From: Aquimarina sp. Aq107
GTDB lineage: Bacteria > Bacteroidota > Bacteroidia > Flavobacteriales > Flavobacteriaceae
Reading direction: 5' to 3'
Assembly: GCF_943733665.1 (NCBI RefSeq)
Contig: NZ_OX030782.1
Span: 1,074,001-1,138,000 of the forward strand
Length of the DNA stretch: 64,000 nucleotides
The stretch's first letter is position 1. Every line of letters starts with the position of its first letter. Positions 1-64,000 of the stretch are shown here, piece by piece. A program made the translations under genes and the position numbers. The notes beneath the pieces were generated by a model. It did not search any database. It worked only from the letters and a program-made list of their open reading frames with translations, and was not told the origin of the DNA.

Positions 1-473
1 ATCACTATTGATAGAGAGTCATCGGGTTCTAAACTTTTATGTATAGAATTAGCACGTTTAATAAGTTTTTCAGAGACCATTAAAAGTTCAGCTTCACTGT
101 ATTGATCTTCAATTTCTAATATTTCGTGCATTGGCAATCTATAATAGTTCATTCCCCATAACAAATGAAAAGCGGCATATACTATAGATATGGTAGCACC
201 TACATCTAACAATATTTTTTTCCATTGAACTTTTTTTCGGAATACTTCCCTAAATAAAAAACGAATCAAAAGAATAATTAAAATACTATACCCTATATCA
301 CCAAAAGAAAAAGGAATCCAACCAAATACATATCGCAGGGCTTTAGAGGTGTAAACAAAAACTCCATTACTATAAAAACGATCTATAAATTCTGGAAAGA
401 AAGAAAGAATTTTGATAATTATAAACTGAACTGGTAAAAGAAAAGTAAGGTATAGTTTTGTTTTAGATTGCAT
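1..473 (-). CDS. DUF3810-family membrane protein (C-terminus cut by window edge)
   Basis: A minus-strand frame opens with ATG at 473 and runs off the left edge, so only about 157 N-terminal residues are visible. They start MQSKTKLYLTFLLPVQF and contain two hydrophobic segments (about residues 5-25 and 58-75) and the segment FGWIPFSFGDIGYS, which I recognise as typical of the Bacteroidota DUF3810 family. Members are inner-membrane proteins, some with a zinc-protease-like HExxH further downstream; that part is not visible here. The gene diverges from pepD, and about 95 bp separate the two starts. Function is not established. The family call rests on recall of the N-terminal pattern. Confidence 0.75.
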   Translation of the reverse strand, partial: MQSKTKLYLTFLLPVQFIIIKILSFFPEFIDRFYSNGVFVYTSKALRYVFGWIPFSFGDIGYSILIILLIRFLFREVFRKKVQWKKILLDVGATISIVYAAFHLLWGMNYYRLPMHEILEIEDQYSEAELLMVSEKLIKRANSIHKSLEPDDSLSIV

Positions 474-520
474 GTAATGAAATATATCAGATTGTAAATC
501 TACAACATTTAATATATGAT

Positions 521-549
521 TTGAATTAAGATTATCATAATGTACATTT
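521..549 (+). promoter_or_regulatory. Bacteroidota-type promoter for pepD
   Basis: TTTG at 521-524 and TACATTTG (TAnnTTTG) at 542-549, separated by 17 bp, match the Bacteroidota housekeeping promoter. Transcription would begin near 556. This rules out the upstream in-frame ATG at 540 and supports the pepD start at 570. Confidence 0.75.
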
Positions 550-569
550 GTCAAAAACACAATACATAT

Positions 570-2030
570 ATGAATTCAGAAATAAGAAACCTAGAGCCTA
601 AGGAACTTTGGAATAAATTTGCGGATTTGAACGCAGTACCAAGGCCTTCTAAAAAAGAAGAGCGAGTAATTGCTTTTATGAAAGATTTTGGTACGTCTCT
701 TGGGTTACCGGTAGAAGTAGATGAAGTAGGGAACGTTTTGATAAGAAAACCTGCTACTTCTGGTATGGAGAATAGAAAGACTGTAGTGATGCAATCTCAT
801 CTAGATATGGTACATCAAAAAAATGCTGATACGGTTTTTGATTTTGATACACAAGGAATAGAAATGTATGTAGATGGTGATTGGGTACGTGCTAAAGGAA
901 CTACTTTAGGAGCTGATAATGGATTAGGTGTAGCTACTATTATGGCTATTCTAGAATCTAGTGAATTATCACATCCTGCAATCGAAGCATTGTTTACCAT
1001 TGATGAAGAAACTGGAATGACCGGAGCAATGGGATTGAAACCAAATTGGTTACAAGGAGATATTCTACTTAACTTAGATACAGAAGAAGATGATGAAATT
1101 GGAGTTGGATGTGCAGGTGGTGTAGATGTAACTGCAGAGAGGACTTATAATCAAGAAGATATGCCAGAAGGTAAAACAGCATATCAAATTTCTGTGACTG
1201 GTCTTAATGGAGGACATTCTGGAATGGATATTCATAAAGGTTTAGGTAATGCTAATAAAATAATGAATAGATTGTTATTTGATGGTTTTGAGAATTTTGG
1301 ACTTAGAATTCATGAGATTAAAGGTGGGAGTTTACGAAATGCTATTCCTAGAGAGAGTTTTGCAACAGTTGTTGTTGATATGATACAATCTGAAGCTTTT
1401 GAATTTGAAACTTCGGAATTGATCTCTACAGTAAAAAAAGAACTTTCTTTGGTAGATCCAAGCCTATCAATAGAATTGAAGCAGGTTGAACTACCGAATA
1501 AAGTAATGGAATTGGGTGTTCAAGAGGGTGTTTTAAAATCTTTATATGCCGCTCACAATGGTGTATACGTTATGAGTTTATCGATCTCTGATTTAGTGGA
1601 AACATCTAATAATATAGCAAAAGTAACGATTGGCAACGGAAATATTAAGATTGAATGCTTAACTAGAAGTAGTGTAGATTCTACCAAATTAGATTTAGTT
1701 AATAAGTTACGAGCTACTTTTGAATTGATAGGATGCGAAGTAACAACGGATGGCGATTATCCAGGTTGGGCACCAAATATGGATTCTGCAATATTAAAAG
1801 TGTTAGATAGTTTGTATCAAAAAATAAATGGAGAAAAAGCTCATATTGCCGCTTGCCACGCCGGTTTAGAATGCGGTATTCTGGGACAGAATTATCCAGA
1901 TATGGATATGATATCTTTTGGTCCTACGATTTTAGGAGCGCATTCTCCAGATGAGAGAGCTAGTATTTCTTCTGCTCAGAAGTATTGGGGATTTGTCAAA
2001 GAAATATTAGAAAATATTCCTAATAAATAG
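570..2030 (+). CDS. pepD: aminoacyl-histidine dipeptidase (M20 family)
   Basis: Cytosolic metallo-dipeptidase of the PepD type that cleaves Xaa-His dipeptides such as beta-Ala-His and other short peptides. The 486-residue length fits the family. Metal-site segments are visible: QSHLDMVHQ near residue 77, GADNGLG near 116, DEETG near 145, and AACHAGLECG and GAHSPDE toward the C-terminus. An in-frame ATG at 540 lies inside the promoter (TAnnTTTG at 542-549), so ATG 570 (MNSEIRNLEP) is the likely start. The gene is monocistronic and ends in a strong bidirectional terminator shared with the convergent PPIase gene. Confidence 0.93.
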   Translation: MNSEIRNLEPKELWNKFADLNAVPRPSKKEERVIAFMKDFGTSLGLPVEVDEVGNVLIRKPATSGMENRKTVVMQSHLDMVHQKNADTVFDFDTQGIEMYVDGDWVRAKGTTLGADNGLGVATIMAILESSELSHPAIEALFTIDEETGMTGAMGLKPNWLQGDILLNLDTEEDDEIGVGCAGGVDVTAERTYNQEDMPEGKTAYQISVTGLNGGHSGMDIHKGLGNANKIMNRLLFDGFENFGLRIHEIKGGSLRNAIPRESFATVVVDMIQSEAFEFETSELISTVKKELSLVDPSLSIELKQVELPNKVMELGVQEGVLKSLYAAHNGVYVMSLSISDLVETSNNIAKVTIGNGNIKIECLTRSSVDSTKLDLVNKLRATFELIGCEVTTDGDYPGWAPNMDSAILKVLDSLYQKINGEKAHIAACHAGLECGILGQNYPDMDMISFGPTILGAHSPDERASISSAQKYWGFVKEILENIPNK

Positions 2031-2051
2031 TTTTTTAATTTATACTAAAAG

Positions 2052-2086
2052 AAAAGGCATCTCAAATAAAACTTGAGATGCCTTTT
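2052..2086. terminator. bidirectional terminator between pepD and PPIase
   Basis: AAAAGGCATCTCAA (2052-2065) and its exact complement (2073-2086) form a 14-bp stem with a 7-nt loop. There is an A-run on one side and a T-run on the other, so it can work in both directions between two convergent genes. Confidence 0.9.
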
Positions 2087-2107
2087 TTATATTATTAATA
2101 GATAGGT

Positions 2108-3256
2108 TTATTGTTTTCCTAAGATCCCAACTAATTCTAGTTCGAAAACCATTTCTGTATTTGGTGGAATTGGAGCTCTACCTCTTTCTCCATACCCTAA
2201 ATGAGGAGGGACAAAGATAATCGCTTTATCTCCTACTTTCATTTGTTGAACTCCTTCTTTAAAACCAGGAATCATTTTAGCTTCTGGAGAATAAGGAATT
2301 TCTAAAGGAACATATCCTTTTGGATGGTCAGCACGACGCTGATCAAAAAGTCCCATTTCTCTTGCTTTTTCTACAAGGTTTGTGTCAAACATTTTTCCAT
2401 CAGTAAAGGATCCTTGATAGTTTACTTGTACCATATCACTTTGCTTAGGTTGTTCTCCATTTCCTTGTTCTAAAAATAGAATCTCTAACCCACTTTCTAA
2501 CTTAGTCGCCTTTTTTCTTAATTCAGCGAATTCTGCAGCAATAGCAGGAAACTTTTTAGCTATCTCAGCTTGTCTTTCCTTTTCAATACGTTCCTTCTCT
2601 AATTTCTCTTCTTCTAGCGCTTTTAGTTTATCTTCAAAAGCCGCTTTAGAATCAAATGCTTTAGCATCTTTTCCTTTACGAATGATATTAACTTGTTCCA
2701 TTCTTATTTCAGATACAGGTTTGTCTCCAGGTCTAGTTTCAGCGACACCAATACTATCCACGATATCTTGACCAGAAACGATTTCTCCAAAAACAGTATG
2801 TTTACCGTTTAACCAAGGAGTTTCTTTCAGTGTAATAAAGAATTGACTTCCGTTGGTAGCTGGACCAGAGTTAGCCATAGATAAAATACCTTTAGACTTA
2901 TGCGTTAATGAGTCTACGATTTCATCCGGAAATTTGTAACCAGGGTCACCTGTTCCTGTTCCTAGAGGATCACCAGTTTGGATCATAAAATCTTTGATAA
3001 CTCTATGGAAAATAATTCCGTTGTAATACTTCTTTCCTTTATATAAACTATCTACCATAGTGTTCGTTCCTTCTGCTAGAGAAACAAAATTTGCCACTGT
3101 CATTGGAGTTTCTTTGTAATGTAATTCAGCTATAGCAGTTCCTTTGTTGGTAATGATTTCTGCATAGATTCCATCTCCAAGTTCTGGGTACTTTTCCTCG
3201 CAATTAGTAAATGTAAGGGTGATAAGTGCTAAAAATAAAAGACTTAATTTTTTCAT
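2108..3256 (-). CDS. lipoprotein peptidyl-prolyl isomerase, cyclophilin-FKBP fusion
   Basis: A 382-residue envelope foldase. The signal peptide ends in a lipobox with acceptor Cys19 (LTFTNC). A cyclophilin domain follows at about residues 28-195 (FHRVIKDFMIQTGDP, NGSQFFITL, LNGKHTVFGE). A charged helical linker (about 200-260, Lys/Glu rich) leads to an FKBP domain at about 265-380 (VQVNYQGSFTDGKMFD, IPPNTEMVFELELV). Two unrelated isomerase folds in one chain suggest a chaperone for outer-membrane or secreted proteins. It is the last gene of a three-gene unit with the DHH phosphoesterase and gldI, 15 bp after gldI. Confidence 0.9.
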   Translation of the reverse strand: MKKLSLLFLALITLTFTNCEEKYPELGDGIYAEIITNKGTAIAELHYKETPMTVANFVSLAEGTNTMVDSLYKGKKYYNGIIFHRVIKDFMIQTGDPLGTGTGDPGYKFPDEIVDSLTHKSKGILSMANSGPATNGSQFFITLKETPWLNGKHTVFGEIVSGQDIVDSIGVAETRPGDKPVSEIRMEQVNIIRKGKDAKAFDSKAAFEDKLKALEEEKLEKERIEKERQAEIAKKFPAIAAEFAELRKKATKLESGLEILFLEQGNGEQPKQSDMVQVNYQGSFTDGKMFDTNLVEKAREMGLFDQRRADHPKGYVPLEIPYSPEAKMIPGFKEGVQQMKVGDKAIIFVPPHLGYGERGRAPIPPNTEMVFELELVGILGKQ

Positions 3257-3271
3257 TTTTTTAGTTAAGAT

Positions 3272-3823
3272 TTAATTTTCTTTTGTTGATTGTTTTGTGA
3301 TTTTATTGAGTTTTACTCTAGATATTAACGGAATATTTGTTCCAATCTTATGATTGTCTCCATAATATCCGTATGCTTGATAGGAAGGAAATAGAAATGT
3401 TACTATTTCTCCTTCTTTCATTATTTTTAATCCTTCTCTTAAACCAAAAAATAGATCTTCTTGGTCAATAGCGTAGTTTACAGTGTCTAACTCTTTTTCG
3501 CTATATATAGTATCTCCGTTAAGATCTTTGATATCATAATTGAAATTAACAATATCACCAAATTTAGCAGTACCAGAAGTTAAAGTGTCTTTTTTTTCAT
3601 AAAAATACCAAAACCCACCTTCAGAAGTGATGTAATTATTAGAAGAATCTTGCTGTATTATTTTTTGTATCCTAGCCTCTTCCCGTGCGCTAAGTTCTTT
3701 ATTTCGATTAATAGATTCATTAATAAATGATCCAGACGAAATACTTACGGGTTTTCTTGCTTCTGGTGCTTTACAAGAGAAAAATAGCATTAGGAAACTT
3801 ATTGATAGGAGAAAATATCTCAT
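3272..3823 (-). CDS. gldI: gliding motility-associated FKBP-type isomerase lipoprotein GldI
   Basis: A 183-residue lipoprotein (lipobox FFSC, Cys17) with one FKBP-like domain at about residues 80-175 (GDIVNFNYDIKDLNGDTIYS, FLFPSYQAYGYYGD). Length, lipobox and placement between a DHH phosphoesterase and a second PPIase match GldI of gliding Flavobacteria, which is needed for stability of the gliding / type IX secretion machinery. The start overlaps the upstream gene by 4 bp (ATGA), so translation is coupled. The gene implies T9SS or gliding capacity, although no other gld gene is in the window. Confidence 0.88.
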   Translation of the reverse strand: MRYFLLSISFLMLFFSCKAPEARKPVSISSGSFINESINRNKELSAREEARIQKIIQQDSSNNYITSEGGFWYFYEKKDTLTSGTAKFGDIVNFNYDIKDLNGDTIYSEKELDTVNYAIDQEDLFFGLREGLKIMKEGEIVTFLFPSYQAYGYYGDNHKIGTNIPLISRVKLNKITKQSTKEN

Positions 3824-4836
3824 GAATTCAGGGCATTTTTATAAGACGGTAAGATACTAATAAATTTCTCAACAGTTTCGCCTAGAGAAAGATTACTTTT
3901 TCCTCCAGCAGCATTATGATGTCCTCCTCCTTCAAAGTGGTTTCTAGAAAATTCATTCACCGAAAATTCACCTTTAGAGCGTAGTGATATTTTTATAATA
4001 TTTTCGCCTTTGTTTTCTATAAAAATAAGTGCAAAAATAATTCCTTCTACAGATAATCCCATATTAACAAATCCTTCGGTATCACCTTTTTTGAAATTAT
4101 GATCATCCAATTCTTTTTGAGACAATGTGATGTAAGCAGTATTGTATTCTGGAAGTACTTTTAAGTTTTTAAGTGCTACACCTTGTAATTGTAATCTAGA
4201 ATAGGTGTTGTTGTCATAAATATTTTCGTGAATAGCAGTGTTGTTAGCTCCACGTTCAATTAGGTCAGCGATCACTTTATGCGTAATATTTGTCGTGGAT
4301 CGAAATCTAAACGAACCTGTATCTGTCATAATACCAACATATATACAAGTAGCTATATCTGCTGTGATTTTATCCAAATCATCTAGATTTTCAATAAAAT
4401 GATAAATCATCTGACAAGTTGAACTCATGCCGACATCACTATAGGTATAGGTAGCATAATTATCAGGTTGTTGATGATGATCAATCATAATGAAAGTGGT
4501 GTTTGTATGCTCTAACACGCTTTCCATATTTCCAGTTCTGGAAAAATGATTAAAATCTAATGTGAAAATTATATCTGCTTCTCTAATTTTTTTAACTGCT
4601 AATTCGGTATCACTATCATATTTAATGATAGAAGATTCACCTGGAATCCATTTTAGAAAACTTGGATAATCATTAGGCGTTATAACTGTAGATGTATGTC
4701 CTAAACTTGATAAATAATGATGTAGGGCTAGAGTAGATCCTATAGCATCACCATCCGGATTTTTATGAGGAATAATTACAATGTTTTTTGGAGTGCTTAA
4801 AAGCACTTTTATTTCTTTAAACTCACTTGTATTCAT
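3820..4836 (-). CDS. DHH/DHHA1 phosphoesterase (NrnA-like nanoRNase/pAp phosphatase)
   Basis: Cytosolic two-domain phosphoesterase of 338 residues. The DHH domain shows HKNPDGDAIGS (His24, Asp28, Asp30), LDFNHFSR (Asp94) and IDHH (119-121). The DHHA1 domain ends in GGGHHNAAGG near residue 305. This arrangement is that of NrnA/RecJ-like enzymes that degrade nanoRNA and dephosphorylate pAp. It is the first gene of the gldI unit on the minus strand. The pairing with gldI is common in Flavobacteria and probably reflects conserved order, not shared function. Confidence 0.88.
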   Translation of the reverse strand: MNTSEFKEIKVLLSTPKNIVIIPHKNPDGDAIGSTLALHHYLSSLGHTSTVITPNDYPSFLKWIPGESSIIKYDSDTELAVKKIREADIIFTLDFNHFSRTGNMESVLEHTNTTFIMIDHHQQPDNYATYTYSDVGMSSTCQMIYHFIENLDDLDKITADIATCIYVGIMTDTGSFRFRSTTNITHKVIADLIERGANNTAIHENIYDNNTYSRLQLQGVALKNLKVLPEYNTAYITLSQKELDDHNFKKGDTEGFVNMGLSVEGIIFALIFIENKGENIIKISLRSKGEFSVNEFSRNHFEGGGHHNAAGGKSNLSLGETVEKFISILPSYKNALNS

Positions 4837-4916
4837 AGGTCAGCGAAGATACTATTAATTAATAATATGGTAATACTGGAATGATTACTTTTACCAATAT
4901 CTAATTGTTTCGAAAA

Positions 4917-5948
4917 ATGAAAACCCCAGTATCTATTTCCTTTTTTATACTATGTATCTTAAATTTTGTCTCTGCTCAAGAAATTTCTCAAAAAGGAAAT
5001 ACTGATTTTACAATAGCTTTTGGAAGTTGTAATAAACAAAATAGTCCTCAACCATTTTGGAAAGAAATTCTAAAGAACGAACCGGATGTTTTTATTTGGG
5101 GAGGAGATAATATTTATGGTGATTCTGATGATATGTCTAAAATTGCTGATGATTATAAAATTCAGAATAATAATTTGGGATATCAAAAATTAAAAAGTAA
5201 AGTTCTCGTAATGGCCACTTGGGATGATCACGATTATGGCAAAAATGATGTAGGAGCAGAATGGCATAAGAAAAAAGAAAGTCAACAATTATTTCTTGAT
5301 TTTATGGGCGTTGATAAAGATGATCAAAGAAGACAGCAGGAAGGAATATATGCATCTCATTTTTTTGACACTTCTAAAGGTAGCATTAAGGTGATGATAT
5401 TAGATACTCGATATTTTAGAGATTCACTTCGTAAAGATATTACAGGAAAAAAACGTTATGTACCTAATGATGACCTGAAGAGAACAATACTGGGTAAAAA
5501 ACAATGGATATGGTTAGAGAAAGAATTAAAATCTAGTCAAGCAGATTTTAATGTCCTTGTTAGTAGTATTCAGTTTTTATCCGGAGAACACGGATGGGAA
5601 AGTTGGGCTAATTTTCCGAATGAAGTATTAAAATTAGAACAATTAATATCAAAAACAGAGGCTAAGAATTGCGTGATCTTAAGTGGTGATCGTCATATTT
5701 CAGAATTTTCAAAAAAGAATATATCTACTATTCCTTACCCTTTAATTGATTTTACTTCTAGCGGGTTAACGCATGCATATACTAAATATAGTGGAGAACC
5801 TAATCAATATAGAACTGGAAAAGTAATTGCTATTCCAAGTTTTGGTATCTTAAAATTTGATTTTGACAGGAAATTAGTAACCATGCAAATGCGAGGAACT
5901 AATAACGTCTTACTACAAGAAATAAAACAAGAGTATTTAAAAAAATAG
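4917..5948 (+). CDS. secreted PhoD-like metallophosphatase (alkaline phosphatase D family)
   Basis: Periplasmic or secreted phosphoesterase of 343 residues with a Sec signal peptide ending ILNFVSAQ. Metallophosphatase motifs appear in order: FGSCNKQ, GGDNIYGDSDD, TWDDHDYGKND and SGDRHISEF. The family uses Ca/Fe to release phosphate from mono- and diesters. ATG 4917 is preferred over an in-frame TTG at 4905 because it starts directly at the n-region of the signal peptide. It diverges from the DHH gene. The substrate is unknown. Confidence 0.87.
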   Translation: MKTPVSISFFILCILNFVSAQEISQKGNTDFTIAFGSCNKQNSPQPFWKEILKNEPDVFIWGGDNIYGDSDDMSKIADDYKIQNNNLGYQKLKSKVLVMATWDDHDYGKNDVGAEWHKKKESQQLFLDFMGVDKDDQRRQQEGIYASHFFDTSKGSIKVMILDTRYFRDSLRKDITGKKRYVPNDDLKRTILGKKQWIWLEKELKSSQADFNVLVSSIQFLSGEHGWESWANFPNEVLKLEQLISKTEAKNCVILSGDRHISEFSKKNISTIPYPLIDFTSSGLTHAYTKYSGEPNQYRTGKVIAIPSFGILKFDFDRKLVTMQMRGTNNVLLQEIKQEYLKK

Positions 5949-5997
5949 AATAATTAAATTCGATTTTATAAAAGACAGTACTTTCTTAGGATTTTTA

Positions 5998-6027
5998 TTG
6001 TTTTTGATGCTTTTATATATACTTTTG
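5998..6027 (+). promoter_or_regulatory. Bacteroidota-type promoter for ndk
   Basis: TTG at 5998-6000 and TACTTTTG (TAnnTTTG) at 6020-6027 with a 19-bp spacer. The predicted start of transcription is near 6034, giving a leader of about 85 nt before ndk. Confidence 0.7.
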
Positions 6028-6119
6028 CACAAAATTTTGCATTTGACATTAATAGTCAAAAAGATAATTAAAAATCAATTTCCTTAACTAGGAGATAGGA
6101 TAAAAACCAAACTTTAAAA

Positions 6120-6539
6120 ATGGCAACAAATAGAACTTTTACAATGCTTAAGCCGGATGCGGTAAGAAAAGGATACATCGGTGCAATCCTTGAACAGATA
6201 ACTGCTTCAGGTTTTAGAATTGTAGCAATGAAATTAACACAGTTAACTACTGATGATGCTAAAGCTTTTTATGCGGTGCATAGTGAGCGTCCTTTTTATG
6301 GAGAATTAGTAGAGTATATGACTAGTGGTCCAATAGTAGCAGCAATTCTTGAAAAAGAGAATGCTGTTGAAGATTTTAGAACTTTAATTGGAGCTACTAA
6401 TCCAGAAGAAGCTGCTGAAGGAACTATCCGTAAGAAATTTGCTACTTCTATTAGCGAAAATGCTGTGCACGGAAGTGATAGTGATGATAATGCTGCTATT
6501 GAAGGAGCTTTCCATTTTTCAGGAAGAGAGCAATTCTAA
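6120..6539 (+). CDS. ndk: nucleoside diphosphate kinase
   Basis: Cytosolic enzyme that transfers the gamma-phosphate of ATP to NDPs. At 139 residues it has the full family length, with Lys11 (LKPDAV), the [14 protein letters not shown] segment and the phospho-acceptor His117 in NAVHGSDS. It is monocistronic, between its own promoter and a perfect palindromic terminator. Its position beside the DHH/gldI cluster is common in Flavobacteria. Confidence 0.97.
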
Positions 6540-6562
6540 GAAAATTACATTATATAATGTTT

Positions 6563-6597
6563 AAAAAAGAGGTGTTGAATTCAACACCTCTTTTTTT
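6563..6597. terminator. bidirectional terminator between ndk and the TBDR gene
   Basis: A near-perfect palindrome centred at 6580/6581: an A-run, then AGAGGTGTTGAA followed by its complement and a T-run. It serves ndk (+) and the convergent receptor gene (-). Confidence 0.9.
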
Positions 6598-6639
6598 GTG
6601 AAATAAACTTATTTATATTCTTTTTTCAGGAATAAGAGG

Positions 6640-9189
6640 TTACCAAAAAATCCTAAAACTAATATTAGGAGTAATGCCCAATGCTATAATATCAGAGTTT
6701 ATAAATCGGTTGTCTAAAGAATTAGTTGTTCTAAATTCTCGATTTAGAAGGTTTTCTCTATCATATAGATTTAATACAGAAAGTCCTAATCGATATTTAG
6801 TATTAGGATTAGCACCAATTTTAAAATCATATATTGCAGAAAAATCAAGACGATGGTATATTGGCAAGTTATTTCCATTGATTTCTCCAAAATCCAGTAC
6901 TACTAAGTTTCCATTTTCGTCTACACCATCTACGTTAGTAAACGCTTTACCGGTATGCCATAACCAGCCTAATGAAAATTGAAAGTTATTAATTTTATAA
7001 AAATGAGACCATTTAACAGTATGTTCTATGTTCCAATTACCAGGAAAAGATTGATTGTTATTGATGTTTTCAAATTTGTTTTTAGTGTTAATATATGAAT
7101 AACTTACCCAGGTTTTATAATTGTTAAATCGTTTCTTTAGAAAAAGATCAATTCCATAAACTCTACTTTCACCGGTGTGATAGGTATTATCAATTGGGTT
7201 TATAAATCCTGCGGTTAGCGAAGTAATATCATCTATCTGCTTGTAATAAGTATCTATGTCAAAATACCATTTGTGTTTTTTAAAGCTGCTACCTAAAGTA
7301 AATTGGTAGCTGGTTATTACAGGAAATTGCTCTTTGTTGGATAAGGTCCAAACCTGATTCTCTAGAGATAGATCACTTACCACGGATTCTCTTATTTGGC
7401 TAACAGCTTGACTTCTGTATTCTCCTGTGGCATTAATTTCCCAAGATTTAGAGAGGTTTTTTTGTATAAAGATTCTAGGCTCTATAAATGATTGATTTAA
7501 TTCTGCATAATTATTAAATCTTACCCCCATAGAAAGGTATAAGTTTTTTGGTATTTCATATTTATACTCACCGTATATAGAGTGTGTATTAAGAAGGCGA
7601 TTGTCTTGATCCAGAATCAATTCATATGTTGGTGTTGTTGTAACAAATGCATATTTAATAGTGTTATTAGAGAATTGATACCCGCCTAAAATTGTATGAT
7701 ATTGAGATAGAGAATATTTAACATCAAGAGCAGCTCCTAAGTCTTTGACACTATTCTTCTTACTTTCTGTTTCTATAATGTTTCCAGATTCACCTGTAAT
7801 AAATTGATAATTTAATAGATACCTCGTATAATATCCACTGGTTTTAAGGTTAAAGCCATTATTCGATTGATGTTTCCAGCTAAGGTTATATCCTTCATTC
7901 TCCGTAATTAAATTATCATTAAAAGACATTAGGTCATCACTTCGTTTAAAATCAAGATCATTTTTACTATAAAGTGCATTGGCCTCTATTTTATCAACAT
8001 CAGAAATTTTAGCGATTAAGTTTGCATTATAGTCTTCATAGAAAAAATCATTTTTTGCATCATTAAGTTCAATAGTTTCTGCAATTGTAGTATTCTGAAA
8101 AACTCGATCAGCAAACTGTTTATATGTAAAGGTTTCCAGTATATCAGTGTATGATCTTCTACCAGATATTTGTAATGAAACCTTGTCTTTGATAATTGGA
8201 GTATGAATAACAGCGTCTGCATTAATCATATTAAAACCAGCTCCTCCAGAAAACCGGTCAGCAATTTTATCTTCAGTTTTGATATCGATTATTCCAGAAA
8301 TTCGATCTCCATACTGAGCGCTTACACCACTTTTAGAAAAATCTACTTCTTTTACAACATAAGGGTTAAACGCTGATATCATGCCAAAAAGATGTCCCTG
8401 ATGATATGTTTTAATACCATTCCAGAGCACTAAGTTTTGATTAGGAGCACTACCTCGAACATACAATCCTGATGCTGTTTCGAAGGGACTATTGACACCA
8501 GGAGTTAATTGAATACTTTGCAAAATATCAGGTTCTGTAAGACCAGGAAGTATTTCGATATTTTTTAGATTTATATTAACTATGCGCTTATTTTGAGTGA
8601 TTCCCTTGGTAAGATATTCTTGTATAACAACTTCATCAAGGGTTTCAATAGAATTAATTAAGTATATATTGGCGCATTTGGTATTGGTAAATTCAGATGA
8701 GTTTAAAACTTTTTGTCTAAATCCTGGCGCACTTATTAGGATAGGAGTGTTAAAGGGAACTTCTTGGTTTTCAAAAAAACCTTGATCATTAGTAGTAGTA
8801 TTTGTTCTAGACCCTTTAAAGAATACTCCTATGCTCTCTATAGGTTCATTACTTTCGTTATAAATAAAACCGCAAATTGAAATAGTATCTGTTTTAGAAT
8901 ATTTTCTAATGGTGATGAAATTTTTTCCAGTAATTTCAAATTTTAGTTGTGTTTGTTTTTGTAATAAATCAATTACTTCTTCTAAAGTAGTTTTTACATT
9001 TGTTTGTAGAGAAATTGGTTTATTTATAATCGTAGCATCTATGTAAGAAAATTTGATTTTAAATTGTTTTTCGATAGAAGGAATTATTTGAGATAGCGCT
9101 TCATTTTTGGCACTGATAAGAGTTGTTTCTTCTTGCGAAAAAACAGACATTCCCCAGAAAAGTATGCAAACACATAAAAATCTTGTCAT
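6640..9189 (-). CDS. TonB-dependent receptor with N-terminal signalling (STN) domain
   Basis: Outer-membrane receptor of 849 residues. After a signal peptide (to about residue 18) comes an STN/secretin-like domain at about 20-95 (TTLEEVIDLLQKQTQLKFEI). Next are a carboxypeptidase-regulatory-like domain at about 105-190, a plug at about 195-310 (QSIQLTPGVNSP, GLYVRGSAPNQNLVLWNGI) and a beta-barrel ending in an aromatic residue (FRIFW). STN domains mark receptors that signal to a FecR-type anti-sigma factor, and fecR lies 4 bp upstream on the same strand. It is probably co-transcribed with fecR from the GGGGTAGGGT promoter at 10126-10158. The ligand is unknown; there is no SusD partner and no siderophore gene nearby. 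Confidence 0.92.
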   Translation of the reverse strand: MTRFLCVCILFWGMSVFSQEETTLISAKNEALSQIIPSIEKQFKIKFSYIDATIINKPISLQTNVKTTLEEVIDLLQKQTQLKFEITGKNFITIRKYSKTDTISICGFIYNESNEPIESIGVFFKGSRTNTTTNDQGFFENQEVPFNTPILISAPGFRQKVLNSSEFTNTKCANIYLINSIETLDEVVIQEYLTKGITQNKRIVNINLKNIEILPGLTEPDILQSIQLTPGVNSPFETASGLYVRGSAPNQNLVLWNGIKTYHQGHLFGMISAFNPYVVKEVDFSKSGVSAQYGDRISGIIDIKTEDKIADRFSGGAGFNMINADAVIHTPIIKDKVSLQISGRRSYTDILETFTYKQFADRVFQNTTIAETIELNDAKNDFFYEDYNANLIAKISDVDKIEANALYSKNDLDFKRSDDLMSFNDNLITENEGYNLSWKHQSNNGFNLKTSGYYTRYLLNYQFITGESGNIIETESKKNSVKDLGAALDVKYSLSQYHTILGGYQFSNNTIKYAFVTTTPTYELILDQDNRLLNTHSIYGEYKYEIPKNLYLSMGVRFNNYAELNQSFIEPRIFIQKNLSKSWEINATGEYRSQAVSQIRESVVSDLSLENQVWTLSNKEQFPVITSYQFTLGSSFKKHKWYFDIDTYYKQIDDITSLTAGFINPIDNTYHTGESRVYGIDLFLKKRFNNYKTWVSYSYINTKNKFENINNNQSFPGNWNIEHTVKWSHFYKINNFQFSLGWLWHTGKAFTNVDGVDENGNLVVLDFGEINGNNLPIYHRLDFSAIYDFKIGANPNTKYRLGLSVLNLYDRENLLNREFRTTNSLDNRFINSDIIALGITPNISFRIFW

Positions 9190-9193
9190 TCCC

Positions 9194-10108
9194 TTATTTT
9201 TCTAATACCACTGTTTTTTGGTCTTGCAATAATTTGTATTGTAAACCTAAGGTACTAAAAACTGTTTTAAGAGCAACTTCTATATCGTTATTAGGAAAAG
9301 TTCCCGTATAGATTGTTTTGGTATCAATTCCATTTGTATCAATAGAGATGTTATACTGATCTTCTAATTCTATAAATACATATTTTAAAGGTACACTTTT
9401 AAAAGAACTGGTATTACTAATCCAAGAAGGTTCTAAAGCTTCGAACACCCAATTCTCAGAAGCGATTTTAGAAATTTTTCTATAACCTTTTCCTGCCGTA
9501 AGTATGGTGTTTTCTTTTCCTCGAGTAACATTAACTTTACCTTCATAGCATACTGCTTCGAAATATGAAGGCAGAGATTGTACGTTAAATTCTGTGCCAA
9601 GTACGGTAACATCCCCATTCGTGGTTGTAACCGTAAATTTACTTCCTTTTTTTACTTTAAAATACGCTTCTCCTTCTAAGGATATTACTCTATTGTTTTC
9701 CCAATCATTTTTGTTAAAACTAGCTTCTGATTTTGCATTCAATATCATTTCTGAACCATCTGGTAATGTAACCGCTAATTGTTCTCCATATGAGGTGGTA
9801 AAAGAGTTATTTGATTTAAAAAAGAAAAAACCAAATAGTATAGCAATCGAGGCCGCAACGGCTATAGCTGGCCATAGTTTAATAACAGGTTTCTTATGCT
9901 GATTTAAAGAAGTTTGCTTGTTAGATTTGATATTATTTAATGCAGTATCTACATCATACGGTACTAATTCCAGAGTGTCCGCACCAGCCATAATCTTAGC
10001 GTAATGATTATATTCTGGATGGGATTGGAACTCACGGAGTTCCTCTGGAGAAAGCTCTCCATTAATCCATCTGGATAGGAATATATCATCTTTTTTATCG
10101 TCTAACAT
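9194..10108 (-). CDS. FecR-family anti-sigma factor
   Basis: Single-pass inner-membrane protein of 304 residues. The N-terminal cytosolic part (1-78, SRWINGELSPEE) would bind the sigma factor. One transmembrane helix lies at about 79-97. The periplasmic FecR domain (about 110-205) is followed by a C-terminal DUF4974/STN-like domain (about 235-300) expected to contact the receptor's STN domain. It sits between sigma and receptor in the usual FecI-FecR-FecA order. Its own upstream motif (10126-10158) matches those of the three lipoprotein genes, implying autoregulation by the cognate sigma factor. Confidence 0.93.
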   Translation of the reverse strand: MLDDKKDDIFLSRWINGELSPEELREFQSHPEYNHYAKIMAGADTLELVPYDVDTALNNIKSNKQTSLNQHKKPVIKLWPAIAVAASIAILFGFFFFKSNNSFTTSYGEQLAVTLPDGSEMILNAKSEASFNKNDWENNRVISLEGEAYFKVKKGSKFTVTTTNGDVTVLGTEFNVQSLPSYFEAVCYEGKVNVTRGKENTILTAGKGYRKISKIASENWVFEALEPSWISNTSSFKSVPLKYVFIELEDQYNISIDTNGIDTKTIYTGTFPNNDIEVALKTVFSTLGLQYKLLQDQKTVVLEK

Positions 10109-10125
10109 AACTCTTCTGTATATAA

Positions 10126-10158
10126 TAGAAACGTTTTATTATCTAATAACCCTACCCC
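10126..10158 (-). promoter_or_regulatory. candidate ECF promoter for fecR-TBDR (motif copy 4)
   Basis: On the minus strand GGGGTAGGGT (10158 to 10149), exactly 15 nt, then CGTTTCTA (10133 to 10126), ending 17 nt before the fecR ATG. The same two blocks with the same 15-nt spacing precede the three repeat lipoproteins on the plus strand. Confidence 0.8.
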
Positions 10159-10219
10159 TATATTTATTTTTTTTATTTTCATAATGATCTAATCGTTTAC
10201 AATTAGAAAATAATTACAA

Positions 10220-10741
10220 TTAAATATTTCCAATTTTTTTTCTTAATGTTACCAATGCCTTATGCATTAATTTTTCAATTGCCTTTACCGATACGTTAGA
10301 TAACTCAGCAATTTCTTTATATGTTTTTTTGTCGATTCGACTAAGCAAGAAAACTTCCCGTTGTCTATCCGGTAAATCGGCTATGGCACTTTTTAATTTC
10401 TCCATATATTCTTTTTCAAGCATAACAAATTCTGGAGACTCATTAGTCACATCACTTTTTCTTTGTGTAATATAATTTTGATGTTTAAACTTTACCTGTT
10501 GATGTCTGGCATTACTAATTCCCAAATTAGTAGCGATCGTATAGACATAACTTTTTGCTTTGTCTAAAGAAACCTTTGCACAATTATTCCATAGTTTAAT
10601 AAAAGAATCTTGTACGATATCTTCAGCTTGATCAAGATCTCCAAACTTATAGTATAGATAATTCCTCAAAAGTTTAGCATGACTTTTGAAAAATTCATTA
10701 AAGACTTGCTCGTCACAAGTAGTGTTTTTACTATCAGACAT
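10220..10741 (-). CDS. ECF-type RNA polymerase sigma factor (FecI-like)
   Basis: A 173-residue sigma factor with region 2 (about 15-85, DQAEDIVQDSFIKLWNN) and region 4 (about 115-170, LPDRQREVFLLSRIDKKTYKEIA with a helix-turn-helix), and no region 3, as in ECF sigma factors. It is followed by its FecR and STN-receptor. The 111-bp gap before fecR carries a separate promoter. The sigma gene has a housekeeping promoter at 10762-10788. I infer that it directs transcription of fecR-TBDR and the three adjacent lipoprotein genes through the shared motif. Confidence 0.94.
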   Translation of the reverse strand: MSDSKNTTCDEQVFNEFFKSHAKLLRNYLYYKFGDLDQAEDIVQDSFIKLWNNCAKVSLDKAKSYVYTIATNLGISNARHQQVKFKHQNYITQRKSDVTNESPEFVMLEKEYMEKLKSAIADLPDRQREVFLLSRIDKKTYKEIAELSNVSVKAIEKLMHKALVTLRKKIGNI

Positions 10742-10761
10742 TTGGGGGATTTATTTAGTGC

Positions 10762-10788
10762 CAAAACTAGATTTTTTTCTGATACCAA
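10762..10788 (-). promoter_or_regulatory. housekeeping promoter for the ECF sigma gene
   Basis: On the minus strand TTG (10788 to 10786), 16 bp, then TAGTTTTG (TAnnTTTG, 10769 to 10762). The expected transcript begins about 14 nt before the sigma ATG. The sigma gene itself lacks the GGGTRGGGT motif. Confidence 0.6.
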
Positions 10789-10818
10789 AAAAAATAAATC
10801 ATAAAAAAAATAAAAGCT

Positions 10819-10851
10819 GGGGTGGGGTAGGATGATTGATTAGCGTTTTAC
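10819..10851 (+). promoter_or_regulatory. candidate ECF promoter (motif copy 1)
   Basis: GGGGTGGGGT (10819-10828), 15 nt, CGTTTTAC (10844-10851). It lies 63 nt before the first repeat lipoprotein, back to back with the sigma gene's own promoter. Confidence 0.78.
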
Positions 10852-10914
10852 TAGTGTTATAACACACAAAATATCTCAATTGAGTTTTACTTAATCTTTA
10901 ATTAAAAAATTAAA

Positions 10915-12357
10915 ATGAAAAATCTTAAAATTCTTGGCCTACTTATGTTCGGGCTCATGCTAATATTTACTTCTTGTGAAGAAAATGATGATGGTGATTC
11001 AAGCACCGACTGTCCTGAATTATCTTTTGAAAGAGATGGTGGGAAATTAATTGCAAATTTTGAAGAAATAAACAGTTTAGATGTTTACGAATGGTTTGTA
11101 AACGATGAATTGGTAGAAACTGAAAGCTTAGAAAATCAACGTGATAATATATTAGATATTTCAGAATATAATACTGGAACTTATACTGTTTGTATAAAGG
11201 CAGAGACTCCGGATTGTCCTAATGGTGTAGAATTTTGTAAAGAGATAGTTGTGGGAGAAGACATGGAAGGTTGTCCAGAACTAAAATTCACCAGAGATGG
11301 AGATTATCTATTTGCTGATTTTGAAGGTATCGATACATTAGAGTTTTATGCTTGGCAAGTTACCGGTGAGATACTTGGTAATGAAACCATTATAGAAAAT
11401 GAAGGAACCAATAATCAAGGAGATAATAAATTTTCTCTTGCTAATTTAGAAGAAGGTACATATAGTATTTGTTTAATTTCAGAAAGTCCTACTTGTACTA
11501 GCACAGAATATTGCGAAGAAATAACTATAGATGGTGATGGACAGGATTCTTGCCCAGATCTTTCGGTTAGTTCAGAAGGAGGTATCGTTGTTGCCACTAT
11601 TAGTGGTACTGATGATATCGATTTGTTTAAATGGTATGTAAACAACCAACTTATTGGAGCAGATGAGTTACAAATTCAAGGTGGAATTGTAACATTAGAT
11701 CTTAGTGATTATAACCCAGGTTCTTATGAAGTTTGTGTAAAATTTAGTTCTAACGATTGTTCTCAAGGAATCGAAGCTTGCGTATCTGCCCAGGTAACAG
11801 ATGATAATAATGGTGGTGATGACTGTCCAAATTTATCATTTATTGAAGAGGGAACATTAATGTTTGCTAATTTTTCTGGAATAGACCAATTAGATGTTTA
11901 TGAATGGTTCGTTGATGGTGTATTGGTAGAAACAGAAAATTTACAGAGTCAGGATAGAGATAATAAACTTGATTTATCATCTTATAATCCAGGAACTTAT
12001 ACTGTTTGTGTTAAAGCAGAAACTAACGAATGTCCTAATGGTACAGAATTTTGTAGAGATATAGTAATTCCAGAACCACAGCCAGTAGATTGTTCAGTAT
12101 TTAAATTGGAATATATAGCAACAAATGGTGCTGAATTTGTAAATGCTAATGGAGTTATTCTATTTGGATTAGAAGATAATTCTGTAGTATGGGAAATTGA
12201 TGGAACTCAAATTAACCCTACAACGACAACAGGACATTTTATCATATTAAAAAACCACTTAAGTCAAGCAGGAAAGTATGAGATTTGCTATAAGGCAGAG
12301 TCAACTGAATGTGGAGCGCTACAAGAGTGTATAGAGGTTGATTTTCAAGGATTGTAA
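10915..12357 (+). CDS. surface lipoprotein 1 with five four-Cys repeats
   Basis: A 480-residue lipoprotein. The signal peptide ends at Cys21 (IFTSC) and is followed by an acidic stretch (EENDDGD) of the kind associated with surface export of Bacteroidota lipoproteins. Five repeats of 87-93 residues begin at Cys33, 120, 213, 304 and 393; the fifth is divergent. Each follows CPxLxF - (A)xF - YEWFV(N/D)(G/D) - PGTYxVC - ETPxCPxG - FC. The spacing and the YEW/TYTVC strands suggest an Ig/PKD-like beta-sandwich with two disulfides. I know of no named family, so no function is assigned. It has its own motif promoter and terminator, diverging from the sigma/FecR/TBDR unit. Confidence 0.85.
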   Translation: MKNLKILGLLMFGLMLIFTSCEENDDGDSSTDCPELSFERDGGKLIANFEEINSLDVYEWFVNDELVETESLENQRDNILDISEYNTGTYTVCIKAETPDCPNGVEFCKEIVVGEDMEGCPELKFTRDGDYLFADFEGIDTLEFYAWQVTGEILGNETIIENEGTNNQGDNKFSLANLEEGTYSICLISESPTCTSTEYCEEITIDGDGQDSCPDLSVSSEGGIVVATISGTDDIDLFKWYVNNQLIGADELQIQGGIVTLDLSDYNPGSYEVCVKFSSNDCSQGIEACVSAQVTDDNNGGDDCPNLSFIEEGTLMFANFSGIDQLDVYEWFVDGVLVETENLQSQDRDNKLDLSSYNPGTYTVCVKAETNECPNGTEFCRDIVIPEPQPVDCSVFKLEYIATNGAEFVNANGVILFGLEDNSVVWEIDGTQINPTTTTGHFIILKNHLSQAGKYEICYKAESTECGALQECIEVDFQGL

Positions 12358-12405
12358 TAAGAAGAATAAAGGTTCTTAATAGACTATAGTTCTTAATTTT
12401 AAAGG

Positions 12406-12438
12406 ATGAGGTTGTATATCAATACGACCTCATTTTTT
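12406..12438 (+). terminator. terminator after lipoprotein 1
   Basis: ATGAGGT (12406-12412) pairs with ACCTCAT (12427-12433), extended inside by GTAT/ATAC, and is followed by six T. It separates the first lipoprotein gene from the second. Confidence 0.8.
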
Positions 12439-12474
12439 ATTTTAAAAATGATTTTAACATTTTTTTTGAAGGAA

Positions 12475-12507
12475 GGGGTAGGGTATTCTTTTTTAGCTGC
12501 GTTTCAT
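12475..12507 (+). promoter_or_regulatory. candidate ECF promoter (motif copy 2)
   Basis: GGGGTAGGGT (12475-12484), 15 nt, CGTTTCAT (12500-12507), 65 nt before the second repeat lipoprotein. Confidence 0.8.
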
Positions 12508-12572
12508 AATTGTAGGGCTGATAAAAAAGGCTTTAAACAATTAATTATTGACAACCCCTAAAAATTATAACG

Positions 12573-14006
12573 ATGAAAAAACTTAGTATTTGGTATGTAA
12601 TGATTTTTGCATTACTGTTAGGAATTATTTCTTGTGAAGAAATTGAAGAATTAGAAAATTGCCCAGATGTAACTATTAACGTAGATAATGTTTCTGGAAG
12701 TGCAGTGTATCGATTCGCTGCTCAATTTGATGGTATCGAAGATGTAAGACTTACCTGGTCTATTGATAGTGAAGAAATAGATACTGGTAACTTAAGTGAT
12801 ATAGCAAATCAGATTTTTGAATATCAGTTTGAAGAAGGAACATATACTGTTTGTGTAAAAGTAGCAAGCGATACTTGTCCTATAGAAGTGTGTAAAGAAA
12901 TTGAAGTAGATGTTGATGAAACTGATCCTTGTCCAGATTTGTTTTTTGAAGCAAGACAATATGAAAGACCAAATAAGTATAAGTTTATTGCAGATTTCCC
13001 AGGAATTGAAGATGTTCGTTATGAGTGGTTTATTAATGGAGAAGTGGTAGATAGCGATAATCAGAATGATAACAACTATTTATTTTGGGAATTTAATGAG
13101 CCTGGTAGTTATGAAGTATGTATTAAAACAGAAACTCCAGATTGTCCTAACGGTACTTCTTATTGCAAGACTATCGAAATAGAAGAGACAGACATAGATG
13201 AAGAATGTCCTGAGTTATTTTTTATTGCAGAACAAGATGGAGATAATCCAGCATATTATTTTCAGGTAGAGTTTGAAGGAGCTGATCAAGTAGAATGGTT
13301 AGGATGGTATATTGATGGAGAGTTTGTAGAAGATTCAAATAGTGGTGATAACAATAGATTTTATTATCAATTTGCTCCAGGAAGATATGAAGTATGTTTA
13401 AAAACAGAAACTCCAGAATGTCCAGAAGGAACTTCTTATTGCAAAATTATTGAAATTGAAGGTGATGTCAGTGTTTGTCCAGAATTATTCTTTGAGGCAG
13501 AACAAGATGGAGATAATCCAGCGTATTACTTTTACCCAAACGCTTTTGATGGTATCGATGATGTAACACTAGAATGGTCTGTCAATGGAGATTATGTAGG
13601 AACAAGTTCTGGTCATGACGATCCTTTTTATTATCAATTTGGGACAGGTAGTTTTGAGGTGTGTCTTTCTGTAGAAACTCCAGAATGTCCAGAAGGAGTA
13701 ACATTTTGTAAAGTAATTGAAATCGAAGGATCCGAAAATGATTGTCCTGATTTATTTTTTACCATTGAACAAGAAGGAAATACTCCAGGATATAATTTTT
13801 GGGCAGAATTCGAAGGAATGAGCAATGTTAGCTACGAATGGTTGATCAATGGTGATGTCGTAGATACCGAAACAATGAACAGTAATGATAGAGATAATTA
13901 TTTATACTATCAATTTGGAACGGGAACATATGAGATCTGTATTATAACAGAAACACCGGATTGTCCAAATGGTGTAACATTTTGTAAAACATTAGTCATA
14001 GAATAG
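12573..14006 (+). CDS. surface lipoprotein 2 with five four-Cys repeats
   Basis: A 477-residue lipoprotein: signal peptide to Cys21 (LLGIISC), an acidic EEIEELEN tail, then five repeats starting at Cys30, 120, 212, 302 and 391. The repeats are the most regular of the three paralogues (CPELFFEAEQDGDNPAYYF, YYQFGTG(S/T)(F/Y)E(V/I)C, TPECPEG, FCK). The chain ends right after the last FCKTLVIE strand, so there is no C-terminal T9SS sorting domain. Anchoring is by lipid. The length of the repeat array could act as a stalk. It has its own copy of the ECF motif upstream. The function is unknown. Confidence 0.85.
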   Translation: MKKLSIWYVMIFALLLGIISCEEIEELENCPDVTINVDNVSGSAVYRFAAQFDGIEDVRLTWSIDSEEIDTGNLSDIANQIFEYQFEEGTYTVCVKVASDTCPIEVCKEIEVDVDETDPCPDLFFEARQYERPNKYKFIADFPGIEDVRYEWFINGEVVDSDNQNDNNYLFWEFNEPGSYEVCIKTETPDCPNGTSYCKTIEIEETDIDEECPELFFIAEQDGDNPAYYFQVEFEGADQVEWLGWYIDGEFVEDSNSGDNNRFYYQFAPGRYEVCLKTETPECPEGTSYCKIIEIEGDVSVCPELFFEAEQDGDNPAYYFYPNAFDGIDDVTLEWSVNGDYVGTSSGHDDPFYYQFGTGSFEVCLSVETPECPEGVTFCKVIEIEGSENDCPDLFFTIEQEGNTPGYNFWAEFEGMSNVSYEWLINGDVVDTETMNSNDRDNYLYYQFGTGTYEICIITETPDCPNGVTFCKTLVIE

Positions 14007-14038
14007 TACAGTTAGTTAGGTTAGATTAATTAGGTTGA

Positions 14039-14074
14039 TTCCCTGGAAGCATTGTCATTCTTTCAGGGAATTTT
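14039..14074 (+). terminator. probable terminator after lipoprotein 2
   Basis: TTCCCTGGAA (14039-14048) and TTCAGGGAA (14062-14070) form an imperfect stem with one bulge, followed by TTTTG. It is weaker than the other terminators here. Confidence 0.55.
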
Positions 14075-14137
14075 GTTTATACGCATAAGATATGTTAGAT
14101 TGTAACCTAAAATAAAACGAATAATTTATTTTAATTA

Positions 14138-14170
14138 AGGGTAGGGTAGACTGATTTTCAGACGTTTTAC
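14138..14170 (+). promoter_or_regulatory. candidate ECF promoter (motif copy 3)
   Basis: AGGGTAGGGT (14138-14147), 15 nt, CGTTTTAC (14163-14170). It ends only 8 nt before the first possible ATG of the third lipoprotein, so the message would be leaderless or start at a later codon. Confidence 0.8.
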
Positions 14171-14178
14171 TTATATAA

Positions 14179-15654
14179 ATGCAAATTATTTTGAAGAATT
14201 TCAATACTTATATACGATTATATACATTACTAATACTGATTTCATTCTTTAGTAGTTGTGTAAGTGATGATTCGTTTTTTCCAGAAGAAAACACAGGTAA
14301 TGTAGTATCAAGTGCCGCTTTGGTGACGGTTCTTAATAATTTTGATGGTGCTGCTAATTTCCCTGCAGAAAATGAACAGTGCTTTAGGTTTGTATATCCT
14401 ATTACGCTTGGTTATAATACAGATTCTACTATTAGAGTAGAGAGTTATGATGGGTTGGTAGATGTAATTTCCAGTCAAGGTACTAATTTTAATGTTACAG
14501 GATTAGAATTTCCGGTTAATATTATTTTTAAGAATACGGATATCACCATACCTATTATTAATGAAATAGCTTTATTAAATGTTTTAAGTGAATGTGAGTT
14601 CGACACAATCAGAGATGATTTTGATCAGTTTTTTGATGGATGCTTTACGTTTGATTTTCCAGTCACTCTGTTTAATATAACTGGAGAGGAAATTGAGATT
14701 ACAACGGATGATGCGTTTCAGACTTTTTATCAAGAACAAGGAATAGCTTATCAGCCTAATTTTAAATTTCCATTAAATGTATTAGTGTCACCAAATTTTG
14801 AAAGTACTGAAATAGAGACGTATTTTGGGTTTTATAGACTAATAGAATCTTGTGTGAGTAGATGTCCAAGCCTTAGTTTTACTTCGGAATCAATGGGCCA
14901 ATTTAATTTTGGGTATCAATTTACTGCTGATTTCCCTGATATAGATGTAATAGGAACTTATGATTGGTTTGTAGATGGTCAATTTATTGAGAGTGATGGT
15001 CCAAATAATCAAGGAGATAATTTATTGGTACGTAATTTTGGATCACCAGGGATATATGAAGTTTGTATTAAAGCAGAAACACCTAACTGCCCAGAAGGGA
15101 TAGAATTTTGTAAGCAGATCGAAGTTGTTGAATTTTGTCCAGAACTGTTTTTTGATTTTGAACAAGAACAAGGAACGTTAACGTATATTTTTACCTCTAG
15201 TTTTTCTGGCATAGAAGAGTTGGATTATCAATGGTACATAGATAATGAACTCATAGAAGAAGATGGAGGTGCTAATGGGGATAATATATTATCATCTAAT
15301 TTATCACCTGGAGTGCACGAGGTATGTATAAGTACAGAAACCCCTTCTTGTCCTAATGGAGCAGAGTTTTGTAAGGAAATAACGGTAGAACCAATTTGTC
15401 CTAATTTGTTTTTTAATTTTGAACAAGAAGGAAATACAACAAGTTATAATTTTACTGCAGATTTCGAAAATATTGAAGTAATAGCGTATCAATGGGAAAT
15501 AGATGGAGAGGTTATAGAGCAGGATGGTGGACAAGGTGGCGATAATGTATTCTTTTTTCAATTTGATCCTGGTTCATATGAAATTTGCATTAGAGCAATA
15601 ACAGATACTTGTCCGGATGGAACAGAGTTCTGCGAGCAACTAGTTATTGAGTAA
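14179..15654 (+). CDS. surface lipoprotein 3: duplicated N-terminal domain plus three four-Cys repeats
   Basis: A 491-residue lipoprotein. The signal peptide ends in FFSSC (Cys27) followed by VSDDSF, which resembles the acidic surface-export tail of Flavobacterium lipoproteins. Residues about 55-225 hold two copies of a ~90-residue domain (CFRFVYPITL at 68, CFTFDFPVTL at 155, each with a later FPxNxxx strand and a closing EC/SC). Three repeats like those of the two upstream genes follow at Cys229, 320 and 407. The start is uncertain: ATG 14179 lies at or next to the predicted transcription start, and a TTG at 14191 would give MKNFNTYIRLY, a more usual signal peptide. Of the three paralogues it is the only one with an extra head domain, so it may be the tip or ligand-binding member. 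Confidence 0.83.
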   Translation: MQIILKNFNTYIRLYTLLILISFFSSCVSDDSFFPEENTGNVVSSAALVTVLNNFDGAANFPAENEQCFRFVYPITLGYNTDSTIRVESYDGLVDVISSQGTNFNVTGLEFPVNIIFKNTDITIPIINEIALLNVLSECEFDTIRDDFDQFFDGCFTFDFPVTLFNITGEEIEITTDDAFQTFYQEQGIAYQPNFKFPLNVLVSPNFESTEIETYFGFYRLIESCVSRCPSLSFTSESMGQFNFGYQFTADFPDIDVIGTYDWFVDGQFIESDGPNNQGDNLLVRNFGSPGIYEVCIKAETPNCPEGIEFCKQIEVVEFCPELFFDFEQEQGTLTYIFTSSFSGIEELDYQWYIDNELIEEDGGANGDNILSSNLSPGVHEVCISTETPSCPNGAEFCKEITVEPICPNLFFNFEQEGNTTSYNFTADFENIEVIAYQWEIDGEVIEQDGGQGGDNVFFFQFDPGSYEICIRAITDTCPDGTEFCEQLVIE

Positions 15655-15803
15655 ATCACATTTTTTAAAATTTTAAAAGTGCGTAAGTAATAATATTTTA
15701 TATTCAATTTTTCTAATTTAATAGTAATTCTTTAATGAATTTTTGAATTAGATAATTCTTACTCCAGAAACACTAAATTCTTAGAAAACATCCAGTGTTT
15801 CAG

Positions 15804-15811
15804 TAACTTTG
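15804..15811 (+). promoter_or_regulatory. TAnnTTTG -7 element for the thioesterase gene
   Basis: TAACTTTG lies 18 nt before the ATG at 15829. No clear TTG is seen at -33. An 8-bp inverted repeat (GAAACACT 15767-15774, AGTGTTTC 15794-15801) brackets the -33 region and might be an operator. Confidence 0.5.
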
Positions 15812-15828
15812 TAAGAAAGTAAAGGAAT

Positions 15829-16221
15829 ATGAGATACCACACTAGGAAGATTGTAAAACCAGGAGATTTAAATCCTAATGAAACATTATTTGGAGGAAGA
15901 TTGTTGGAATGGATTGATGAAGAAGCAGCACTATATGCGGTTATTCAGTTAGAAAGTAAGAAAGTTGTTACCAAGTTTATGTCCGAAATTAATTTTGTAA
16001 GCTCTGCAGTACAAGGTGATATTGTAGAGATAGGAATGGATGTGGTAAAATTTGGAAGATCATCATTAGTATTAACCTGCGAGGTACGGAATAAATTAAC
16101 TCGTAAGACAATTATTAAAGTTGATAAAATTACTATGGTTAATCTTAACGAGAGTGGTAAACCTACACCACATGGTAAGACTAAAATAGAATTTGTAAGA
16201 GATAGGCTAGCTCAAAACTAA
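15829..16221 (+). CDS. hotdog-fold acyl-CoA thioesterase (YciA/BACH-like)
   Basis: Cytosolic acyl-CoA hydrolase of 130 residues, a single hotdog domain. The family segment NPNETLFGGRLLEWIDEEAA contains the Asn and Asp/Glu of the active site, followed by FVSSAVQGDIVEIG. Single-domain length fits YciA-like enzymes. It is monocistronic with its own -7 element and terminator. Substrate chain length cannot be told from the sequence. Confidence 0.88.
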   Translation: MRYHTRKIVKPGDLNPNETLFGGRLLEWIDEEAALYAVIQLESKKVVTKFMSEINFVSSAVQGDIVEIGMDVVKFGRSSLVLTCEVRNKLTRKTIIKVDKITMVNLNESGKPTPHGKTKIEFVRDRLAQN

Positions 16222-16254
16222 TACTTTTTAGTATTTGGATGTAATTTGACTAAA

Positions 16255-16293
16255 CAGATGTTACCTTTCTTAGGTAACTTCTGTTTTTTTTTA
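16255..16293 (+). terminator. terminator after the thioesterase gene
   Basis: ACAGATGTTACCT pairs with AGGTAACTTCTGT (one internal mismatch) around a short loop and is followed by a run of T. Confidence 0.85.
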
Positions 16294-16302
16294 GTTGTTT
16301 AA

Positions 16303-16458
16303 TTAGCCGCCATTATAAGCTTCACATTCGGAAGACATATCATAAAACCAAGTTTCTGGTTTATCGCAGTTTTCATAATTAATACCTCCACTAATCACTT
16401 TTTTTTGATCTTTTTTTAGGAATGTGATTCCTTCTGCACTTAGCATGTCTTTTAACAT
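16303..16458 (-). CDS. orphan double-glycine leader peptide
   Basis: A 51-residue peptide. The leader MLKDMLSAEGITFLKKDQKK leads into VISGG, a double-glycine processing site. The proposed core is 26 residues (INYENCDKPETW...CEAYNGG) with two Cys. A longer reading from 16491 adds 11 residues unrelated to GG leaders and runs through the inverted repeat at 16483-16511, so ATG 16458 is chosen. GG leaders are normally cut by C39 peptidase domains of export ABC transporters; none is encoded nearby. It may be a bacteriocin-like or signalling peptide. It resembles in design the three peptides at 36-37 kb but has a different leader. Confidence 0.7.
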   Translation of the reverse strand: MLKDMLSAEGITFLKKDQKKVISGGINYENCDKPETWFYDMSSECEAYNGG

Positions 16459-16482
16459 AATGAAATGATTTATACTAAGTGT

Positions 16483-16511
16483 TAGTAACATTAAAGAATG
16501 ATATGTTACTA
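16483..16511. repeat. 9-bp inverted repeat upstream of the orphan GG peptide
   Basis: TAGTAACAT (16483-16491) and ATGTTACTA (16503-16511) are perfect complements with an 11-bp spacer, 25-53 nt upstream of the peptide start. The arm spacing and the absence of a T-run favour an operator over a terminator. Confidence 0.6.
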
Positions 16512-16567
16512 GGTAAAAGAGGGAAGAAATAGTAATTTAACAAAAGGTTAGTAATAGGGAGTATTTA

Positions 16568-16864
16568 TTATCTAAGAACGATCTTTTTAATGAGTGAGCG
16601 CCCTAAAGCTTCATTTAGATTCGTGATAATTTTTTCTTTACCATAGCTTAATTCTTCTCTAAGAACAGAGGAGGTAAGTTCTATATATAAGGTTTCACGA
16701 TCAAGTTTAATATTTCTCGTATATTTATTTATGGCTGGTCCCATGATTTGTTCCCAAACATCACGTACTTCTACTTTATCCAAACCTTTCTGGAGTTTGT
16801 TTTCATTTACGAATTCTTTGAGCACATCACCAATACTTAGGTTGTCATTTTGCCTTTTAGCCAT
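16568..16864 (-). CDS. DUF721 (DciA-like) protein
   Basis: A 98-residue cytosolic protein that fits DUF721, a family that includes DciA, the replicative helicase loader/operator of many bacteria. Typical segments are VRDVWEQIMGPAINKYTRNI, LYIELTSSVLREEL and a basic C-terminus. It lies directly downstream (zero-base gap) of a small lipoprotein gene and in the recF neighbourhood, which fits a replication role. Whether this short flavobacterial form acts as DciA is not shown by the sequence. Confidence 0.85.
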   Translation of the reverse strand: MAKRQNDNLSIGDVLKEFVNENKLQKGLDKVEVRDVWEQIMGPAINKYTRNIKLDRETLYIELTSSVLREELSYGKEKIITNLNEALGRSLIKKIVLR

Positions 16865-17278
16865 TTATAATTCAATCTTTTTATAAGGTTTGTAAAAGTA
16901 TAGATTTCCAACTTCATTCTTGATAATTAATTGGTTTTCTTTTGCAGATACAAGCGTTTCTTTCCATTCTGATAATGGAGTTGTATAATATATTCTTAGA
17001 CTATCATTTTCTATAGCCAATGTAAAAAATTCTTTGTCTTTTGTAGTTATAAAATTACCACTTAATTGAGGTTGTACCTTTTTACGAATCCCTTTTTTAT
17101 CTTTCACTTCGAAATAATCAATACTTTGATTAAAATTATATTGTTTTTCGATGCCGTCAGACGTAATTACCTTTTCTATTTCCCAATAACCTGAAATATG
17201 TTTTATAAACGTTTCAGGATTAGGTTTAGAACAGGAAGTTATTATAAGAATAAGTATAAATAGACCATTTTTTAACAT
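16865..17278 (-). CDS. small lipocalin-like lipoprotein
   Basis: A 137-residue lipoprotein (lipobox IITSC, Cys16) of all-beta character (GYWEIEKVITSDG, YFEVKDKKGIRKKV, LYFYKPYKKI). The GxW near the start of the mature part is lipocalin-like. It is placed between recF and the DUF721 gene on the minus strand, in one likely transcription unit. The family is common in this position in Flavobacteria, but the function is unknown. Confidence 0.7.
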   Translation of the reverse strand: MLKNGLFILILIITSCSKPNPETFIKHISGYWEIEKVITSDGIEKQYNFNQSIDYFEVKDKKGIRKKVQPQLSGNFITTKDKEFFTLAIENDSLRIYYTTPLSEWKETLVSAKENQLIIKNEVGNLYFYKPYKKIEL

Positions 17279-17298
17279 AAAGATCGTTTTTTAATTAA

Positions 17299-18384
17299 TT
17301 AGGAATCTAGTTTAATAATCTTATAGGATTGTGATATCTTTTTCACAACACTTTCTGTTCGATCAGCGTGCGTATCACTAATAAAAAGTTGTCCAAAGTT
17401 TTGATCATCTACTAGTTGTATAATATGTTCTACACGTTTTTCATCTAACTTATCAAAAATATCATCTAATAGTAATAAAGGGTTTACTTTACTTTGTTTT
17501 TTTATAAAATCAAATTGTGCCAGTTTTAAAGCAATTAAAAATGACTTTTGCTGTCCCTGACTTCCAAATTTTTTTATAGGATATCCTTCAATTTCAAAAG
17601 ATAAGTCATCTTTATGCACACCAACACTAGTATATTGTAACATCCTATCTTTAGAGAGGTTTTGTTCCAATAATGTTAATAGACTATTCTCAGACAATTT
17701 ACTTTGATATCGCAATGACACAGATTCTTTACCTGAGCTAATAGCCTCATAACGTTCTATGAATATTGGGATGAATGTTTCAAGAAAAGCAGTTCTTTTT
17801 TGAAATATGGTATTACCAAGTTCATTTAATTGTTGATTGTATATTTCTAAAGTAGTAGGATCAAAGGTATTATTAGCGGCAAAATACTTCAAAAGCGAGT
17901 TACGTTGGGAAACTACTTTGGAATATTTTAATAATGTGGATAGATATGTTGTATCGCTTTGAGAAATTACACCATCTATGAACTTACGACGAGTATCGCT
18001 TCCATCAGTAATAAGATCTCTATCCGCAGGAGAAATAATGACTAGAGGAAGAAAACCAATGTGCTCACTAAAAGTATCATATGCCTTACCGTTTCTTTTA
18101 ATTACTTTCTTTTGTCCTCGTTTAGCACTTACAATTACTTTTTCTTCTCTATCAGATTTTTCATAGCGTCCTTCTACCACGAAAAAATCAGTGCCATGTT
18201 TAATATTTTGACCAGTAATAGGATTAAAATAACTTTTTCCGAAAGATAAATGATAGATAGCATCCAGAATATTAGTTTTTCCCACTCCATTGTGTCCAAC
18301 AAGGCAATTAATCTTAACATCAAAATCGAAATTCTCCGATTCAAAATTTTTGTAATTGATTAAAGAAAGTGATTTTAGAATCAT
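17299..18384 (-). CDS. recF: DNA replication/repair ATPase RecF
   Basis: SMC-like ATPase of 361 residues that helps load RecA at gaps. Visible are the N-terminal LxNYKNFE segment, Walker A (GHNGVGKTN, about 30-38), the signature FGSQGQQKS (about 270) and Walker B ([13 protein letters not shown]). Full length. It is the first gene of the recF-lipoprotein-DUF721 unit and diverges from a TPR protein gene. Confidence 0.96.
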
Positions 18385-18492
18385 AAATTACTGATCGTCA
18401 GCAAGTAGCGACTTTTTAGAAATTCTCAAATAAGAAGTGCAAAATATTGAAAAATAACAAATATTTTCGCTTTTAATTATGAATAAAAATTT

Positions 18493-18500
18493 TATTTTTG
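18493..18500 (+). promoter_or_regulatory. TAnnTTTG -7 element
   Basis: TATTTTTG 21 nt upstream of the TPR protein ATG. No clear -33 TTG. Confidence 0.5.
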
Positions 18501-18520
18501 CCGTTCATTAAATATAATTT

Positions 18521-19294
18521 ATGGCAACTTATAAGAAACGAGGATACAAACCAAAAAATAAAGCAGAAGAGGTAGAGCAATTAGAAGACAATTCTACAAC
18601 TGCTGAAGTATTTAATACTTTGGATGAAGGTGCTTCCCGAACTGAAGAATGGGTTGCTGCTAATCAAAAATATATATTTATCATTGTTGGTGCTATTGCT
18701 GCCGTAGTGTTAGGATATCTTGGGTATCAAAAATATATTCAAGAGCCTAAAGAATTAGAGGCTTCTAATGAAATGTTCAAAGCACAACAATATTTTGATA
18801 ATGCAGTAAATGGAAACACTACTGTTAGTGATTCTTTATATACGTTAGCTCTTAATGGAGGAGAAGGGAAATATGGATTCTTAGAGATCATCGAAAATTA
18901 TGGTGGTACTAAGGCAGCCAATCTAGCGAATTACTATGCAGGATTCTCTTACCTGAATATGAAAAAGTATCAGGAAGCTATTGATCATCTAGATAAGTTT
19001 AAGAGTGATGACGAAATGTTAGGTCCACTAGCATTAGGAGGAATAGGTGATGCTTTTGCTCAATTAGATCAGATGGGAGAAGCGTTATCGTATTATGAAA
19101 GAGCAGCAAAAGCTAAGAATAATGAGTTTACTACTCCTAAGTTTTTATTAAAAGCTGCTGTAACTGCAATATCTTTAGGGAAACCAGAATTAGCAGTTAC
19201 TTATTTAGAAAGAATTAAAGAAGAGTTTTCTAAAAGTGTAGAGGCTAATCAGGCGGATGTACATTTAGGAAGAGCTCAAGGAATGCTTAAGTAG
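18521..19294 (+). CDS. membrane-anchored TPR protein (YfgM-like)
   Basis: A 257-residue protein: basic cytosolic N-terminus (1-50), one transmembrane helix at about 51-69, then an extracytoplasmic helical part with TPR-like repeats (NYYAGFSYLNMKKYQEAIDHLDKF, ALGGIGDAFAQLDQMGEALSYYERA). The layout resembles YfgM, a periplasmic chaperone partner of the Sec machinery. It is upstream of ribH, a conserved flavobacterial order with no obvious functional link. Confidence 0.8.
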   Translation: MATYKKRGYKPKNKAEEVEQLEDNSTTAEVFNTLDEGASRTEEWVAANQKYIFIIVGAIAAVVLGYLGYQKYIQEPKELEASNEMFKAQQYFDNAVNGNTTVSDSLYTLALNGGEGKYGFLEIIENYGGTKAANLANYYAGFSYLNMKKYQEAIDHLDKFKSDDEMLGPLALGGIGDAFAQLDQMGEALSYYERAAKAKNNEFTTPKFLLKAAVTAISLGKPELAVTYLERIKEEFSKSVEANQADVHLGRAQGMLK

Positions 19295-19381
19295 TTCATA
19301 GTCTTTGGTTCATAGGTTTTGCAGTAGTATTAGATTACGGTAAAAACTATCAACTTTTCAATAATAAACCATTAACTAAAA

Positions 19382-19879
19382 ATGGCTACAGAAAATAAAA
19401 ATTTATCTCAGTACGATAAAACAACAATCCCAAACTCGAAAAATTTTCGGTTTGGGATTGTTGTTTCTGAATGGAATGAAACCATTACCGAAGGTCTTTT
19501 TCAAGGTGCGTTTGACGCATTGATAGATTGTGGAGCTATCAAGGATAATATTGTACGATGGAATGTTCCTGGTAGTTTTGAGCTTATCTATGGGTGTAAG
19601 AAAATGCAGGAATCATATGATATGTTAGATGCCGTAATTGCAATTGGGAGTGTAATTCAGGGAGAAACTAAGCACTTTGATTTTGTATGTGATGGTGTTA
19701 CTCAAGGGATTAAAGACTTAAATATCCAAAATGATATTCCTGTTATATTTTGTGTACTTACAGATAATAATATGCAACAATCTATTGATAGGTCTGGAGG
19801 TAAACACGGAAATAAAGGAACAGAAGCGGCTATTGCTGCTATAAAAATGGCTCAATTGCGTAAAGATGCAAAGTTTTAA
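19382..19879 (+). CDS. ribH: 6,7-dimethyl-8-ribityllumazine synthase
   Basis: Penultimate enzyme of riboflavin synthesis, 165 residues. Family motifs: FGIVVSEWNETITEGL, WNVPGSFEL, GSVIQGETKHFDFV (catalytic His in KHFD) and GKHGNKGTEAA. The N-terminal 20 residues are a variable extension. The DNA coding for residues 13-29 forms an exceptionally long hairpin (see repeat at 19419-19466). No riboflavin riboswitch is seen upstream. Confidence 0.96.
   Translation: MATENKNLSQYDKTTIPNSKNFRFGIVVSEWNETITEGLFQGAFDALIDCGAIKDNIVRWNVPGSFELIYGCKKMQESYDMLDAVIAIGSVIQGETKHFDFVCDGVTQGIKDLNIQNDIPVIFCVLTDNNMQQSIDRSGGKHGNKGTEAAIAAIKMAQLRKDAKF
19419..19466. repeat. long perfect inverted repeat inside ribH
   Basis: Positions 19419-19435 and 19450-19466 are perfect complements over 17 bp. 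After a one-base bulge (T19436) the inner CGAAAA and TTTTCG also pair around A19443. The hairpin thus has about 23 pairs within coding sequence 37-85 nt after the ATG. No T-run follows, so it is not an intrinsic terminator. Confidence 0.9.
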
Positions 19880-20006
19880 TTGATCTTAAGTGTACCTGCT
19901 TATATCATTATATCCTTTTCTTAATTTAAAAACGGCATCATACTTGCTGTTCATATTTTCAATGTTATTGTAATGCTAAAAGCTTTAGATTACTATGCAT
20001 TTTAAG

Positions 20007-20014
20007 TATATTTG
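20007..20014 (+). promoter_or_regulatory. TAnnTTTG -7 element before the small membrane protein-mutL pair
   Basis: TATATTTG at 20007-20014. An in-frame TTG at 20012 overlaps it and cannot be in the transcript. GTG 20042, with AGAAAGGAG 6 nt upstream, is therefore the start of the next gene. Confidence 0.6.
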
Positions 20015-20041
20015 AATAATATAAAAAGAAAGGAGCATCAC

Positions 20042-20335
20042 GTGAAATTAAGTATCCCTAAAAGAAAAACGAATCGCAGATATAATTATACTCCCCGATA
20101 TTATAAGGGAAAGAGTGATGGTAATATCTATGATTTCGAAAATAGAATTACTAAATATCGTGATACCAGAAATGCAATTGACTTTGGATCTCAATGGAGT
20201 GAAGATCGAAAAGCTAGTAGAAACAGAGGCAATAGAGAGATAAATAAAAGAGTCATTTATATCGCATTTGTGTTAATCTTCATTTTTTTATATTTAATTG
20301 ATTTCGATTTATCCATATTTACTGCCCGACAATAA
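20042..20335 (+). CDS. small single-pass membrane protein upstream of mutL
   Basis: A 97-residue protein with a GTG start and a good ribosome site (AGAAAGGAG). It has a basic, Tyr/Arg-rich N-terminal half (SIPKRKTNRRYNYTPRYYKG) and a C-terminal transmembrane helix (about residues 73-92, VIYIAFVLIFIFLYLIDF). The stop codon touches the mutL ATG (TAAATG), so the two are co-translated. Database entries for similar flavobacterial proteins are, as I recall, sometimes labelled riboflavin synthase subunit beta. Nothing in this sequence supports an enzyme, and the label probably spread from neighbouring ribH. Confidence 0.7.
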   Translation: MKLSIPKRKTNRRYNYTPRYYKGKSDGNIYDFENRITKYRDTRNAIDFGSQWSEDRKASRNRGNREINKRVIYIAFVLIFIFLYLIDFDLSIFTARQ

Positions 20336-22213
20336 ATGTCAGATATCATACAACTATTACCGGATCACGTAGCCAATCAAATAGCTGCCGGAGAGGTAGT
20401 GCAGAGGCCCGCTTCTGTAGTAAAAGAACTATTAGAAAATGCCATTGATGCTAAGGCTGCGCATATCAAATTAATTATTAAAGAGGCTGGTAAAACACTT
20501 ATTCAGGTAATTGATGATGGAGTTGGCATGAGTGTGACAGATGCACGACTTAGTTTTGAGCGTCATGCTACTTCAAAAATTAAATCAGCAGAAGACCTTT
20601 TTCAATTAAATACAAAAGGATTTAGAGGAGAAGCACTTGCTTCAATTGCAGCTATAGCTCATGTTGAGTTAAAGACTAAACAGGAAAATGATGAGGTTGG
20701 AACTGAAATAAAGATAGAAGGGAGTGAAGTAACCTCGCAGGAGGTTTGTGTTACTTCTAAAGGAACTTCTATATGTGTTAAGAACTTGTTTTATAATATT
20801 CCGGCAAGACGCAATTTTTTAAAATCAAATACAGTAGAACTTCGGCACATAATTGATGAATTTCATCGAGTAGCTATGGTACATCCAGATATTAAGTTTG
20901 ATATGTATCATAATGGTAGTGAGGTTTTTAGTTTGCCAGCAGCAAATCATCGCCAGAGAATAGTACACATTTTTGGAGGAAAAACGAATGAGAAATTGGT
21001 TCCAATCGATGAAGAAACCGATTTAGTAAGCATTACCGGGTTTGTTTGTAAACCTGAATATGCCAAAAGAACTAGAGGCGAACAATTCTTTTTCGTCAAT
21101 AATAGGTTTATAAAAAGTGCATACCTTAATCATGGAGTAAATTCAGCTTTCGAAGGATTGTTAAAAGAAAAAACACATCCTAGTTATTTTATTTATCTCA
21201 CAGTGGATCCAACATCTATAGATATTAATATTCATCCAACAAAAACTGAAATTAAGTTTGATGATGAGCATGCGTTATATGCAATGCTACGTTCTACAAT
21301 TAAACACAGTTTAGGGCAATTTAATGTAGCTCCTGTTTTGGATTTTAATAGAGATTCTTCTATGGATACTCCATATGAGTATAAAAGCAAAATGGCCCAA
21401 ACACCGACTATAGAAGTAGACAGAAGTTTTAACCCGTTTAAGGAAGATAAAAAAGAGGATTCATCTTTTTCATCTACAAAGAATTATAATAATTTTAAAA
21501 AGGAATCAGCTGGTAGTTGGGAAAATTTATATGCTGGTTTGGATACGACAGAAATACCATCTAAACAGACAGAGAGTGAGTTTTCCTCTATTCAATTTGA
21601 GAGCTCCGAAGTAACAGGTTCGTTATTTGATGAAGCTCAGGAGACAGAATTAGAGCACAATACTACATACCAGTTAAGAAGGAAGTATATTATTACTACT
21701 ATTAAAAGTGGAATGGTAATAATTCACCAAAATAGAGCGCATCAGCGGGTACTTTATGAAGAGGTACTGCGTAACATTACTATGGCGAGTGCCGTTAGTC
21801 AGCAATTGCTATTTCCATTAAAATTGTCTTTTTCTAAGCAAGAAATACAATTATTAAAAGAGGTTCAAGAACAGTTAGAAAACACAGGGTTTGTTTTTGG
21901 AGAAATTACAGATGGAGAGGTTTCAATATCTGGTATCCCTACAGTTACTACAGAAAGTGAAGTTTCGGTGCTGTTAGAAAAATTAATCAGTGATATAGAG
22001 CAAGAAGTTCCAGATAGTGGATTCTCATTAACCGATCTTCTAGCAAGATCTATTTCGGGAAGTATTGCAGTAAGAACTGGTGTTAATTTAGGAAAAGAGC
22101 AATTACAACATATAGTAAACAGTCTTTTTGCTTGTACAGAACCAACAATAACACCAGATAATAAGCCAACATTCATCACGTTAACAGTAGATGATATAGA
22201 TAAAAAATTTTAA
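20336..22213 (+). CDS. mutL: DNA mismatch repair protein MutL
   Basis: A 625-residue MutL. The N-terminal GHKL ATPase is intact: ENAIDA (35-39), DDGVGMS (60-66), GFRGEAL (95-101), and NIHPTKTEI near 298. After a disordered linker (about 340-440) comes the dimerisation domain. The endonuclease signature DQHAxxExxxxE reads HQNRAHQRVLYE (464-475) here, and the later zinc motifs are also altered (SGSIA for ACxxA, TPDNKP for CPHGRP). That suggests a MutL without its own nicking activity. It lies between a small membrane protein gene and two rhomboid genes. Confidence 0.95.
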   Translation: MSDIIQLLPDHVANQIAAGEVVQRPASVVKELLENAIDAKAAHIKLIIKEAGKTLIQVIDDGVGMSVTDARLSFERHATSKIKSAEDLFQLNTKGFRGEALASIAAIAHVELKTKQENDEVGTEIKIEGSEVTSQEVCVTSKGTSICVKNLFYNIPARRNFLKSNTVELRHIIDEFHRVAMVHPDIKFDMYHNGSEVFSLPAANHRQRIVHIFGGKTNEKLVPIDEETDLVSITGFVCKPEYAKRTRGEQFFFVNNRFIKSAYLNHGVNSAFEGLLKEKTHPSYFIYLTVDPTSIDINIHPTKTEIKFDDEHALYAMLRSTIKHSLGQFNVAPVLDFNRDSSMDTPYEYKSKMAQTPTIEVDRSFNPFKEDKKEDSSFSSTKNYNNFKKESAGSWENLYAGLDTTEIPSKQTESEFSSIQFESSEVTGSLFDEAQETELEHNTTYQLRRKYIITTIKSGMVIIHQNRAHQRVLYEEVLRNITMASAVSQQLLFPLKLSFSKQEIQLLKEVQEQLENTGFVFGEITDGEVSISGIPTVTTESEVSVLLEKLISDIEQEVPDSGFSLTDLLARSISGSIAVRTGVNLGKEQLQHIVNSLFACTEPTITPDNKPTFITLTVDDIDKKF

Positions 22214-22219
22214 GAGTAC

Positions 22220-22978
22220 ATGGGGAGAATTACAGATACAGTAAAAACTTTATTAATAATTAATGTTATCTTTTTTATAGGTGCATTAACTCTCGGAGAT
22301 GCAGCTTTTAGGTTATTTGCATTGTGGTTTCCGAAAAATGATAACTTCCAGATATGGCAGATTATTACGCATATGTTTATGCATAGCCAGTCGACATTTA
22401 CACATATTCTTTTTAATATGTTTATGTTATATATGTTTGGAAGTCACTTAGAAAATTCGGTCGGACAGAAAAAGTTTTTGTTTTTATATTTTTCATCCGG
22501 ACTAGGTGCAGCAGGTTTACAAATTTTGTTTACATATATTCAGTTTTTACCTGGTTATCAAGCGTATCAGGAAGCAGGATTTACAGTTTTAGAGATAAAA
22601 GAATTTTTGAATAACACATTGGCAACAGGGAAGTATACGGTATATCCAAATATTCCTCAAGAAGTAACTGAACAAATGATTGGTTCATACTTAACTCCTA
22701 TGGTTGGTGCTTCTGGAGCTATTTCAGGAGTTATAGTTGCTTTTGCTGTATTATACCCTAATTTGCCATTATATCTTATGTTTATTCCAGTGCCGATAAA
22801 GGCTAAGTATATGGTTGCAGGATACTTTGCTTTAGACTTATTTGGAGGAATAACCGGTCAAAGTATTTATGGGGCAACGAATGTTGCTCATTGGGCGCAT
22901 ATTGGTGGAGCAGTTATAGGGTTTATTACAATGTGGTACTGGAAAAAGAATTCGTTTAATCAAAATCGTTGGAATTGA
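22220..22978 (+). CDS. rhomboid intramembrane serine protease 1
   Basis: A six-helix membrane protease of 252 residues. The catalytic Ser is in VGASGAISG (about 168) and the catalytic His in NVAHWAHIGG (about 235). HMFMHSQSTFTHILFNM supplies the conserved His/Asn of helix 2. It contains an unusually long loop (about 105-160, including KEFLNNTLATGKYTVYP) between helices. Its stop overlaps the start of a second rhomboid gene (TGATG). Confidence 0.93.
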   Translation: MGRITDTVKTLLIINVIFFIGALTLGDAAFRLFALWFPKNDNFQIWQIITHMFMHSQSTFTHILFNMFMLYMFGSHLENSVGQKKFLFLYFSSGLGAAGLQILFTYIQFLPGYQAYQEAGFTVLEIKEFLNNTLATGKYTVYPNIPQEVTEQMIGSYLTPMVGASGAISGVIVAFAVLYPNLPLYLMFIPVPIKAKYMVAGYFALDLFGGITGQSIYGATNVAHWAHIGGAVIGFITMWYWKKNSFNQNRWN

Positions 22979-23874
22979 TGTCACAGATAGACGATTTAAA
23001 ATTGAAGTTTAGGAGTTTTTCGATTATTGAAAAATTGATAACGATTAATGTTGTTGTATTTGTATCGTTTTATCTTATAAATACATTTGCTTACTTATTT
23101 AATTCTTCAAGTGGATTTATAACGGATTGGTTTACCTTTCCTAAAGAACTAGGAGAATTTTTAACGAAACCTTGGTCGATTGTTACGTATGCTTTTTTAC
23201 ATAGTGGATTTTGGCATATAGCATCGAATATGATCATCTTATACTTTTCTGGAAAATATTTCGTTTCCTATCTTACGGGAAAACGTGTGTTGACTGTTTA
23301 TTTTTTAGGTGCAATTATGGGAGCTATATTTTATATGATTTCATATAATTTATTTCCTGTATTTTCTGAAGTAGGTAGTTCTGTGTTACTTGGAGCTTCT
23401 GCATCAGTAATGGCTATTCTAATAGCTACAGCGGCTTATATACCGCATATGTCCGTTAGGTTAATGTTTATTGGTAGTGTTAAGTTTTGGTGGATTGCAG
23501 CGTTTTTTGTGCTATTAGATATTATTCAAATACCTTCTGGGAATGCAGGTGGACATATAGCGCATTTGGGTGGAGCTTTATTTGGTTATTTGTACGCTGT
23601 GCAACTTAAAAAAGGAAATGATATAGGAAGTGGTTTTGAGAAGTTTATGGATGCTATGGTAAGTATGTTTAAACCTAAAAAGAAGAGTCCTTTAAAAACT
23701 GTTCATAAAGCTAAGAAATCTAAAAATACTGTTTCTAAAAAGCCTGGTGCACCCAAAATTAAGAACCCCAATCAAGCCGAAATAGACGCGATATTGGATA
23801 AAATAAGTAAAAGTGGTTACGATAGCCTAACCAAACAGGAAAAAGACTTTTTGTTTAAGGCGGGCAAAGATTAG
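22978..23874 (+). CDS. rhomboid intramembrane serine protease 2
   Basis: A 298-residue rhomboid paralogue. Motifs: FLHSGFWHIASNMIILY (helix 2), LLGASASVMAI with the nucleophile Ser in GASAS, and GGHIAHLGGALFGY with the His. A basic C-terminal cytosolic tail (about 225-298) ends in ILDKISKSGYDSLTKQEKDFL, a short element found at the end of many Bacteroidota rhomboids. ATG 22978 is chosen over the upstream TTG 22969 because it gives the usual TGATG coupling with rhomboid 1. Confidence 0.92.
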   Translation: MSQIDDLKLKFRSFSIIEKLITINVVVFVSFYLINTFAYLFNSSSGFITDWFTFPKELGEFLTKPWSIVTYAFLHSGFWHIASNMIILYFSGKYFVSYLTGKRVLTVYFLGAIMGAIFYMISYNLFPVFSEVGSSVLLGASASVMAILIATAAYIPHMSVRLMFIGSVKFWWIAAFFVLLDIIQIPSGNAGGHIAHLGGALFGYLYAVQLKKGNDIGSGFEKFMDAMVSMFKPKKKSPLKTVHKAKKSKNTVSKKPGAPKIKNPNQAEIDAILDKISKSGYDSLTKQEKDFLFKAGKD

Positions 23875-23876
23875 GT

Positions 23877-24893
23877 ATGAGAAAGCTGATAAATAAGATA
23901 GTATTCTTTATCAATTCATTGGTAGCTTTTGCCTTATTGATGTCTTATTTATTACCCTATGTTTCTCCTCAAACATTTCCTTTATTATCTGTATTAAGTC
24001 TTGCAGTTCCTATATTAATTGTTGTTAATGCATTATTTCTGCTATATTGGGCTGTCCTTCTTAAGCGTAAAATGTTATTGTCATTGATCGTATTGGTTTT
24101 AGGAATATCTCATGTAACATCTTTATATAAGTTAAGTGGGAAATCATCAGATAATACAGATAAAACACTTTCCTTACTTAGTTATAATGTACACGCATTT
24201 AATCGATTTAAATGGATTGATTCGGATCAAATACCAAAAGAGATTTCAGAATTAGTAAAAACCGAAAATCCTGATATTTTCTGTGCGCAGGAATTTTATA
24301 ATAATCCTGATATAGATTTTACACAATATGATTATAAATATGATTATTTTCATCATCGCAGTAAAGAACTAGCATTAGTTATATTTTCTAAATTCCCTTT
24401 TATAAACAAAGGTTCATTAAGTTTTGAAAAAACCGCTAATAATGTCATTTTCGCTGACATTGTTGCAGATGAAGATACAGTGAGAGTTTATAATGTTCAT
24501 TTGCAATCTCACGGTATTAGTACTAAAACAGATGATCTGGCTAAAGCAGATTCTCAAAAGTTATTAAAACGTATCCAGACTTCTTTTAAAAAACAACAAA
24601 GTCAAGCAGAGCAACTTATTGATCATATGAAGTCATCACCATATAGAAATATTGTAATGGGTGATTTTAACAATACGGCATATTCTTATATCTATGATAA
24701 AATAAAGTCAGAAGATTTGCAAGATACTTTTAAAGAAGCGGGTAAAGGTTTTGGGAAAACCTTTAATTTTGAGTTATTTCCAGCTAGAATTGATTTTATT
24801 TTAGTTTCAGATGAGACAGAAGTAATTGGTTTTAAGAGCTATGATGTGGAGCTCTCGGATCATTATCCAATATCTTCTAGAATCAAGCTTTGA
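23877..24893 (+). CDS. membrane-anchored endonuclease/exonuclease/phosphatase family protein
   Basis: A 338-residue protein with three N-terminal transmembrane helices (to about residue 85) followed by an EEP domain. Motifs: LSYNVHAFNRF, CAQEFY (metal Glu), YNVHLQSHG, MGDFNNTAYS and SDHYPI (catalytic Asp-His). The catalytic domain should face outward after an odd number of helices. Nuclease and phosphatase activities cannot be told apart from sequence. It starts 2 nt after the second rhomboid gene and closes the mutL-rhomboid operon. Confidence 0.88.
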   Translation: MRKLINKIVFFINSLVAFALLMSYLLPYVSPQTFPLLSVLSLAVPILIVVNALFLLYWAVLLKRKMLLSLIVLVLGISHVTSLYKLSGKSSDNTDKTLSLLSYNVHAFNRFKWIDSDQIPKEISELVKTENPDIFCAQEFYNNPDIDFTQYDYKYDYFHHRSKELALVIFSKFPFINKGSLSFEKTANNVIFADIVADEDTVRVYNVHLQSHGISTKTDDLAKADSQKLLKRIQTSFKKQQSQAEQLIDHMKSSPYRNIVMGDFNNTAYSYIYDKIKSEDLQDTFKEAGKGFGKTFNFELFPARIDFILVSDETEVIGFKSYDVELSDHYPISSRIKL

Positions 24894-24894
24894 T

Positions 24895-25665
24895 CTATTG
24901 ATTTTCTAATCTTATAGCGTTATTAGCCATCTTTTTTTCCCAATCGTCTGCAAAAACAGCATGACCATTTTCAATCATTGATTTCATTATTGTTTTAACA
25001 GCTTCTTGTATTTGTGGCGGGAAATTATAGAACTTTTTATTTATTTTGGTAGTTCTCCCATCAGGAATTTCGCTATTCTGGTGTTTGATAGTCACTCTGC
25101 TTTTTTTATTATAAGCAATGATTCTTACCCTGCCATCTTCGTATTTACTCGGAGTAATTGTGCCGTAAACGATTATAGGATCTATTACACCATCTCCATC
25201 AAAATCTGATAGTCGCGAATATTGATTCCAGAAACCAACTGATGCCTCCCAATCTTTATCTATTTCGCCTTTGATAGTTGATCTTTTTTTGAATTGATTT
25301 TTTTCTACTCGTAAGTTTACTCCATATATATTATCATATAAAGTATCTTTTTCTTCGTTTATTATTTTTTTATGATCCGTAAGTAGTAGGTAATATTCAC
25401 CAGAATCATCTTTATAATTATATGCTTGATATAATGGATAGGAAAGACCTAATTGAATCTGTCTTCTGTTAGAGAAAACGGCGTTCATTTCTTTTTTGGT
25501 AAGTTTTTTAGCTAAAGCAGTGTCTACAGGTATTGTAGCGTGTTTTTCTATTGGTAATGCGTTATTTTTTTTTGTTTGCGCATTAGAATCTTCTTTGGGA
25601 TCTTTGGTTTGTTTACCACAAGAAAAAAATGTAAGAATAACGATAGAAAGTAGAAGTTTATTCAT
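24895..25665 (-). CDS. lipoprotein with FG-GAP-like DFDGDG motif
   Basis: A 256-residue lipoprotein (lipobox FFSC, Cys16) with a polar linker and a C-terminal domain containing YPLYQAYNYKDDSGEYYLLLTD and LSDFDGDGVIDPIIVYG, an FG-GAP-like calcium site. The pattern recalls the database family M949_RS01915, labelled surface polysaccharide biosynthesis, a name whose experimental basis I cannot judge. It converges on the EEP gene with a 1-nt gap. Confidence 0.65.
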   Translation of the reverse strand: MNKLLLSIVILTFFSCGKQTKDPKEDSNAQTKKNNALPIEKHATIPVDTALAKKLTKKEMNAVFSNRRQIQLGLSYPLYQAYNYKDDSGEYYLLLTDHKKIINEEKDTLYDNIYGVNLRVEKNQFKKRSTIKGEIDKDWEASVGFWNQYSRLSDFDGDGVIDPIIVYGTITPSKYEDGRVRIIAYNKKSRVTIKHQNSEIPDGRTTKINKKFYNFPPQIQEAVKTIMKSMIENGHAVFADDWEKKMANNAIRLENQ

Positions 25666-25741
25666 AGATATATGGTTTATAAATAACGTTAGGGGGCTTA
25701 TTTATGTACTAAATTTAAAAAATATTTTCTAAATAGAAGAT

Positions 25742-26050
25742 CTATATCATTAAACAATCAATAGAGTCAGTAAGAATGTGCCAAAGCAATGCCATTCCAA
25801 TAATTCTTGTTTTTTTAGGAATTAGTGTTAAAAAGTACAAAGTAATTGCGGGTAAACTATGTAAGAAATGAAACCCAATACTACACCTGTTTGGATCGAA
25901 AATAGGATTTGCTATTAAATGATCTAAATCAATTAACATTGCTCCTAAAAAAATAAGATATACTTTTTTCCATTGTTTAGGGAATAGTATAAAAGCAATA
26001 CCAAGTGGTATAAGAAAATGAAATCCGTAATGTACTAATGTGCGAAACAT
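25742..26050 (-). CDS. DUF6122 membrane protein
   Basis: A 102-residue protein with four predicted helices (LVHYGFHFLIPLGIAFILF, VYLIFLGAMLIDLDHLIA). The conserved HYxxH and DxDH residues resemble metal-dependent membrane hydrolases. It is the last gene of the parA...lepB operon; its start overlaps the WbqC gene's stop by one base. Confidence 0.8.
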   Translation of the reverse strand: MFRTLVHYGFHFLIPLGIAFILFPKQWKKVYLIFLGAMLIDLDHLIANPIFDPNRCSIGFHFLHSLPAITLYFLTLIPKKTRIIGMALLWHILTDSIDCLMI

Positions 26051-26679
26051 TAAAAAATTTGTTGTTCTTCTAAGTAAGTAAGAGCATTCGTTCCCTCATT
26101 GAATAAGAGATCTAAAATAGAAAGGTTAGGAATGAAACCGTACTTATCAGAAAACACCTGGATATAAGACGATAGCTCGTATTGTTTCTCTTTTTTGGCA
26201 TTTATCAATGTTCTTAGATCAATTACAGTTTCGACTTCTTTTTGATAAGTTAATGTTTTCGTATAAGAAACATCTAGTTGTAGGCAATCCTGAATAACCT
26301 CCATACATTCATAATTAAAGTCCAACAAGAAATCTTTTCTTTTTTCAAAAAGATGTATCATCTCATCTTCATAATACTCAAAAAACGGAGAAGTTCGGTA
26401 CGCAGATTCAATAGATTTCCAGTGGAGTAACTGCCACTTAAATTCGTTTTCTATTTTGACATCTTTATATAGTTGCTTGTTATTACTTTTGTCACCAGAA
26501 TGTTTTATCGGAATGGTTAACAATAGCTTTCCATTTGCACCATAAATATAGTTTCTACTGCGATACGTTTGTTTTTGATAGTTGTCCTCATTTTCAAAAA
26601 TAATCGAATCAGATTGCGCTATTACTGCATACTGAGAAATAGACCCAAAATACATAGGGTGGAGTAGGACGTTTTTCAA
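26050..26679 (-). CDS. WbqC family protein
   Basis: A 209-residue cytosolic protein of the WbqC-like family (MYFGSISQYAVIAQSD, YRNRxYI-type segment SRNYIYGANGKLLLTIPI, WKSIESAYRTSPFFEYY). The family is often found in surface polysaccharide clusters and is of unsettled activity. Here it belongs to the conserved lepB-WbqC-DUF6122 string, 67 bp after lepB. Confidence 0.88.
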   Translation of the reverse strand: MKNVLLHPMYFGSISQYAVIAQSDSIIFENEDNYQKQTYRSRNYIYGANGKLLLTIPIKHSGDKSNNKQLYKDVKIENEFKWQLLHWKSIESAYRTSPFFEYYEDEMIHLFEKRKDFLLDFNYECMEVIQDCLQLDVSYTKTLTYQKEVETVIDLRTLINAKKEKQYELSSYIQVFSDKYGFIPNLSILDLLFNEGTNALTYLEEQQIF

Positions 26680-26746
26680 TCTAAAATTGTATTACTTGTT
26701 TTATTACGATAATAAGCTTGATGGATATACGGACAAATATATAGTA

Positions 26747-28315
26747 TTACGCAGCTTTCTTTTTCTTACGGTATTTACTGAAAACTATCCACCCTGCTAA
26801 TGCAATTAAGAAATAATAGAAATATGATACAGGTTCTCCATTACCACCAACTGTGGTAAACAGACGCTCCCATCTTATTTTGTTAAATAAACCTTTAGCA
26901 TTAGTATCCCAGCTCATCCAGATAAAAACTGGCTTACCTACAATATGATTTGCTGGCACATATCCCCAGGCACGGCTATCCTCACTATTATGACGATTAT
27001 CACCCATCATCCAATAATAGTCTTGTTTGAAAGTGTAGCTATCAATTGGATTTCCATTTAATAAAACTTTAGTCCCATTTACAGATAATTTATTATCTAT
27101 TCCCATTTCTGAACCTTCATAAACTTCTATGATTCTTCTGTACAAAGAAAAACTCTTTAGATCCATTTTAACCGTTTTACCAGCTTCAGGAATATAAATT
27201 GCACCGAAATTATCAATATTCCAGTTAACCTTTCCGTTGTTAGGAAAAATACCAGAACCTTTTACTCCTTTTGGAGTAATGCTTCTTTGAATGCTGGCTA
27301 CATTAGGATGATTTTTGAATTTATTAGCAGCTTCATTTGTTAGACCTCCTGATTGGAAGAATTCATTGTTGTAACCAAATTCGTTTGGTTTAATTTTATA
27401 TCGATTGTATAGGTTCTGCATATTAAACCCTTTTCCCTTAGTGCTTCCTGTATAAGAAAATTGTAATTGTGCTCTATCTGGTAATTCGTTTTGTTTTCCA
27501 TTAATATGCACATACCCGTCAACAATAGATAAAGAGTCACCGGGAATACCGACGCATCTTTTTACATAATTGGATTTTTTATCAATTGGTTTGTAAACAT
27601 GAATTCCAGAAGGATCTCTAAAAAATCGAACTGTATCTACAGGCCAGCTAAATACTACAATATCATTACGCTTTATTTTTTGAAAACCTGGTAGTCTAAA
27701 GTATGGATATTGTATATCGCTATTGTATGATTTAGTCTTTACTAAAGGAATAGTATCATGAACCATAGGAAAAGAAACTGATGTCATTGGTGTTCTCGCC
27801 CCATAATGAAATTTGCTTACAAATAAGAAATCACCAACCAAAAGTGTTCTTTCTAAAGATCCCGTTGGTATCGTATATGGTTGCATAAAGTATGTGTGAA
27901 CTAATGTAGCAGCAACTACCGCAAAAAGAATAGAGCTAACCCATTCTCCGGTACCTGTTTTTGGTTTTAGATCCCTGTCTTCTATGTGTTTCACATCTAA
28001 CATATAGTTTACGTAATAGATGTAGAAACCTAATGTTACAATTACTAGTATGGTATCAGTTGTTGTATTTTTTCCAAAACTTCTAATAGTTTCGACCCAT
28101 ACAACCGGAAGCATAATCACATTGATCACCGGAATAAATAGTAATATAACCCACCACCAAGGACGATTAATTATTTTCATTAAAACAACTGCATTGTATA
28201 CAGGTACTGCTGCTTCCCAAGCTTTTCTTCCTGCTTTAACGTATAGTTTCCATGTTCCCAAGAAATGTATTACTTGTACTGCCAGGAAAAAAATAAACCA
28301 TTCTGATAGTGTCAT
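26747..28315 (-). CDS. lepB: signal peptidase I
   Basis: A 522-residue inner-membrane S26 peptidase that removes Sec signal peptides. The catalytic Ser lies in TIPTGSLERTL (about 152), and the general-base Lys is in SNYVKRCVGIPGDSL. The box-E motif WMMGDNRHNSEDSRAWG is complete. Three extra N-terminal helices, one C-terminal helix and a large insertion between boxes D and E make it about twice the size of Gram-positive enzymes, as usual in Flavobacteria. Confidence 0.95.
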   Translation of the reverse strand: MTLSEWFIFFLAVQVIHFLGTWKLYVKAGRKAWEAAVPVYNAVVLMKIINRPWWWVILLFIPVINVIMLPVVWVETIRSFGKNTTTDTILVIVTLGFYIYYVNYMLDVKHIEDRDLKPKTGTGEWVSSILFAVVAATLVHTYFMQPYTIPTGSLERTLLVGDFLFVSKFHYGARTPMTSVSFPMVHDTIPLVKTKSYNSDIQYPYFRLPGFQKIKRNDIVVFSWPVDTVRFFRDPSGIHVYKPIDKKSNYVKRCVGIPGDSLSIVDGYVHINGKQNELPDRAQLQFSYTGSTKGKGFNMQNLYNRYKIKPNEFGYNNEFFQSGGLTNEAANKFKNHPNVASIQRSITPKGVKGSGIFPNNGKVNWNIDNFGAIYIPEAGKTVKMDLKSFSLYRRIIEVYEGSEMGIDNKLSVNGTKVLLNGNPIDSYTFKQDYYWMMGDNRHNSEDSRAWGYVPANHIVGKPVFIWMSWDTNAKGLFNKIRWERLFTTVGGNGEPVSYFYYFLIALAGWIVFSKYRKKKKAA

Positions 28316-28378
28316 TCTGTGTATGTTTTTAATATAAGTGTAAGTAACATCAAAAGTGTTACACTTTTTATTTTTTAG

Positions 28379-29077
28379 TTATAAACCTAAAACGTCTTTC
28401 ATTCCATAAACACCTGTTTTGCCAGATAACCATTCTGCGGCCACAACAGCACCTAATGCAAACCCTTGTCGGTTATGTGCAGTATGTTTAATTTCTATAT
28501 CATCTACAGCAGAAGTATATGTAACAGTATGAGTTCCAGGAATATTTTCAATTCTTTTGGCAACAATAGGTATTGTTGTCTCATTTCCTTGATCTAAAAG
28601 CCATCTATCTTTATTACTATTTTCAATAACCCCTTCGGCTAAGGTAATAGCGGTTCCACTCGGAGCATCTAATTTTTGTGTATGATGAATTTCTTCCATT
28701 TTGATGTCATACCCTTCGATAGGATGCATCATTTTTGCTAATTTTTTATTTAGTTCAAAGAACAAGTTAACGCCTAAGCTATAGTTAGAAGCATAAATAA
28801 AACCTCCTTTTTTTTCCTGACACAAAGATATGATCTGATCATAGTGGTCCAGCCAACCTGTTGTTCCAGAAACAATAGGAACTCCAGCATTGAAACAGTT
28901 GGTAATATTGTTTACTGCAGCAAAAGGAATGCTAAAATCTATAGCTACATCAGCTACAGATATATCATAATCTTTATCGTCCTTATCAACTATAAGTGCA
29001 ATAGAATGACCTCTCTCTGTTGCAATTTTCTCTATGGTTTTACCCATTCTGCCATATCCTAAAAGAGCAATGTTCAT
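28379..29077 (-). CDS. dapB: 4-hydroxy-tetrahydrodipicolinate reductase
   Basis: Lysine/diaminopimelate pathway enzyme, 232 residues. N-terminal nucleotide fold GYGRMGKTIE and catalytic segment EIHHTQKLDAPSGTA (His-His and Lys). The short form is typical of Bacteroidota. It sits between the DUF5683 and lepB genes in the parAB operon. Confidence 0.95.
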   Translation of the reverse strand: MNIALLGYGRMGKTIEKIATERGHSIALIVDKDDKDYDISVADVAIDFSIPFAAVNNITNCFNAGVPIVSGTTGWLDHYDQIISLCQEKKGGFIYASNYSLGVNLFFELNKKLAKMMHPIEGYDIKMEEIHHTQKLDAPSGTAITLAEGVIENSNKDRWLLDQGNETTIPIVAKRIENIPGTHTVTYTSAVDDIEIKHTAHNRQGFALGAVVAAEWLSGKTGVYGMKDVLGL

Positions 29078-29106
29078 ATTTTTTTGGTGGTTGTTGGTTA
29101 TAAAAT

Positions 29107-29727
29107 CTAAAAACTATAATTTAATGACATAACATAACTAGGTCTGGCATCAAATTCGTTGAATTTTATTTTAGGTTTAAAAGATAAATCTTTTGAGACA
29201 TTAAACTGCTGTAAATGTGCGGTAACATTAGCATCGATAATATTAAGGACATATAAACCTGCGGTAATTAATAAAGATAATTCTTGATCTCTTCTAAATC
29301 TTCGTTGTAGATCAATTAACTGTTCATCGCTAAAATCTGGGAAATCAAGATCACTTGGATCAATCCCAGCTAATCTTCCTTTATAGGCATCTCGAAGTTC
29401 ATTGTAAACTCGATTATTTTCCAAATAGAAGTATACCCCAGCGCCTAACGCTCCATAAACAATAGGTATTTTCCAGTATTTTCCAGTATAAGCTTGACCT
29501 AAACCTGGTAGTATAGCAGAATAAAAAGCAGCACGAGCTGGCGCCAAAGGCTCATAGGGTCTAATTTTTTTATTTCTTTTCTTCTTTTTCTTTTTAACTG
29601 CTACTTTTTCTGTAACTACTTTTAATTCATCATTCTCTTTATTCTCATTTTCTTCTTGAGAAAAAGCATTATGAACAAAAAAGCATAAAAATAAAATAAT
29701 ATAAAATGACTTAGTTTTCACTATCAA
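29107..29727 (-). CDS. DUF5683 protein
   Basis: A 206-residue protein with an N-terminal signal peptide (FVHNAFSQ), a Lys-rich stretch (KKKKKKRNKK, about 45-56), and DUF5683 motifs RAAFYSAILPGLGQAYTGKYWKIPIVYG and YLENNRVYNELRDAY. It ends in YVMSLNYSF, like a short outer-membrane strand. The start overlaps the end of parB by 17 bp. It lies 29 bp upstream of dapB. Function unknown. Confidence 0.83.
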   Translation of the reverse strand: MIVKTKSFYIILFLCFFVHNAFSQEENENKENDELKVVTEKVAVKKKKKKRNKKIRPYEPLAPARAAFYSAILPGLGQAYTGKYWKIPIVYGALGAGVYFYLENNRVYNELRDAYKGRLAGIDPSDLDFPDFSDEQLIDLQRRFRRDQELSLLITAGLYVLNIIDANVTAHLQQFNVSKDLSFKPKIKFNEFDARPSYVMSLNYSF

Positions 29728-30616
29728 TAAGTTTCTTTAGGCGTTTAAAATCTTCTTCAGAAGAAAACGGGATTATTAATTTCCCTCGTCCATTACTGGA
29801 AACTTTAACATCAATCTTAGCTCCAAAATATTCTGAGAAATCTTTAATTCCTTTCAAAATATATTGAGGAGCCTTATTTTCCGTTTTTTCAGTATCGGTT
29901 TTTTCTTCTTTATTGTTTAAAGACCTAACTAATTTTTCAGTGTTACGGACAGATAAAGAATCTCCTATAATTTTTTCATAAATATCGAGTTGCTGTTGTT
30001 GATCGTCGATATTTATCAATGCTCTTCCATGCCCCATAGAGATAAAACCATCTCTAATACCTGTTTGTACAATAGGGTCTAATTTTAATAGTCTTAGATA
30101 ATTCGCAATAGTAGATCTTTTTTTACCAACACGATCACTTAATTGTTCTTGAGTTAACTTAATCTCATCGATCAATCGCTGGTATGATAGAGAAATCTCT
30201 ATTGGATCTAAATCTTGACGTTGGATATTTTCTACCAAAGCCATAGTTAACGATTCTTGATCATCGGCAATACGGATGTATGCAGGAATCGTTTTTAAGC
30301 CAACTAATTTAGATGCACGAAAACGTCTTTCTCCACTAACTAATTGATATTTATCAAAATCTAACTTACGAACAGTTATAGGTTGTATCACACCTATTTC
30401 TTTTATTGAAGTAGCAAGCTCTTGAAGTGTTTCGTCATTAAAACTGGTCCTTGGTTGAAAAGGATTAACCTCAATACTATTAAGATCTAATTCTATAATA
30501 TTACCAACTACCTTATCAGCATTTTTATCATCAGCTGATTTTATATCATTTTCCGGGTCTTTCAGCAAAGCTGATAAACCTCTACCTAATGCTTGTTTTT
30601 TGGTTGCCTTCGCCAT
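29711..30616 (-). CDS. parB: chromosome partitioning protein ParB
   Basis: CTPase/DNA-binding partner of ParA, 301 residues. N-terminal KQALGRGLSALL, the conserved box GERRFRASK (CTP-binding region), a helix-turn-helix (QEQLSDRVGKKRSTIANYLRLL) and a C-terminal dimerisation part. It follows parA by 6 nt. No convincing parS was seen in the window. Confidence 0.95.
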   Translation of the reverse strand: MAKATKKQALGRGLSALLKDPENDIKSADDKNADKVVGNIIELDLNSIEVNPFQPRTSFNDETLQELATSIKEIGVIQPITVRKLDFDKYQLVSGERRFRASKLVGLKTIPAYIRIADDQESLTMALVENIQRQDLDPIEISLSYQRLIDEIKLTQEQLSDRVGKKRSTIANYLRLLKLDPIVQTGIRDGFISMGHGRALINIDDQQQQLDIYEKIIGDSLSVRNTEKLVRSLNNKEEKTDTEKTENKAPQYILKGIKDFSEYFGAKIDVKVSSNGRGKLIIPFSSEEDFKRLKKLIDSEN

Positions 30617-30622
30617 GAATCC

Positions 30623-31387
30623 TTAACTATTTTTCTTTATAATCTCGTGTGCCAAACTTAAGTAATTGCTGGCACCTTTACTAGAAGCATCATAATTAAT
30701 TATGCTCTCACCATAACTAGGAGCTTCACTTAAACGTATATTTCTCTGAATGATTGTTTTAAAAACCATTTCATTAAAATGTTTTTGCACTTCTTCTACC
30801 ACTTGATTCGATAATCGTAATCTAGAATCATACATGGTAAGTAATAATCCTTCTATATCCAATTGTTGATTATGGATTTTCTGAACACTTTTGATAGTGT
30901 TAAGTAATTTCCCCAACCCTTCTAAAGCAAAATATTCACATTGGATAGGTATAATAACAGAATCAGATGCGGTTAATGCATTTAACGTTAATAAACCTAA
31001 TGAAGGTGCGCAATCAATCAGTATGTAATCATACGCTGATCTAAGATCATCGATTGCTTTTTTTAGCATATACTCGCGTTCGTCTTTATCTACTAATTCG
31101 ATTTCGATAGCAACAAGATCGATATGTGCTGGTATAATATCTACATTAGGAGAAGTAGTTTCTAATATTGCTTCTTTAGGATTGATGGTGTGTTCTAGAA
31201 TCTGATACGTTCCTTTTTCGACACTTTCTACATCTAATCCTAATCCAGAAGTCGCGTTGGCTTGTGGATCAGCATCTATTAATAATACTTTTTTCTCTAA
31301 TACTCCTAGAGAAGCAGCTAAATTTACAGAGGTGGTTGTTTTACCAACACCACCCTTTTGATTGGCAATCGCTATTATTTTACCCAT
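30623..31387 (-). CDS. parA: chromosome partitioning ATPase ParA
   Basis: Walker-type ATPase of 254 residues: IAIANQKGGVGKTTTSVNLAA (deviant Walker A), DADPQANATSG and DCAPSLGLLT. The reading frame extends to 31423, but ATG 31387 (MGKIIAIANQ) is the family start. It is first in the long minus-strand operon parA-parB-DUF5683-dapB-lepB-WbqC-DUF6122. Confidence 0.96.
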   Translation of the reverse strand: MGKIIAIANQKGGVGKTTTSVNLAASLGVLEKKVLLIDADPQANATSGLGLDVESVEKGTYQILEHTINPKEAILETTSPNVDIIPAHIDLVAIEIELVDKDEREYMLKKAIDDLRSAYDYILIDCAPSLGLLTLNALTASDSVIIPIQCEYFALEGLGKLLNTIKSVQKIHNQQLDIEGLLLTMYDSRLRLSNQVVEEVQKHFNEMVFKTIIQRNIRLSEAPSYGESIINYDASSKGASNYLSLAHEIIKKNS

Positions 31388-31465
31388 AGGGGGAGATTTG
31401 GATTTTAAGCGATAAAAATACAATTAATTATACATTATAAAAATGAAAAATATTAACAGTGCTTA

Positions 31466-31498
31466 ATAAAAAAGAGACCATCAGTGTTGACGGTCTCT
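31466..31498 (-). terminator. terminator downstream of the outer-membrane protein gene
   Basis: AGAGACC (31473-31479) pairs with GGTCTCT (31492-31498), with an inner TCA/TGA; on the minus strand six T follow. It separates the gene at 31525-32736 from parA. Confidence 0.85.
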
Positions 31499-31524
31499 GA
31501 GAAGATGTTATTATTATATAAAAG

Positions 31525-32736
31525 TTATAAATTAAAACTATAACCTAATTTTAGAGTGAATGTATTACTTGCATATGTAGCTCCTACAAAATCTAAAAAA
31601 TCTCCTATTCTTTCATACCCTACCTTAGCTATTATGTCATTATTTTTATAAACATTGTAATTAAAACCTAGCTCTATCGCAAATCCCGAAGAAGACTTTA
31701 ATATTGGAACATTAAAATCTTCATAAAAATATTCTTCATTTCCATCAGTATCAATCCTTAGATATGTTTTATCTGAATTAAGTAACCGACTATTTATATA
31801 AAATATCCCTAAGTTGCTATTTAATTTTTTCTTTGATTGACTAAAGTTATAATAAATACCAAACCTAAGATTTAAAGTTTTAGGATTTACTTTGGTTGTG
31901 ACATAATCTCCTATTAAAACAGGGACGTTTCTAAAGTAGTCTGTTTCTGAGTTTATCTCATTATAGGAAGCTCCAATCGAAAGTGAAGTTTTAGAGTTGA
32001 ATAGAGTAGGAGTATATATATAATGGATTTCTATTGATGGCGTTAAAGAGTTTTCAAACCCCATTCCTCTTATTCCGTCTCCTTTTTCTTTAATTTTTGT
32101 AGAATATAAACCTGCTAGTATTACAAGGTCATGTATATCTTCTCTTTTTAATCGTTCGGAACTAAAAGAGGTACTTCCTGAACAATTGTTATATTCTAAA
32201 AAGGCTTTAGATAAACTGGTTAGTGTTAGTTTAATATTATTTGCTCGGATTTTTAAGTTTTCACAATCATTAAATTCAAGATTTAAAATTCCAACATATC
32301 GTTTTAACTTGAATTGTCCTTTACTCAAGTCCCCTTTGTTTTTTGTAATAATATCCAGTTCTTTCAAACCTGATTTTTTGGATTTCAGAAAATATCTTTT
32401 GTCACCATTTTTATCATTGTATAAAAGGAGACTTGCTTTTCCTTCAATAATTACTTCAAGAAAAACAGGAGAGAGGTTGATTAACTCGGTAATTACTTTT
32501 TTATCAACATTATCAAAAGCATAATAATCAATTTGATTAGTTGTAAACGTTTTTACCTCACTCTCTTCTAGTTTTTTAAATAGAATTGATTTGTAATTTT
32601 TTTTATTAAAAAATTGAATCAATCCCTCTTGTTTTGATCCGTCTTTTAAATGGATAGTTCCTGGTTCAAATTTATTTTGAGCAGAAGTTATTGTGCTTAT
32701 TAATAATGCGATTAGTAAAATAATTGTATTCTTCAT
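31525..32736 (-). CDS. predicted outer-membrane beta-barrel protein, unknown function
   Basis: A 403-residue protein with a clear signal peptide (LISTITSAQ). The N-terminal half is rich in beta strands (GTIHLKDGSKQEGLIQF, about 27-45, a short motif seen in several flavobacterial envelope proteins). The C-terminal half has alternating strands and ends FTLKLGYSFNL, a barrel-type end. Monocistronic with a terminator. I do not recognise the family. Confidence 0.65.
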   Translation of the reverse strand: MKNTIILLIALLISTITSAQNKFEPGTIHLKDGSKQEGLIQFFNKKNYKSILFKKLEESEVKTFTTNQIDYYAFDNVDKKVITELINLSPVFLEVIIEGKASLLLYNDKNGDKRYFLKSKKSGLKELDIITKNKGDLSKGQFKLKRYVGILNLEFNDCENLKIRANNIKLTLTSLSKAFLEYNNCSGSTSFSSERLKREDIHDLVILAGLYSTKIKEKGDGIRGMGFENSLTPSIEIHYIYTPTLFNSKTSLSIGASYNEINSETDYFRNVPVLIGDYVTTKVNPKTLNLRFGIYYNFSQSKKKLNSNLGIFYINSRLLNSDKTYLRIDTDGNEEYFYEDFNVPILKSSSGFAIELGFNYNVYKNNDIIAKVGYERIGDFLDFVGATYASNTFTLKLGYSFNL

Positions 32737-32830
32737 TTTTGCTATTTATTTATACATTATAGTGTCATTAAATGAATAAATGTTACTGTATAGAATGGGA
32801 TATTTTTTTAATTTTATTTAGGTTTATAAA

Positions 32831-32863
32831 TAAAAAAGGCCGTCTACTGAAACAGACGGCCTT
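32831..32863 (-). terminator. terminator after the M16 protease gene
   Basis: AAGGCCGTCT (32836-32845) pairs with AGACGGCCTT (32854-32863); on the minus strand a T-run follows. Confidence 0.88.
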
Positions 32864-32885
32864 CGAAGTGAATATTATGTTTTAT

Positions 32886-35762
32886 TTATTCTTTTTCTGG
32901 CATTAATACACCTAAAATATAACCAGTATCTACATATTTTTGAGCTATTTTTTGAATATCTTGTTTAGATAATTTTTGAATAGTTTCTGCATATGTATCT
33001 CCGATTTCTAATTTGATCTGATTATAATCTGCATTCTGAAGATTGCCTAACCAGAATGAATTTTGCTTACTTTGTTCTTTATAACTTAATAATCTGGATT
33101 CTTTTATTTTAGCCAGATCCTTATCAGTTGGTCCTTGGGTTATTATTGTTTTTACCTCTGCAATAGCGGCATCAGTAAGTTTTTTTACATTTTCTGGTCC
33201 ACAAGGGAAAGAGATTGAAAAACGATATCCACTATAACCTCCAGATGGACCTATTTTGTACATATTACCTCTCGCTCCAACACCATATACACCACCTTCT
33301 TCTTCTCTAAGTTTCTCTATAAGTTTGATACTTAGAATTTCTCCTAATGCTTCGATCGCTAATTTTTCGGATCTATCATAGGTTGTCTCTCCTCTCCAGA
33401 TAATGTTTACCGAACTTTTTGGATCCTTACCTCTATAGACTGTTTTTTCATGAGCACCAGATAATGGTCTGAAATCTGAAACTTTATAAATCTCATCTTT
33501 ACCGATATCTGGTAAGCTAGCAATATATGTTTCTGCATATTGTTTTAGTTTAGACTCGTCAATGTTACCAACAAAATAGAAATTAAAACCTCCAGCTCCT
33601 GCAAATCTTTCTTTATATTTTTCATAGGCTAAATCGTAGTTAACCGCATCTAATTTCTCAGGTGTAGGAAAACCAGTATACCTTGGATCTTTTTGAAATT
33701 GAAACTTATTAAACTCCTCTCTAAAGTAACTTTGAGGATTAGATAAATAGTTCGCTAAAAAACCTTTTGTTTTTTCCTGATCGGATCTAAACGCTTTTTC
33801 ATCTTTATTGACACTAGTAAAGTAAAGGTGTATTTGTTGAAATAGCACTTCTAAATCTTTGGGAGTAGCAGACCCATTAAATCCTTCGGATAAATTATTT
33901 ATATACGGACGAACTCTAGCAATTTTCCCAGCCATTACTTTATTCATGTCGTTAAGAGATAATCCTCCGAGTCCGGTTTGAGCAATACTCCCCAATCCAA
34001 AACTTACTTGCTTGTAATCTTCTAATGAAAATAAAGAGCTTCCTCCATAGCTATACGCAGAAAATAAGATTTCATCATTTTTAAAATCAGTTTTCTTATA
34101 TGTGATTTTGGCTCCGTTACTTAATTCTAAAATAGTAACATCAAGTTTTTCGTCTTTTTTAGATGATACCACTGTACCAGGACTTGGCATTTTTTCAATT
34201 AAATTTTCACGAACTTTCTCATCTTTGTAATCCTCAATATCTGCTGTTTCTATTTCTTTTAGTAATGCAAGGATTTCTTCTTTTGTTACTTGTTTTAAAC
34301 CATCTTTTTCTGGTCCAGTCATAACTACAGCTCGATTGTCATCGTGTAAAAAACCTTTAATCAGTCCATTAACCTCTTCAAGAGTAATGGTTGGTAGTTG
34401 TGACATTGTGTATTGATATTCCCATTCGATCCCTGGAATTGGTTCTTGTTCTAGATAGTTGTTAATATACTCACCGATAATACGAGCAGATTCTCTTTTG
34501 TCTTTATCTTTAAATTGCTTTTCCCAATTAGCAGAAATTTGCTTCTTTGCACGCTCTAATTCACTAGCTTTAAATCCATGTTTTTGAACTCTTTTGTTTT
34601 CTTGAAGTATTGTTTTTAAAGCGATTAACTGACCTGTTTCTGAGGTTAAGGCAAAGGATTGATATGCTTCCCTATTACGGGCAAAAGTTCCACTATGACT
34701 ACTTCCTGCGAATACAAATGGTGGATTAGGTTTATTACGTAATTCGTTTAAACGGCTATTCATCATTTGGGTAAATACTCTTTCTACAATGGCCTTCCTG
34801 TAATCTCCTACTGTAGTCATTGGTTCTGAAACCTCTCTGTCTTTATACATAAGTCTAACAACAGAGTTTGAGGCTTCTTTATCCGATACAACAGCAATAA
34901 GCGTTTCTTTATGATTAGGGGTGTCGTAAGTTTCTCTTTTCTTAGGGTTTAACGGCATTTGTAAGCCACTAAAGTGATCTTTAATTTTTTGTTCCAAGGT
35001 AGCTACATCAAGATCACCTACTGCTACTACGGACATTAAATCTGGACGATACCAGTCTTTGTAAAAACTCCTTACATCTTCATATTTGAAGTTTTCTAAT
35101 ATTTTTTTAGTCCCTATAGGTAAACGTTCCGAATATCTAGAATTATAGGCTATAATAGGTAAATACTCTTGTAGCATACGCTCATTAGCACCTTTACCTA
35201 AACGGTATTCTTCTAGTACGACACCTCTTTCTCCATCGATAGCTTCTTCGGTTAATTCTGCGTTATGCGCCCAATCTTCAATGATTTGAAATCCTTTTTC
35301 TAGCTTTTCTGGATCATCACTAGGAATAGGTAAAATATAAACTGTTTGATCAAAACTAGTATATGCGTTAAGGTCCGCTCCAAATTTAACTCCAATGGTT
35401 TGTAGGTAATCTACAAGATCATTCTTTTTAAAGTTCTTAGTTCCATTAAAGTTCATATGTTCCATAAAATGAGCCAAACCTAATTGGTTTTCGTCCTCTA
35501 AAATAGAACCTGCGTTTACAACTAATCTTAATTCGACCTTGTCTTCAGGTTTTCCATTATTACGTATATAATAGGTGAGACCATTTTTTAATTTCCCAAT
35601 CTTTACATTAGGATCTACGGGTATTTTATCTTCATTTTTTACATTAGATGCTGCGTTTAACTCTTTAGTATCGCTAGATTGAGCTATTCCGGAAAATGGG
35701 ATACTACATAAAAAAGCTCCAATAAATGTATTAAAAATTGTTTTTTTAATCATCGATGACAT
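32886..35762 (-). CDS. M16 family zinc metalloprotease
   Basis: Periplasmic pitrilysin/insulinase-type protease of 958 residues with a signal peptide (IPFSGIAQ). The inverted zinc motif HFMEH is at 98-102, with a distal Glu in VVLEEYR (about 180). The N-terminal half is catalytic. The C-terminal half (about 520-958) is the inactive partner with the REEEGGVYGVGA and YSGYRFSISFPCGPENV segments. The single-chain two-halves design is common in Bacteroidota. An alternative start is the fourth codon (35753). Substrate unknown. Confidence 0.92.
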   Translation of the reverse strand: MSSMIKKTIFNTFIGAFLCSIPFSGIAQSSDTKELNAASNVKNEDKIPVDPNVKIGKLKNGLTYYIRNNGKPEDKVELRLVVNAGSILEDENQLGLAHFMEHMNFNGTKNFKKNDLVDYLQTIGVKFGADLNAYTSFDQTVYILPIPSDDPEKLEKGFQIIEDWAHNAELTEEAIDGERGVVLEEYRLGKGANERMLQEYLPIIAYNSRYSERLPIGTKKILENFKYEDVRSFYKDWYRPDLMSVVAVGDLDVATLEQKIKDHFSGLQMPLNPKKRETYDTPNHKETLIAVVSDKEASNSVVRLMYKDREVSEPMTTVGDYRKAIVERVFTQMMNSRLNELRNKPNPPFVFAGSSHSGTFARNREAYQSFALTSETGQLIALKTILQENKRVQKHGFKASELERAKKQISANWEKQFKDKDKRESARIIGEYINNYLEQEPIPGIEWEYQYTMSQLPTITLEEVNGLIKGFLHDDNRAVVMTGPEKDGLKQVTKEEILALLKEIETADIEDYKDEKVRENLIEKMPSPGTVVSSKKDEKLDVTILELSNGAKITYKKTDFKNDEILFSAYSYGGSSLFSLEDYKQVSFGLGSIAQTGLGGLSLNDMNKVMAGKIARVRPYINNLSEGFNGSATPKDLEVLFQQIHLYFTSVNKDEKAFRSDQEKTKGFLANYLSNPQSYFREEFNKFQFQKDPRYTGFPTPEKLDAVNYDLAYEKYKERFAGAGGFNFYFVGNIDESKLKQYAETYIASLPDIGKDEIYKVSDFRPLSGAHEKTVYRGKDPKSSVNIIWRGETTYDRSEKLAIEALGEILSIKLIEKLREEEGGVYGVGARGNMYKIGPSGGYSGYRFSISFPCGPENVKKLTDAAIAEVKTIITQGPTDKDLAKIKESRLLSYKEQSKQNSFWLGNLQNADYNQIKLEIGDTYAETIQKLSKQDIQKIAQKYVDTGYILGVLMPEKE

Positions 35763-36130
35763 ATTATGGTTAGTGTGAATTTGTTCCTTGATTATTTTTT
35801 AAAAGTAGTTAAACTTTTTATTATTGAACTATTTTTTTAGTTGAATATTTGATTTTGATGAGTTTTCTGTTGTATAGAAGTTCTATAGCTGGTAATCTTT
35901 TATAATTTTTTAATTAGCTATTCTATATATATATAAGTGTCGTAAAGAATAGATTTGTTACCTAGTTACTTTATAAAAAAACGAAGACACTTTATCTACA
36001 ACTGTAAAATGACCTGTGAAGTATATTGCATTTCTAGTTTAGTGGGGGAAGCTTGGGTATTAGTTTTTAGGAAAGAAATGAAGGATTTCATTTTTTAATC
36101 AAACAAAATGTTTATGGACAAAATTACAAA
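35763..36130. other. gene-free AT-rich stretch
   Basis: About 370 bp between the M16 gene and the GG-peptide island. I see no convincing reading frame, RNA or promoter, only a short weak hairpin (AATGAA/TTCATT, near 36076-36094). Confidence 0.5.
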
Positions 36131-36138
36131 GAAAAATA

Positions 36139-36163
36139 TACTGGGAAGTTTTGCTTCCCAGTA
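36139..36163 (-). terminator. terminator after the GG-peptide cluster
   Basis: TACTGGGAAG (36139-36148) and CTTCCCAGTA (36154-36163), 10-bp stem with a 5-nt loop. On the minus strand TATTTTTC follows, 58 nt beyond the last peptide gene. Confidence 0.7.
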
Positions 36164-36221
36164 CTATTATAACCTATTTTTATTCCTTTTGATAGGTGTA
36201 AAAATGTTTGACTATAATAAT

Positions 36222-36404
36222 TTAAAATGGATTAAAGGCACAATGTCCATCAATACATATGTAGTCAGTTGCGCTACCAGTTTGACCTGTTGCCATCCAA
36301 CACTCTCTAGCGGACTTACATTCGCCACCGAATTTACCTCCAAAGACTTTCTTTTGTTCTATTTTGTTTAAAGGCTTTCCTATGTTTAAAATTTGATTTT
36401 TCAT
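36222..36404 (-). CDS. GG-leader Cys-rich peptide C
   Basis: A 60-residue peptide: leader MKNQILNIGKPLNKIEQKKV, then FGG as the double-glycine site. The proposed core of about 37 residues has four Cys (CKSAREC, YICIDGHC) and no membrane segment. It belongs to a tandem set of three with near-identical leaders and conserved 5' regions (36405-36471, 36715-36790, 37103-37180). The pairs of Cys and the nearby VKOR-thioredoxin gene suggest a disulfide-bonded exported peptide. Activity unknown; bacteriocin, toxin or signal are all possible. Confidence 0.75.
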   Translation of the reverse strand: MKNQILNIGKPLNKIEQKKVFGGKFGGECKSARECWMATGQTGSATDYICIDGHCAFNPF

Positions 36405-36471
36405 AATAGATATTTAAAAATTATTTTACAGGGAATATTTATAGACACTCACCATTTATGTCTATTCTTTT
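36405..36471 (-). repeat. conserved 5' leader, copy of peptide C
   Basis: Same element as at 36715-36790 and 37103-37180, the most diverged of the three. Shared blocks on the minus strand: AGAATAGRCA, GTGAGTGTCT and TAATTTTTAAATAT, ending at the ATG. Confidence 0.75.
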
Positions 36472-36483
36472 ATAGTTTTTAAA

Positions 36484-36714
36484 CTAATTAGATAGAGGAT
36501 CACTACCATCAGTACATTTGTCATTGCAGTCTACATAAACAGGATAAAATCCTCCAAATTTTTGTATTAAGCAGAAACATCTGGAAGAATCTCCTGAACC
36601 TCCTCCATTTCCTCCACCTCCAGGAAAACCAGCAATAGGATCTGTACCTCCTTTAATGAGTTTCTGATCCAATTTAGTTAAAGCTTTTCCTAGTTTTAAA
36701 ATTGATTTTTTCAT
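36484..36714 (-). CDS. GG-leader Cys-rich peptide B
   Basis: A 76-residue peptide: leader MKKSILKLGKALTKLDQKL, then IKGG. The proposed core is 53 residues, opening with a Gly-rich spacer (FPGGGGNGGGSG) and then four Cys (CFCL, DCNDKC). The leader matches peptide A at most positions while the cores differ, the pattern expected of precursor peptides recognised by one shared exporter or protease. Confidence 0.78.
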   Translation of the reverse strand: MKKSILKLGKALTKLDQKLIKGGTDPIAGFPGGGGNGGGSGDSSRCFCLIQKFGGFYPVYVDCNDKCTDGSDPLSN

Positions 36715-36790
36715 AATAAATATTTAAAAATTATTTTGCAGTGAACATTTTAAGACACTCACTGTATGTGCCTATTCTTTGCGAGAGAAT
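36715..36790 (-). repeat. conserved 5' leader, copy of peptide B
   Basis: About 76 bp immediately upstream of the ATG. On the minus strand it contains AGTGAGTGTCTTAAAATG, TTCACT, and the A/T-rich tract to the start codon, almost identical to the copy before peptide A. Confidence 0.85.
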
Positions 36791-36849
36791 TTATTTAAAG
36801 AGACGTTTGCTAATAATCTAAACGCTTTTTAAAGATTTTTTTGCTTGAT

Positions 36850-36890
36850 AAATACATAAAAGAAGTAGATTCTACTTCTTTTATGTATTT
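36850..36890. terminator. palindromic terminator after peptide A
   Basis: 20-bp perfect arms (36850-36869 and 36871-36890) around a single base, 14 nt beyond the peptide A stop. This allows each peptide gene to be its own transcription unit. Confidence 0.75.
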
Positions 36891-36904
36891 TAAATAATCT
36901 GATG

Positions 36905-37102
36905 TTAACAAGAATGTCCACTACAGGTACAATGAGAAAAATCTGCACCATATAACTCCATTTGAAGTGCTATATGATATTGTCTATCTTCTTCCCTAAT
37001 TCTACATAAATCTGAACAGTCAAAAAATGCGCGGCCTCCGTTAATTTCTTTTTGCGCTGATTTGTTTAAAGTTTTCCCCAGTTCTAAAATTGATTTTTTC
37101 AT
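36905..37102 (-). CDS. GG-leader Cys-rich peptide A
   Basis: A 65-residue peptide: leader MKKSILELGKTLNKSAQKE, then INGG. The proposed core is 42 residues with five Cys (DCSDLC, HCTC, HSC). It is first of the three tandem peptides and nearest the VKOR-thioredoxin gene, from which it is separated by a hairpin (37188-37212) and its own 5' element, so it is probably transcribed independently. Confidence 0.78.
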   Translation of the reverse strand: MKKSILELGKTLNKSAQKEINGGRAFFDCSDLCRIREEDRQYHIALQMELYGADFSHCTCSGHSC

Positions 37103-37180
37103 AATAAATATTTAAAAATTATTTTTGTAGTGAACATTTTAAGACACTCACTTTATATGTCTATTCTTCGCGAGAGAATA
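37103..37180 (-). repeat. conserved 5' leader, copy of peptide A
   Basis: About 78 bp upstream of the ATG, on the minus strand starting near TCTCGCGAAGAATAGACA. AGACA and TGTCT lie 12 nt apart as an inverted repeat, and the block AGTGAGTGTCTTAAAATG follows. It lacks a TAnnTTTG element and both ECF motifs found elsewhere in the window. Confidence 0.85.
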
Positions 37181-37187
37181 TGTTTAT

Positions 37188-37212
37188 GCAAAACCCCAGT
37201 TTGGGGTTTTGC
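37188..37212 (-). terminator. hairpin downstream of the VKOR-thioredoxin gene
   Basis: GCAAAACCCCA (37188-37198) and TGGGGTTTTGC (37202-37212) form an 11-bp stem with a 3-nt loop, 14 nt after the stop codon. No long U-tract follows, so termination may be partial. Confidence 0.65.
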
Positions 37213-37225
37213 TATTGATGCTATG

Positions 37226-38827
37226 CTAGTAGGTGAGTACTGATTCAGTATTGTAGCTTTCTTCTAAGTCTTCTATAAAAAATAGTAGATCTTTTCTTTC
37301 ATATTCTTTTGGATAAGCCTTTCCGTTTATTAGTATTTCTGGGGTAAAATTTATACCATTATTAGTACACCATTCTTTTTCAGTATTCAAAACAGATAAA
37401 CTAGCTTTTAAGTTATTAGTAACACCCCAAGTTTGGATCCATTTTTCAACGTTCTCTCCTATATAAATAGCGCTCATTGCTTGTCGGCATATTTCTGGGC
37501 CTTGTGTATTATATAGCTCTACTAATCTACTTGTTACTTTTATTTGATTTGATTCTAAATGGTCCACATTAGTGTTAAAACGAACTATTATTCTAACATT
37601 ATTCCCGTGTTGTTTTAAAATATCTTCAATAATTGTGTGTACTGGTTTACAATGTCCACAAAAGGGATTCGTAACAATTAGTAGTTCTAATTTGGAAGAA
37701 GCGTTTCCAAAAATTATTTCTTGCAAATTGTCTATGTTAGTATCTAATGTTGCAGACCTTTGGAGTAAACTGTCAAATAAAGTGTAATTTCTTTTAAATT
37801 TTAGATACGCTATTTTGTTTTTTTGTAGATCTTTTTGCTGTATAAAAATGGGTTTTAAATAATTCCAGATGGTGTATACGATAGTATAACTTAAAATGAA
37901 TATGGCAATACTGTATACTGTAATTAAATTAGATGATTCAATATTGGAATAGCTAATGACAGATTGTACCCATAAAATGCCAACTATTGTTAAACATAGT
38001 AAACACCATTTTTTGATAATAGCATATTGGTAGTATATAGAGTATAATGTAATAATAGAAGCTAAAATGCTAATGAGATGAATCGTGTAAAAATTTGCGG
38101 TGAGTAATAAAGAAGTAAGAGTTAAGCCCGAAAAATACAGTAAACTTAGATCGCTTAGTTTATGACCTTTAAAAAGATTTGCTCCTTTAGAAGTTAAAAC
38201 AGCATCACAATCTTTTTTTTCTGTATTTCCTGAGCAAAATGCATTTCCAATACTCGTTTTTTCTCCATTTTCTTGTTTTAGTATCACTAAACTAATTATA
38301 ATCCCGAGTATAGATAATACGGTATGAACAAGATTAATTAATAGAGGTCGTTGATAAAATAACGCTATAAAAAACGAGACTGTAAGTACACCAAATAATA
38401 AGATTTCTTTTGTATTAGACGTTTTTACGGTTTTACTTTCACTTTTTTCATTTTCTACAGCTACTATAATTCCCGTAAATTTTTGTAAGAATTGTTCTTG
38501 AGAGACAGTTTCCTTTTCGTTATCCTTTGAAAGGATATTATAATCTTTTGTTTTTTTGTCTTTTTCAACAAATACTAGGTCTTTACCATTATTATCAAGA
38601 TAGATCTGGGCTAAAAAATTATTAGGTAATTGTGCTAGTGTTTCTGAGTTTACGGGAACATCGGCTGCAATGTTCTCTATGTTAAAATGATCTAATACTC
38701 CAGTTATTGCATGTAAGCTTGGGTATGATGGATGACTTTGGATCTGAAAACTAAACTCTTTTTTATCAAAAGAAATTTTATTCTTTTTTAATAACCTTTG
38801 TGTAATATATATTAAACTGTCTTTCAA
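37226..38827 (-). CDS. C39-like / VKOR / thioredoxin-fold fusion (disulfide-forming enzyme)
   Basis: A 533-residue inner-membrane protein. Residues 1-125 resemble a C39 peptidase domain (QSHPSYPSLHAITGVLDHF), but the catalytic Cys position is missing, so it could bind GG leaders without cutting them. Residues about 140-325 are a VKOR domain with loop cysteines C198 and C207 and active-site CLLC (275-278). Residues about 345-525 are a DsbA/thioredoxin fold with CGHC (390-393) and a cis-Pro loop (TPEILING). The chain therefore holds a complete electron path for making disulfides. The start is TTG 38827, because a stop lies two codons upstream and no nearby ATG exists. The motif GGGTAACATT-N12-GAACAG precedes it. 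Confidence 0.87.
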   Translation of the reverse strand: MKDSLIYITQRLLKKNKISFDKKEFSFQIQSHPSYPSLHAITGVLDHFNIENIAADVPVNSETLAQLPNNFLAQIYLDNNGKDLVFVEKDKKTKDYNILSKDNEKETVSQEQFLQKFTGIIVAVENEKSESKTVKTSNTKEILLFGVLTVSFFIALFYQRPLLINLVHTVLSILGIIISLVILKQENGEKTSIGNAFCSGNTEKKDCDAVLTSKGANLFKGHKLSDLSLLYFSGLTLTSLLLTANFYTIHLISILASIITLYSIYYQYAIIKKWCLLCLTIVGILWVQSVISYSNIESSNLITVYSIAIFILSYTIVYTIWNYLKPIFIQQKDLQKNKIAYLKFKRNYTLFDSLLQRSATLDTNIDNLQEIIFGNASSKLELLIVTNPFCGHCKPVHTIIEDILKQHGNNVRIIVRFNTNVDHLESNQIKVTSRLVELYNTQGPEICRQAMSAIYIGENVEKWIQTWGVTNNLKASLSVLNTEKEWCTNNGINFTPEILINGKAYPKEYERKDLLFFIEDLEESYNTESVLTY

Positions 38828-38847
38828 AATTTAGAATATTTACGAGA

Positions 38848-38875
38848 CTGTTCAATAATGATTGAAATGTTACCC
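38848..38875 (-). promoter_or_regulatory. candidate sigma promoter for the VKOR gene (second motif, copy 2)
   Basis: On the minus strand GGGTAACATT (38875 to 38866), 12 nt, GAACAG (38853 to 38848). It overlaps the stop codon of the CHAT gene and ends 20 nt before the TTG start. Identical blocks and spacing occur at 42099-42126. Confidence 0.75.
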
Positions 38876-41596
38876 TTTTTTTTTTATAAAAAATAAAAAT
38901 AAAACTAGAAGTAGTAAAAATGCGATTAGGTAATAAGCGTGAAAGCTACTATTGAAGGTTGGTTCAGTATCGCCTACTAGAATAAATGAGGCCCAGTAAT
39001 AAGGTGATTTTTCTGATAAGCTGTTTTCTGATAAGTATTTTCTCTTCGCATTGTTTAATGCTGAGACTTTTGACTGTTTGTCTTTTAAGTTAGAATAAAA
39101 ATCTTGCATGATTGAGGAGCTTGTACCATCATTAATTTTCCAAATGGATGAAATAACCGAATTTGCACCAGAATAAAAGAAACCTCGGGTGAGGTTAAGT
39201 ACTCCTTCTCCTTTTTTAACTTCCCCAAGATTTGTTTCGCAGGCACTTAAAACAACTAAATCAGCATTGTTTTTGTATGTATAGAGTTCGTGAAGTTCTA
39301 ATGAATCTTTTGCGAAATAAATTACAGGTTTTTTGCTAGCATCAGCGTGTGTTGCTAAATGAATAATTTTAGAATTAATGCTACTGCTTAAGAAGTTATT
39401 TTTAGATGCATTAACGTGCATATAACTTTGGCTTGAAGTAAACATCTCATGAATCTGATTAATTTCATTTTCTGAATATGTTAAGGAGGGGAGTTTGGAT
39501 CGATTAAAATGTACAGGCGCAAAAGAGGATAGTTCTTTAGTATACTTTCTTTGAATGTCTTTATTGAAATTTAGGAACGACAAGGAATACGCATAACTTA
39601 AGTCATGATCTTCTATAAGATACTTTAGTTTATTGTTAGTTGTCGTAAAAGCTTCGAAAGGTGTGTTTTGTAATTCATCATCAAGAATAACAATAAGATG
39701 TTTTTTATGAATACCTTTTTTGATCCTATCGGTTGGCATAAGATTATTATATAAAAGGTACGATGTCTTATAAAACTGGTGAAACTCCTTTTTGGTTCTT
39801 AATGGTTTCGAAATTACTTTTTTATACTTTTTTAACTGCTTTAAGGTTTCCTCTGAGTCTTCAACTTTAAAAGGAATAGTGGCGGTTTTAGAGATAAATA
39901 AACCTAAAATGGTTTTTTGGTTTATTTCATTCGTGTTGTCTAATATGCTATACGAAATAACAACACTTCGGTTGTCTAATTGTGCAATTGCATCTTCTAA
40001 CGAAATCAATTGTACTTTATTTTTATTTTCGAAGTAATTGGGATACTTCTCTTGAAGAGAATCTTTAAAATTCTGATAGACAATCTTGAGGTTAAACAGA
40101 GAATCTTTTTTTTGAGATAGATTGCTATTTTTACTTTTGCTCTCTAATTCAAGGATTCTTTTTCTAAATTGTATTTGTTTGTTAATAATATGTTGAGGAA
40201 GGTTTACATTTTTAATATTAGCATTAATATCCTGAGTTAGAAGAAATGCTTTGTCTTCTTCTATAAACTGAAACATTAATTCTGAGTCCTTTAATAAATA
40301 GGCAATATAAACACCTAAATTAAAGATTTCAGAAACTTCTTCTCGCCATAGATATTTAGTTGCCGTTTCAGTGCTATAATTTACAAGTAGTGTAATTAAT
40401 TTGTTGGCAAAATGAACTGTTTTAATACCTTCTAGTAAATGTTCTTTATTGTGCTCTTTTTCGTAAAGGCTTAATAATATTTTTGTTTTAGCTTTTAGGG
40501 CACTAATGATTGATCTTTGATCTTTAAGATCTAACAATTTTTTTATAGAAATTAAATCAAGATTAACCGATGACGTAATCCTCAAATTATGAGTTATAGA
40601 TGTTTCTACTTGCGATAACGCTTTATTGTATTCTAGTTTAGAGGTATAATAATCGGCTAAGTTTCTATAAGTTTCATAAGTGTCTGTTTTTTTTATAGAG
40701 TCATATTGTAAACTTTTTTTAAAAAAATAAAGACAACTGTCATTTTTTCTTTTTAAATATAATTCTCCAATATTTAAATATGTATTAGCTATTGTTAAAC
40801 TATCATCTTCGGATAAAGAACTATGAAGGTTTTGGTTATAATAGTCCTTCGCTTTATTAAAATTGTACCTATGCGGCAATGCATATAGATTTGCGAAACC
40901 CGTGTTTAAACCATGAATGTAACGGTTAAACCTATTAGTTTCTGAAGAGTTTTTGATAATACTATCTCCTTTTTTTAAATAATGGATTCCAAGATCAGTA
41001 CTTTCTTTAGAATTCATTTTATTACAATTTTTAGAAAGCTGATTGTATTTTAAAACAAGACTTACTTCTGATCCGTGTTTCTCTAGAAGAGGTAAGCCTT
41101 TATTATAATAATTTATGGATTTATAATAATCTCCTTTTTCAAAATAACAATCCGCAATTTCACAATACGATTGGGCAACTTTTTTAGGGAATTTATTGGA
41201 TTTAATCGCTTTGTTGTAGTATTCTATAGCCTTATCGTATTTTTCTTTTAAAAAAAAGAATTTGCCTAAATTATATAAACCATTAGTGTAATTACTATCA
41301 TTGATGTTTAAGCTATCTAAAGTTGTTATCTCAATTCGACCATATTTTATGGCTAAATCATAATTTTTTTGATTCTTTTTAAAGAAAAAGGATAAACTGT
41401 GTGCTGTTTTAGCATAGAGCGTATCCCTTTTTAATATCGAATTAAGTATATGGTCTGCTTTTTTTTCTGTAATATCTTCAGTTAAGCTTAAGGATTTAAT
41501 CTCTTGGTAGCTATATTGAGCATTTAGTTTTTGTACTAAAAGAACTGAAAAGAGTAAAAAAAAAGTAAGTATATAAAACTTAAATTTTAAATACAT
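38870..41596 (-). CDS. membrane-anchored TPR-CHAT caspase-like protease
   Basis: A 908-residue envelope protein. The signal peptide (to about 26, LNAQ) is followed by TPR repeats at about 60-430 (YNLGKFFFLKEKYDKAIEYYNKA, AQSYCEIADCYFEKGDYYKSI). A helical linker leads to a CHAT domain (about 590-875) with catalytic His750 (HLATHADA) and Cys786 (LSACETN), both intact. One C-terminal transmembrane helix (about 888-905) ends in KKKG, so the protease should face the periplasm. It follows the lipoprotein gene by 1 nt. CHAT proteases belong to the caspase/separase clan and usually cut a specific protein partner. The periplasmic TPR part of the divergent anti-sigma factor is a candidate, by inference only. 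Confidence 0.9.
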   Translation of the reverse strand: MYLKFKFYILTFFLLFSVLLVQKLNAQYSYQEIKSLSLTEDITEKKADHILNSILKRDTLYAKTAHSLSFFFKKNQKNYDLAIKYGRIEITTLDSLNINDSNYTNGLYNLGKFFFLKEKYDKAIEYYNKAIKSNKFPKKVAQSYCEIADCYFEKGDYYKSINYYNKGLPLLEKHGSEVSLVLKYNQLSKNCNKMNSKESTDLGIHYLKKGDSIIKNSSETNRFNRYIHGLNTGFANLYALPHRYNFNKAKDYYNQNLHSSLSEDDSLTIANTYLNIGELYLKRKNDSCLYFFKKSLQYDSIKKTDTYETYRNLADYYTSKLEYNKALSQVETSITHNLRITSSVNLDLISIKKLLDLKDQRSIISALKAKTKILLSLYEKEHNKEHLLEGIKTVHFANKLITLLVNYSTETATKYLWREEVSEIFNLGVYIAYLLKDSELMFQFIEEDKAFLLTQDINANIKNVNLPQHIINKQIQFRKRILELESKSKNSNLSQKKDSLFNLKIVYQNFKDSLQEKYPNYFENKNKVQLISLEDAIAQLDNRSVVISYSILDNTNEINQKTILGLFISKTATIPFKVEDSEETLKQLKKYKKVISKPLRTKKEFHQFYKTSYLLYNNLMPTDRIKKGIHKKHLIVILDDELQNTPFEAFTTTNNKLKYLIEDHDLSYAYSLSFLNFNKDIQRKYTKELSSFAPVHFNRSKLPSLTYSENEINQIHEMFTSSQSYMHVNASKNNFLSSSINSKIIHLATHADASKKPVIYFAKDSLELHELYTYKNNADLVVLSACETNLGEVKKGEGVLNLTRGFFYSGANSVISSIWKINDGTSSSIMQDFYSNLKDKQSKVSALNNAKRKYLSENSLSEKSPYYWASFILVGDTEPTFNSSFHAYYLIAFLLLLVLFLFFIKKKG

Positions 41597-41597
41597 T

Positions 41598-42071
41598 CTA
41601 AAAAATAATCAGATTATCACAGTTGATTATTTCAGTAGCATCTAAAAGACCACAATCACTAGCGGCTTCTGATAGTTGATCAACAGAAATGACAATAGGA
41701 TTGAATTCTAAGTATAATGGTGGTGGTTTTTGTTCGTCTTCATCATCATTTTCTGGATCACCATTAGTAAGATTTAAGACTGCATTTGGAAATCTTAATA
41801 TTTCTCTATTTGGGTTAGTGTTGCATTGCGTCACACTTTCAATGGTTACGTCAAAGTAGGCTGCAAAACATGCTCTGCTACTTTTCTTTTTGATTTCTGA
41901 ATACCCATTAACATGCGTAATAAGAACTTCTGCATATGGTATGTCAGTAGCGGATTTATTTTCGAATAATGATTCTGTTTTAGAGTTATCATTGTTGACA
42001 AGAAGTTCCTTTTGTTCACAACTGATTATACTGAAAAGAGCAAGTACTCCTAATAAAAATTGATTTTTCAT
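41598..42071 (-). CDS. small lipoprotein upstream of the CHAT protease
   Basis: A 157-residue lipoprotein (lipobox SIISC, Cys18). The mature part has four further Cys (ACFAAYFDV, TQCNTN, SDCGLL, INCDNL) and an acidic loop (DPENDDEDEQKPPPL). No known domain is recognised. It is translationally coupled to the CHAT gene (stop and next start 1 nt apart) and carries the GGGTAACATT-N12-GAACAG motif upstream. It could be a cofactor, sensor or substrate of the protease. Confidence 0.72.
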   Translation of the reverse strand: MKNQFLLGVLALFSIISCEQKELLVNNDNSKTESLFENKSATDIPYAEVLITHVNGYSEIKKKSSRACFAAYFDVTIESVTQCNTNPNREILRFPNAVLNLTNGDPENDDEDEQKPPPLYLEFNPIVISVDQLSEAASDCGLLDATEIINCDNLIIF

Positions 42072-42098
42072 TTTTTACTTTTTTTTTGATTTACTCCT

Positions 42099-42126
42099 CT
42101 GTTCAGAAAAATATATAATGTTACCC
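42099..42126 (-). promoter_or_regulatory. candidate sigma promoter for the lipoprotein-CHAT operon (second motif, copy 1)
   Basis: On the minus strand GGGTAACATT (42126 to 42117), 12 nt, GAACAG (42104 to 42099), 27 nt before the lipoprotein ATG. Confidence 0.78.
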
Positions 42127-42145
42127 ATGCGAAAGTATAAAATTT

Positions 42146-42153
42146 TACTTTTG
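42146..42153 (+). promoter_or_regulatory. TAnnTTTG -7 element of the second sigma gene
   Basis: TACTTTTG 18 nt before ATG 42172. It rules out the in-frame ATG codons at 42118 and 42127 as starts. Confidence 0.6.
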
Positions 42154-42171
42154 CTTTACAAAAAAATAATA

Positions 42172-42729
42172 ATGGGGAAGAATGTCTTGGACGCACTTAT
42201 AGATGGAGATTCTAAAATTATCAATAAAGTTTACACAACAAATTTTCCTTTAGTAAAGAAATTTGTTTTACAAAACAATGGTAATGAGGAGGATGCAAAA
42301 GATGTTTTTCAAAAGGCATTACTACAAATTGCAGTGCGGCATAGAAAAGAAGGTATTACTATCGAGACTAGTTTTGGTGGATATTTGTTTAAAGTTTGTA
42401 AAAATTTATGGAGGAGAGAGTTAAATAGTTACAAAAAGAGGGTAACAAATAAGGGTATTATTGAACTGACAAGTGAGTATAGAGATTATTCATTAGCGGT
42501 TATGGAACAAAAACGACAGGAATTGTTAGTTGAAAAATTAAATAAAATTTCAGGCAATTGTAAAAATATATTGACACTTTTTTTTGCTAAAACACCTTAT
42601 AAAGAAATAGTAGCAACTACTGAATATAATTCTGAATCTGCCGTTAGACAACGTGTTTTTAAATGTAAAAAGAAGCTAATAGAGTTAATTGAAAACGATG
42701 AAAGATATAAATCATTGATCGAAATATGA
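42172..42729 (+). CDS. sigma-70 family (ECF-like) sigma factor
   Basis: A 185-residue sigma factor. Region 2 includes NEEDAKDVFQKALLQIAV and the -10 recognition helix around GGYLFKVCKNLWRREL. Region 4 is short (ILTLFFAKTPYKEIVATTEYNSESAVRQRVFKCKKKL). ATG 42172 is chosen because the -7 element lies at 42146-42153. It overlaps the next gene by 4 bp (ATGA). It diverges from the lipoprotein-CHAT-VKOR set, whose promoters share a two-block motif, so these are its likely targets. Confidence 0.88.
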   Translation: MGKNVLDALIDGDSKIINKVYTTNFPLVKKFVLQNNGNEEDAKDVFQKALLQIAVRHRKEGITIETSFGGYLFKVCKNLWRRELNSYKKRVTNKGIIELTSEYRDYSLAVMEQKRQELLVEKLNKISGNCKNILTLFFAKTPYKEIVATTEYNSESAVRQRVFKCKKKLIELIENDERYKSLIEI

Positions 42730-43526
42730 GTTTAGAAGAAGATATATTAATAGAACAGTTTTTAAGAGATGAACTCTCTGAAGAGGATAGAATTGATTTT
42801 TTAAACAGAGTAGAAACGGATGATGAATTTAAAAAATCATACCTCTTGGAAAAACAGCTTTTTGAAGGCCTTAATGATAAAAATTGGAGTTATTACACTA
42901 AAAAGCAGACCAAAGAAATAGAAGAATATGATACGTTGTTTAGTGATTCGAAGACTCAGGAAATAAAGGAAAATATAGAAAAAGCATCATTCCAATATCA
43001 AAATCGAACGAATAGAAACATTTTTACCCTTTCATCTATAGCGGCAGTTGTAGTGGTAATAATTACATTTAGTATTTTCTTTTTTAATTCTTCTGTTACT
43101 ACTGAAGAGCTTTATACAGAGTATATTATGAAAGAGAAATTGCCATCTCTTGTAAATAGGGGAGCGAATGTAGAGGAAAACAATTTAGTAGAAGCCGAAA
43201 GTGATTTTAAGAGCAAGAAATACGAAAGAGCGATCATATATTTAGATAAGGCCTTAGAAGAAGATAAAAAGAATAGTTTACTGTATTTGTATAAGGCAAT
43301 ATCTCATACTGAATTAAAAGAATATAACAAGGCTCAGGAAATATTAAATACTTTAATTGATAGCGATTTAGTTGACGGGGAAAAGGGGTATTGGTTTAAA
43401 TCATTGGTGTTTTTGAAATCTGATAGAATGGATGAAGCAATTAAAAATTTAGAAACTATAGTACAGGATTCTCTTTACAATCAGAGTAAAGCAAAAGAAT
43501 TATTGAATAAGTTAAATAAGAAATAA
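42726..43526 (+). CDS. probable anti-sigma factor with periplasmic TPR domain
   Basis: A 266-residue single-pass membrane protein. The N-terminal cytosolic part (1-98; IEQFLRDELSEEDRIDFLNRVETDDEF) resembles sigma-binding N-termini of Bacteroidota anti-sigma factors. A transmembrane helix at about 100-120 is followed by TPR units (YERAIIYLDKALEEDKKNSLLYLYKAI, AIKNLETIVQDSLYN) outside. Translational coupling with the sigma gene supports the role. The TPR ectodomain matches in style the TPR part of the CHAT protease across the divergent promoter. Confidence 0.8.
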   Translation: MSLEEDILIEQFLRDELSEEDRIDFLNRVETDDEFKKSYLLEKQLFEGLNDKNWSYYTKKQTKEIEEYDTLFSDSKTQEIKENIEKASFQYQNRTNRNIFTLSSIAAVVVVIITFSIFFFNSSVTTEELYTEYIMKEKLPSLVNRGANVEENNLVEAESDFKSKKYERAIIYLDKALEEDKKNSLLYLYKAISHTELKEYNKAQEILNTLIDSDLVDGEKGYWFKSLVFLKSDRMDEAIKNLETIVQDSLYNQSKAKELLNKLNKK

Positions 43527-43568
43527 AAACATCTTCTTTTTTTAAGAAGAAAACAAGTCTTAACAAAA

Positions 43569-43599
43569 AACTGAATATCAGAAAATCTGATATTCAGTT
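43569..43599. terminator. terminator between the anti-sigma and dienoyl-CoA reductase genes
   Basis: 14-bp perfect stem (43569-43582 with 43586-43599) around AAA. On the minus strand a T-run follows, so it mainly serves the reductase gene. Confidence 0.85.
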
Positions 43600-43624
43600 G
43601 GAATAATATTTTAAATAAGACTCT

Positions 43625-44506
43625 TTATTTATTCTTTTTAGCTCTAATAGCAGCTTCTAGCATGTCCCACATTTGTTCCGGAACTTGATCAAGTAAATTA
43701 AATTGCCCAGCTCCTTTTAACCACTCTCCACCATCTAACGTGATTACTTCTCCATTGACATATGCAGAAAAATCGGATACAAGATATGCTGCCAGATTAG
43801 CTAGTTCTTGATGATCACCGACACGCTTAAGAGGTACTTTTTTAGCAAGATCAAACTTTTCTTTCATATCACCCGGTAAAAGTCTATCCCAAGCTCCTTT
43901 AGTAGGAAAAGGTCCAGGAGCAATGGCATTAAAACGCATCCCGTATTTAGCCCATTCTACAGCAAGAGATCTAGTCATAGCCAGCACACCAGCTTTTGCA
44001 GTTGCACTTGGCACTACATAAGCAGAACCGGTCCAAGCATATGTAGTTACTATATTTAGAACATTAGTGTTTTGATATTTTGTATCTATCCAATGTTTAC
44101 CAAATGCTAGTGTACAATTTTTTGTTCCTTTTAATACAATGTCAATGATAGTATCAAAGGCATTAGCGGATAAACGTTCTGTAGGAGAAATAAAGTTTCC
44201 AGCGGCATTATTTAATAGTATGTCTACGGTTCCAAATGCCTCTAAAACCTGATCTTTCATAGCTTCTACTTGATCATAATGTCTTACATCGCATTGAAGT
44301 GGGAGGCAAGTACCTCCAGTTTCTGATTCTAACTCTTTAGCCGTACCTTGTAATTTTTCAAGATTACGTGAAGTTATTGCTACTTTTGCTCCAAGCTCCA
44401 TAAAATACTTGGTCATAGACTTTCCAAGTCCGCTACCTCCTCCGGTAACTACAATGTTTTTTCCTTCAAGCGCTCCATCTCGAAGCATTTTATCAGTATA
44501 GCTCAT
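43625..44506 (-). CDS. 2,4-dienoyl-CoA reductase-like SDR oxidoreductase
   Basis: A 293-residue short-chain dehydrogenase: cofactor motif TGGGSGLGKSM, NNAAGNF, and instead of the usual YxxxK the DECR-type segment TTYAWTGSAYVVPSATAKAG followed by WAKYGMRFNAIAPGP. These match mitochondrial/peroxisomal 2,4-dienoyl-CoA reductases, which reduce conjugated double bonds during oxidation of unsaturated fatty acids using NADPH. A perfect 18-bp-arm palindrome 46 nt upstream (44552-44589) suggests control by a TetR-type repressor. Confidence 0.87.
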   Translation of the reverse strand: MSYTDKMLRDGALEGKNIVVTGGGSGLGKSMTKYFMELGAKVAITSRNLEKLQGTAKELESETGGTCLPLQCDVRHYDQVEAMKDQVLEAFGTVDILLNNAAGNFISPTERLSANAFDTIIDIVLKGTKNCTLAFGKHWIDTKYQNTNVLNIVTTYAWTGSAYVVPSATAKAGVLAMTRSLAVEWAKYGMRFNAIAPGPFPTKGAWDRLLPGDMKEKFDLAKKVPLKRVGDHQELANLAAYLVSDFSAYVNGEVITLDGGEWLKGAGQFNLLDQVPEQMWDMLEAAIRAKKNK

Positions 44507-44551
44507 ATGTTATGTATTATAATGTCTTTATTTTTGTGAAAGTTACAATTT

Positions 44552-44589
44552 ATATTTAAAATACTATGCACGCATAGTATTTTAAATAT
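44552..44589. promoter_or_regulatory. palindromic operator upstream of the dienoyl-CoA reductase gene
   Basis: Arms 44552-44569 and 44572-44589 are perfect 18-bp complements around AC; the core ACTATGC-AC-GCATAGT looks like a TetR-family operator. No T-run and location upstream of the start argue against a terminator. Confidence 0.7.
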
Positions 44590-44721
44590 TCTAATATCCT
44601 AATTTAAATACAGTTTAAACAAATATATTATAAATAAAGAAGTAAACCTTTGCTTTTTTACAATCGGGGAGTATTTATGTCAAATATATTAGAATTTTTT
44701 TTAAGCTTTTTGGTGCTGGTG

Positions 44722-46005
44722 TTATTGTATCATTTGGTTCACCATTACTCTTCTTTTTCCAGATGCTAAGAGGGGAATCTCAGAAACATATTCCACTTTT
44801 ATGACCGCATCATTACCTAAATACTTTTTAAAATCTGCGATAAGTTCATTTTCTCTTTCAAAATATTGTAGTGCATTTAGCTTTAATGTGTAGTGCTTGT
44901 GGTTTGTTTGAATTAATTGACATTGTGCTAATTGTAAATACTTGTTTACAATGAGTACAATATTAAATGTGATGATTTTGCCATTTGTATTGGTAATTGC
45001 ATCAATTTTTCTTCCGGTTATCTGGGTAAGTACTTTTTTGTTGTTAATTTCTTCTATCATTCCTAAGTCTCCAGTGTCATAACGAATCATTGGATTATAT
45101 TGGTTAAAAAGATCTGTAATTATAATTCTTCCAAGTACTCCCTTTTGTTGTTGCTCGTCATTTTCCATATTTAGGATTTCGATATAATAACTAGCTTCAT
45201 TAATTACAAAATAATCTTTACCCTTGGGTTGTTGTGCGATAATCCCATTTTCGATATTAGAATATCTGGAAACTGGTATTATGTGGAAATATTTCTGTAT
45301 GGATTCTTTTGTGTATTCGTTGAGTTTTTCCGAAATCGTAATGGTAGATTTTACAGCATTAGAACGAAAGTTTGGATTTGTTCTATCTAAATGTTTGCAT
45401 ATTTTTTCAAAAGCAGATACATATCCTAACAAGCATATATTACCTTTTCCTTTTTGTATTTTTTTTAAAAGATTGTCTATAAAGGAAGGTGTAAGATCAA
45501 AAACATCAATAGGTACAATGTTTTGAGCAAAGTTGATAAAGGATTTTTTCTTTTCGAAAGCATTCCATAACCTGAAAAAAAACAATTTGTCTCCTATTTT
45601 GTAACCCGCTTTTTCCCAAAAATATAGATTATCCGAAGTATTACGAATGATTTTTGATATGTCCTGATGAACAGTAAATGGAGTTCCAGTAGAACCACTG
45701 GTAGAAACGGTTCTTTTTTTCTCATTTTGGAAAGATTCTGATTGGAAGTCTTTGAAATTCTCTCTAAAGATATTTTTATTTATTACAGGAAATGCTGTGA
45801 TTAGTGGTTGCGTGTTTTTGTAAAAGGGTACAGTATTGATGGCATGTTGTAAAATAGAGTCTAGATATTCCTTTTTTCTTTTAATGGATTTTTTAGAATT
45901 AACGTTTTCTAGTAAAGATTGTATATCCTTAAAGTTTGACTTTTTTTTACCTCTAGTTAGGGTGTCGATTGTCCAGAATAGGGTGTTGCGTAGGTTGTTT
46001 AACAT
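44722..46005 (-). CDS. CapK/PaaK-like adenylate-forming enzyme
   Basis: A 427-residue protein of the phenylacetate-CoA ligase/CapK branch. The AMP-binding P-loop-like VSTSGSTGTPF lies near residue 97, YDTGDLGMIEE near 310, and TGRKIDAITNTNGK near 330. Relatives occur in polysaccharide clusters and are thought to activate an acid for surface glycan modification. It is 51 bp downstream of the ATP-grasp gene, which supports a surface-polymer role over phenylacetate catabolism, as no other paa gene is present. Confidence 0.82.
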   Translation of the reverse strand: MLNNLRNTLFWTIDTLTRGKKKSNFKDIQSLLENVNSKKSIKRKKEYLDSILQHAINTVPFYKNTQPLITAFPVINKNIFRENFKDFQSESFQNEKKRTVSTSGSTGTPFTVHQDISKIIRNTSDNLYFWEKAGYKIGDKLFFFRLWNAFEKKKSFINFAQNIVPIDVFDLTPSFIDNLLKKIQKGKGNICLLGYVSAFEKICKHLDRTNPNFRSNAVKSTITISEKLNEYTKESIQKYFHIIPVSRYSNIENGIIAQQPKGKDYFVINEASYYIEILNMENDEQQQKGVLGRIIITDLFNQYNPMIRYDTGDLGMIEEINNKKVLTQITGRKIDAITNTNGKIITFNIVLIVNKYLQLAQCQLIQTNHKHYTLKLNALQYFERENELIADFKKYLGNDAVIKVEYVSEIPLLASGKRRVMVNQMIQ

Positions 46006-46056
46006 AGTAATATTGGGTAATTAGAATAGGAGAGAGGATCTTTTATGGGAATAATC

Positions 46057-47106
46057 TTAGGCTTCTTCTAGAATTTCTTTAAATATTGGATTTTTTAAAT
46101 ATCCTCCATAGATAATATCTGGTGTTATTAAAGAATTATTGTCGTTTCCTTCTACTAATATTGGTCCTTTTTTTCCTATTGCAATATCCCAACCAACAAT
46201 ACGATCAGGGATGAGCGTAATTGTTCTTAAAACTAATTCTTTCGACTCTTCAAAATAGGGAATTTGAAAATCATTGAATATAATATTAGAGTCAGGGTGT
46301 TTTGTTAATTGTTTTCCTCCATGTTTCATCAGTTGGTGGCTTTTTCCTTTTAGTTTTCCTTCTTTTAAATCTACCAAAACACATATACCACCTGCGCTAC
46401 TGTTATCTATAAAACTGCCTCCACTTCCAAATCTCATAAAAGCAGATAATATATGTTTTTCTCCATTTTTATCGATATAAGTCGTGAAACGAATAGTATT
46501 AATACTATGTTGGTATATCATATTGATTTTTGGATGCTGCACGATTATTTTTTGATGAATTAAGTCATTATTAACTATTTCCTCATAGTATTTTTTTACT
46601 TGATTACGAATGCTGTTTCTATTGATAAGAAAGCATCCTTTTCCTCCCATTCCTGTGGTAGATTTTAGAAATAATCCGTTGATCTCATTTTGGTTGAATT
46701 GAAACTCAAAAAATTGGAGTAGCCTCTCTTCGGAATCAATTATAGTTAGTTGTGATTTAAAATAAAACTGATTCTTATGATTATAGCTAACTAACTGAGG
46801 AGTAGGGAAATTATTTTCCTCCATAAATAAGGCAAAAGAAAGTTTGTTTCGTAACAATTTGGAGAATTGAATCTGATGAAGTTTTTTGGATAATGTTATT
46901 TTATCGACTTCTTTACTACTTAGATAATCTTTATAGTTTGAAACATCTCTTCGGTATAAGAATTTTCCAAAATAGAAATAAGGAATTTCTTTCTTAATAA
47001 CCCAGAAATGTAATGACTCTTTTAGGATGCGGTAAATATTCTTCCTATTTTCATCATTAATAACAACAGATGCTCGTCTTGTGAAAAGGTTAAGCTTTTT
47101 TTTCAT
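46057..47106 (-). CDS. sugar-transfer-associated ATP-grasp protein
   Basis: A 349-residue ATP-grasp enzyme. Visible: FLKSTTGMGGKGC (ATP-binding Lys and Gly-rich loop, about 155-167), NTIRFTTYIDK, SAGGICVLVDL and the metal-binding end IGKKGPILVEGNDNN. These fit the ATPgrasp_ST family linked to exopolysaccharide and sugar-transfer clusters. It pairs with the CapK-like gene downstream. No glycosyltransferase lies beside them, so this is a minimal two-gene module. Confidence 0.82.
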   Translation of the reverse strand: MKKKLNLFTRRASVVINDENRKNIYRILKESLHFWVIKKEIPYFYFGKFLYRRDVSNYKDYLSSKEVDKITLSKKLHQIQFSKLLRNKLSFALFMEENNFPTPQLVSYNHKNQFYFKSQLTIIDSEERLLQFFEFQFNQNEINGLFLKSTTGMGGKGCFLINRNSIRNQVKKYYEEIVNNDLIHQKIIVQHPKINMIYQHSINTIRFTTYIDKNGEKHILSAFMRFGSGGSFIDNSSAGGICVLVDLKEGKLKGKSHQLMKHGGKQLTKHPDSNIIFNDFQIPYFEESKELVLRTITLIPDRIVGWDIAIGKKGPILVEGNDNNSLITPDIIYGGYLKNPIFKEILEEA

Positions 47107-47300
47107 CTTATTAATAAAATGGGGAATAATTCTATAAACTTTGTTTGTAGAACGAACTTTGAACTATTTTATTTAGTAAATAAATAATTATTTTTAAAAT
47201 AGTTTTTAATCCTATTTTACTTCATAAAACTTCGTGTTAGTATAGGATACTATGCCATATTTATAATTACAATAGCCTGCGTTTTATTTTTTTAATAAAA

Positions 47301-49436
47301 CTATTCGAAAGTAGAAATTAAAATATCAAGTATTGTAATTGCAGCATCACTAATTTTGGTGCCAGGGCCAAATATAGCAACTGCACCTTCTTGGAATAGA
47401 AAGTCATAGTCATCTGGAGGGATAACTCCTCCGACAATTACCATAATATCTTCTCTTCCGTGTTTTTTTAACTCTGCAATAATCTGGGGCACAAGTGTTT
47501 TGTGTCCACCTGCTAACGAAGAGACTCCAACGATGTGTACATCATTTTCTACAGCTTGTTTAGCGGCTTCTATTGGGGTTTGAAATAACGGGCCTATATC
47601 TACATCAAAACCTACATCGGCATAACTAGTAGCTACTACTTTTGCACCTCGATCGTGGCCATCTTGTCCCATTTTTGCAATCATTATTCTTGGTCTTCGG
47701 CCTTCTAAATCAGCGAATTGATTTGCAAGTTCTCGAGCCTTATTAAAAGACTCATCATTCTTTATTTCTTTAGCATACACTCCAGTAAATGATTTAATTT
47801 CTGCTTTATATCTTCCAAATTCTTTCTCAAGGGCATCACTAATTTCTCCTAAGGTAGCTCTTAATCGAGCAGCATTTACTGCTAAAGCTAATAAATTTTG
47901 TTTATCATCTTTGGCTGCTTCTGATAAATTATCAAGTGCTTCCCCTACAGCATTATCATCTCTTGATTTTTTGACATTTGTTAAACCTTCAATTTGTTGA
48001 TTTCTAACAGCGTCATTATCCACTTTTAGAGTAGCAATATGTTCTTCTTCTTCTAGTTGAAATTTATTTACACCAATGATAACATCTTGTTCACTATCTA
48101 TTCTAGCTTGTTTTCTGGCTGCAGCTTCTTCTATCCGCATTTTAGGAATTCCAGCCTCAATGGCTTTAGTCATTCCTCCTAATTCTTCTACCTCTTCGAG
48201 TAATTTCCAAGCTTTTTCTGCAATATCATTGGTTAATGATTCTACATAATAACTTCCTGCCCAAGGATCAACCGTTCTATTTATTTGTGTTTCTTCTTGA
48301 AGGTATATTTGTGTATTTCGAGCTATTCTAGCAGAGAAATCTGTTGGCAGAGCAATTGCTTCATCCAATGCATTTGTATGTAAACTTTGCGTTCCTCCAA
48401 AAGCTGCCGCGCTCGCTTCGATACAAGTTCTGGCTACATTGTTAAAAGGATCCTGGGCTGTTAGGCTCCATCCACTAGTTTGACAATGCGTTCTTAGCAT
48501 CAGAGATTTCGGGTTTTTGGGGTTAAATTGTTTAATTAATTTAGCCCAAAGCATACGAGCAGCGCGCATTTTAGCAATCTCCATAAAGTGATTCATTCCA
48601 ATAGCCCAAAAGAATGATAGGCGAGGAGCGAAAGAATCTACATCCAGTCCTGCTTCGATACCTTTTCTGATATATTCTAATCCATCGGCTAGCGTATAAG
48701 CTAATTCTATATCACAGGTAGCACCCGCTTCTTGCATATGATAGCCAGAAATACTTATTGGATTAAACTTAGGCATGTTTTTAGAACAATATTTAAAAAT
48801 ATCGCTAATGATTCGCATAGATGGAGTAGGAGGATAAATATAAGTGTTACGAACCATGAACTCTTTAAGAATATCATTTTGGATAGTGCCAGAAAGTAAT
48901 TTTTGATCTACTCCTTGCTCTTCTGCAGCAACAATGTAAAAAGCCATTATAGGTAACACTGCTCCATTCATAGTCATAGAAACAGACATTTTATCTAGTG
49001 GTATCTGATCGAAGAGGACTTTCATATCCTCAACAGTATCGATAGCTACTCCTGCCATTCCTACGTCTCCAAATACTCTTTCATGATCGCTATCGTACCC
49101 TCGGTGAGTAGCAAGGTCAAAAGCAACTGATAATCCTTTTTGACCCGCTGCTAAATTTCTACGGTAAAAAGCATTACTTTCTTCTGCTGTAGAAAAACCG
49201 GCATATTGTCTTATAGTCCAAGGTCTCCTTACATACATTGTAGAATACGGACCTCTTAAATAAGGAGGGATTCCTGCGGCAAAATTAAGATGCTCAAGAT
49301 CTTTTATTTCTTTACCCGTATATTCCTCTTTTATTTCAATTCCTTCAGAAGTAATAAAGGTTTTGTTTTCCGAAGTAACTTTAGTTGCACTGGTTTCTTT
49401 TTGCAGTGTAATATGTTGAATATTCTTTCTGGTCAT
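47301..49436 (-). CDS. scpA: methylmalonyl-CoA mutase large (catalytic) subunit
   Basis: B12-dependent mutase of 711 residues interconverting methylmalonyl-CoA and succinyl-CoA. N-terminal TIM barrel ([29 protein letters not shown]) and C-terminal cobalamin domain with [11 protein letters not shown] (base-off/His-on motif), [12 protein letters not shown] and [11 protein letters not shown]. Full length. The small subunit gene lies upstream, separated by a 210-residue hypothetical gene. Confidence 0.96.
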
Positions 49437-49647
49437 TTTAAAATTTCATTTTTTCAATCCAATTCTAAGTTTCTTGTATTCGTGAATTACAAGTGACTAG
49501 TATCAATAAGGTACAAATTAGAAGATTATATCTTATTTTCATTGAAGAAAATCATTGCTAAAAATGTAAAATTACGGTTTTATTAATGATCTATTTTAGA
49601 AAATATAAAATATGTTAACTGTTTATGAAAGAATATTGCAATAATGT

Positions 49648-50280
49648 CTAGCCAAAAGCTTTTTCAATAACCATTAGAATTGAATAATATATATCAAAAG
49701 CTATAAATTTCTTTATTTCGGCAGCTTTAATTTTTTTGTCAGGGATGTAATAAATTCTTTGAGCAATTAAAGAAGTACTAACGTTTCCATCTTGTTCTAG
49801 TGTGCTAATTATATTTTGAAAATCATCACTATCACTATTGTTCTTAAGACATTGAATTAATCCACCTCTATAATTAAATATCAATATTTCTTCTTCTCCT
49901 TTTTTGGAAGGGTTTGTGTAGGGAGATGCTTTTTTTGTTGCTTCTTGATTTTCGTAATCACTTAGTTTTACCCAAATTGAGTTAGGGTCACTAGATTTTT
50001 TTTTAAAGGTTCTCGCTAATTGGATAGAATTGTTAGATGGTAATTTTCTTAAATCCAGCGATAGACTTGCAACTTCTGCTAGAAAAGTTCGATAAGTTTT
50101 TATAGAATCATTTCCGAATTTGTAGTGTGCAAATAAGTCTTTTTCGAATGAATTAAAGGCTTTGGAATAAAGTCCACTGCTGTCTACACTTAGACAATTG
50201 ATACCACTTTGAGAGTGGCCAAATACCGTAATAAGTAAAAATGCTATTAAAGCGATTCTAGATCTAATCATTTGGGGCAT
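49648..50280 (-). CDS. secreted hypothetical protein between the mutase genes
   Basis: A 210-residue protein (206 if the fourth-codon Met at 50271 is used) with a signal peptide (LITVFGHSQ). The mature part has two Cys (GINCLSVD, IQCLKNN), the stretch KASPYTNPSKKGEEEILIFNY and a helical C-terminus. I do not recognise it. It is on the same strand as both mutase subunits, with gaps of 84 and 211 bp, so co-transcription is possible but not required. Confidence 0.6.
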   Translation of the reverse strand: MPQMIRSRIALIAFLLITVFGHSQSGINCLSVDSSGLYSKAFNSFEKDLFAHYKFGNDSIKTYRTFLAEVASLSLDLRKLPSNNSIQLARTFKKKSSDPNSIWVKLSDYENQEATKKASPYTNPSKKGEEEILIFNYRGGLIQCLKNNSDSDDFQNIISTLEQDGNVSTSLIAQRIYYIPDKKIKAAEIKKFIAFDIYYSILMVIEKAFG

Positions 50281-50364
50281 CGATTAAGATTTAGTTTTGT
50301 TAATTATTTGTTAGTTAAATGTTAATTTCAACGAAAGTTAACAATAAATTATCAATTATTTGCG

Positions 50365-51732
50365 TTATATATAGTTTTTCTCTGTTTTTTCGCACAATCT
50401 TCTAGTGATAATTGGGTTTATTAACGTTTTTCTTATATTTTTTTCTTTAAATAAAGACTTTTGTAATGGTGGAATTACTTCTTCAGGATTTTTATAGGTA
50501 TTAGCACCTGTTAAAATAATTTCCTCCTTATCAAAAAGTTCTTGCTCTTTATCTGCGCTTTCTTTTATTTTTTTCTGAATTGTTCCAGCTTTTAATTGCT
50601 TTAAATAACCACCACTTTCTTCAATGTTCTTAAATAATAATAACGCCTTTTCTGCTAATTGATTCGTTAAGCTTTCAATATAATATGATCCAGATGATGG
50701 ATTGTTTACAATATCGAAATAACTTTCATTTTTTAAGATCAACAATTGATTGATAGCTATTCTTGTTCCAAAATCATTTTCAAGATTATAAATATCATCA
50801 TATCTTACATTATGAATAATATCTGCCCCGCCTAAAATAGCACTCATACACTCTGTTGTGGTACGAAGCATATTTACATTATAATCTAAAATTGTTTTAT
50901 TTCTGTGTGAAGGATGTGCGAATATATAACATTTTTTTAACATATTATATTCTTCTGATAAAGAATTCCACAATATTCTTAATGCTCTTAATTTTGCTAT
51001 TTCAAAAAAATAATTTCCCCCAATTGCTACTTTAAAAATAATGGGTGTTTTGATAAAAGGGTTATCTTTTTTACTTTCAAAATAATTGAGGTACTCGTTT
51101 ACATGAGCTATACCATATGCTAATTGCTGAATCATTGTAGCTCCCGAATTTTGCAGTATACTAAGGTCTACAGTGATACTGCTTTTTAAATTGGGATTTT
51201 GTGAGACAATACTTTCTAATTTATCGTGATCATCTTTTAGGCTATTGTACCAGTTTCCTGTTTTTGCTAAGTTTCCAATGATATCAGTTAATAGATGGAT
51301 AGAAAGTTTAGATTTAAGAACATGGTTGTTTAACTTGTTTGCATAATCCGTTGATAGGAATAAGGTTTCAATAAAGACAAATACATTAGGGGAAATATTG
51401 GATAGTAATGTCGCAGGGTTAATATTTTCATTGGTAATAATAAAATATAAACTCTCTGCTCCTTTTTTGATTGCAGTTAACGCAGCATTATTTCCTGTAG
51501 TTGCATCTTTAACTTCTATCTTTTGAGAGTTTTTCCAGATAGATGGGTGATTTACGTTCTTCTGATTTGGAGTAATATCTTCTTCATTATAGAATGGTTT
51601 GACATCTATACCTTCATAAGATTTATATATTAGTGCTTCATTATAGTCAGCACCTTTTAAATCAAATTGAATTTTTTGTTTCCATTCTTTCGCAGAAACT
51701 TTATCGAAATCATTAAATAAAGTTTTAGTCAT
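50365..51732 (-). CDS. mutA: methylmalonyl-CoA mutase small subunit
   Basis: A 455-residue non-catalytic mutase subunit (KEWKQKIQFDLKGADYNEAL, YESVxG-type segment NPSSGSYYIESLTNQLAEKAL). It lacks the C-terminal cobalamin-like domain of the actinobacterial subunit, as in other Flavobacteria. A frame extending to 51786 overlaps divIC, but ATG 51732 (MTKTLFNDFDK) is the family start and gives an 8-bp overlap with divIC. It follows divIC and udk on the same strand. Confidence 0.92.
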   Translation of the reverse strand: MTKTLFNDFDKVSAKEWKQKIQFDLKGADYNEALIYKSYEGIDVKPFYNEEDITPNQKNVNHPSIWKNSQKIEVKDATTGNNAALTAIKKGAESLYFIITNENINPATLLSNISPNVFVFIETLFLSTDYANKLNNHVLKSKLSIHLLTDIIGNLAKTGNWYNSLKDDHDKLESIVSQNPNLKSSITVDLSILQNSGATMIQQLAYGIAHVNEYLNYFESKKDNPFIKTPIIFKVAIGGNYFFEIAKLRALRILWNSLSEEYNMLKKCYIFAHPSHRNKTILDYNVNMLRTTTECMSAILGGADIIHNVRYDDIYNLENDFGTRIAINQLLILKNESYFDIVNNPSSGSYYIESLTNQLAEKALLLFKNIEESGGYLKQLKAGTIQKKIKESADKEQELFDKEEIILTGANTYKNPEEVIPPLQKSLFKEKNIRKTLINPIITRRLCEKTEKNYI

Positions 51733-52084
51733 CGTTCTTTTTTTTAGGGATACTGTCTTCGTATTCGATAATGTAAATTTCTTCATTATCTCGTTTCATA
51801 AAATATTCTTCTCTTGCAAACTTTTCTAGTTCACCGCTATCTTTTAGAATTTTTATGTCCTTTTGATCTTTAACAATTTCCTTTTTGTAATATTCTTTAT
51901 TATCCTTTAGTTCTTTAATTTCTTGATCTAATTCTCTATGAATAAGCCAAGAATTAGTATCTAAAAATAGAATCCACACTACGAATACTAAAATGATAAG
52001 CACATACTTATTGAAAAATATGGCAAAAACCGGAATCAATGCAGGAGTGTTCCTAAGCTTTTCGAAATAGCGTTGTAGCTTCAA
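51725..52084 (-). CDS. septum formation initiator (FtsB/DivIC family)
   Basis: A 119-residue bitopic membrane protein: short cytosolic N-terminus, transmembrane helix at about 27-43, then a coiled coil (HRELDQEIKELKDNKEYYKKEIV) and FAREEYFMKRDNEEIYII, the conserved C-terminal motif of the family. It acts in the divisome. Coupled to mutA downstream and 40 bp after udk, an order conserved in Flavobacteria. Confidence 0.9.
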   Translation of the reverse strand: MKLQRYFEKLRNTPALIPVFAIFFNKYVLIILVFVVWILFLDTNSWLIHRELDQEIKELKDNKEYYKKEIVKDQKDIKILKDSGELEKFAREEYFMKRDNEEIYIIEYEDSIPKKKNDD

Positions 52085-52124
52085 TTTAGATTAAAATATT
52101 TATTAGTTTATAAAGGTACAAAAG

Positions 52125-52739
52125 TTAATTCAAGCGTTCTTTCACTATAGTACGAACTATATCAATTGCCACATTGTTATAATTATTGTTTGGAATAATA
52201 AGATCCGCAAACTCTTTTGTAGGATCAATGAATTGTTGGTGCATTGGTTTTAGTGTATTTTGATATCTATCTAAAACTTCTTCCATATCACGACCTCTCT
52301 CTGCAATATCACGTTTTAAACGACGGATTAGACGTTCATCACTATCAGTTTGTACGTATATTTTGATATCGAACATTTCCCGAATTTTGGGATTTGTTAG
52401 GATTAAAATACCTTCTACAATAATTACTTTACTCGGTTTAGTTAATATAGTTTCTTTAGTTCGGTTATGTTCAACAAACGAGTAAACAGGTTGTTCGATA
52501 GTTTCTCCTTTCCTTAAAGCGCTAAGGTGTTCTCCTAGTAGTTCAAAATCAATAGACTGAGGGTGATCAAAATTAATTTTTGTTCGTTCTTCATATCTAA
52601 GATGACTGGTGTCTTTATAATAAGAATCTTGAGAGATGACACATACTTCATTCTCAGGTAATTCATTAACAATTTGATTTACTACAGTTGTTTTTCCGCA
52701 ACCAGTTCCTCCAGCGATACCAATAATAAGCATTCCCAA
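52125..52739 (-). CDS. udk: uridine kinase
   Basis: Pyrimidine salvage enzyme of 204 residues. P-loop GIAGGTGCGKTT (7-18), SQDSYYKD, NFDHPQSIDFELL and RRLKRDIAERGRDMEE. An alternative start at the third codon (MLIIGIAGG) would be two residues shorter. Confidence 0.95.
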   Translation of the reverse strand: MGMLIIGIAGGTGCGKTTVVNQIVNELPENEVCVISQDSYYKDTSHLRYEERTKINFDHPQSIDFELLGEHLSALRKGETIEQPVYSFVEHNRTKETILTKPSKVIIVEGILILTNPKIREMFDIKIYVQTDSDERLIRRLKRDIAERGRDMEEVLDRYQNTLKPMHQQFIDPTKEFADLIIPNNNYNNVAIDIVRTIVKERLN

Positions 52740-52829
52740 TATTTTTTTGACAAATTTAGAAATACTTATTGAGTTATTGAGTTTTTGAGTAGGAGAGTTT
52801 TTTTATAAGTGATTAGTTAAGTGAAAATA

Positions 52830-53927
52830 TTATCGCGGATAGTAGATAATTCCGGAGGAAGAATCTTTTCTAGCACCTGTAACTGATTGTAAACAGTTTA
52901 TTTCGTTTAACTCTCTTAAAACTCCCATAAAAGCAAAAATTAATGCTTCTTTATAATCAATAACGTTTTCATCTGGTATAATCACAGTTGCGTGATTTTG
53001 CAATTTTTGTTGTAAAATTTCAATTAGAAAATCATTTTTAGCACCTCCACCAGTTACTAAAAGAGATGATTTTTCTTTTCCTGTACTTTTTATTGCTTTA
53101 GTGATTTGTTCCGTTATATGATAAACAGATGTGTATAGTAGATTTTCAATAGGTTCATTAAATCTTTTGATAATCGGTACAATTTTATCTACAAACCATT
53201 CATATCCAAGTGATTTAGGATAAGGATCTCTATAGTAGGATAAATCGTTTAGATTGTTGTATAATTCTTCGATTAGCTCTCCTGTTCTTGCTATTTTACC
53301 TCTATCATCATATTCAAGGTCTATAGAATTGCAAATAAGATTCAGTAGCATATTGGCCGGAGAGATATCGTAGGCTATTCTTTTTTCATTAAAATCAAAC
53401 GAAATGTTGCTAATGCCTCCCAAATTAAGGCAAAAATCATATTCATTAAATAACAGTTGGTCTCCTATAGGGACTAAGGGTGCACCTTGTCCGCCAAGAG
53501 CTACATCATTAGTCCTGAAATCACAAATGACTTTTAAATTAGTGGTGTTAGCAATATGTTGACCAGATCCAATCTGATAGGTCAATCCAATTTCTGGTTG
53601 ATGAAAAACAGTGTGACCATGACTAGAAATGAAATCGGCCGTTATTGAATTCTTATTGATAAAGTTTGTCACTTGTTTTCCTAGCCAGGTTCCATAGATG
53701 TTATGAAATGCTAATAGATCTATACTGGAAAGATCTACAGTGTTTTTTAATTTATTCTTAAAATCTTCTGAGTACGCAACATTTTCTGTATTAACAATAG
53801 AAAATGTCCAAGAGTCCTCGTGTTTTTTTATGTGACAATAGGCGATATCCAAACCATCTAGTGAGGTTCCGGACATTAATCCAATTACTTTATATGTTTT
53901 AGGAAAAGCTGACATATAGGGATGCAA
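52830..53927 (-). CDS. anmK: anhydro-N-acetylmuramic acid kinase
   Basis: Peptidoglycan recycling enzyme (365 residues) that phosphorylates and opens 1,6-anhydro-MurNAc. Motifs: GLMSGTSLDGLD near the N-terminus, SHGHTVFHQPE, GGQGAPLVPIGD (catalytic Asp), LNLGGISNIS and VTGGGAKND. The start may be the fifth codon (53915, MSAFPKTYK). It is monocistronic on the minus strand and the only recycling gene seen here. Confidence 0.94.
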   Translation of the reverse strand: MHPYMSAFPKTYKVIGLMSGTSLDGLDIAYCHIKKHEDSWTFSIVNTENVAYSEDFKNKLKNTVDLSSIDLLAFHNIYGTWLGKQVTNFINKNSITADFISSHGHTVFHQPEIGLTYQIGSGQHIANTTNLKVICDFRTNDVALGGQGAPLVPIGDQLLFNEYDFCLNLGGISNISFDFNEKRIAYDISPANMLLNLICNSIDLEYDDRGKIARTGELIEELYNNLNDLSYYRDPYPKSLGYEWFVDKIVPIIKRFNEPIENLLYTSVYHITEQITKAIKSTGKEKSSLLVTGGGAKNDFLIEILQQKLQNHATVIIPDENVIDYKEALIFAFMGVLRELNEINCLQSVTGARKDSSSGIIYYPR

Positions 53928-53960
53928 ACTACCAAAATATTTTGAACAAAATCACTTTGA

Positions 53961-54713
53961 CTAGTTATATTTATTTATGTATTGGAGGTCAAGTTTTTCT
54001 GTATCGATTTCTAAGATTGCTTTGTTGTAGTAAAAATCTATAATTTCATTTTCTAGATAATTCTTAATCTCATCTACGGTTTTTTTTCCATAAAGAGAAA
54101 ATATATATGCTGCTTCAGCTTTTTTAAATTCTGTTATAAGATCATCGGGATTTTCTACAATATTAATGCCTTTGTAGCCGTCAAATTTATTCTTCATCCA
54201 TCGATGACTTGCTAATCTAACCAAACTTTTTTGTCGTTCTTCACTTAAATACTGTATTTCTTTTGTGTTTGTAGAATCCTCTTTCTTGATTCGATCTACT
54301 GCCGTTTTTGCTTTTATGTATTGTCTTTCGAGCTTAAAATCGATACGTTTCATATCTCTCTTTAGTTTTTCAACTACTTCATATAGAGCACCATTATACA
54401 TGATTACGAATTTTTCATAATTATATAAGGCATCCAGAAACAAAATTGCTTTCTTTTTATATACTCTTGGAAAAGCTTGCTTTTTAGCATCAATAAAAAG
54501 TTCATTAAGCCCAACTTGAATCTCTTCGGGTATTCCAGAGAATTTAGGACTGTTTTTTATGGTTCTAAGTTGTGCTGTAATTTGTAACCTAGATCCTTTA
54601 TATAGGATAGATTTATATTTAAACCGATATCTATTAGGAGAAATGTCGTCTATTTCTTGACTATAGGCAGAACAACCTATGAGAAGTATAACAAAAAACA
54701 AGAAGGATTTCAT
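53961..54713 (-). CDS. secreted helical protein of unknown function
   Basis: A 250-residue protein with a signal peptide (GCSAYSQ; the Cys at 14 lies inside the h-region, making a lipoprotein less likely). The rest is largely charged helices (ELFIDAKKQAFPRVYKKKAIL, KLKRDMKRIDFKLERQYIKAK), with AAYIFSLYGKKTVDEIKNYL near the end. I do not recognise the family. It lies between anmK and the cytochrome gene, about 150 bp from the latter. Confidence 0.6.
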   Translation of the reverse strand: MKSFLFFVILLIGCSAYSQEIDDISPNRYRFKYKSILYKGSRLQITAQLRTIKNSPKFSGIPEEIQVGLNELFIDAKKQAFPRVYKKKAILFLDALYNYEKFVIMYNGALYEVVEKLKRDMKRIDFKLERQYIKAKTAVDRIKKEDSTNTKEIQYLSEERQKSLVRLASHRWMKNKFDGYKGINIVENPDDLITEFKKAEAAYIFSLYGKKTVDEIKNYLENEIIDFYYNKAILEIDTEKLDLQYINKYN

Positions 54714-54864
54714 AAATATTGATTTCTACACCTATGTTTTTAAAGTGCATATTTCTGATCTACAACAGTAGTAACGTAAATTATGTAAATATTGTTATGT
54801 AAAAAAAAGAGAGAGGATTGTTTTAGGTTATTAATTAGTTGTCTACACATCTAATATATGAATA

Positions 54865-55329
54865 TTACTTTTTAATGCTTATAACTTCCTCTATAGTAAC
54901 CATTTTTTGTTGTTTGTTGCCCCAACTGTTCATAATGTAATTCATAACATCAGCAACCTCTTCGTCTTCTAATCCTAATGAGGTCATTGCACTATTATAT
55001 GATTCCCCATTAACTTTAATTGGTCCATTTAATCCATATTTAATAGAGTGAATACTTTCTTTACGCTTGTTAATGAGCCAATCGGAACCTGCTAATGGAG
55101 GAAAAACTTTAGGAGTTCCTTTTCCATTAGGTAAATGACATTGCATGCAAAAATCCATATACACTTCTTTGCCGCGGGTGATACTTTTAGATAATTCTGT
55201 ATCCTGATAATTAAAATTATTTACCGAAATATATGTTTTTGAAGGGCTTTCTTGTTTTGCTATAATCGAAATACAAAATATTATAGAAAGTACTTCGAGA
55301 AATAAGATATGCTTGAATCGTTTTTTCAT
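54865..55329 (-). CDS. periplasmic c-type cytochrome
   Basis: A 154-residue mono-haem cytochrome c. A signal or anchor segment (8-24) precedes CMQCH (61-65), with axial Met115 in SAMTSLG. PNGKGTPKVFPPLAGSDW is typical of electron acceptors of dehydrogenases. It starts 14 nt after the sugar dehydrogenase gene and is the last gene of the TBDR-dehydrogenase-cytochrome unit, so it likely accepts electrons from that enzyme. Confidence 0.9.
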   Translation of the reverse strand: MKKRFKHILFLEVLSIIFCISIIAKQESPSKTYISVNNFNYQDTELSKSITRGKEVYMDFCMQCHLPNGKGTPKVFPPLAGSDWLINKRKESIHSIKYGLNGPIKVNGESYNSAMTSLGLEDEEVADVMNYIMNSWGNKQQKMVTIEEVISIKK

Positions 55330-55343
55330 TTTATTTAATAAAA

Positions 55344-56465
55344 TTATGATTTCGGAATTATTTTTACAATTCCCTTATTTTCTACAGCAATATAAATATA
55401 ACCATCAGGACCTTGACGAACATTACGAACTCTCCCAATATCTTCTACTATTTTTTTTCTTCCAATTACTTTGTTACCATCTAATTCTACTAATTCTAAA
55501 TATTGAAATTTTAGAGATCCTACTAAAAGATCATTTTTCCAATCAGGGTATTTGTCACTTGTAACAAAATCCATTCCGCTAGGAGCGATAGAAGGAACCC
55601 AATAATAAACAGGTTGTTCCATTCCTTCTTTGGTAGTTATATCTGTAATAGTAGTACCACTATAGTTAATACCATAAGTAATAATTGGCCATCCATAATT
55701 CGTTCCTTTATTGATGATGTTGATTTCATCGCCTCCTCTTGGACCATGTTCGTGTACCCATATTTTGCCATCAGTTGGGTGAATAGCCATTCCTTGGGGA
55801 TTTCTATGCCCATATGAGAAAACAGCTTTTTTGCTATTATTCTTTTTTACAAAAGGATTATCTTTAGGAATACTTCCATCAGCATGAAGACGATAAATTT
55901 TTCCACCATCCTTGGTGATATCTTGCGGGTTTTCATCTCTATTTCCTCTATCTCCGATACTAAAATAAAGATAACCTTCTTTGTCAAACTCTATTCTTGA
56001 TCCAAAATGATGGCCTCTTGTGGTATTCGGAGTGCCTTTATACAGATTCTCTATAGAAGTAAGTTTGTTGTTTTCTAATTTAGCTCTAATAAGTGCAGTA
56101 TTACCTCCTTTTTCTGCTCCTTCTCTCGAGGAGTAAGTAAGATATAACCAGCCATTTTTATCGTATTCTGGATGTATTTCGATATCTAATAACCCTCCTT
56201 GATTGCGATTATATACTTCTGGAACATTTTCGATAATAGTTTTTGTTCCATTTTTATAATGGATTAATTCACCACTTTTTTCAGTAATGAGCATACTTCC
56301 ATCAGGAAGCCAAGCCATTCCCCAAGGAATTTGTAAATCAGGAATGACAATTTCAGTAGTATAATTTTTTGGATCAGGATCAATTGATATATCATTTTTC
56401 TTTTCTTGAGCACAAGAGAAGAGGGTAGATAGCACTGCTGATATACAAAATAAAAGGTTGTTCAT
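55344..56465 (-). CDS. PQQ-dependent sugar dehydrogenase (soluble Asd/YliI type) lipoprotein
   Basis: A 373-residue lipoprotein (lipobox LFSC, Cys18) with the six-bladed propeller of soluble aldose dehydrogenases: PWGMAWLPDGSMLITEKSG, GLLDIEIHPEY, RGHHFGSRIEF (catalytic-site His), SYGHRNPQGMAIHP, EHGPRGGDEIN and GPDGYIYIAVE. It oxidises sugars in the periplasm using PQQ and passes electrons on, here probably to the cytochrome c encoded 14 nt downstream. A TBDR gene lies 44 nt upstream. No PQQ synthesis gene is in the window. Confidence 0.9.
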   Translation of the reverse strand: MNNLLFCISAVLSTLFSCAQEKKNDISIDPDPKNYTTEIVIPDLQIPWGMAWLPDGSMLITEKSGELIHYKNGTKTIIENVPEVYNRNQGGLLDIEIHPEYDKNGWLYLTYSSREGAEKGGNTALIRAKLENNKLTSIENLYKGTPNTTRGHHFGSRIEFDKEGYLYFSIGDRGNRDENPQDITKDGGKIYRLHADGSIPKDNPFVKKNNSKKAVFSYGHRNPQGMAIHPTDGKIWVHEHGPRGGDEINIINKGTNYGWPIITYGINYSGTTITDITTKEGMEQPVYYWVPSIAPSGMDFVTSDKYPDWKNDLLVGSLKFQYLELVELDGNKVIGRKKIVEDIGRVRNVRQGPDGYIYIAVENKGIVKIIPKS

Positions 56466-56509
56466 TGTTTTATTGTGATTTGCACTTGAAAATTACAAAT
56501 AAAAATTAT

Positions 56510-58801
56510 TTATATTCTATATTTTATGTTAATCCCTCCATACATATTGAAAGGCAATCCTGGATAAAAATATCTAGGTTGACTCCCTCCAAATCCCGTC
56601 GCATTGATCTGTAGTTGGGATGCATATCGTTTGTCTAAAATATTATTCATTCCGAGAAATAAATCAAAAGAAATATGCTTATTAATTAAATTTGCATACC
56701 CTATTTTTCCGTTTAGTAATTCATACTGATCGCTAAAAATTGTATTGCTATCGTTTGCTGGGATGCTACCAACAATCTGAAAATTTAGATTCCCATAAAT
56801 TCCTTTTTTAGTCATATAATCCATTCCAAAATTAATAACATGTGATGGAGTTCCGGTAAGTTTATTACCAGAAAAATCATCATCGAGGTCTACAAAATCG
56901 TCAAATTTATAATTGTTTAGTGTTCCACTTACTTGTAGGTTTAGTTGTTTTTTTGATGATTTAATAAGTTGATAATTAATTGTTCCTTCAACTCCAGTAT
57001 GAGTTGTTTTTCCTGCGTTGATAGCAAAGAAATTATCTTCTTCAGTTCTCCTTGTTACTAGTAGATCTTTTACTTTTAAGGTGTATAAAGAAAAAGAACC
57101 ATAAAGTCTGTTTTTCATCAGGTTATATCTAGTTCCAATTTCATAGTTCCATCCAATTTCTGGTTGTATTTCTGGATTGAACTCTCCATCAGGCAATAAA
57201 GTTTCAGAAGTAGTAGGAGTGGAAAATCCGTGGGCAACGTTTCCAAAAAAGATAACATTAGTATTCAATGCATAATTGACACCGATCTTAGGAGATAGTA
57301 TTGGTTCAAATTCAAATTTTCCAGAGCTATCATCACCATCTTCTAAAAAATTATCTTCGACATTAAAAAATGTTTGATTGAGGTGTATTCCCATATTAAT
57401 TTTCAGTTTATCTGTTATAGATAAATTAGATGCTGCAAAAAGGTTATAATAGTTTCTTCTTTCATCTAGATCAGAAAGCTGATCTCCTCTAATACTACCA
57501 GTTCCTATTGGGAAATCTTGATATAAGTTGTCGAATGTTTTACCTGTATAGAAATCAAAAAAGAGTTCTCCACCAGCAGTCCAATCCCATTTTTTATCAA
57601 ATAGCCTTGAGTTATGTACCAGTCTACTTCTGATACCAACGGAATTAGATTTTTCTTCTAAAATATTAAAAGGTCTTGGTTCATAATTTTTTCTGAGTGA
57701 AGTAAATAGACTTGTATATTGTGAAAAAGATGCATTGTATTGATGTTTCCAAGAAAATCCAAATATTCCATACGTAACATCTTCAAATGCCTGAGATTGC
57801 CCCCAAGTGAATGCTGCTTGTCTTGGATTATTTTCAAAATCATCTTGGCCTAACGAACTAGGAATACCCGCTTTTAGATCAACATAACTAGCAATTATCG
57901 AAAAATCATTTTTTTCTCCGAGGTATAAAGAAGAAGTTATAGTAGCTGTATTTCTGGTATATTGATTATTATCTCGATATCCATCAGAATGGTTGTTACT
58001 ATATAAAACATTTATACTTGATCTTTTGCCTCCAATAGCTATTTTAGCAACATTTCTCACGAGTCCATAACTTCCTAAGGATGTTGATAGCGAAGTTTCT
58101 ATACCTTTATTTGTAATAAGTTCAGGTCTTAATAGAATAGTACCACCTAAGCCAACACCATAACTACTAGATGATGGTCCTTTATGGATATCAATCCTAG
58201 AGATGGATCCTAACTCTAGATCTTCAATAGATGATTCTCCATTACCATCAGTTAAAGGAATATCTCCAAAATAAGTTCTGATATTGGCAGTACCGAATAA
58301 ATTTCTCGCACCGATACCTCGGATAGTTATTCTATTTGTATTTAGAGTACCATTTTGCATAAGAACTCCAGGGACTTTATTAAGAATTGGATGTAGCTCA
58401 ATCGTATTACCTCTATTAATGTCTTGTGCATTAAGAATAGTTATGGCATCTGTAGCATATTTTTTTTGTAAAGGAATTGATTGCGTGTTAATGAAAACTT
58501 CTTGTAATTCATTTACTTTAGTTTCGATAGGTATAATTAAATACTGTTTCTCTAGGGTTGTAATTATTTTACTTTGGTAACCTGTAAACGAAATTTCAAT
58601 ATTTCCGGAACTAATCATTTCGAATTTACCTAGTTCATTGGATAGTACTTTTTGACCTGTTTTTATATCTAATATGCTGGCATTACTAATCGGTATTAAT
58701 GTTATTTTATCTATAATCAATCCAGAAATTTCTACTTGGGCTTGAATACTATAGGTAATGAAAAGGAAAAGAAATAATATTGTTTTTCTCAAAAGGTGCA
58801 A
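56510..58801 (-). CDS. TonB-dependent receptor, first gene of the PQQ-dehydrogenase operon
   Basis: A 763-residue outer-membrane receptor. Signal peptide (YSIQAQ), carboxypeptidase-regulatory-like domain (23-100), plug (about 105-230: LNKVPGVLMQNG, RITIRGIGAR, IDIHKGPSSSSYG) and a barrel (NIKYRI end). No STN domain, so it is a transporter and not a signalling receptor. Co-orientation with a PQQ enzyme and cytochrome suggests it imports the cofactor PQQ or the sugar substrate. E. coli PqqU (YncD) is the precedent for PQQ uptake by a TBDR. Confidence 0.9.
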   Translation of the reverse strand: MHLLRKTILFLFLFITYSIQAQVEISGLIIDKITLIPISNASILDIKTGQKVLSNELGKFEMISSGNIEISFTGYQSKIITTLEKQYLIIPIETKVNELQEVFINTQSIPLQKKYATDAITILNAQDINRGNTIELHPILNKVPGVLMQNGTLNTNRITIRGIGARNLFGTANIRTYFGDIPLTDGNGESSIEDLELGSISRIDIHKGPSSSSYGVGLGGTILLRPELITNKGIETSLSTSLGSYGLVRNVAKIAIGGKRSSINVLYSNNHSDGYRDNNQYTRNTATITSSLYLGEKNDFSIIASYVDLKAGIPSSLGQDDFENNPRQAAFTWGQSQAFEDVTYGIFGFSWKHQYNASFSQYTSLFTSLRKNYEPRPFNILEEKSNSVGIRSRLVHNSRLFDKKWDWTAGGELFFDFYTGKTFDNLYQDFPIGTGSIRGDQLSDLDERRNYYNLFAASNLSITDKLKINMGIHLNQTFFNVEDNFLEDGDDSSGKFEFEPILSPKIGVNYALNTNVIFFGNVAHGFSTPTTSETLLPDGEFNPEIQPEIGWNYEIGTRYNLMKNRLYGSFSLYTLKVKDLLVTRRTEEDNFFAINAGKTTHTGVEGTINYQLIKSSKKQLNLQVSGTLNNYKFDDFVDLDDDFSGNKLTGTPSHVINFGMDYMTKKGIYGNLNFQIVGSIPANDSNTIFSDQYELLNGKIGYANLINKHISFDLFLGMNNILDKRYASQLQINATGFGGSQPRYFYPGLPFNMYGGINIKYRI

Positions 58802-58900
58802 TTTTGATCAAATATCGGAAACTAATTATGTATTGATTCTTAAAAATAACTTATAATTGTCGCTAAATCAAAAAATGAAATCAATTAAATATGTTATTAA

Positions 58901-59518
58901 ATGATTAGAAAAATAGTTTGTATTGCTTTTATAGCATTCAGTTCGGTTTCTATTGCTCAAAGAATTAAAATAGATAAGAAAAAACTAAACTTTTTAAAAA
59001 ACGAAACTAAGGTAGGTGTCAAGCTTACATTTCCGGAAGATATTACTTTTTTGAGTGATAATATGTCTGAAGAAGAGTTTATCGTATATATGAAGGATAG
59101 GAGGAATAAAAAAGATCCAACTAAAGGTGATATGTGGTTAGCAGAGTATAATAAAGCAAAACAGACAACTTGGAGGAGTGATTTTTTAGACGGAATTAAT
59201 AACGCATTAGGAGAATACAGTGATTTAAGATTTGTGAAATCCGAAGACAAAACGAATTATTTATTAATTATAGAAGGGGATTGGATATACCCCGGTTATG
59301 GAGGTGGTGCAAGTGTTGGTAGAGAAGAAGCTAAGTTGGAAGTAACTTTGAAATTTGTTGATCTGTTAGACCCTCAAAATATATTGTATATTACACAAAC
59401 ACCAAAAATTATTGGAAACTATGCATATGGAGAATTCGGAACAATTCTAAGAATTGGAGAATGTTATAAGAAATTAGGATATTTATTAAATCTTCAGCTC
59501 AAAAGAATTTTAAAATAA
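58901..59518 (+). CDS. secreted hypothetical protein
   Basis: A 205-residue protein with a signal peptide (AFSSVSIAQ) and a mature part beginning with a basic stretch (RIKIDKKKLNFLK). The mid-region DFLDGINNALGEYSDLRF and the strand YLLIIEGDWIYPGYGGGASVGREE suggest a small alpha/beta fold of the type seen in periplasmic stress lipoproteins. No family recognised. It diverges from the TBDR gene and precedes tRNA-Pro. Confidence 0.65.
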   Translation: MIRKIVCIAFIAFSSVSIAQRIKIDKKKLNFLKNETKVGVKLTFPEDITFLSDNMSEEEFIVYMKDRRNKKDPTKGDMWLAEYNKAKQTTWRSDFLDGINNALGEYSDLRFVKSEDKTNYLLIIEGDWIYPGYGGGASVGREEAKLEVTLKFVDLLDPQNILYITQTPKIIGNYAYGEFGTILRIGECYKKLGYLLNLQLKRILK

Positions 59519-59545
59519 TAGTAGGTTTTAATAAAAGAGTTTACT

Positions 59546-59553
59546 TATATTTG
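59546..59553 (+). promoter_or_regulatory. TAnnTTTG -7 element of tRNA-Pro
   Basis: TATATTTG ends 24 nt before the mature tRNA 5' end. No clear -33 TTG. Confidence 0.55.
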
Positions 59554-59577
59554 CACCCGCAAAAAGGATAACCTTTT

Positions 59578-59652
59578 CGGGGTGTAGCGTAGCCCGGTTA
59601 TCGCGCCGCGTTTGGGACGCGGAGGTCGCAGGTTCGAATCCTGCCACCCCGA
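59578..59652 (+). tRNA. tRNA-Pro (anticodon TGG)
   Basis: 75-nt cloverleaf: acceptor arms CGGGGTG (59578-59584) and CACCCCG (59645-59651), anticodon stem CCGCG/CGCGG around loop TTTGGGA (anticodon TGG), T-arm GCAGG-TTCGAAT-CCTGC, discriminator A. CCA is not encoded. Confidence 0.96.
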
Positions 59653-59653
59653 C

Positions 59654-59687
59654 AAAAAACCAATCACAGAAGTGATTGGTTTTTTCT
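59654..59687 (+). terminator. terminator after tRNA-Pro
   Basis: AACCAATCAC (59658-59667) and GTGATTGGTT (59672-59681), flanked by an A-run and a T-run; loop AGAA. Confidence 0.9.
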
Positions 59688-59733
59688 TTTTTTAATCACA
59701 ATCATTATATACTTACTATAGGAATCATGAATT

Positions 59734-59943
59734 TTTAGTGTGATTTACTCTAGTAATCAACCTTACTTTACAGATGCCTTTTTGATCAAGAAAAAGCTTT
59801 AAGATTAATTTTTAGAAACTCATCAACTTTATGTAGTACTGATAAAAGAGGAACTGTTAAGATTAGACAATAATATAATCATTACTTATAAATTTCAACC
59901 ATTTTTTGAAGGGAACAAATTACCTTTAAAGAGTTTATATTAA
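59734..59943 (+). pseudogene. decayed reading frame of unknown origin
   Basis: One plus-strand frame reads protein-like sequence (NQPYFTDAFLIKKKL, then two stops three codons apart, then FLETHQLYVVLIKEELLRL and ITYKFQPFFEGNKLPLKSLY) before a final stop at 59941. It has no start codon or ribosome site. Composition and hydrophobic pattern look like a real protein remnant, but I cannot name the family. The upstream limit is set by a TGA at 59728. Confidence 0.4.
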
Positions 59944-60549
59944 TTAATGTAAATTTCACTACTATTAATAATCTTCTTCTCTTTTTCCATAAGTAATCAT
60001 ATGTAAATTAAAAGATGTAAAAATATGTTTACTTGATTGTGCGTGTATAGGGATACTTCATGATATATATTCAAAAAGAAACGTATTAAAAACTAATTTT
60101 TAAGAAATGAAGGGTAAAAAATGATTTTTTTATTAATTTCAAATATTAGAAAAAGGGATTTTTCCCTTATATTTTATTTTTTTTAATAATTATTACTTGT
60201 AAAAAAAGTGTTTTTTTGTACTACAAAAATGATTTTTTCTTATTAAAAAATGTTAAATAAAGTGTTAAATACGTAAAAAAAGGATGAAATACTCCATTTT
60301 TTAACATAACGTAAAATTATTGTGGTTTTACCGCAGATAATTAAATTATGATTAATTTACCTTTACAATGCACTGGTAATCAGAGTTCAATGTTAGTGTA
60401 AATGATATGATTTTTAGGAGACTCCAAAAGAAATATGAATTATTTTATGGAAAAAAATAACTTTTAAAAAGTATAACAAAAAATGTTCTAAGATACTTTA
60501 TAAAGCTATCTATAGTAGGTATTTAAAGTATATCCAAACCTAAATTACA
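59944..60549. other. AT-rich gene-free stretch
   Basis: About 600 bp, very AT-rich, with many stops in all frames I followed. I see no RNA structure, promoter or repeat that I can support. Confidence 0.5.
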
Positions 60550-60791
60550 ATGATTAAAAAGACCGGAATTATTATTCCAGTCTATAACGAGTGTTATAGA
60601 TTGGTAAAGGAAGAGTTTTGCATTTTTTTAAGTAAGCAAAACTTCTATGATGTATGTTTTGCAATATCTCGTGATGACGATGATGTTTCTGAATTATCAT
60701 ATCAATTGAATGGAATAAATCAAAAAAAATGTTTATAGATGAAGTAACTATTTTATTTAAAACTAATAACCAAAGCAGATTAAGGAGCTAA
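60550..60791 (+). pseudogene. remnant of a family-2 glycosyltransferase
   Basis: The frame at 60550 begins MIKKTGIIIPVYNE, the hallmark start of GT2 glycosyltransferases, and continues with FLSKQNFYDVCFAISRDDDD, where FVNDGSxD would be expected. It stops after 62 codons. Just downstream another frame reads VTILFKTNNQSRLRS, reminiscent of the next conserved strand (LxxNxGKxxAxR). GT2 enzymes need about 230 residues, so this is a truncated, frameshifted relic. A short functional peptide is less likely. Confidence 0.5.
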
Positions 60792-60902
60792 ATTAATGAG
60801 ACACACCTATAATAATGTCAAGTAACTAATTGGAGGTGGCATATTGTTGAAGTTTGATAGAACATTATGTGTAGATGCTTGATGAGAAAATTCAATATTT
60901 TT

Positions 60903-63900
60903 ATGAAAAAAACTATACTATTTATATTTTTATTTATCACGATAAAGTTTGCATATGGTCAACTCCCTTTTGATTGCAATGAAGCTAAGTTTTATCAAGT
61001 GATTTCAGGATCTTTAAGATCTTATGATCCGGTTACAGGTTCTTATTCAGAGCCATTACATACTACGCCAAGCTATAATGCTGGAGGTTACAATAATGTA
61101 GATGATTTTTTATACGCTATTAGAAGTAGTGATAGACATTTATTAAGAATCGGGATGGATCAAGTTGTAGATCTCGGAGCTGTTGCCACTAATAGAGGTG
61201 TTGATTTTGGTGGAGGTTATGCAGCGGATGTCGATAGCGAAGGGAATTTATGGGTCTTCCAAAATTCACAAGGAAGACAATCTTTTCATAAAATTATTAA
61301 CCTTCAGAGTTATGATGGTACCACTTCACCAACTTTTGAGATAGTAGTAGCAGATCAAGCTTCTCCAAATACGTGTGCAGATATCGTTTTTATAGATGGA
61401 AATCTTTATGGAGGTAGTAAAGGAGAAGTCTATAAATGGGACTTATCGTCATCAACACCAGTTTTTAGTTCTAAAACAGTAACAGATTTACCTAATGATA
61501 CTTTTGGAGCTTGTTATACAGACACTAGTAATAGGTTGTATGTGTCCAGTAATAAAGGAGGTTTACATTTGGTAAATGATTATGAAGGTGTCTCACCTTA
61601 TGCTACATTATTGAATAATACAGATGTAACCAATCAGAACGATGGTTTTAAATGTGCAGCAGGTGTTTCTCCAATTGATGCCGATGGAGATGAGGTATTA
61701 GATCCTTTTGACAAGGATACTGACGGAGATGGAATCCCGGATATTGTAGAAGGAGGAGGAATAGATCCTTATGGAGATGATGATAACGATGGGATTTTTA
61801 ATTATTTAGATCCTGATTTTGGCAACACGTGTAATAGTGGAGTTTCTTTAGTTTTTGATATTGATAGAGATGGTATTCCTAATGTACTAGATTTAGATAG
61901 TGATAATGATGGGATTTATGATATTGTAGAGGCTGGTCTTGGAAGTTACGACACGAATGGTGATGGTTTATTTAATAGTGAAGATGCTGGATTTCTGGAT
62001 TCTGATTTAGATGGTATTGCAGATGTCGTGGATGTTGACCAAACAGGTGTTGCGTTTTTTCCGGATGATACTGATGGAGATTTAATTTATGATCCTTATG
62101 ATATTGATGCAGATCAAGATGGGATTATAGATCTTATTGAAGGACAAAATAGTGCAACCTTCGTTTCTTTATCGGGATTGGATCAGGATAGAGATGGAGT
62201 TGATGATGCGTTTGATCCTGACCAAGGAGGTACTCCTCAAGGATATCAAAATACAGATAATACAGATACACCGGATTTTCTCGATACAGATTCAAACAAT
62301 GATGGAGTTTTAGATACTGTAGATGCTTATGATACTAATAATGATGGTATCGCTGATACCACTTTAGCTAATAACGATTTTGATCAAGATGGACTTGATG
62401 ATGGTTTTGATATTAAAGAAACTGTTTTTGATTCAGAAAATGGAGATCAAACACCAAGCAGTTTTCCTGTGGCTAGTACAGGAGAACGATATCAATATTT
62501 AGGTACATTTGATGTTGATGGTGTACCAGATTATTTGGTAGCAGATATTACTATAGATTCTGGCCTTTTGACCAAAATTGATGCAGCATTACCAGAGGGA
62601 GATTCTGTAGTAGATTTAAACCCTAATTATATTTATGGCGGTTATGATACTGATATTATAATAGAACAATCTACGAATGTCGCAATCACTTTTATCAATG
62701 AAAATACATCTTATGAAAACATTCTCGGATATTATACATACGATATTAATTCACCATTGGTAAAGACGCCGGAACCAGAGGATATTACTGTGATTTTGCC
62801 TAATTCATCCGCTTCAGGAAGTGGAGGAGGTTTAACTGCAGGGAATACCGTGGATTTAGGAAGTTTTCCGGCAAATACAGGAATAGGATGGGTTTTGTTG
62901 GTTGATGCGTGGGATGGTAGCGGTTTGGATGAAGGAATTTGGCAATTGTATTCGCAGACAGAATTTAATCCGGAATGTGACGAAACATTACGTCCTCATA
63001 ATATATTATTTAAAGATGATTCTAATGAAGTCATTGTATTAGGTTTCGAAGATGAAAGAAGGGATTATCCAGGAGTAGATAATGATTTTAATGATTTATT
63101 GTTTTACATTACCGCAGATCAATATTCTTCTATAAAGACGAGTAATATAATTGATTTAGAAGAAGAAGGTGAAGTAACTTCTGGTAATGATGGTGGGTTA
63201 GAAAGTAATGGAGATTTAGCTACTTTAATAGCGAAAAGAAATTTTACTAGATCAAAAACCAATGAAGTATACAATAAGAAAAAATTACAAAAAGAATTTA
63301 AACCAGGTAGTAAGTCCTATAAAACTAGGAATAATGATGATTTAAGCATTTATTTTCCTCAAACTGGAGCTACTGGAACTGAAACTTCTTATGTTTCTAC
63401 ACCAGAGGATTTAATAGATATTACGAATGCATCCTCGGTATTTTCTGTTGATTATTATAATAACGAAAATAGAGTAGGAGTTGGTTTAGCAACTGTAACT
63501 AGCGGAAAAATATACGATCATTCTAAAACGATTTGTGATCGATTGAATGGTTCTGTTTTAGAAGACATAAGAACACTAAGTGTTCGGGATTATACTCTAG
63601 TGAATACCAAGATTCGGAGACCTTCAGGAGAATTAGAGCAAACTTTGCATTTTTCAGTAAGATTAGATGAGTTTCAAAATGAGTTATATAGTCTTTGGAA
63701 TATTGATCAATATCCAGAAGGAGACTATTTGAACTTTCAAATTTGGGGAGGCTCTATTCCACAGGTAGTAAATATAGCGAATACCATTATCGATAAACTT
63801 TTAGAAGATAAAGGTTTAGGTAAGATGTTTATCCCATCTAATATTCCAGAGGTATTTGTGCAAAAAGGAAATTATAAGGATGGAAAGTTGATTCTTGATA

Positions 63901-64000
63901 TCGTGAATAAAAATCAAGTTGATCAATTTGATTTTAGAGGGAATAAAAGAGTTACAGAATTATCTGACGAAGAATTAATGCTCTCATCAATTTCATTGTC
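60903..64000 (+). CDS. very large secreted protein: DUF6923-like, TSP3-type repeats, DUF4114 (3' end cut)
   Basis: An open frame from ATG 60903 to the right edge, over 1030 residues with no stop. Signal peptide 1-20 (FAYGQ). Residues about 25-255 resemble a DUF6923-type propeller fragment ([21 protein letters not shown]). Residues about 258-520 hold many DxDxDGxxD calcium-type repeats ([37 protein letters not shown]) like thrombospondin type 3. A DUF4114 domain lies at about 640-740 ([22 protein letters not shown]). The rest, to the edge, is unassigned. Such proteins in Flavobacteria usually end in a T9SS sorting domain; that end lies outside the window. Probable surface or secreted adhesin. 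Confidence 0.85.

Follow-up and report, generated by a model that had tools for sequence, protein, structure and literature searches.

Four promoter-like sites and the predicted regulon of a FecI-like ECF sigma factor in Aquimarina

A two-block element, GGGTRGGGT-N15-CGTTT, recurs around the gene of a FecI-like ECF sigma factor in Aquimarina sp. Aq107, raising the question of whether this sigma factor reads the element and which genes would thereby come under its control. In the 64,000-nt stretch of DNA that was analysed (the window) the pattern has four matches as against none in 100 shuffles, and the distance from GGGT to CGTTT is exactly 15 nt at all four, as the original prediction had it. 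We consider it very probable that the blocks are switches through which a single surface-signalled sigma factor of this marine bacterium turns genes on. The features of the locus are:

10220..10741, minus strand: FecI-like ECF sigma factor, 173 aa (Pfam Sigma70_r2, r4_2)
10762..10769, minus strand: TAGTTTTG, putative -7 box, of housekeeping type, ahead of the sigma gene (sequence of this genome)
9194..10108, minus strand: FecR-type anti-sigma factor containing a single hydrophobic stretch (Pfam FecR, PF04773, and FecR_C)
6640..9189, minus strand: TonB-dependent receptor, TBDR (Pfam)
10915..12357, plus strand: LP1, lipoprotein of ~90-aa four-Cys repeats (translation; weak Ig/PKD-like Pfam matches)
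12573..14006, plus strand: LP2, lipoprotein of five all-beta beads (translation; AlphaFold2 model)
14179..15654, plus strand: LP3, lipoprotein with a differing N-terminal part and three repeats (translation)
10127..10158, minus strand (pattern match 10157-10129): predicted ECF promoter of fecR-TBDR, between sigma and fecR, 28.3 bits
10819..10850, plus strand (pattern match 10820-10848): predicted ECF promoter of LP1, 32.9 bits
12475..12506, plus strand (pattern match 12476-12504): predicted ECF promoter of LP2, 34.3 bits, the top match in the window
14138..14169, plus strand (pattern match 14139-14167): predicted ECF promoter of LP3, 30.8 bits

The sigma factor consists of regions 2 and 4 only (Pfam), as is typical of the ECF sigma factors of FecI/FecR/TBDR signalling. 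Its closest sequence relative in the PDB is SigW, an ECF sigma factor, and it scores 125.5 bits against TIGR02985 (Sig70_bacteroi1), slightly below the cut-off of 126.4. Relatives at E<=1e-20, paralogs counted, occur in 63 of the 66 genomes of the genus; with several FecI-like sigma factors per genome, cross-recognition has room. The adjacent anti-sigma factor is of the single-span type, with its hydrophobic stretch at about residues 78-97 (by eye from the translation). The TBDR has a FecR_C-like domain at its N-terminus (residues 28-92; the Pfam model matched is FecR_C, not STN), which is the position where a signalling domain usually sits, and it has no sequence relative in the PDB at E<=0.001. 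All three lipoproteins carry the ~90-aa four-Cys repeats; the LP2 model (pLDDT 73, pTM 0.39) retrieves, among the Foldseek matches listed, mostly Ig/FnIII bead strings at low TM-scores. Thus, the genes behind the blocks are those originally named, namely fecR-TBDR by Pfam and three repeat lipoproteins by translation. The sigma gene itself lacks the motif, with top upstream scores below 7 bits in 53 loci, and has the TAnnTTTG box TAGTTTTG at 10769-10762 (minus strand), both again as predicted; passages of PMC9723704 give TAnnTTTG as the sigma-A box in Flavobacterium psychrophilum.

We assign a probability of about 0.88 to the reading that a single FecI-like ECF sigma factor, its own gene under a housekeeping-type promoter, uses all four sites as promoters. 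As part of this explanation, and with the same confidence, the -35 element would be GTAGGGT, often lengthened to GGGGTAGGGTA, and would be set 15 nt from a -10 element CGTT. Two conserved boxes at a fixed spacing, unlike a housekeeping promoter, are characteristic of ECF-type promoters, and the sites have this layout. While the GGGTRGGGT block of the original prediction is present at all four sites, many orthologous fecR promoters have GAGGTAGGGTA or AAGGTAGGGTA, so its first GGGT is incompletely conserved and the core is therefore GTAGGGT, 15 nt, CGTT. At LP3 the CGTTT ends only 11 nt ahead of the annotated ATG; hence, either the leader is very short or the LP3 start is misplaced.

The motif is infrequent: the whole 5.5 Mb genome holds five strict matches as against none for the reversed-pattern control. 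The two sites that it has outside the window (213947, strict; 2291625, relaxed) are those ahead of a gene for a T9SS-secreted protein and of one for a conserved protein of 56 aa. In all, the genome has six relaxed CGTT-type sites: these two and the ones preceding fecR, LP1, LP2 and LP3. A scan of the 66 genus genomes permitting spacers of 14-16 nt yielded 117 matches against 10 for the reversed control (summed per-genome counts), with a spacer of 15 nt in 113 and 16 nt in four; the strict spacer-16 sites G399:C5, G406:C9 and G437:C4 were left out of closer inspection. In 60 stretches from the genus, CGTT stands exactly 15 nt past GGGTRGGGT in 93 of 97 cases.

We scored the regions upstream of the orthologous genes in up to 55 loci of the genus, using a matrix trained on strict sites from the very stretches scored and leaving out L148, L149, L152-L154 and upstream stretches shorter than 200 nt. 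Scores of at least 10 were obtained for fecR (52/55), LP1 (18/18), LP2 (41/43) and LP3 (35/55), the last with 20 upstreams below 10, some through misplaced starts; the motif has not been lost from the orthologous loci. No such score was seen for the sigma gene (0/53), the TBDR gene (0/54) or any of 131 flanking-gene upstreams (NDK 0/41, PhoD 0/31, thioesterase 0/29, recF 0/30). The fecR site mostly lies 18-20 nt ahead of the ATG, and this conserved site precedes the fecR-TBDR pair, so that the receptor gene would be included in the putative transcript.

We examined the reach of the element beyond this sigma factor in the sigma-fecR gaps of its relatives. GTAGGGT at -35 with C/TGTT occurs in 87 of 107 gaps (controls 1 and 0), with a spacer of 15 nt in 85 of the 90 matching pairs, and the pattern is present in 25 of 27 gaps outside Aquimarina. 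It is absent from 17 of the 107, both Marinifilum gaps included, and the fecR gap of the nearest paralog in the Aq107 genome (190923) shows a different sequence and lacks a GTAGGGT site. Accordingly, the predicted -35 half is common to this sigma factor and sister FecI-like sigma factors, and a looser form of the motif is found beside the genes of related sigma factors in other parts of the phylum. The strict motif was rejected as a family-wide marker, being at chance level outside Aquimarina: 397 genomes of the family gave 31 matches, 25 of them outside the genus, against ~38 for the reversed control, and those 25 have spacers of 14, 15 and 16 nt about equally (9, 7, 9).

The first base of the -10 box varies with the sigma factor. 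Among 85 sigma factors with a spacer-15 gap, residue 79 is Arg in all 57 scorable CGTT-type sigma factors and Ala, Lys or Glu, never Arg, in all 23 of the TGTT type. In a tree of 49 of the 85, the CGTT/Arg sigma factor of L228 groups with two TGTC/Lys sigma factors, a separate switch; the link between residue and base thus stands on two independent switches, one of them on a long branch. Residue 158 was set aside as a determinant of the -10 base as L228 retains Arg there with CGTT.

It is conceivable, albeit unlikely, that several FecI-like sigma factors of the cell read the sites and that the neighbouring one is not the main reader: the sister sigma loci share GTAGGGT at -35, and a search of this genome for GTRGGGT-N15-TGTT gave 15 matches, as compared with six for the control. 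However, the sister -10 is TGTT, residue 79 changes along with it, and four of the six relaxed CGTT-type sites lie at this sigma factor's own locus. The claim that this sigma factor reads the pair is strongly supported, at the level of sequence, by conservation, fixed spacing, linkage and the correlation between residue and -10 base.

In sister species the site also stands ahead of two conserved terminator-ended RNAs, families A and B, for which models were built without the motif. Relatives would thus employ the switch both for proteins that they secrete and for these small RNAs. All 19 family A hits at E<=9.3e-5 (14 non-training) have the site 2-6 nt upstream, as against none of nine weaker hits. 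In family B the site lies upstream in 22 of 23 non-training members, one with an inserted stretch between. Nine of the non-training members (2 A, 7 B) had already been found as strict matches in the genus scan, and closely related species contribute nearly identical members (21 distinct ones among the 25 family B sequences). The family B comparison was made without L322 and L338, which have insertions, and without L341, L344 and L346, which have no family B RNA; a further small-RNA comparison left out L318 and L329, and one locus comparison displayed 25 of 30 loci, without L381, L385, L386, L392 and L395. With their own promoter site and terminator, their conservation and no shared reading frame, the two families resemble trans-encoded small RNAs. 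Across 24 loci, 18 of them with an A or B RNA, Rfam gave eight weak matches, none overlapping the RNA. In the Aq107 genome neither family was found, the lone family A hit (3179704, E 0.002) being without the motif, and a shallow search of 249 family genomes outside the genus (12 candidates scored per genome) gave three weak hits to family B.

It is also unlikely that the terminator-ended transcripts encode tiny proteins instead of functioning as RNAs. An ATGG is found at a conserved place in 17 of the 19 family A members; but the other two lack it, the family A frames stop at differing places inside or beyond the terminator, and no frame is common to the members of family B. In light of the sites at the T9SS and 56-aa genes, those at the small RNAs of sister species and the -35 half common to sister sigma factors, the initial description of a "private" regulon of "four copies" was too narrow. 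The motif is not frequent, with five strict matches in the genome; five trans sites in other species (L074, L248, L348, L349, L355) are not followed by any clear gene or RNA.

The 11-bp -35 block exceeds the usual length of an ECF -35, and an extra regulator could therefore share it. An explanation that goes further, in which an activator or a repressor binds the GGGTAGGGTA direct repeat as its operator while any ECF sigma factor can use the CGTTT box, would account for the block's length of 10-11 bp and its inner period of 5 bp. We hold it to be improbable: the sigma factor alone matches a DNA-binding family among the nine locus proteins scanned with Pfam, the distance from block to CGTT is fixed in 93/97, the block shortens to GTAGGGT in many fecR promoters, and outside the genus it tracks the sigma-fecR gap (25/27 pairs). 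That the sites are functionless, by chance or as a copied cassette, can practically be dismissed, for while LP1-LP3 are paralogs whose upstream DNA could have duplicated with them, the spacers vary freely as the blocks stay, and the site also precedes unrelated genes and RNAs.

For the preferred reading of one FecI-like sigma factor, we infer sigma binding, transcription starts, ligand signalling and RNA function within the following scheme. A housekeeping-type promoter would transcribe the sigma gene, the sigma-type promoter between sigma and fecR would drive the genes of anti-sigma factor and TBDR, and each of the surface lipoproteins LP1-LP3 would have a promoter of this type as well. By analogy with the FecA-FecR-FecI paradigm, ligand at the TBDR would signal via FecR, freeing the sigma factor, which would raise receptor and anti-sigma factor together in a self-limiting loop, along with LP1-LP3, the T9SS-secreted protein and the conserved protein of 56 aa. 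The RNAs of families A and B may be further targets of this sigma factor in sister species, giving it a non-coding arm comparable to the one of enteric sigma-E. The latter is an envelope-signal ECF sigma factor with the small RNAs MicA and RybB, as proposed here in kind, though it responds to misfolded outer-membrane proteins and not to a TBDR ligand.

On balance we think it probable that this is a FecI-type surface-signalling sigma factor whose regulon joins a non-coding arm of two conserved small RNAs to surface lipoproteins, to proteins that are secreted and to one small protein, that its promoter is one reading of a GTAGGGT-N15-[C/T]GTT code extending well beyond the genus with residue 79 picking the first -10 base, and that FecI-like regulons of Bacteroidota are predictable from sequence. 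Bacteroidota have many ECF sigma factors, and a promoter readable from the sigma-fecR gap, with a residue tracking the -10 base, would make their regulons predictable and testable; for Bacteroides thetaiotaomicron, passages of PMC12596196 report 50 ECF sigma factors, the networks of most largely unknown. Conserved small RNAs under a TBDR-coupled sigma factor would, if true, mean that cell-surface signalling, too, can have a non-coding arm of the sigma-E type. FecI/FecR/TBDR signalling is already known, while conserved small RNAs under it and the promoter code look new: the parts consulted of the literature on Bacteroidota ECF/FecI sigma factors hold no account of this promoter or these RNAs, though the large ECF classification (gkaa1229) may contain a motif for this group.

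The FecI-FecR-FecA system of Escherichia coli, in passages of PMC9249621, likewise comprises an ECF sigma factor, a FecR membrane anti-sigma factor and an adjoining TBDR, with the receptor gene under the sigma factor as proposed here. It differs in that here fecR is predicted to be under the sigma factor too, from a promoter between sigma and fecR, in that the set takes in lipoproteins of the surface and one secreted protein, joined in sister species by small RNAs, and in the -35/-10 pair; "sRNA" and "small RNA" have no occurrence in the main text of that review. In the ECF sigma/anti-sigma/SusC systems of Bacteroides PULs, passages of PMC11501099 and PMC12596196 describe TBDR-coupled sigma release, as would hold here, and a TGTT box near -10 at two SigW-1 promoters of B. 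thetaiotaomicron, within a motif that its authors found not significant. Unlike those systems, the nine locus proteins scanned include no SusD-like lipoprotein or glycan enzyme (Pfam), and the passages contain no GTAGGGT -35, with "tagggt" occurring 0 times at word starts in PMC12596196. The SM6 promoters of F. psychrophilum, also of the Flavobacteriaceae, have a CGT box at -10 in the portions of PMC9723704 compared (without the SM6 logo); unlike the sites here, they are associated with the T9SS machinery and with a sigma/anti-sigma pair, and "FecR" is absent from the main text of that source. One SM6 promoter precedes the putative regulatory RNA Rfp11 (PMC9723704, in part), and the link from an ECF sigma factor to a small RNA therefore has a predicted precedent.

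The strict two-block pattern, GGGTRGGGT-N15-CGTTT, has four matches in the window, each with exactly 15 nt between GGGT and CGTTT, and none in 100 shuffles. Across the 5,500,051-base genome there are five matches, as against none for the reversed pattern; the relaxed form, GTRGGGT-N15-CGTT, has six vs one in the control. With a weight matrix trained on the strict sites of 60 fetched stretches, which therefore score high by construction, the four window sites reach 28-34 bits and the rest of the window at most 10.3. The site of the third lipoprotein gene, LP3 (window 14139-14179), lies very near the ATG; its mRNA would thus be nearly leaderless, or else the start is misplaced. The genome itself belongs to Aquimarina, beside A. 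latercula (98% sigma identity).

Relatives of the FecI-like sigma factor (E<=1e-20, paralogs counted) are encoded by 63 of the 66 genomes of the genus and the strict motif is present in 52, amounting to 117 matches (per-genome counts summed) vs 10 for the reversed control; the spacer is 16 in four of the 117 and 14 in none. Gene maps of the 60 stretches reveal that, for much of the genus, the NDK-TBDR-fecR-sigma-lipoprotein-thioesterase-recF neighbourhood is retained, with the motif upstream of the lipoproteins and fecR. Of the 97 copies of GGGTRGGGT in the stretches, 93 have CGTT exactly 15 nt on; both blocks and their spacing are conserved. At loci of the window's sigma or of relatives with at least 58% identity, a site of at least 10 bits lies upstream of fecR in 52/55 cases, LP1 in 18/18, LP2 in 41/43 and LP3 in 35/55 (part of the misses having an annotated start inside the gene), and upstream of none of the sigma (0/53), TBDR (0/54), NDK (0/41), PhoD (0/31), thioesterase (0/29) or recF (0/30) genes. 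The upstream scores set the site-bearing genes cleanly apart from the others. The majority of the fecR sites are not strict and fall outside the matrix training set: GA or AA frequently replaces the first GG, and because of this variation we define the core as GTAGGGT, usually followed by A. In most loci 18-20 nt separate the end of the fecR site from the ATG.

In the part of the literature covered, the closest systems are E. coli FecIRA and the sigma/anti-sigma pairs of Bacteroides PULs. We propose that the TBDR senses a ligand and that the sigma, freed via FecR, would bind the sites. With the anti-sigma and receptor under the sigma and the sigma gene itself outside, such a circuit is predicted to form a sensitive but self-limiting loop.

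The genome has two matches beyond those in the window:

213947: fifth strict genome site; the 429-aa protein encoded 29 nt downstream has a T9SS sorting domain
2291625: sixth (relaxed) genome site, ~240 nt before the gene of a 56-aa protein

Proteins similar to the 429-aa protein come with the motif in three more genomes (loci L347, L353 and L354). Four further genomes retain a similar site with no gene behind it; by eye, nothing more than a C-terminal sorting-region remnant follows:

L241, ~9984: gene-less T9SS-like site
L242, ~5202: gene-less T9SS-like site
L350, ~4008: gene-less T9SS-like site
L356, ~4297 (reverse strand): gene-less T9SS-like site

Other sites of the genus away from the sigma locus lie in front of lipoproteins, M57-type metalloproteases among them, and of proteins that carry T9SS sorting domains (two of these domain matches being slightly below the Pfam cut-off); five such sites (L074, L248, L348, L349 and L355) show no clear gene or RNA downstream. 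The 56-aa gene is present in 50 of the 66 genomes. Among the 30 loci covered, 26 have a site of at least 7.5 at 215-244 nt upstream, a cut-off chosen post hoc with the scores already seen (control genes reach up to 6.7); one of the 26 has TGTT, and the other four loci lack such a site. A housekeeping-type promoter, TTTGTACATTTG, sits between site and gene. Just 3' of this box, most loci display CCTACCCC, the reverse complement of GGGGTAGG:

L360, ~3800, and orthologs among L367-L396: example of CCTACCCC

A TGTT-type site at genome position 2290911 lies ~100 nt ahead of the gene that precedes the 56-aa gene.

In sister species, several sites away from the sigma locus are followed by no ORF, and instead by ~60-110 nt (once longer) and an intrinsic terminator. 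Two putative small RNA families, A and B, were modelled without the motif from five and four sequences, respectively. Family A has 28 hits in 26/66 genomes (E<=0.01): all 19 with E<=9.3e-5, 14 of them non-training, have a site 2-6 nt upstream, and none of the nine weaker ones, including that in the window's own genome, does. Family B has 35 hits in 32/66 genomes (E<=0.01), of which 30 were inspected, the remaining five being weak and without a locus; 27 are clear family B RNAs and three are other terminators without a site. RNA genes stand behind the site: 26 of the 27 have one scoring at least 20 (22/23 among non-training members), and the last (G444) has its site, of spacer 16, at a greater distance upstream, past an inserted stretch. 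In L322 ~80 nt are inserted between the site and the family B core, and an insertion of ~80-100 nt at this place is seen in two genomes (L322 and L338). Neighbouring genes are common to up to 17/19 (A) and 23/25 (B) loci, the alignments of both families have conserved cores, and the family B terminator stem shows compensatory changes. In the 18 RNA-bearing loci submitted, none of the RNAs is overlapped by an Rfam match. At the depth of the genus model searches, neither family has a good hit in the clade to which the window's genome belongs; this clade has LP1-LP3 in their place. A strict site at L351 ~3918 (G432) is followed by ~100 nt and a terminator matched by neither model, perhaps a third small RNA.

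LP1 and LP2 comprise ~90-aa repeats with four cysteines; LP3 combines a different N-terminal part with three repeats. The predicted LP2 structure has five all-beta beads (pLDDT 73, pTM 0.39), and its Foldseek matches are mainly Ig/FnIII strings with TM-scores of ~0.2; given these scores and model figures, we claim a predicted bead-on-string Ig-like fold and nothing more specific.

Outside the genus the strict pattern is uninformative (of 31 matches in 397 family genomes, 25 fall there; the reversed control has ~38), the 25 having spacers of 14, 15 and 16 in 9, 7 and 9 cases. Unlike it, the sigma-fecR gap is informative. Searching 107 different sigma-fecR pairs for RGGGT, 11-19 nt and then CGTT, TGTT or variants gave a spacer of 15 in 85, 16 in three, 11 and 12 in one each, and no match in 17; within the final 110 nt, 87 gaps have a match on the given strand, against one for the reverse complement and none for the reversed sequence. 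The site is linked to this sigma type. Among pairs outside Aquimarina, from 28 named loci picked by similarity to the window's sigma and hence sampling the phylum unevenly, 25/27 match, 23 with spacer 15, including Kordia, Cyclobacteriaceae, Dokdonia, Flagellimonas and Ancylomarina; the two without a match are both Marinifilum.

CGTT accompanies sigmas at least 55% identical to the window's, plus one at 49%, and TGTT those at 45-59%. Region 2.3-2.4 of ECF sigmas reads the -10 box, and most positions best separating the CGTT- from the TGTT-type sigmas fall at 74-82, by position in this region. Residue 79 is Arg in all 57 scorable CGTT-type sigmas (two more are gapped there; one CGTC and one CGTA are included) and Ala, Lys or Glu in 23/23 of the TGTT type (including two TGTC). 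The sigma of L228 (CGTT, Arg) clusters with two TGTC/Lys sigmas (support 100/95), and represents a second switch of residue 79 and the -10 base, though on a long branch.

No description of GTAGGGT promoters or these RNAs was met in the part of the literature covered, which stops short of the main ECF classification. A TGTT -10 box is given for SigW-1 promoters of B. thetaiotaomicron, with a motif its authors call non-significant (PMC12596196), and F. psychrophilum SM6 promoters have a CGT box, one preceding the putative regulatory RNA Rfp11 (PMC9723704).

The nearest paralogous sigma (57%; genome 190.9 kb) differs in its fecR gap, which reads TTGGAAAG...TTTCCTGTTA (L235 6863-6921) and may represent a separate promoter class. 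A sister sigma at 624.5 kb has TGTT-type sites on both sides (genome 624461 and 625242).
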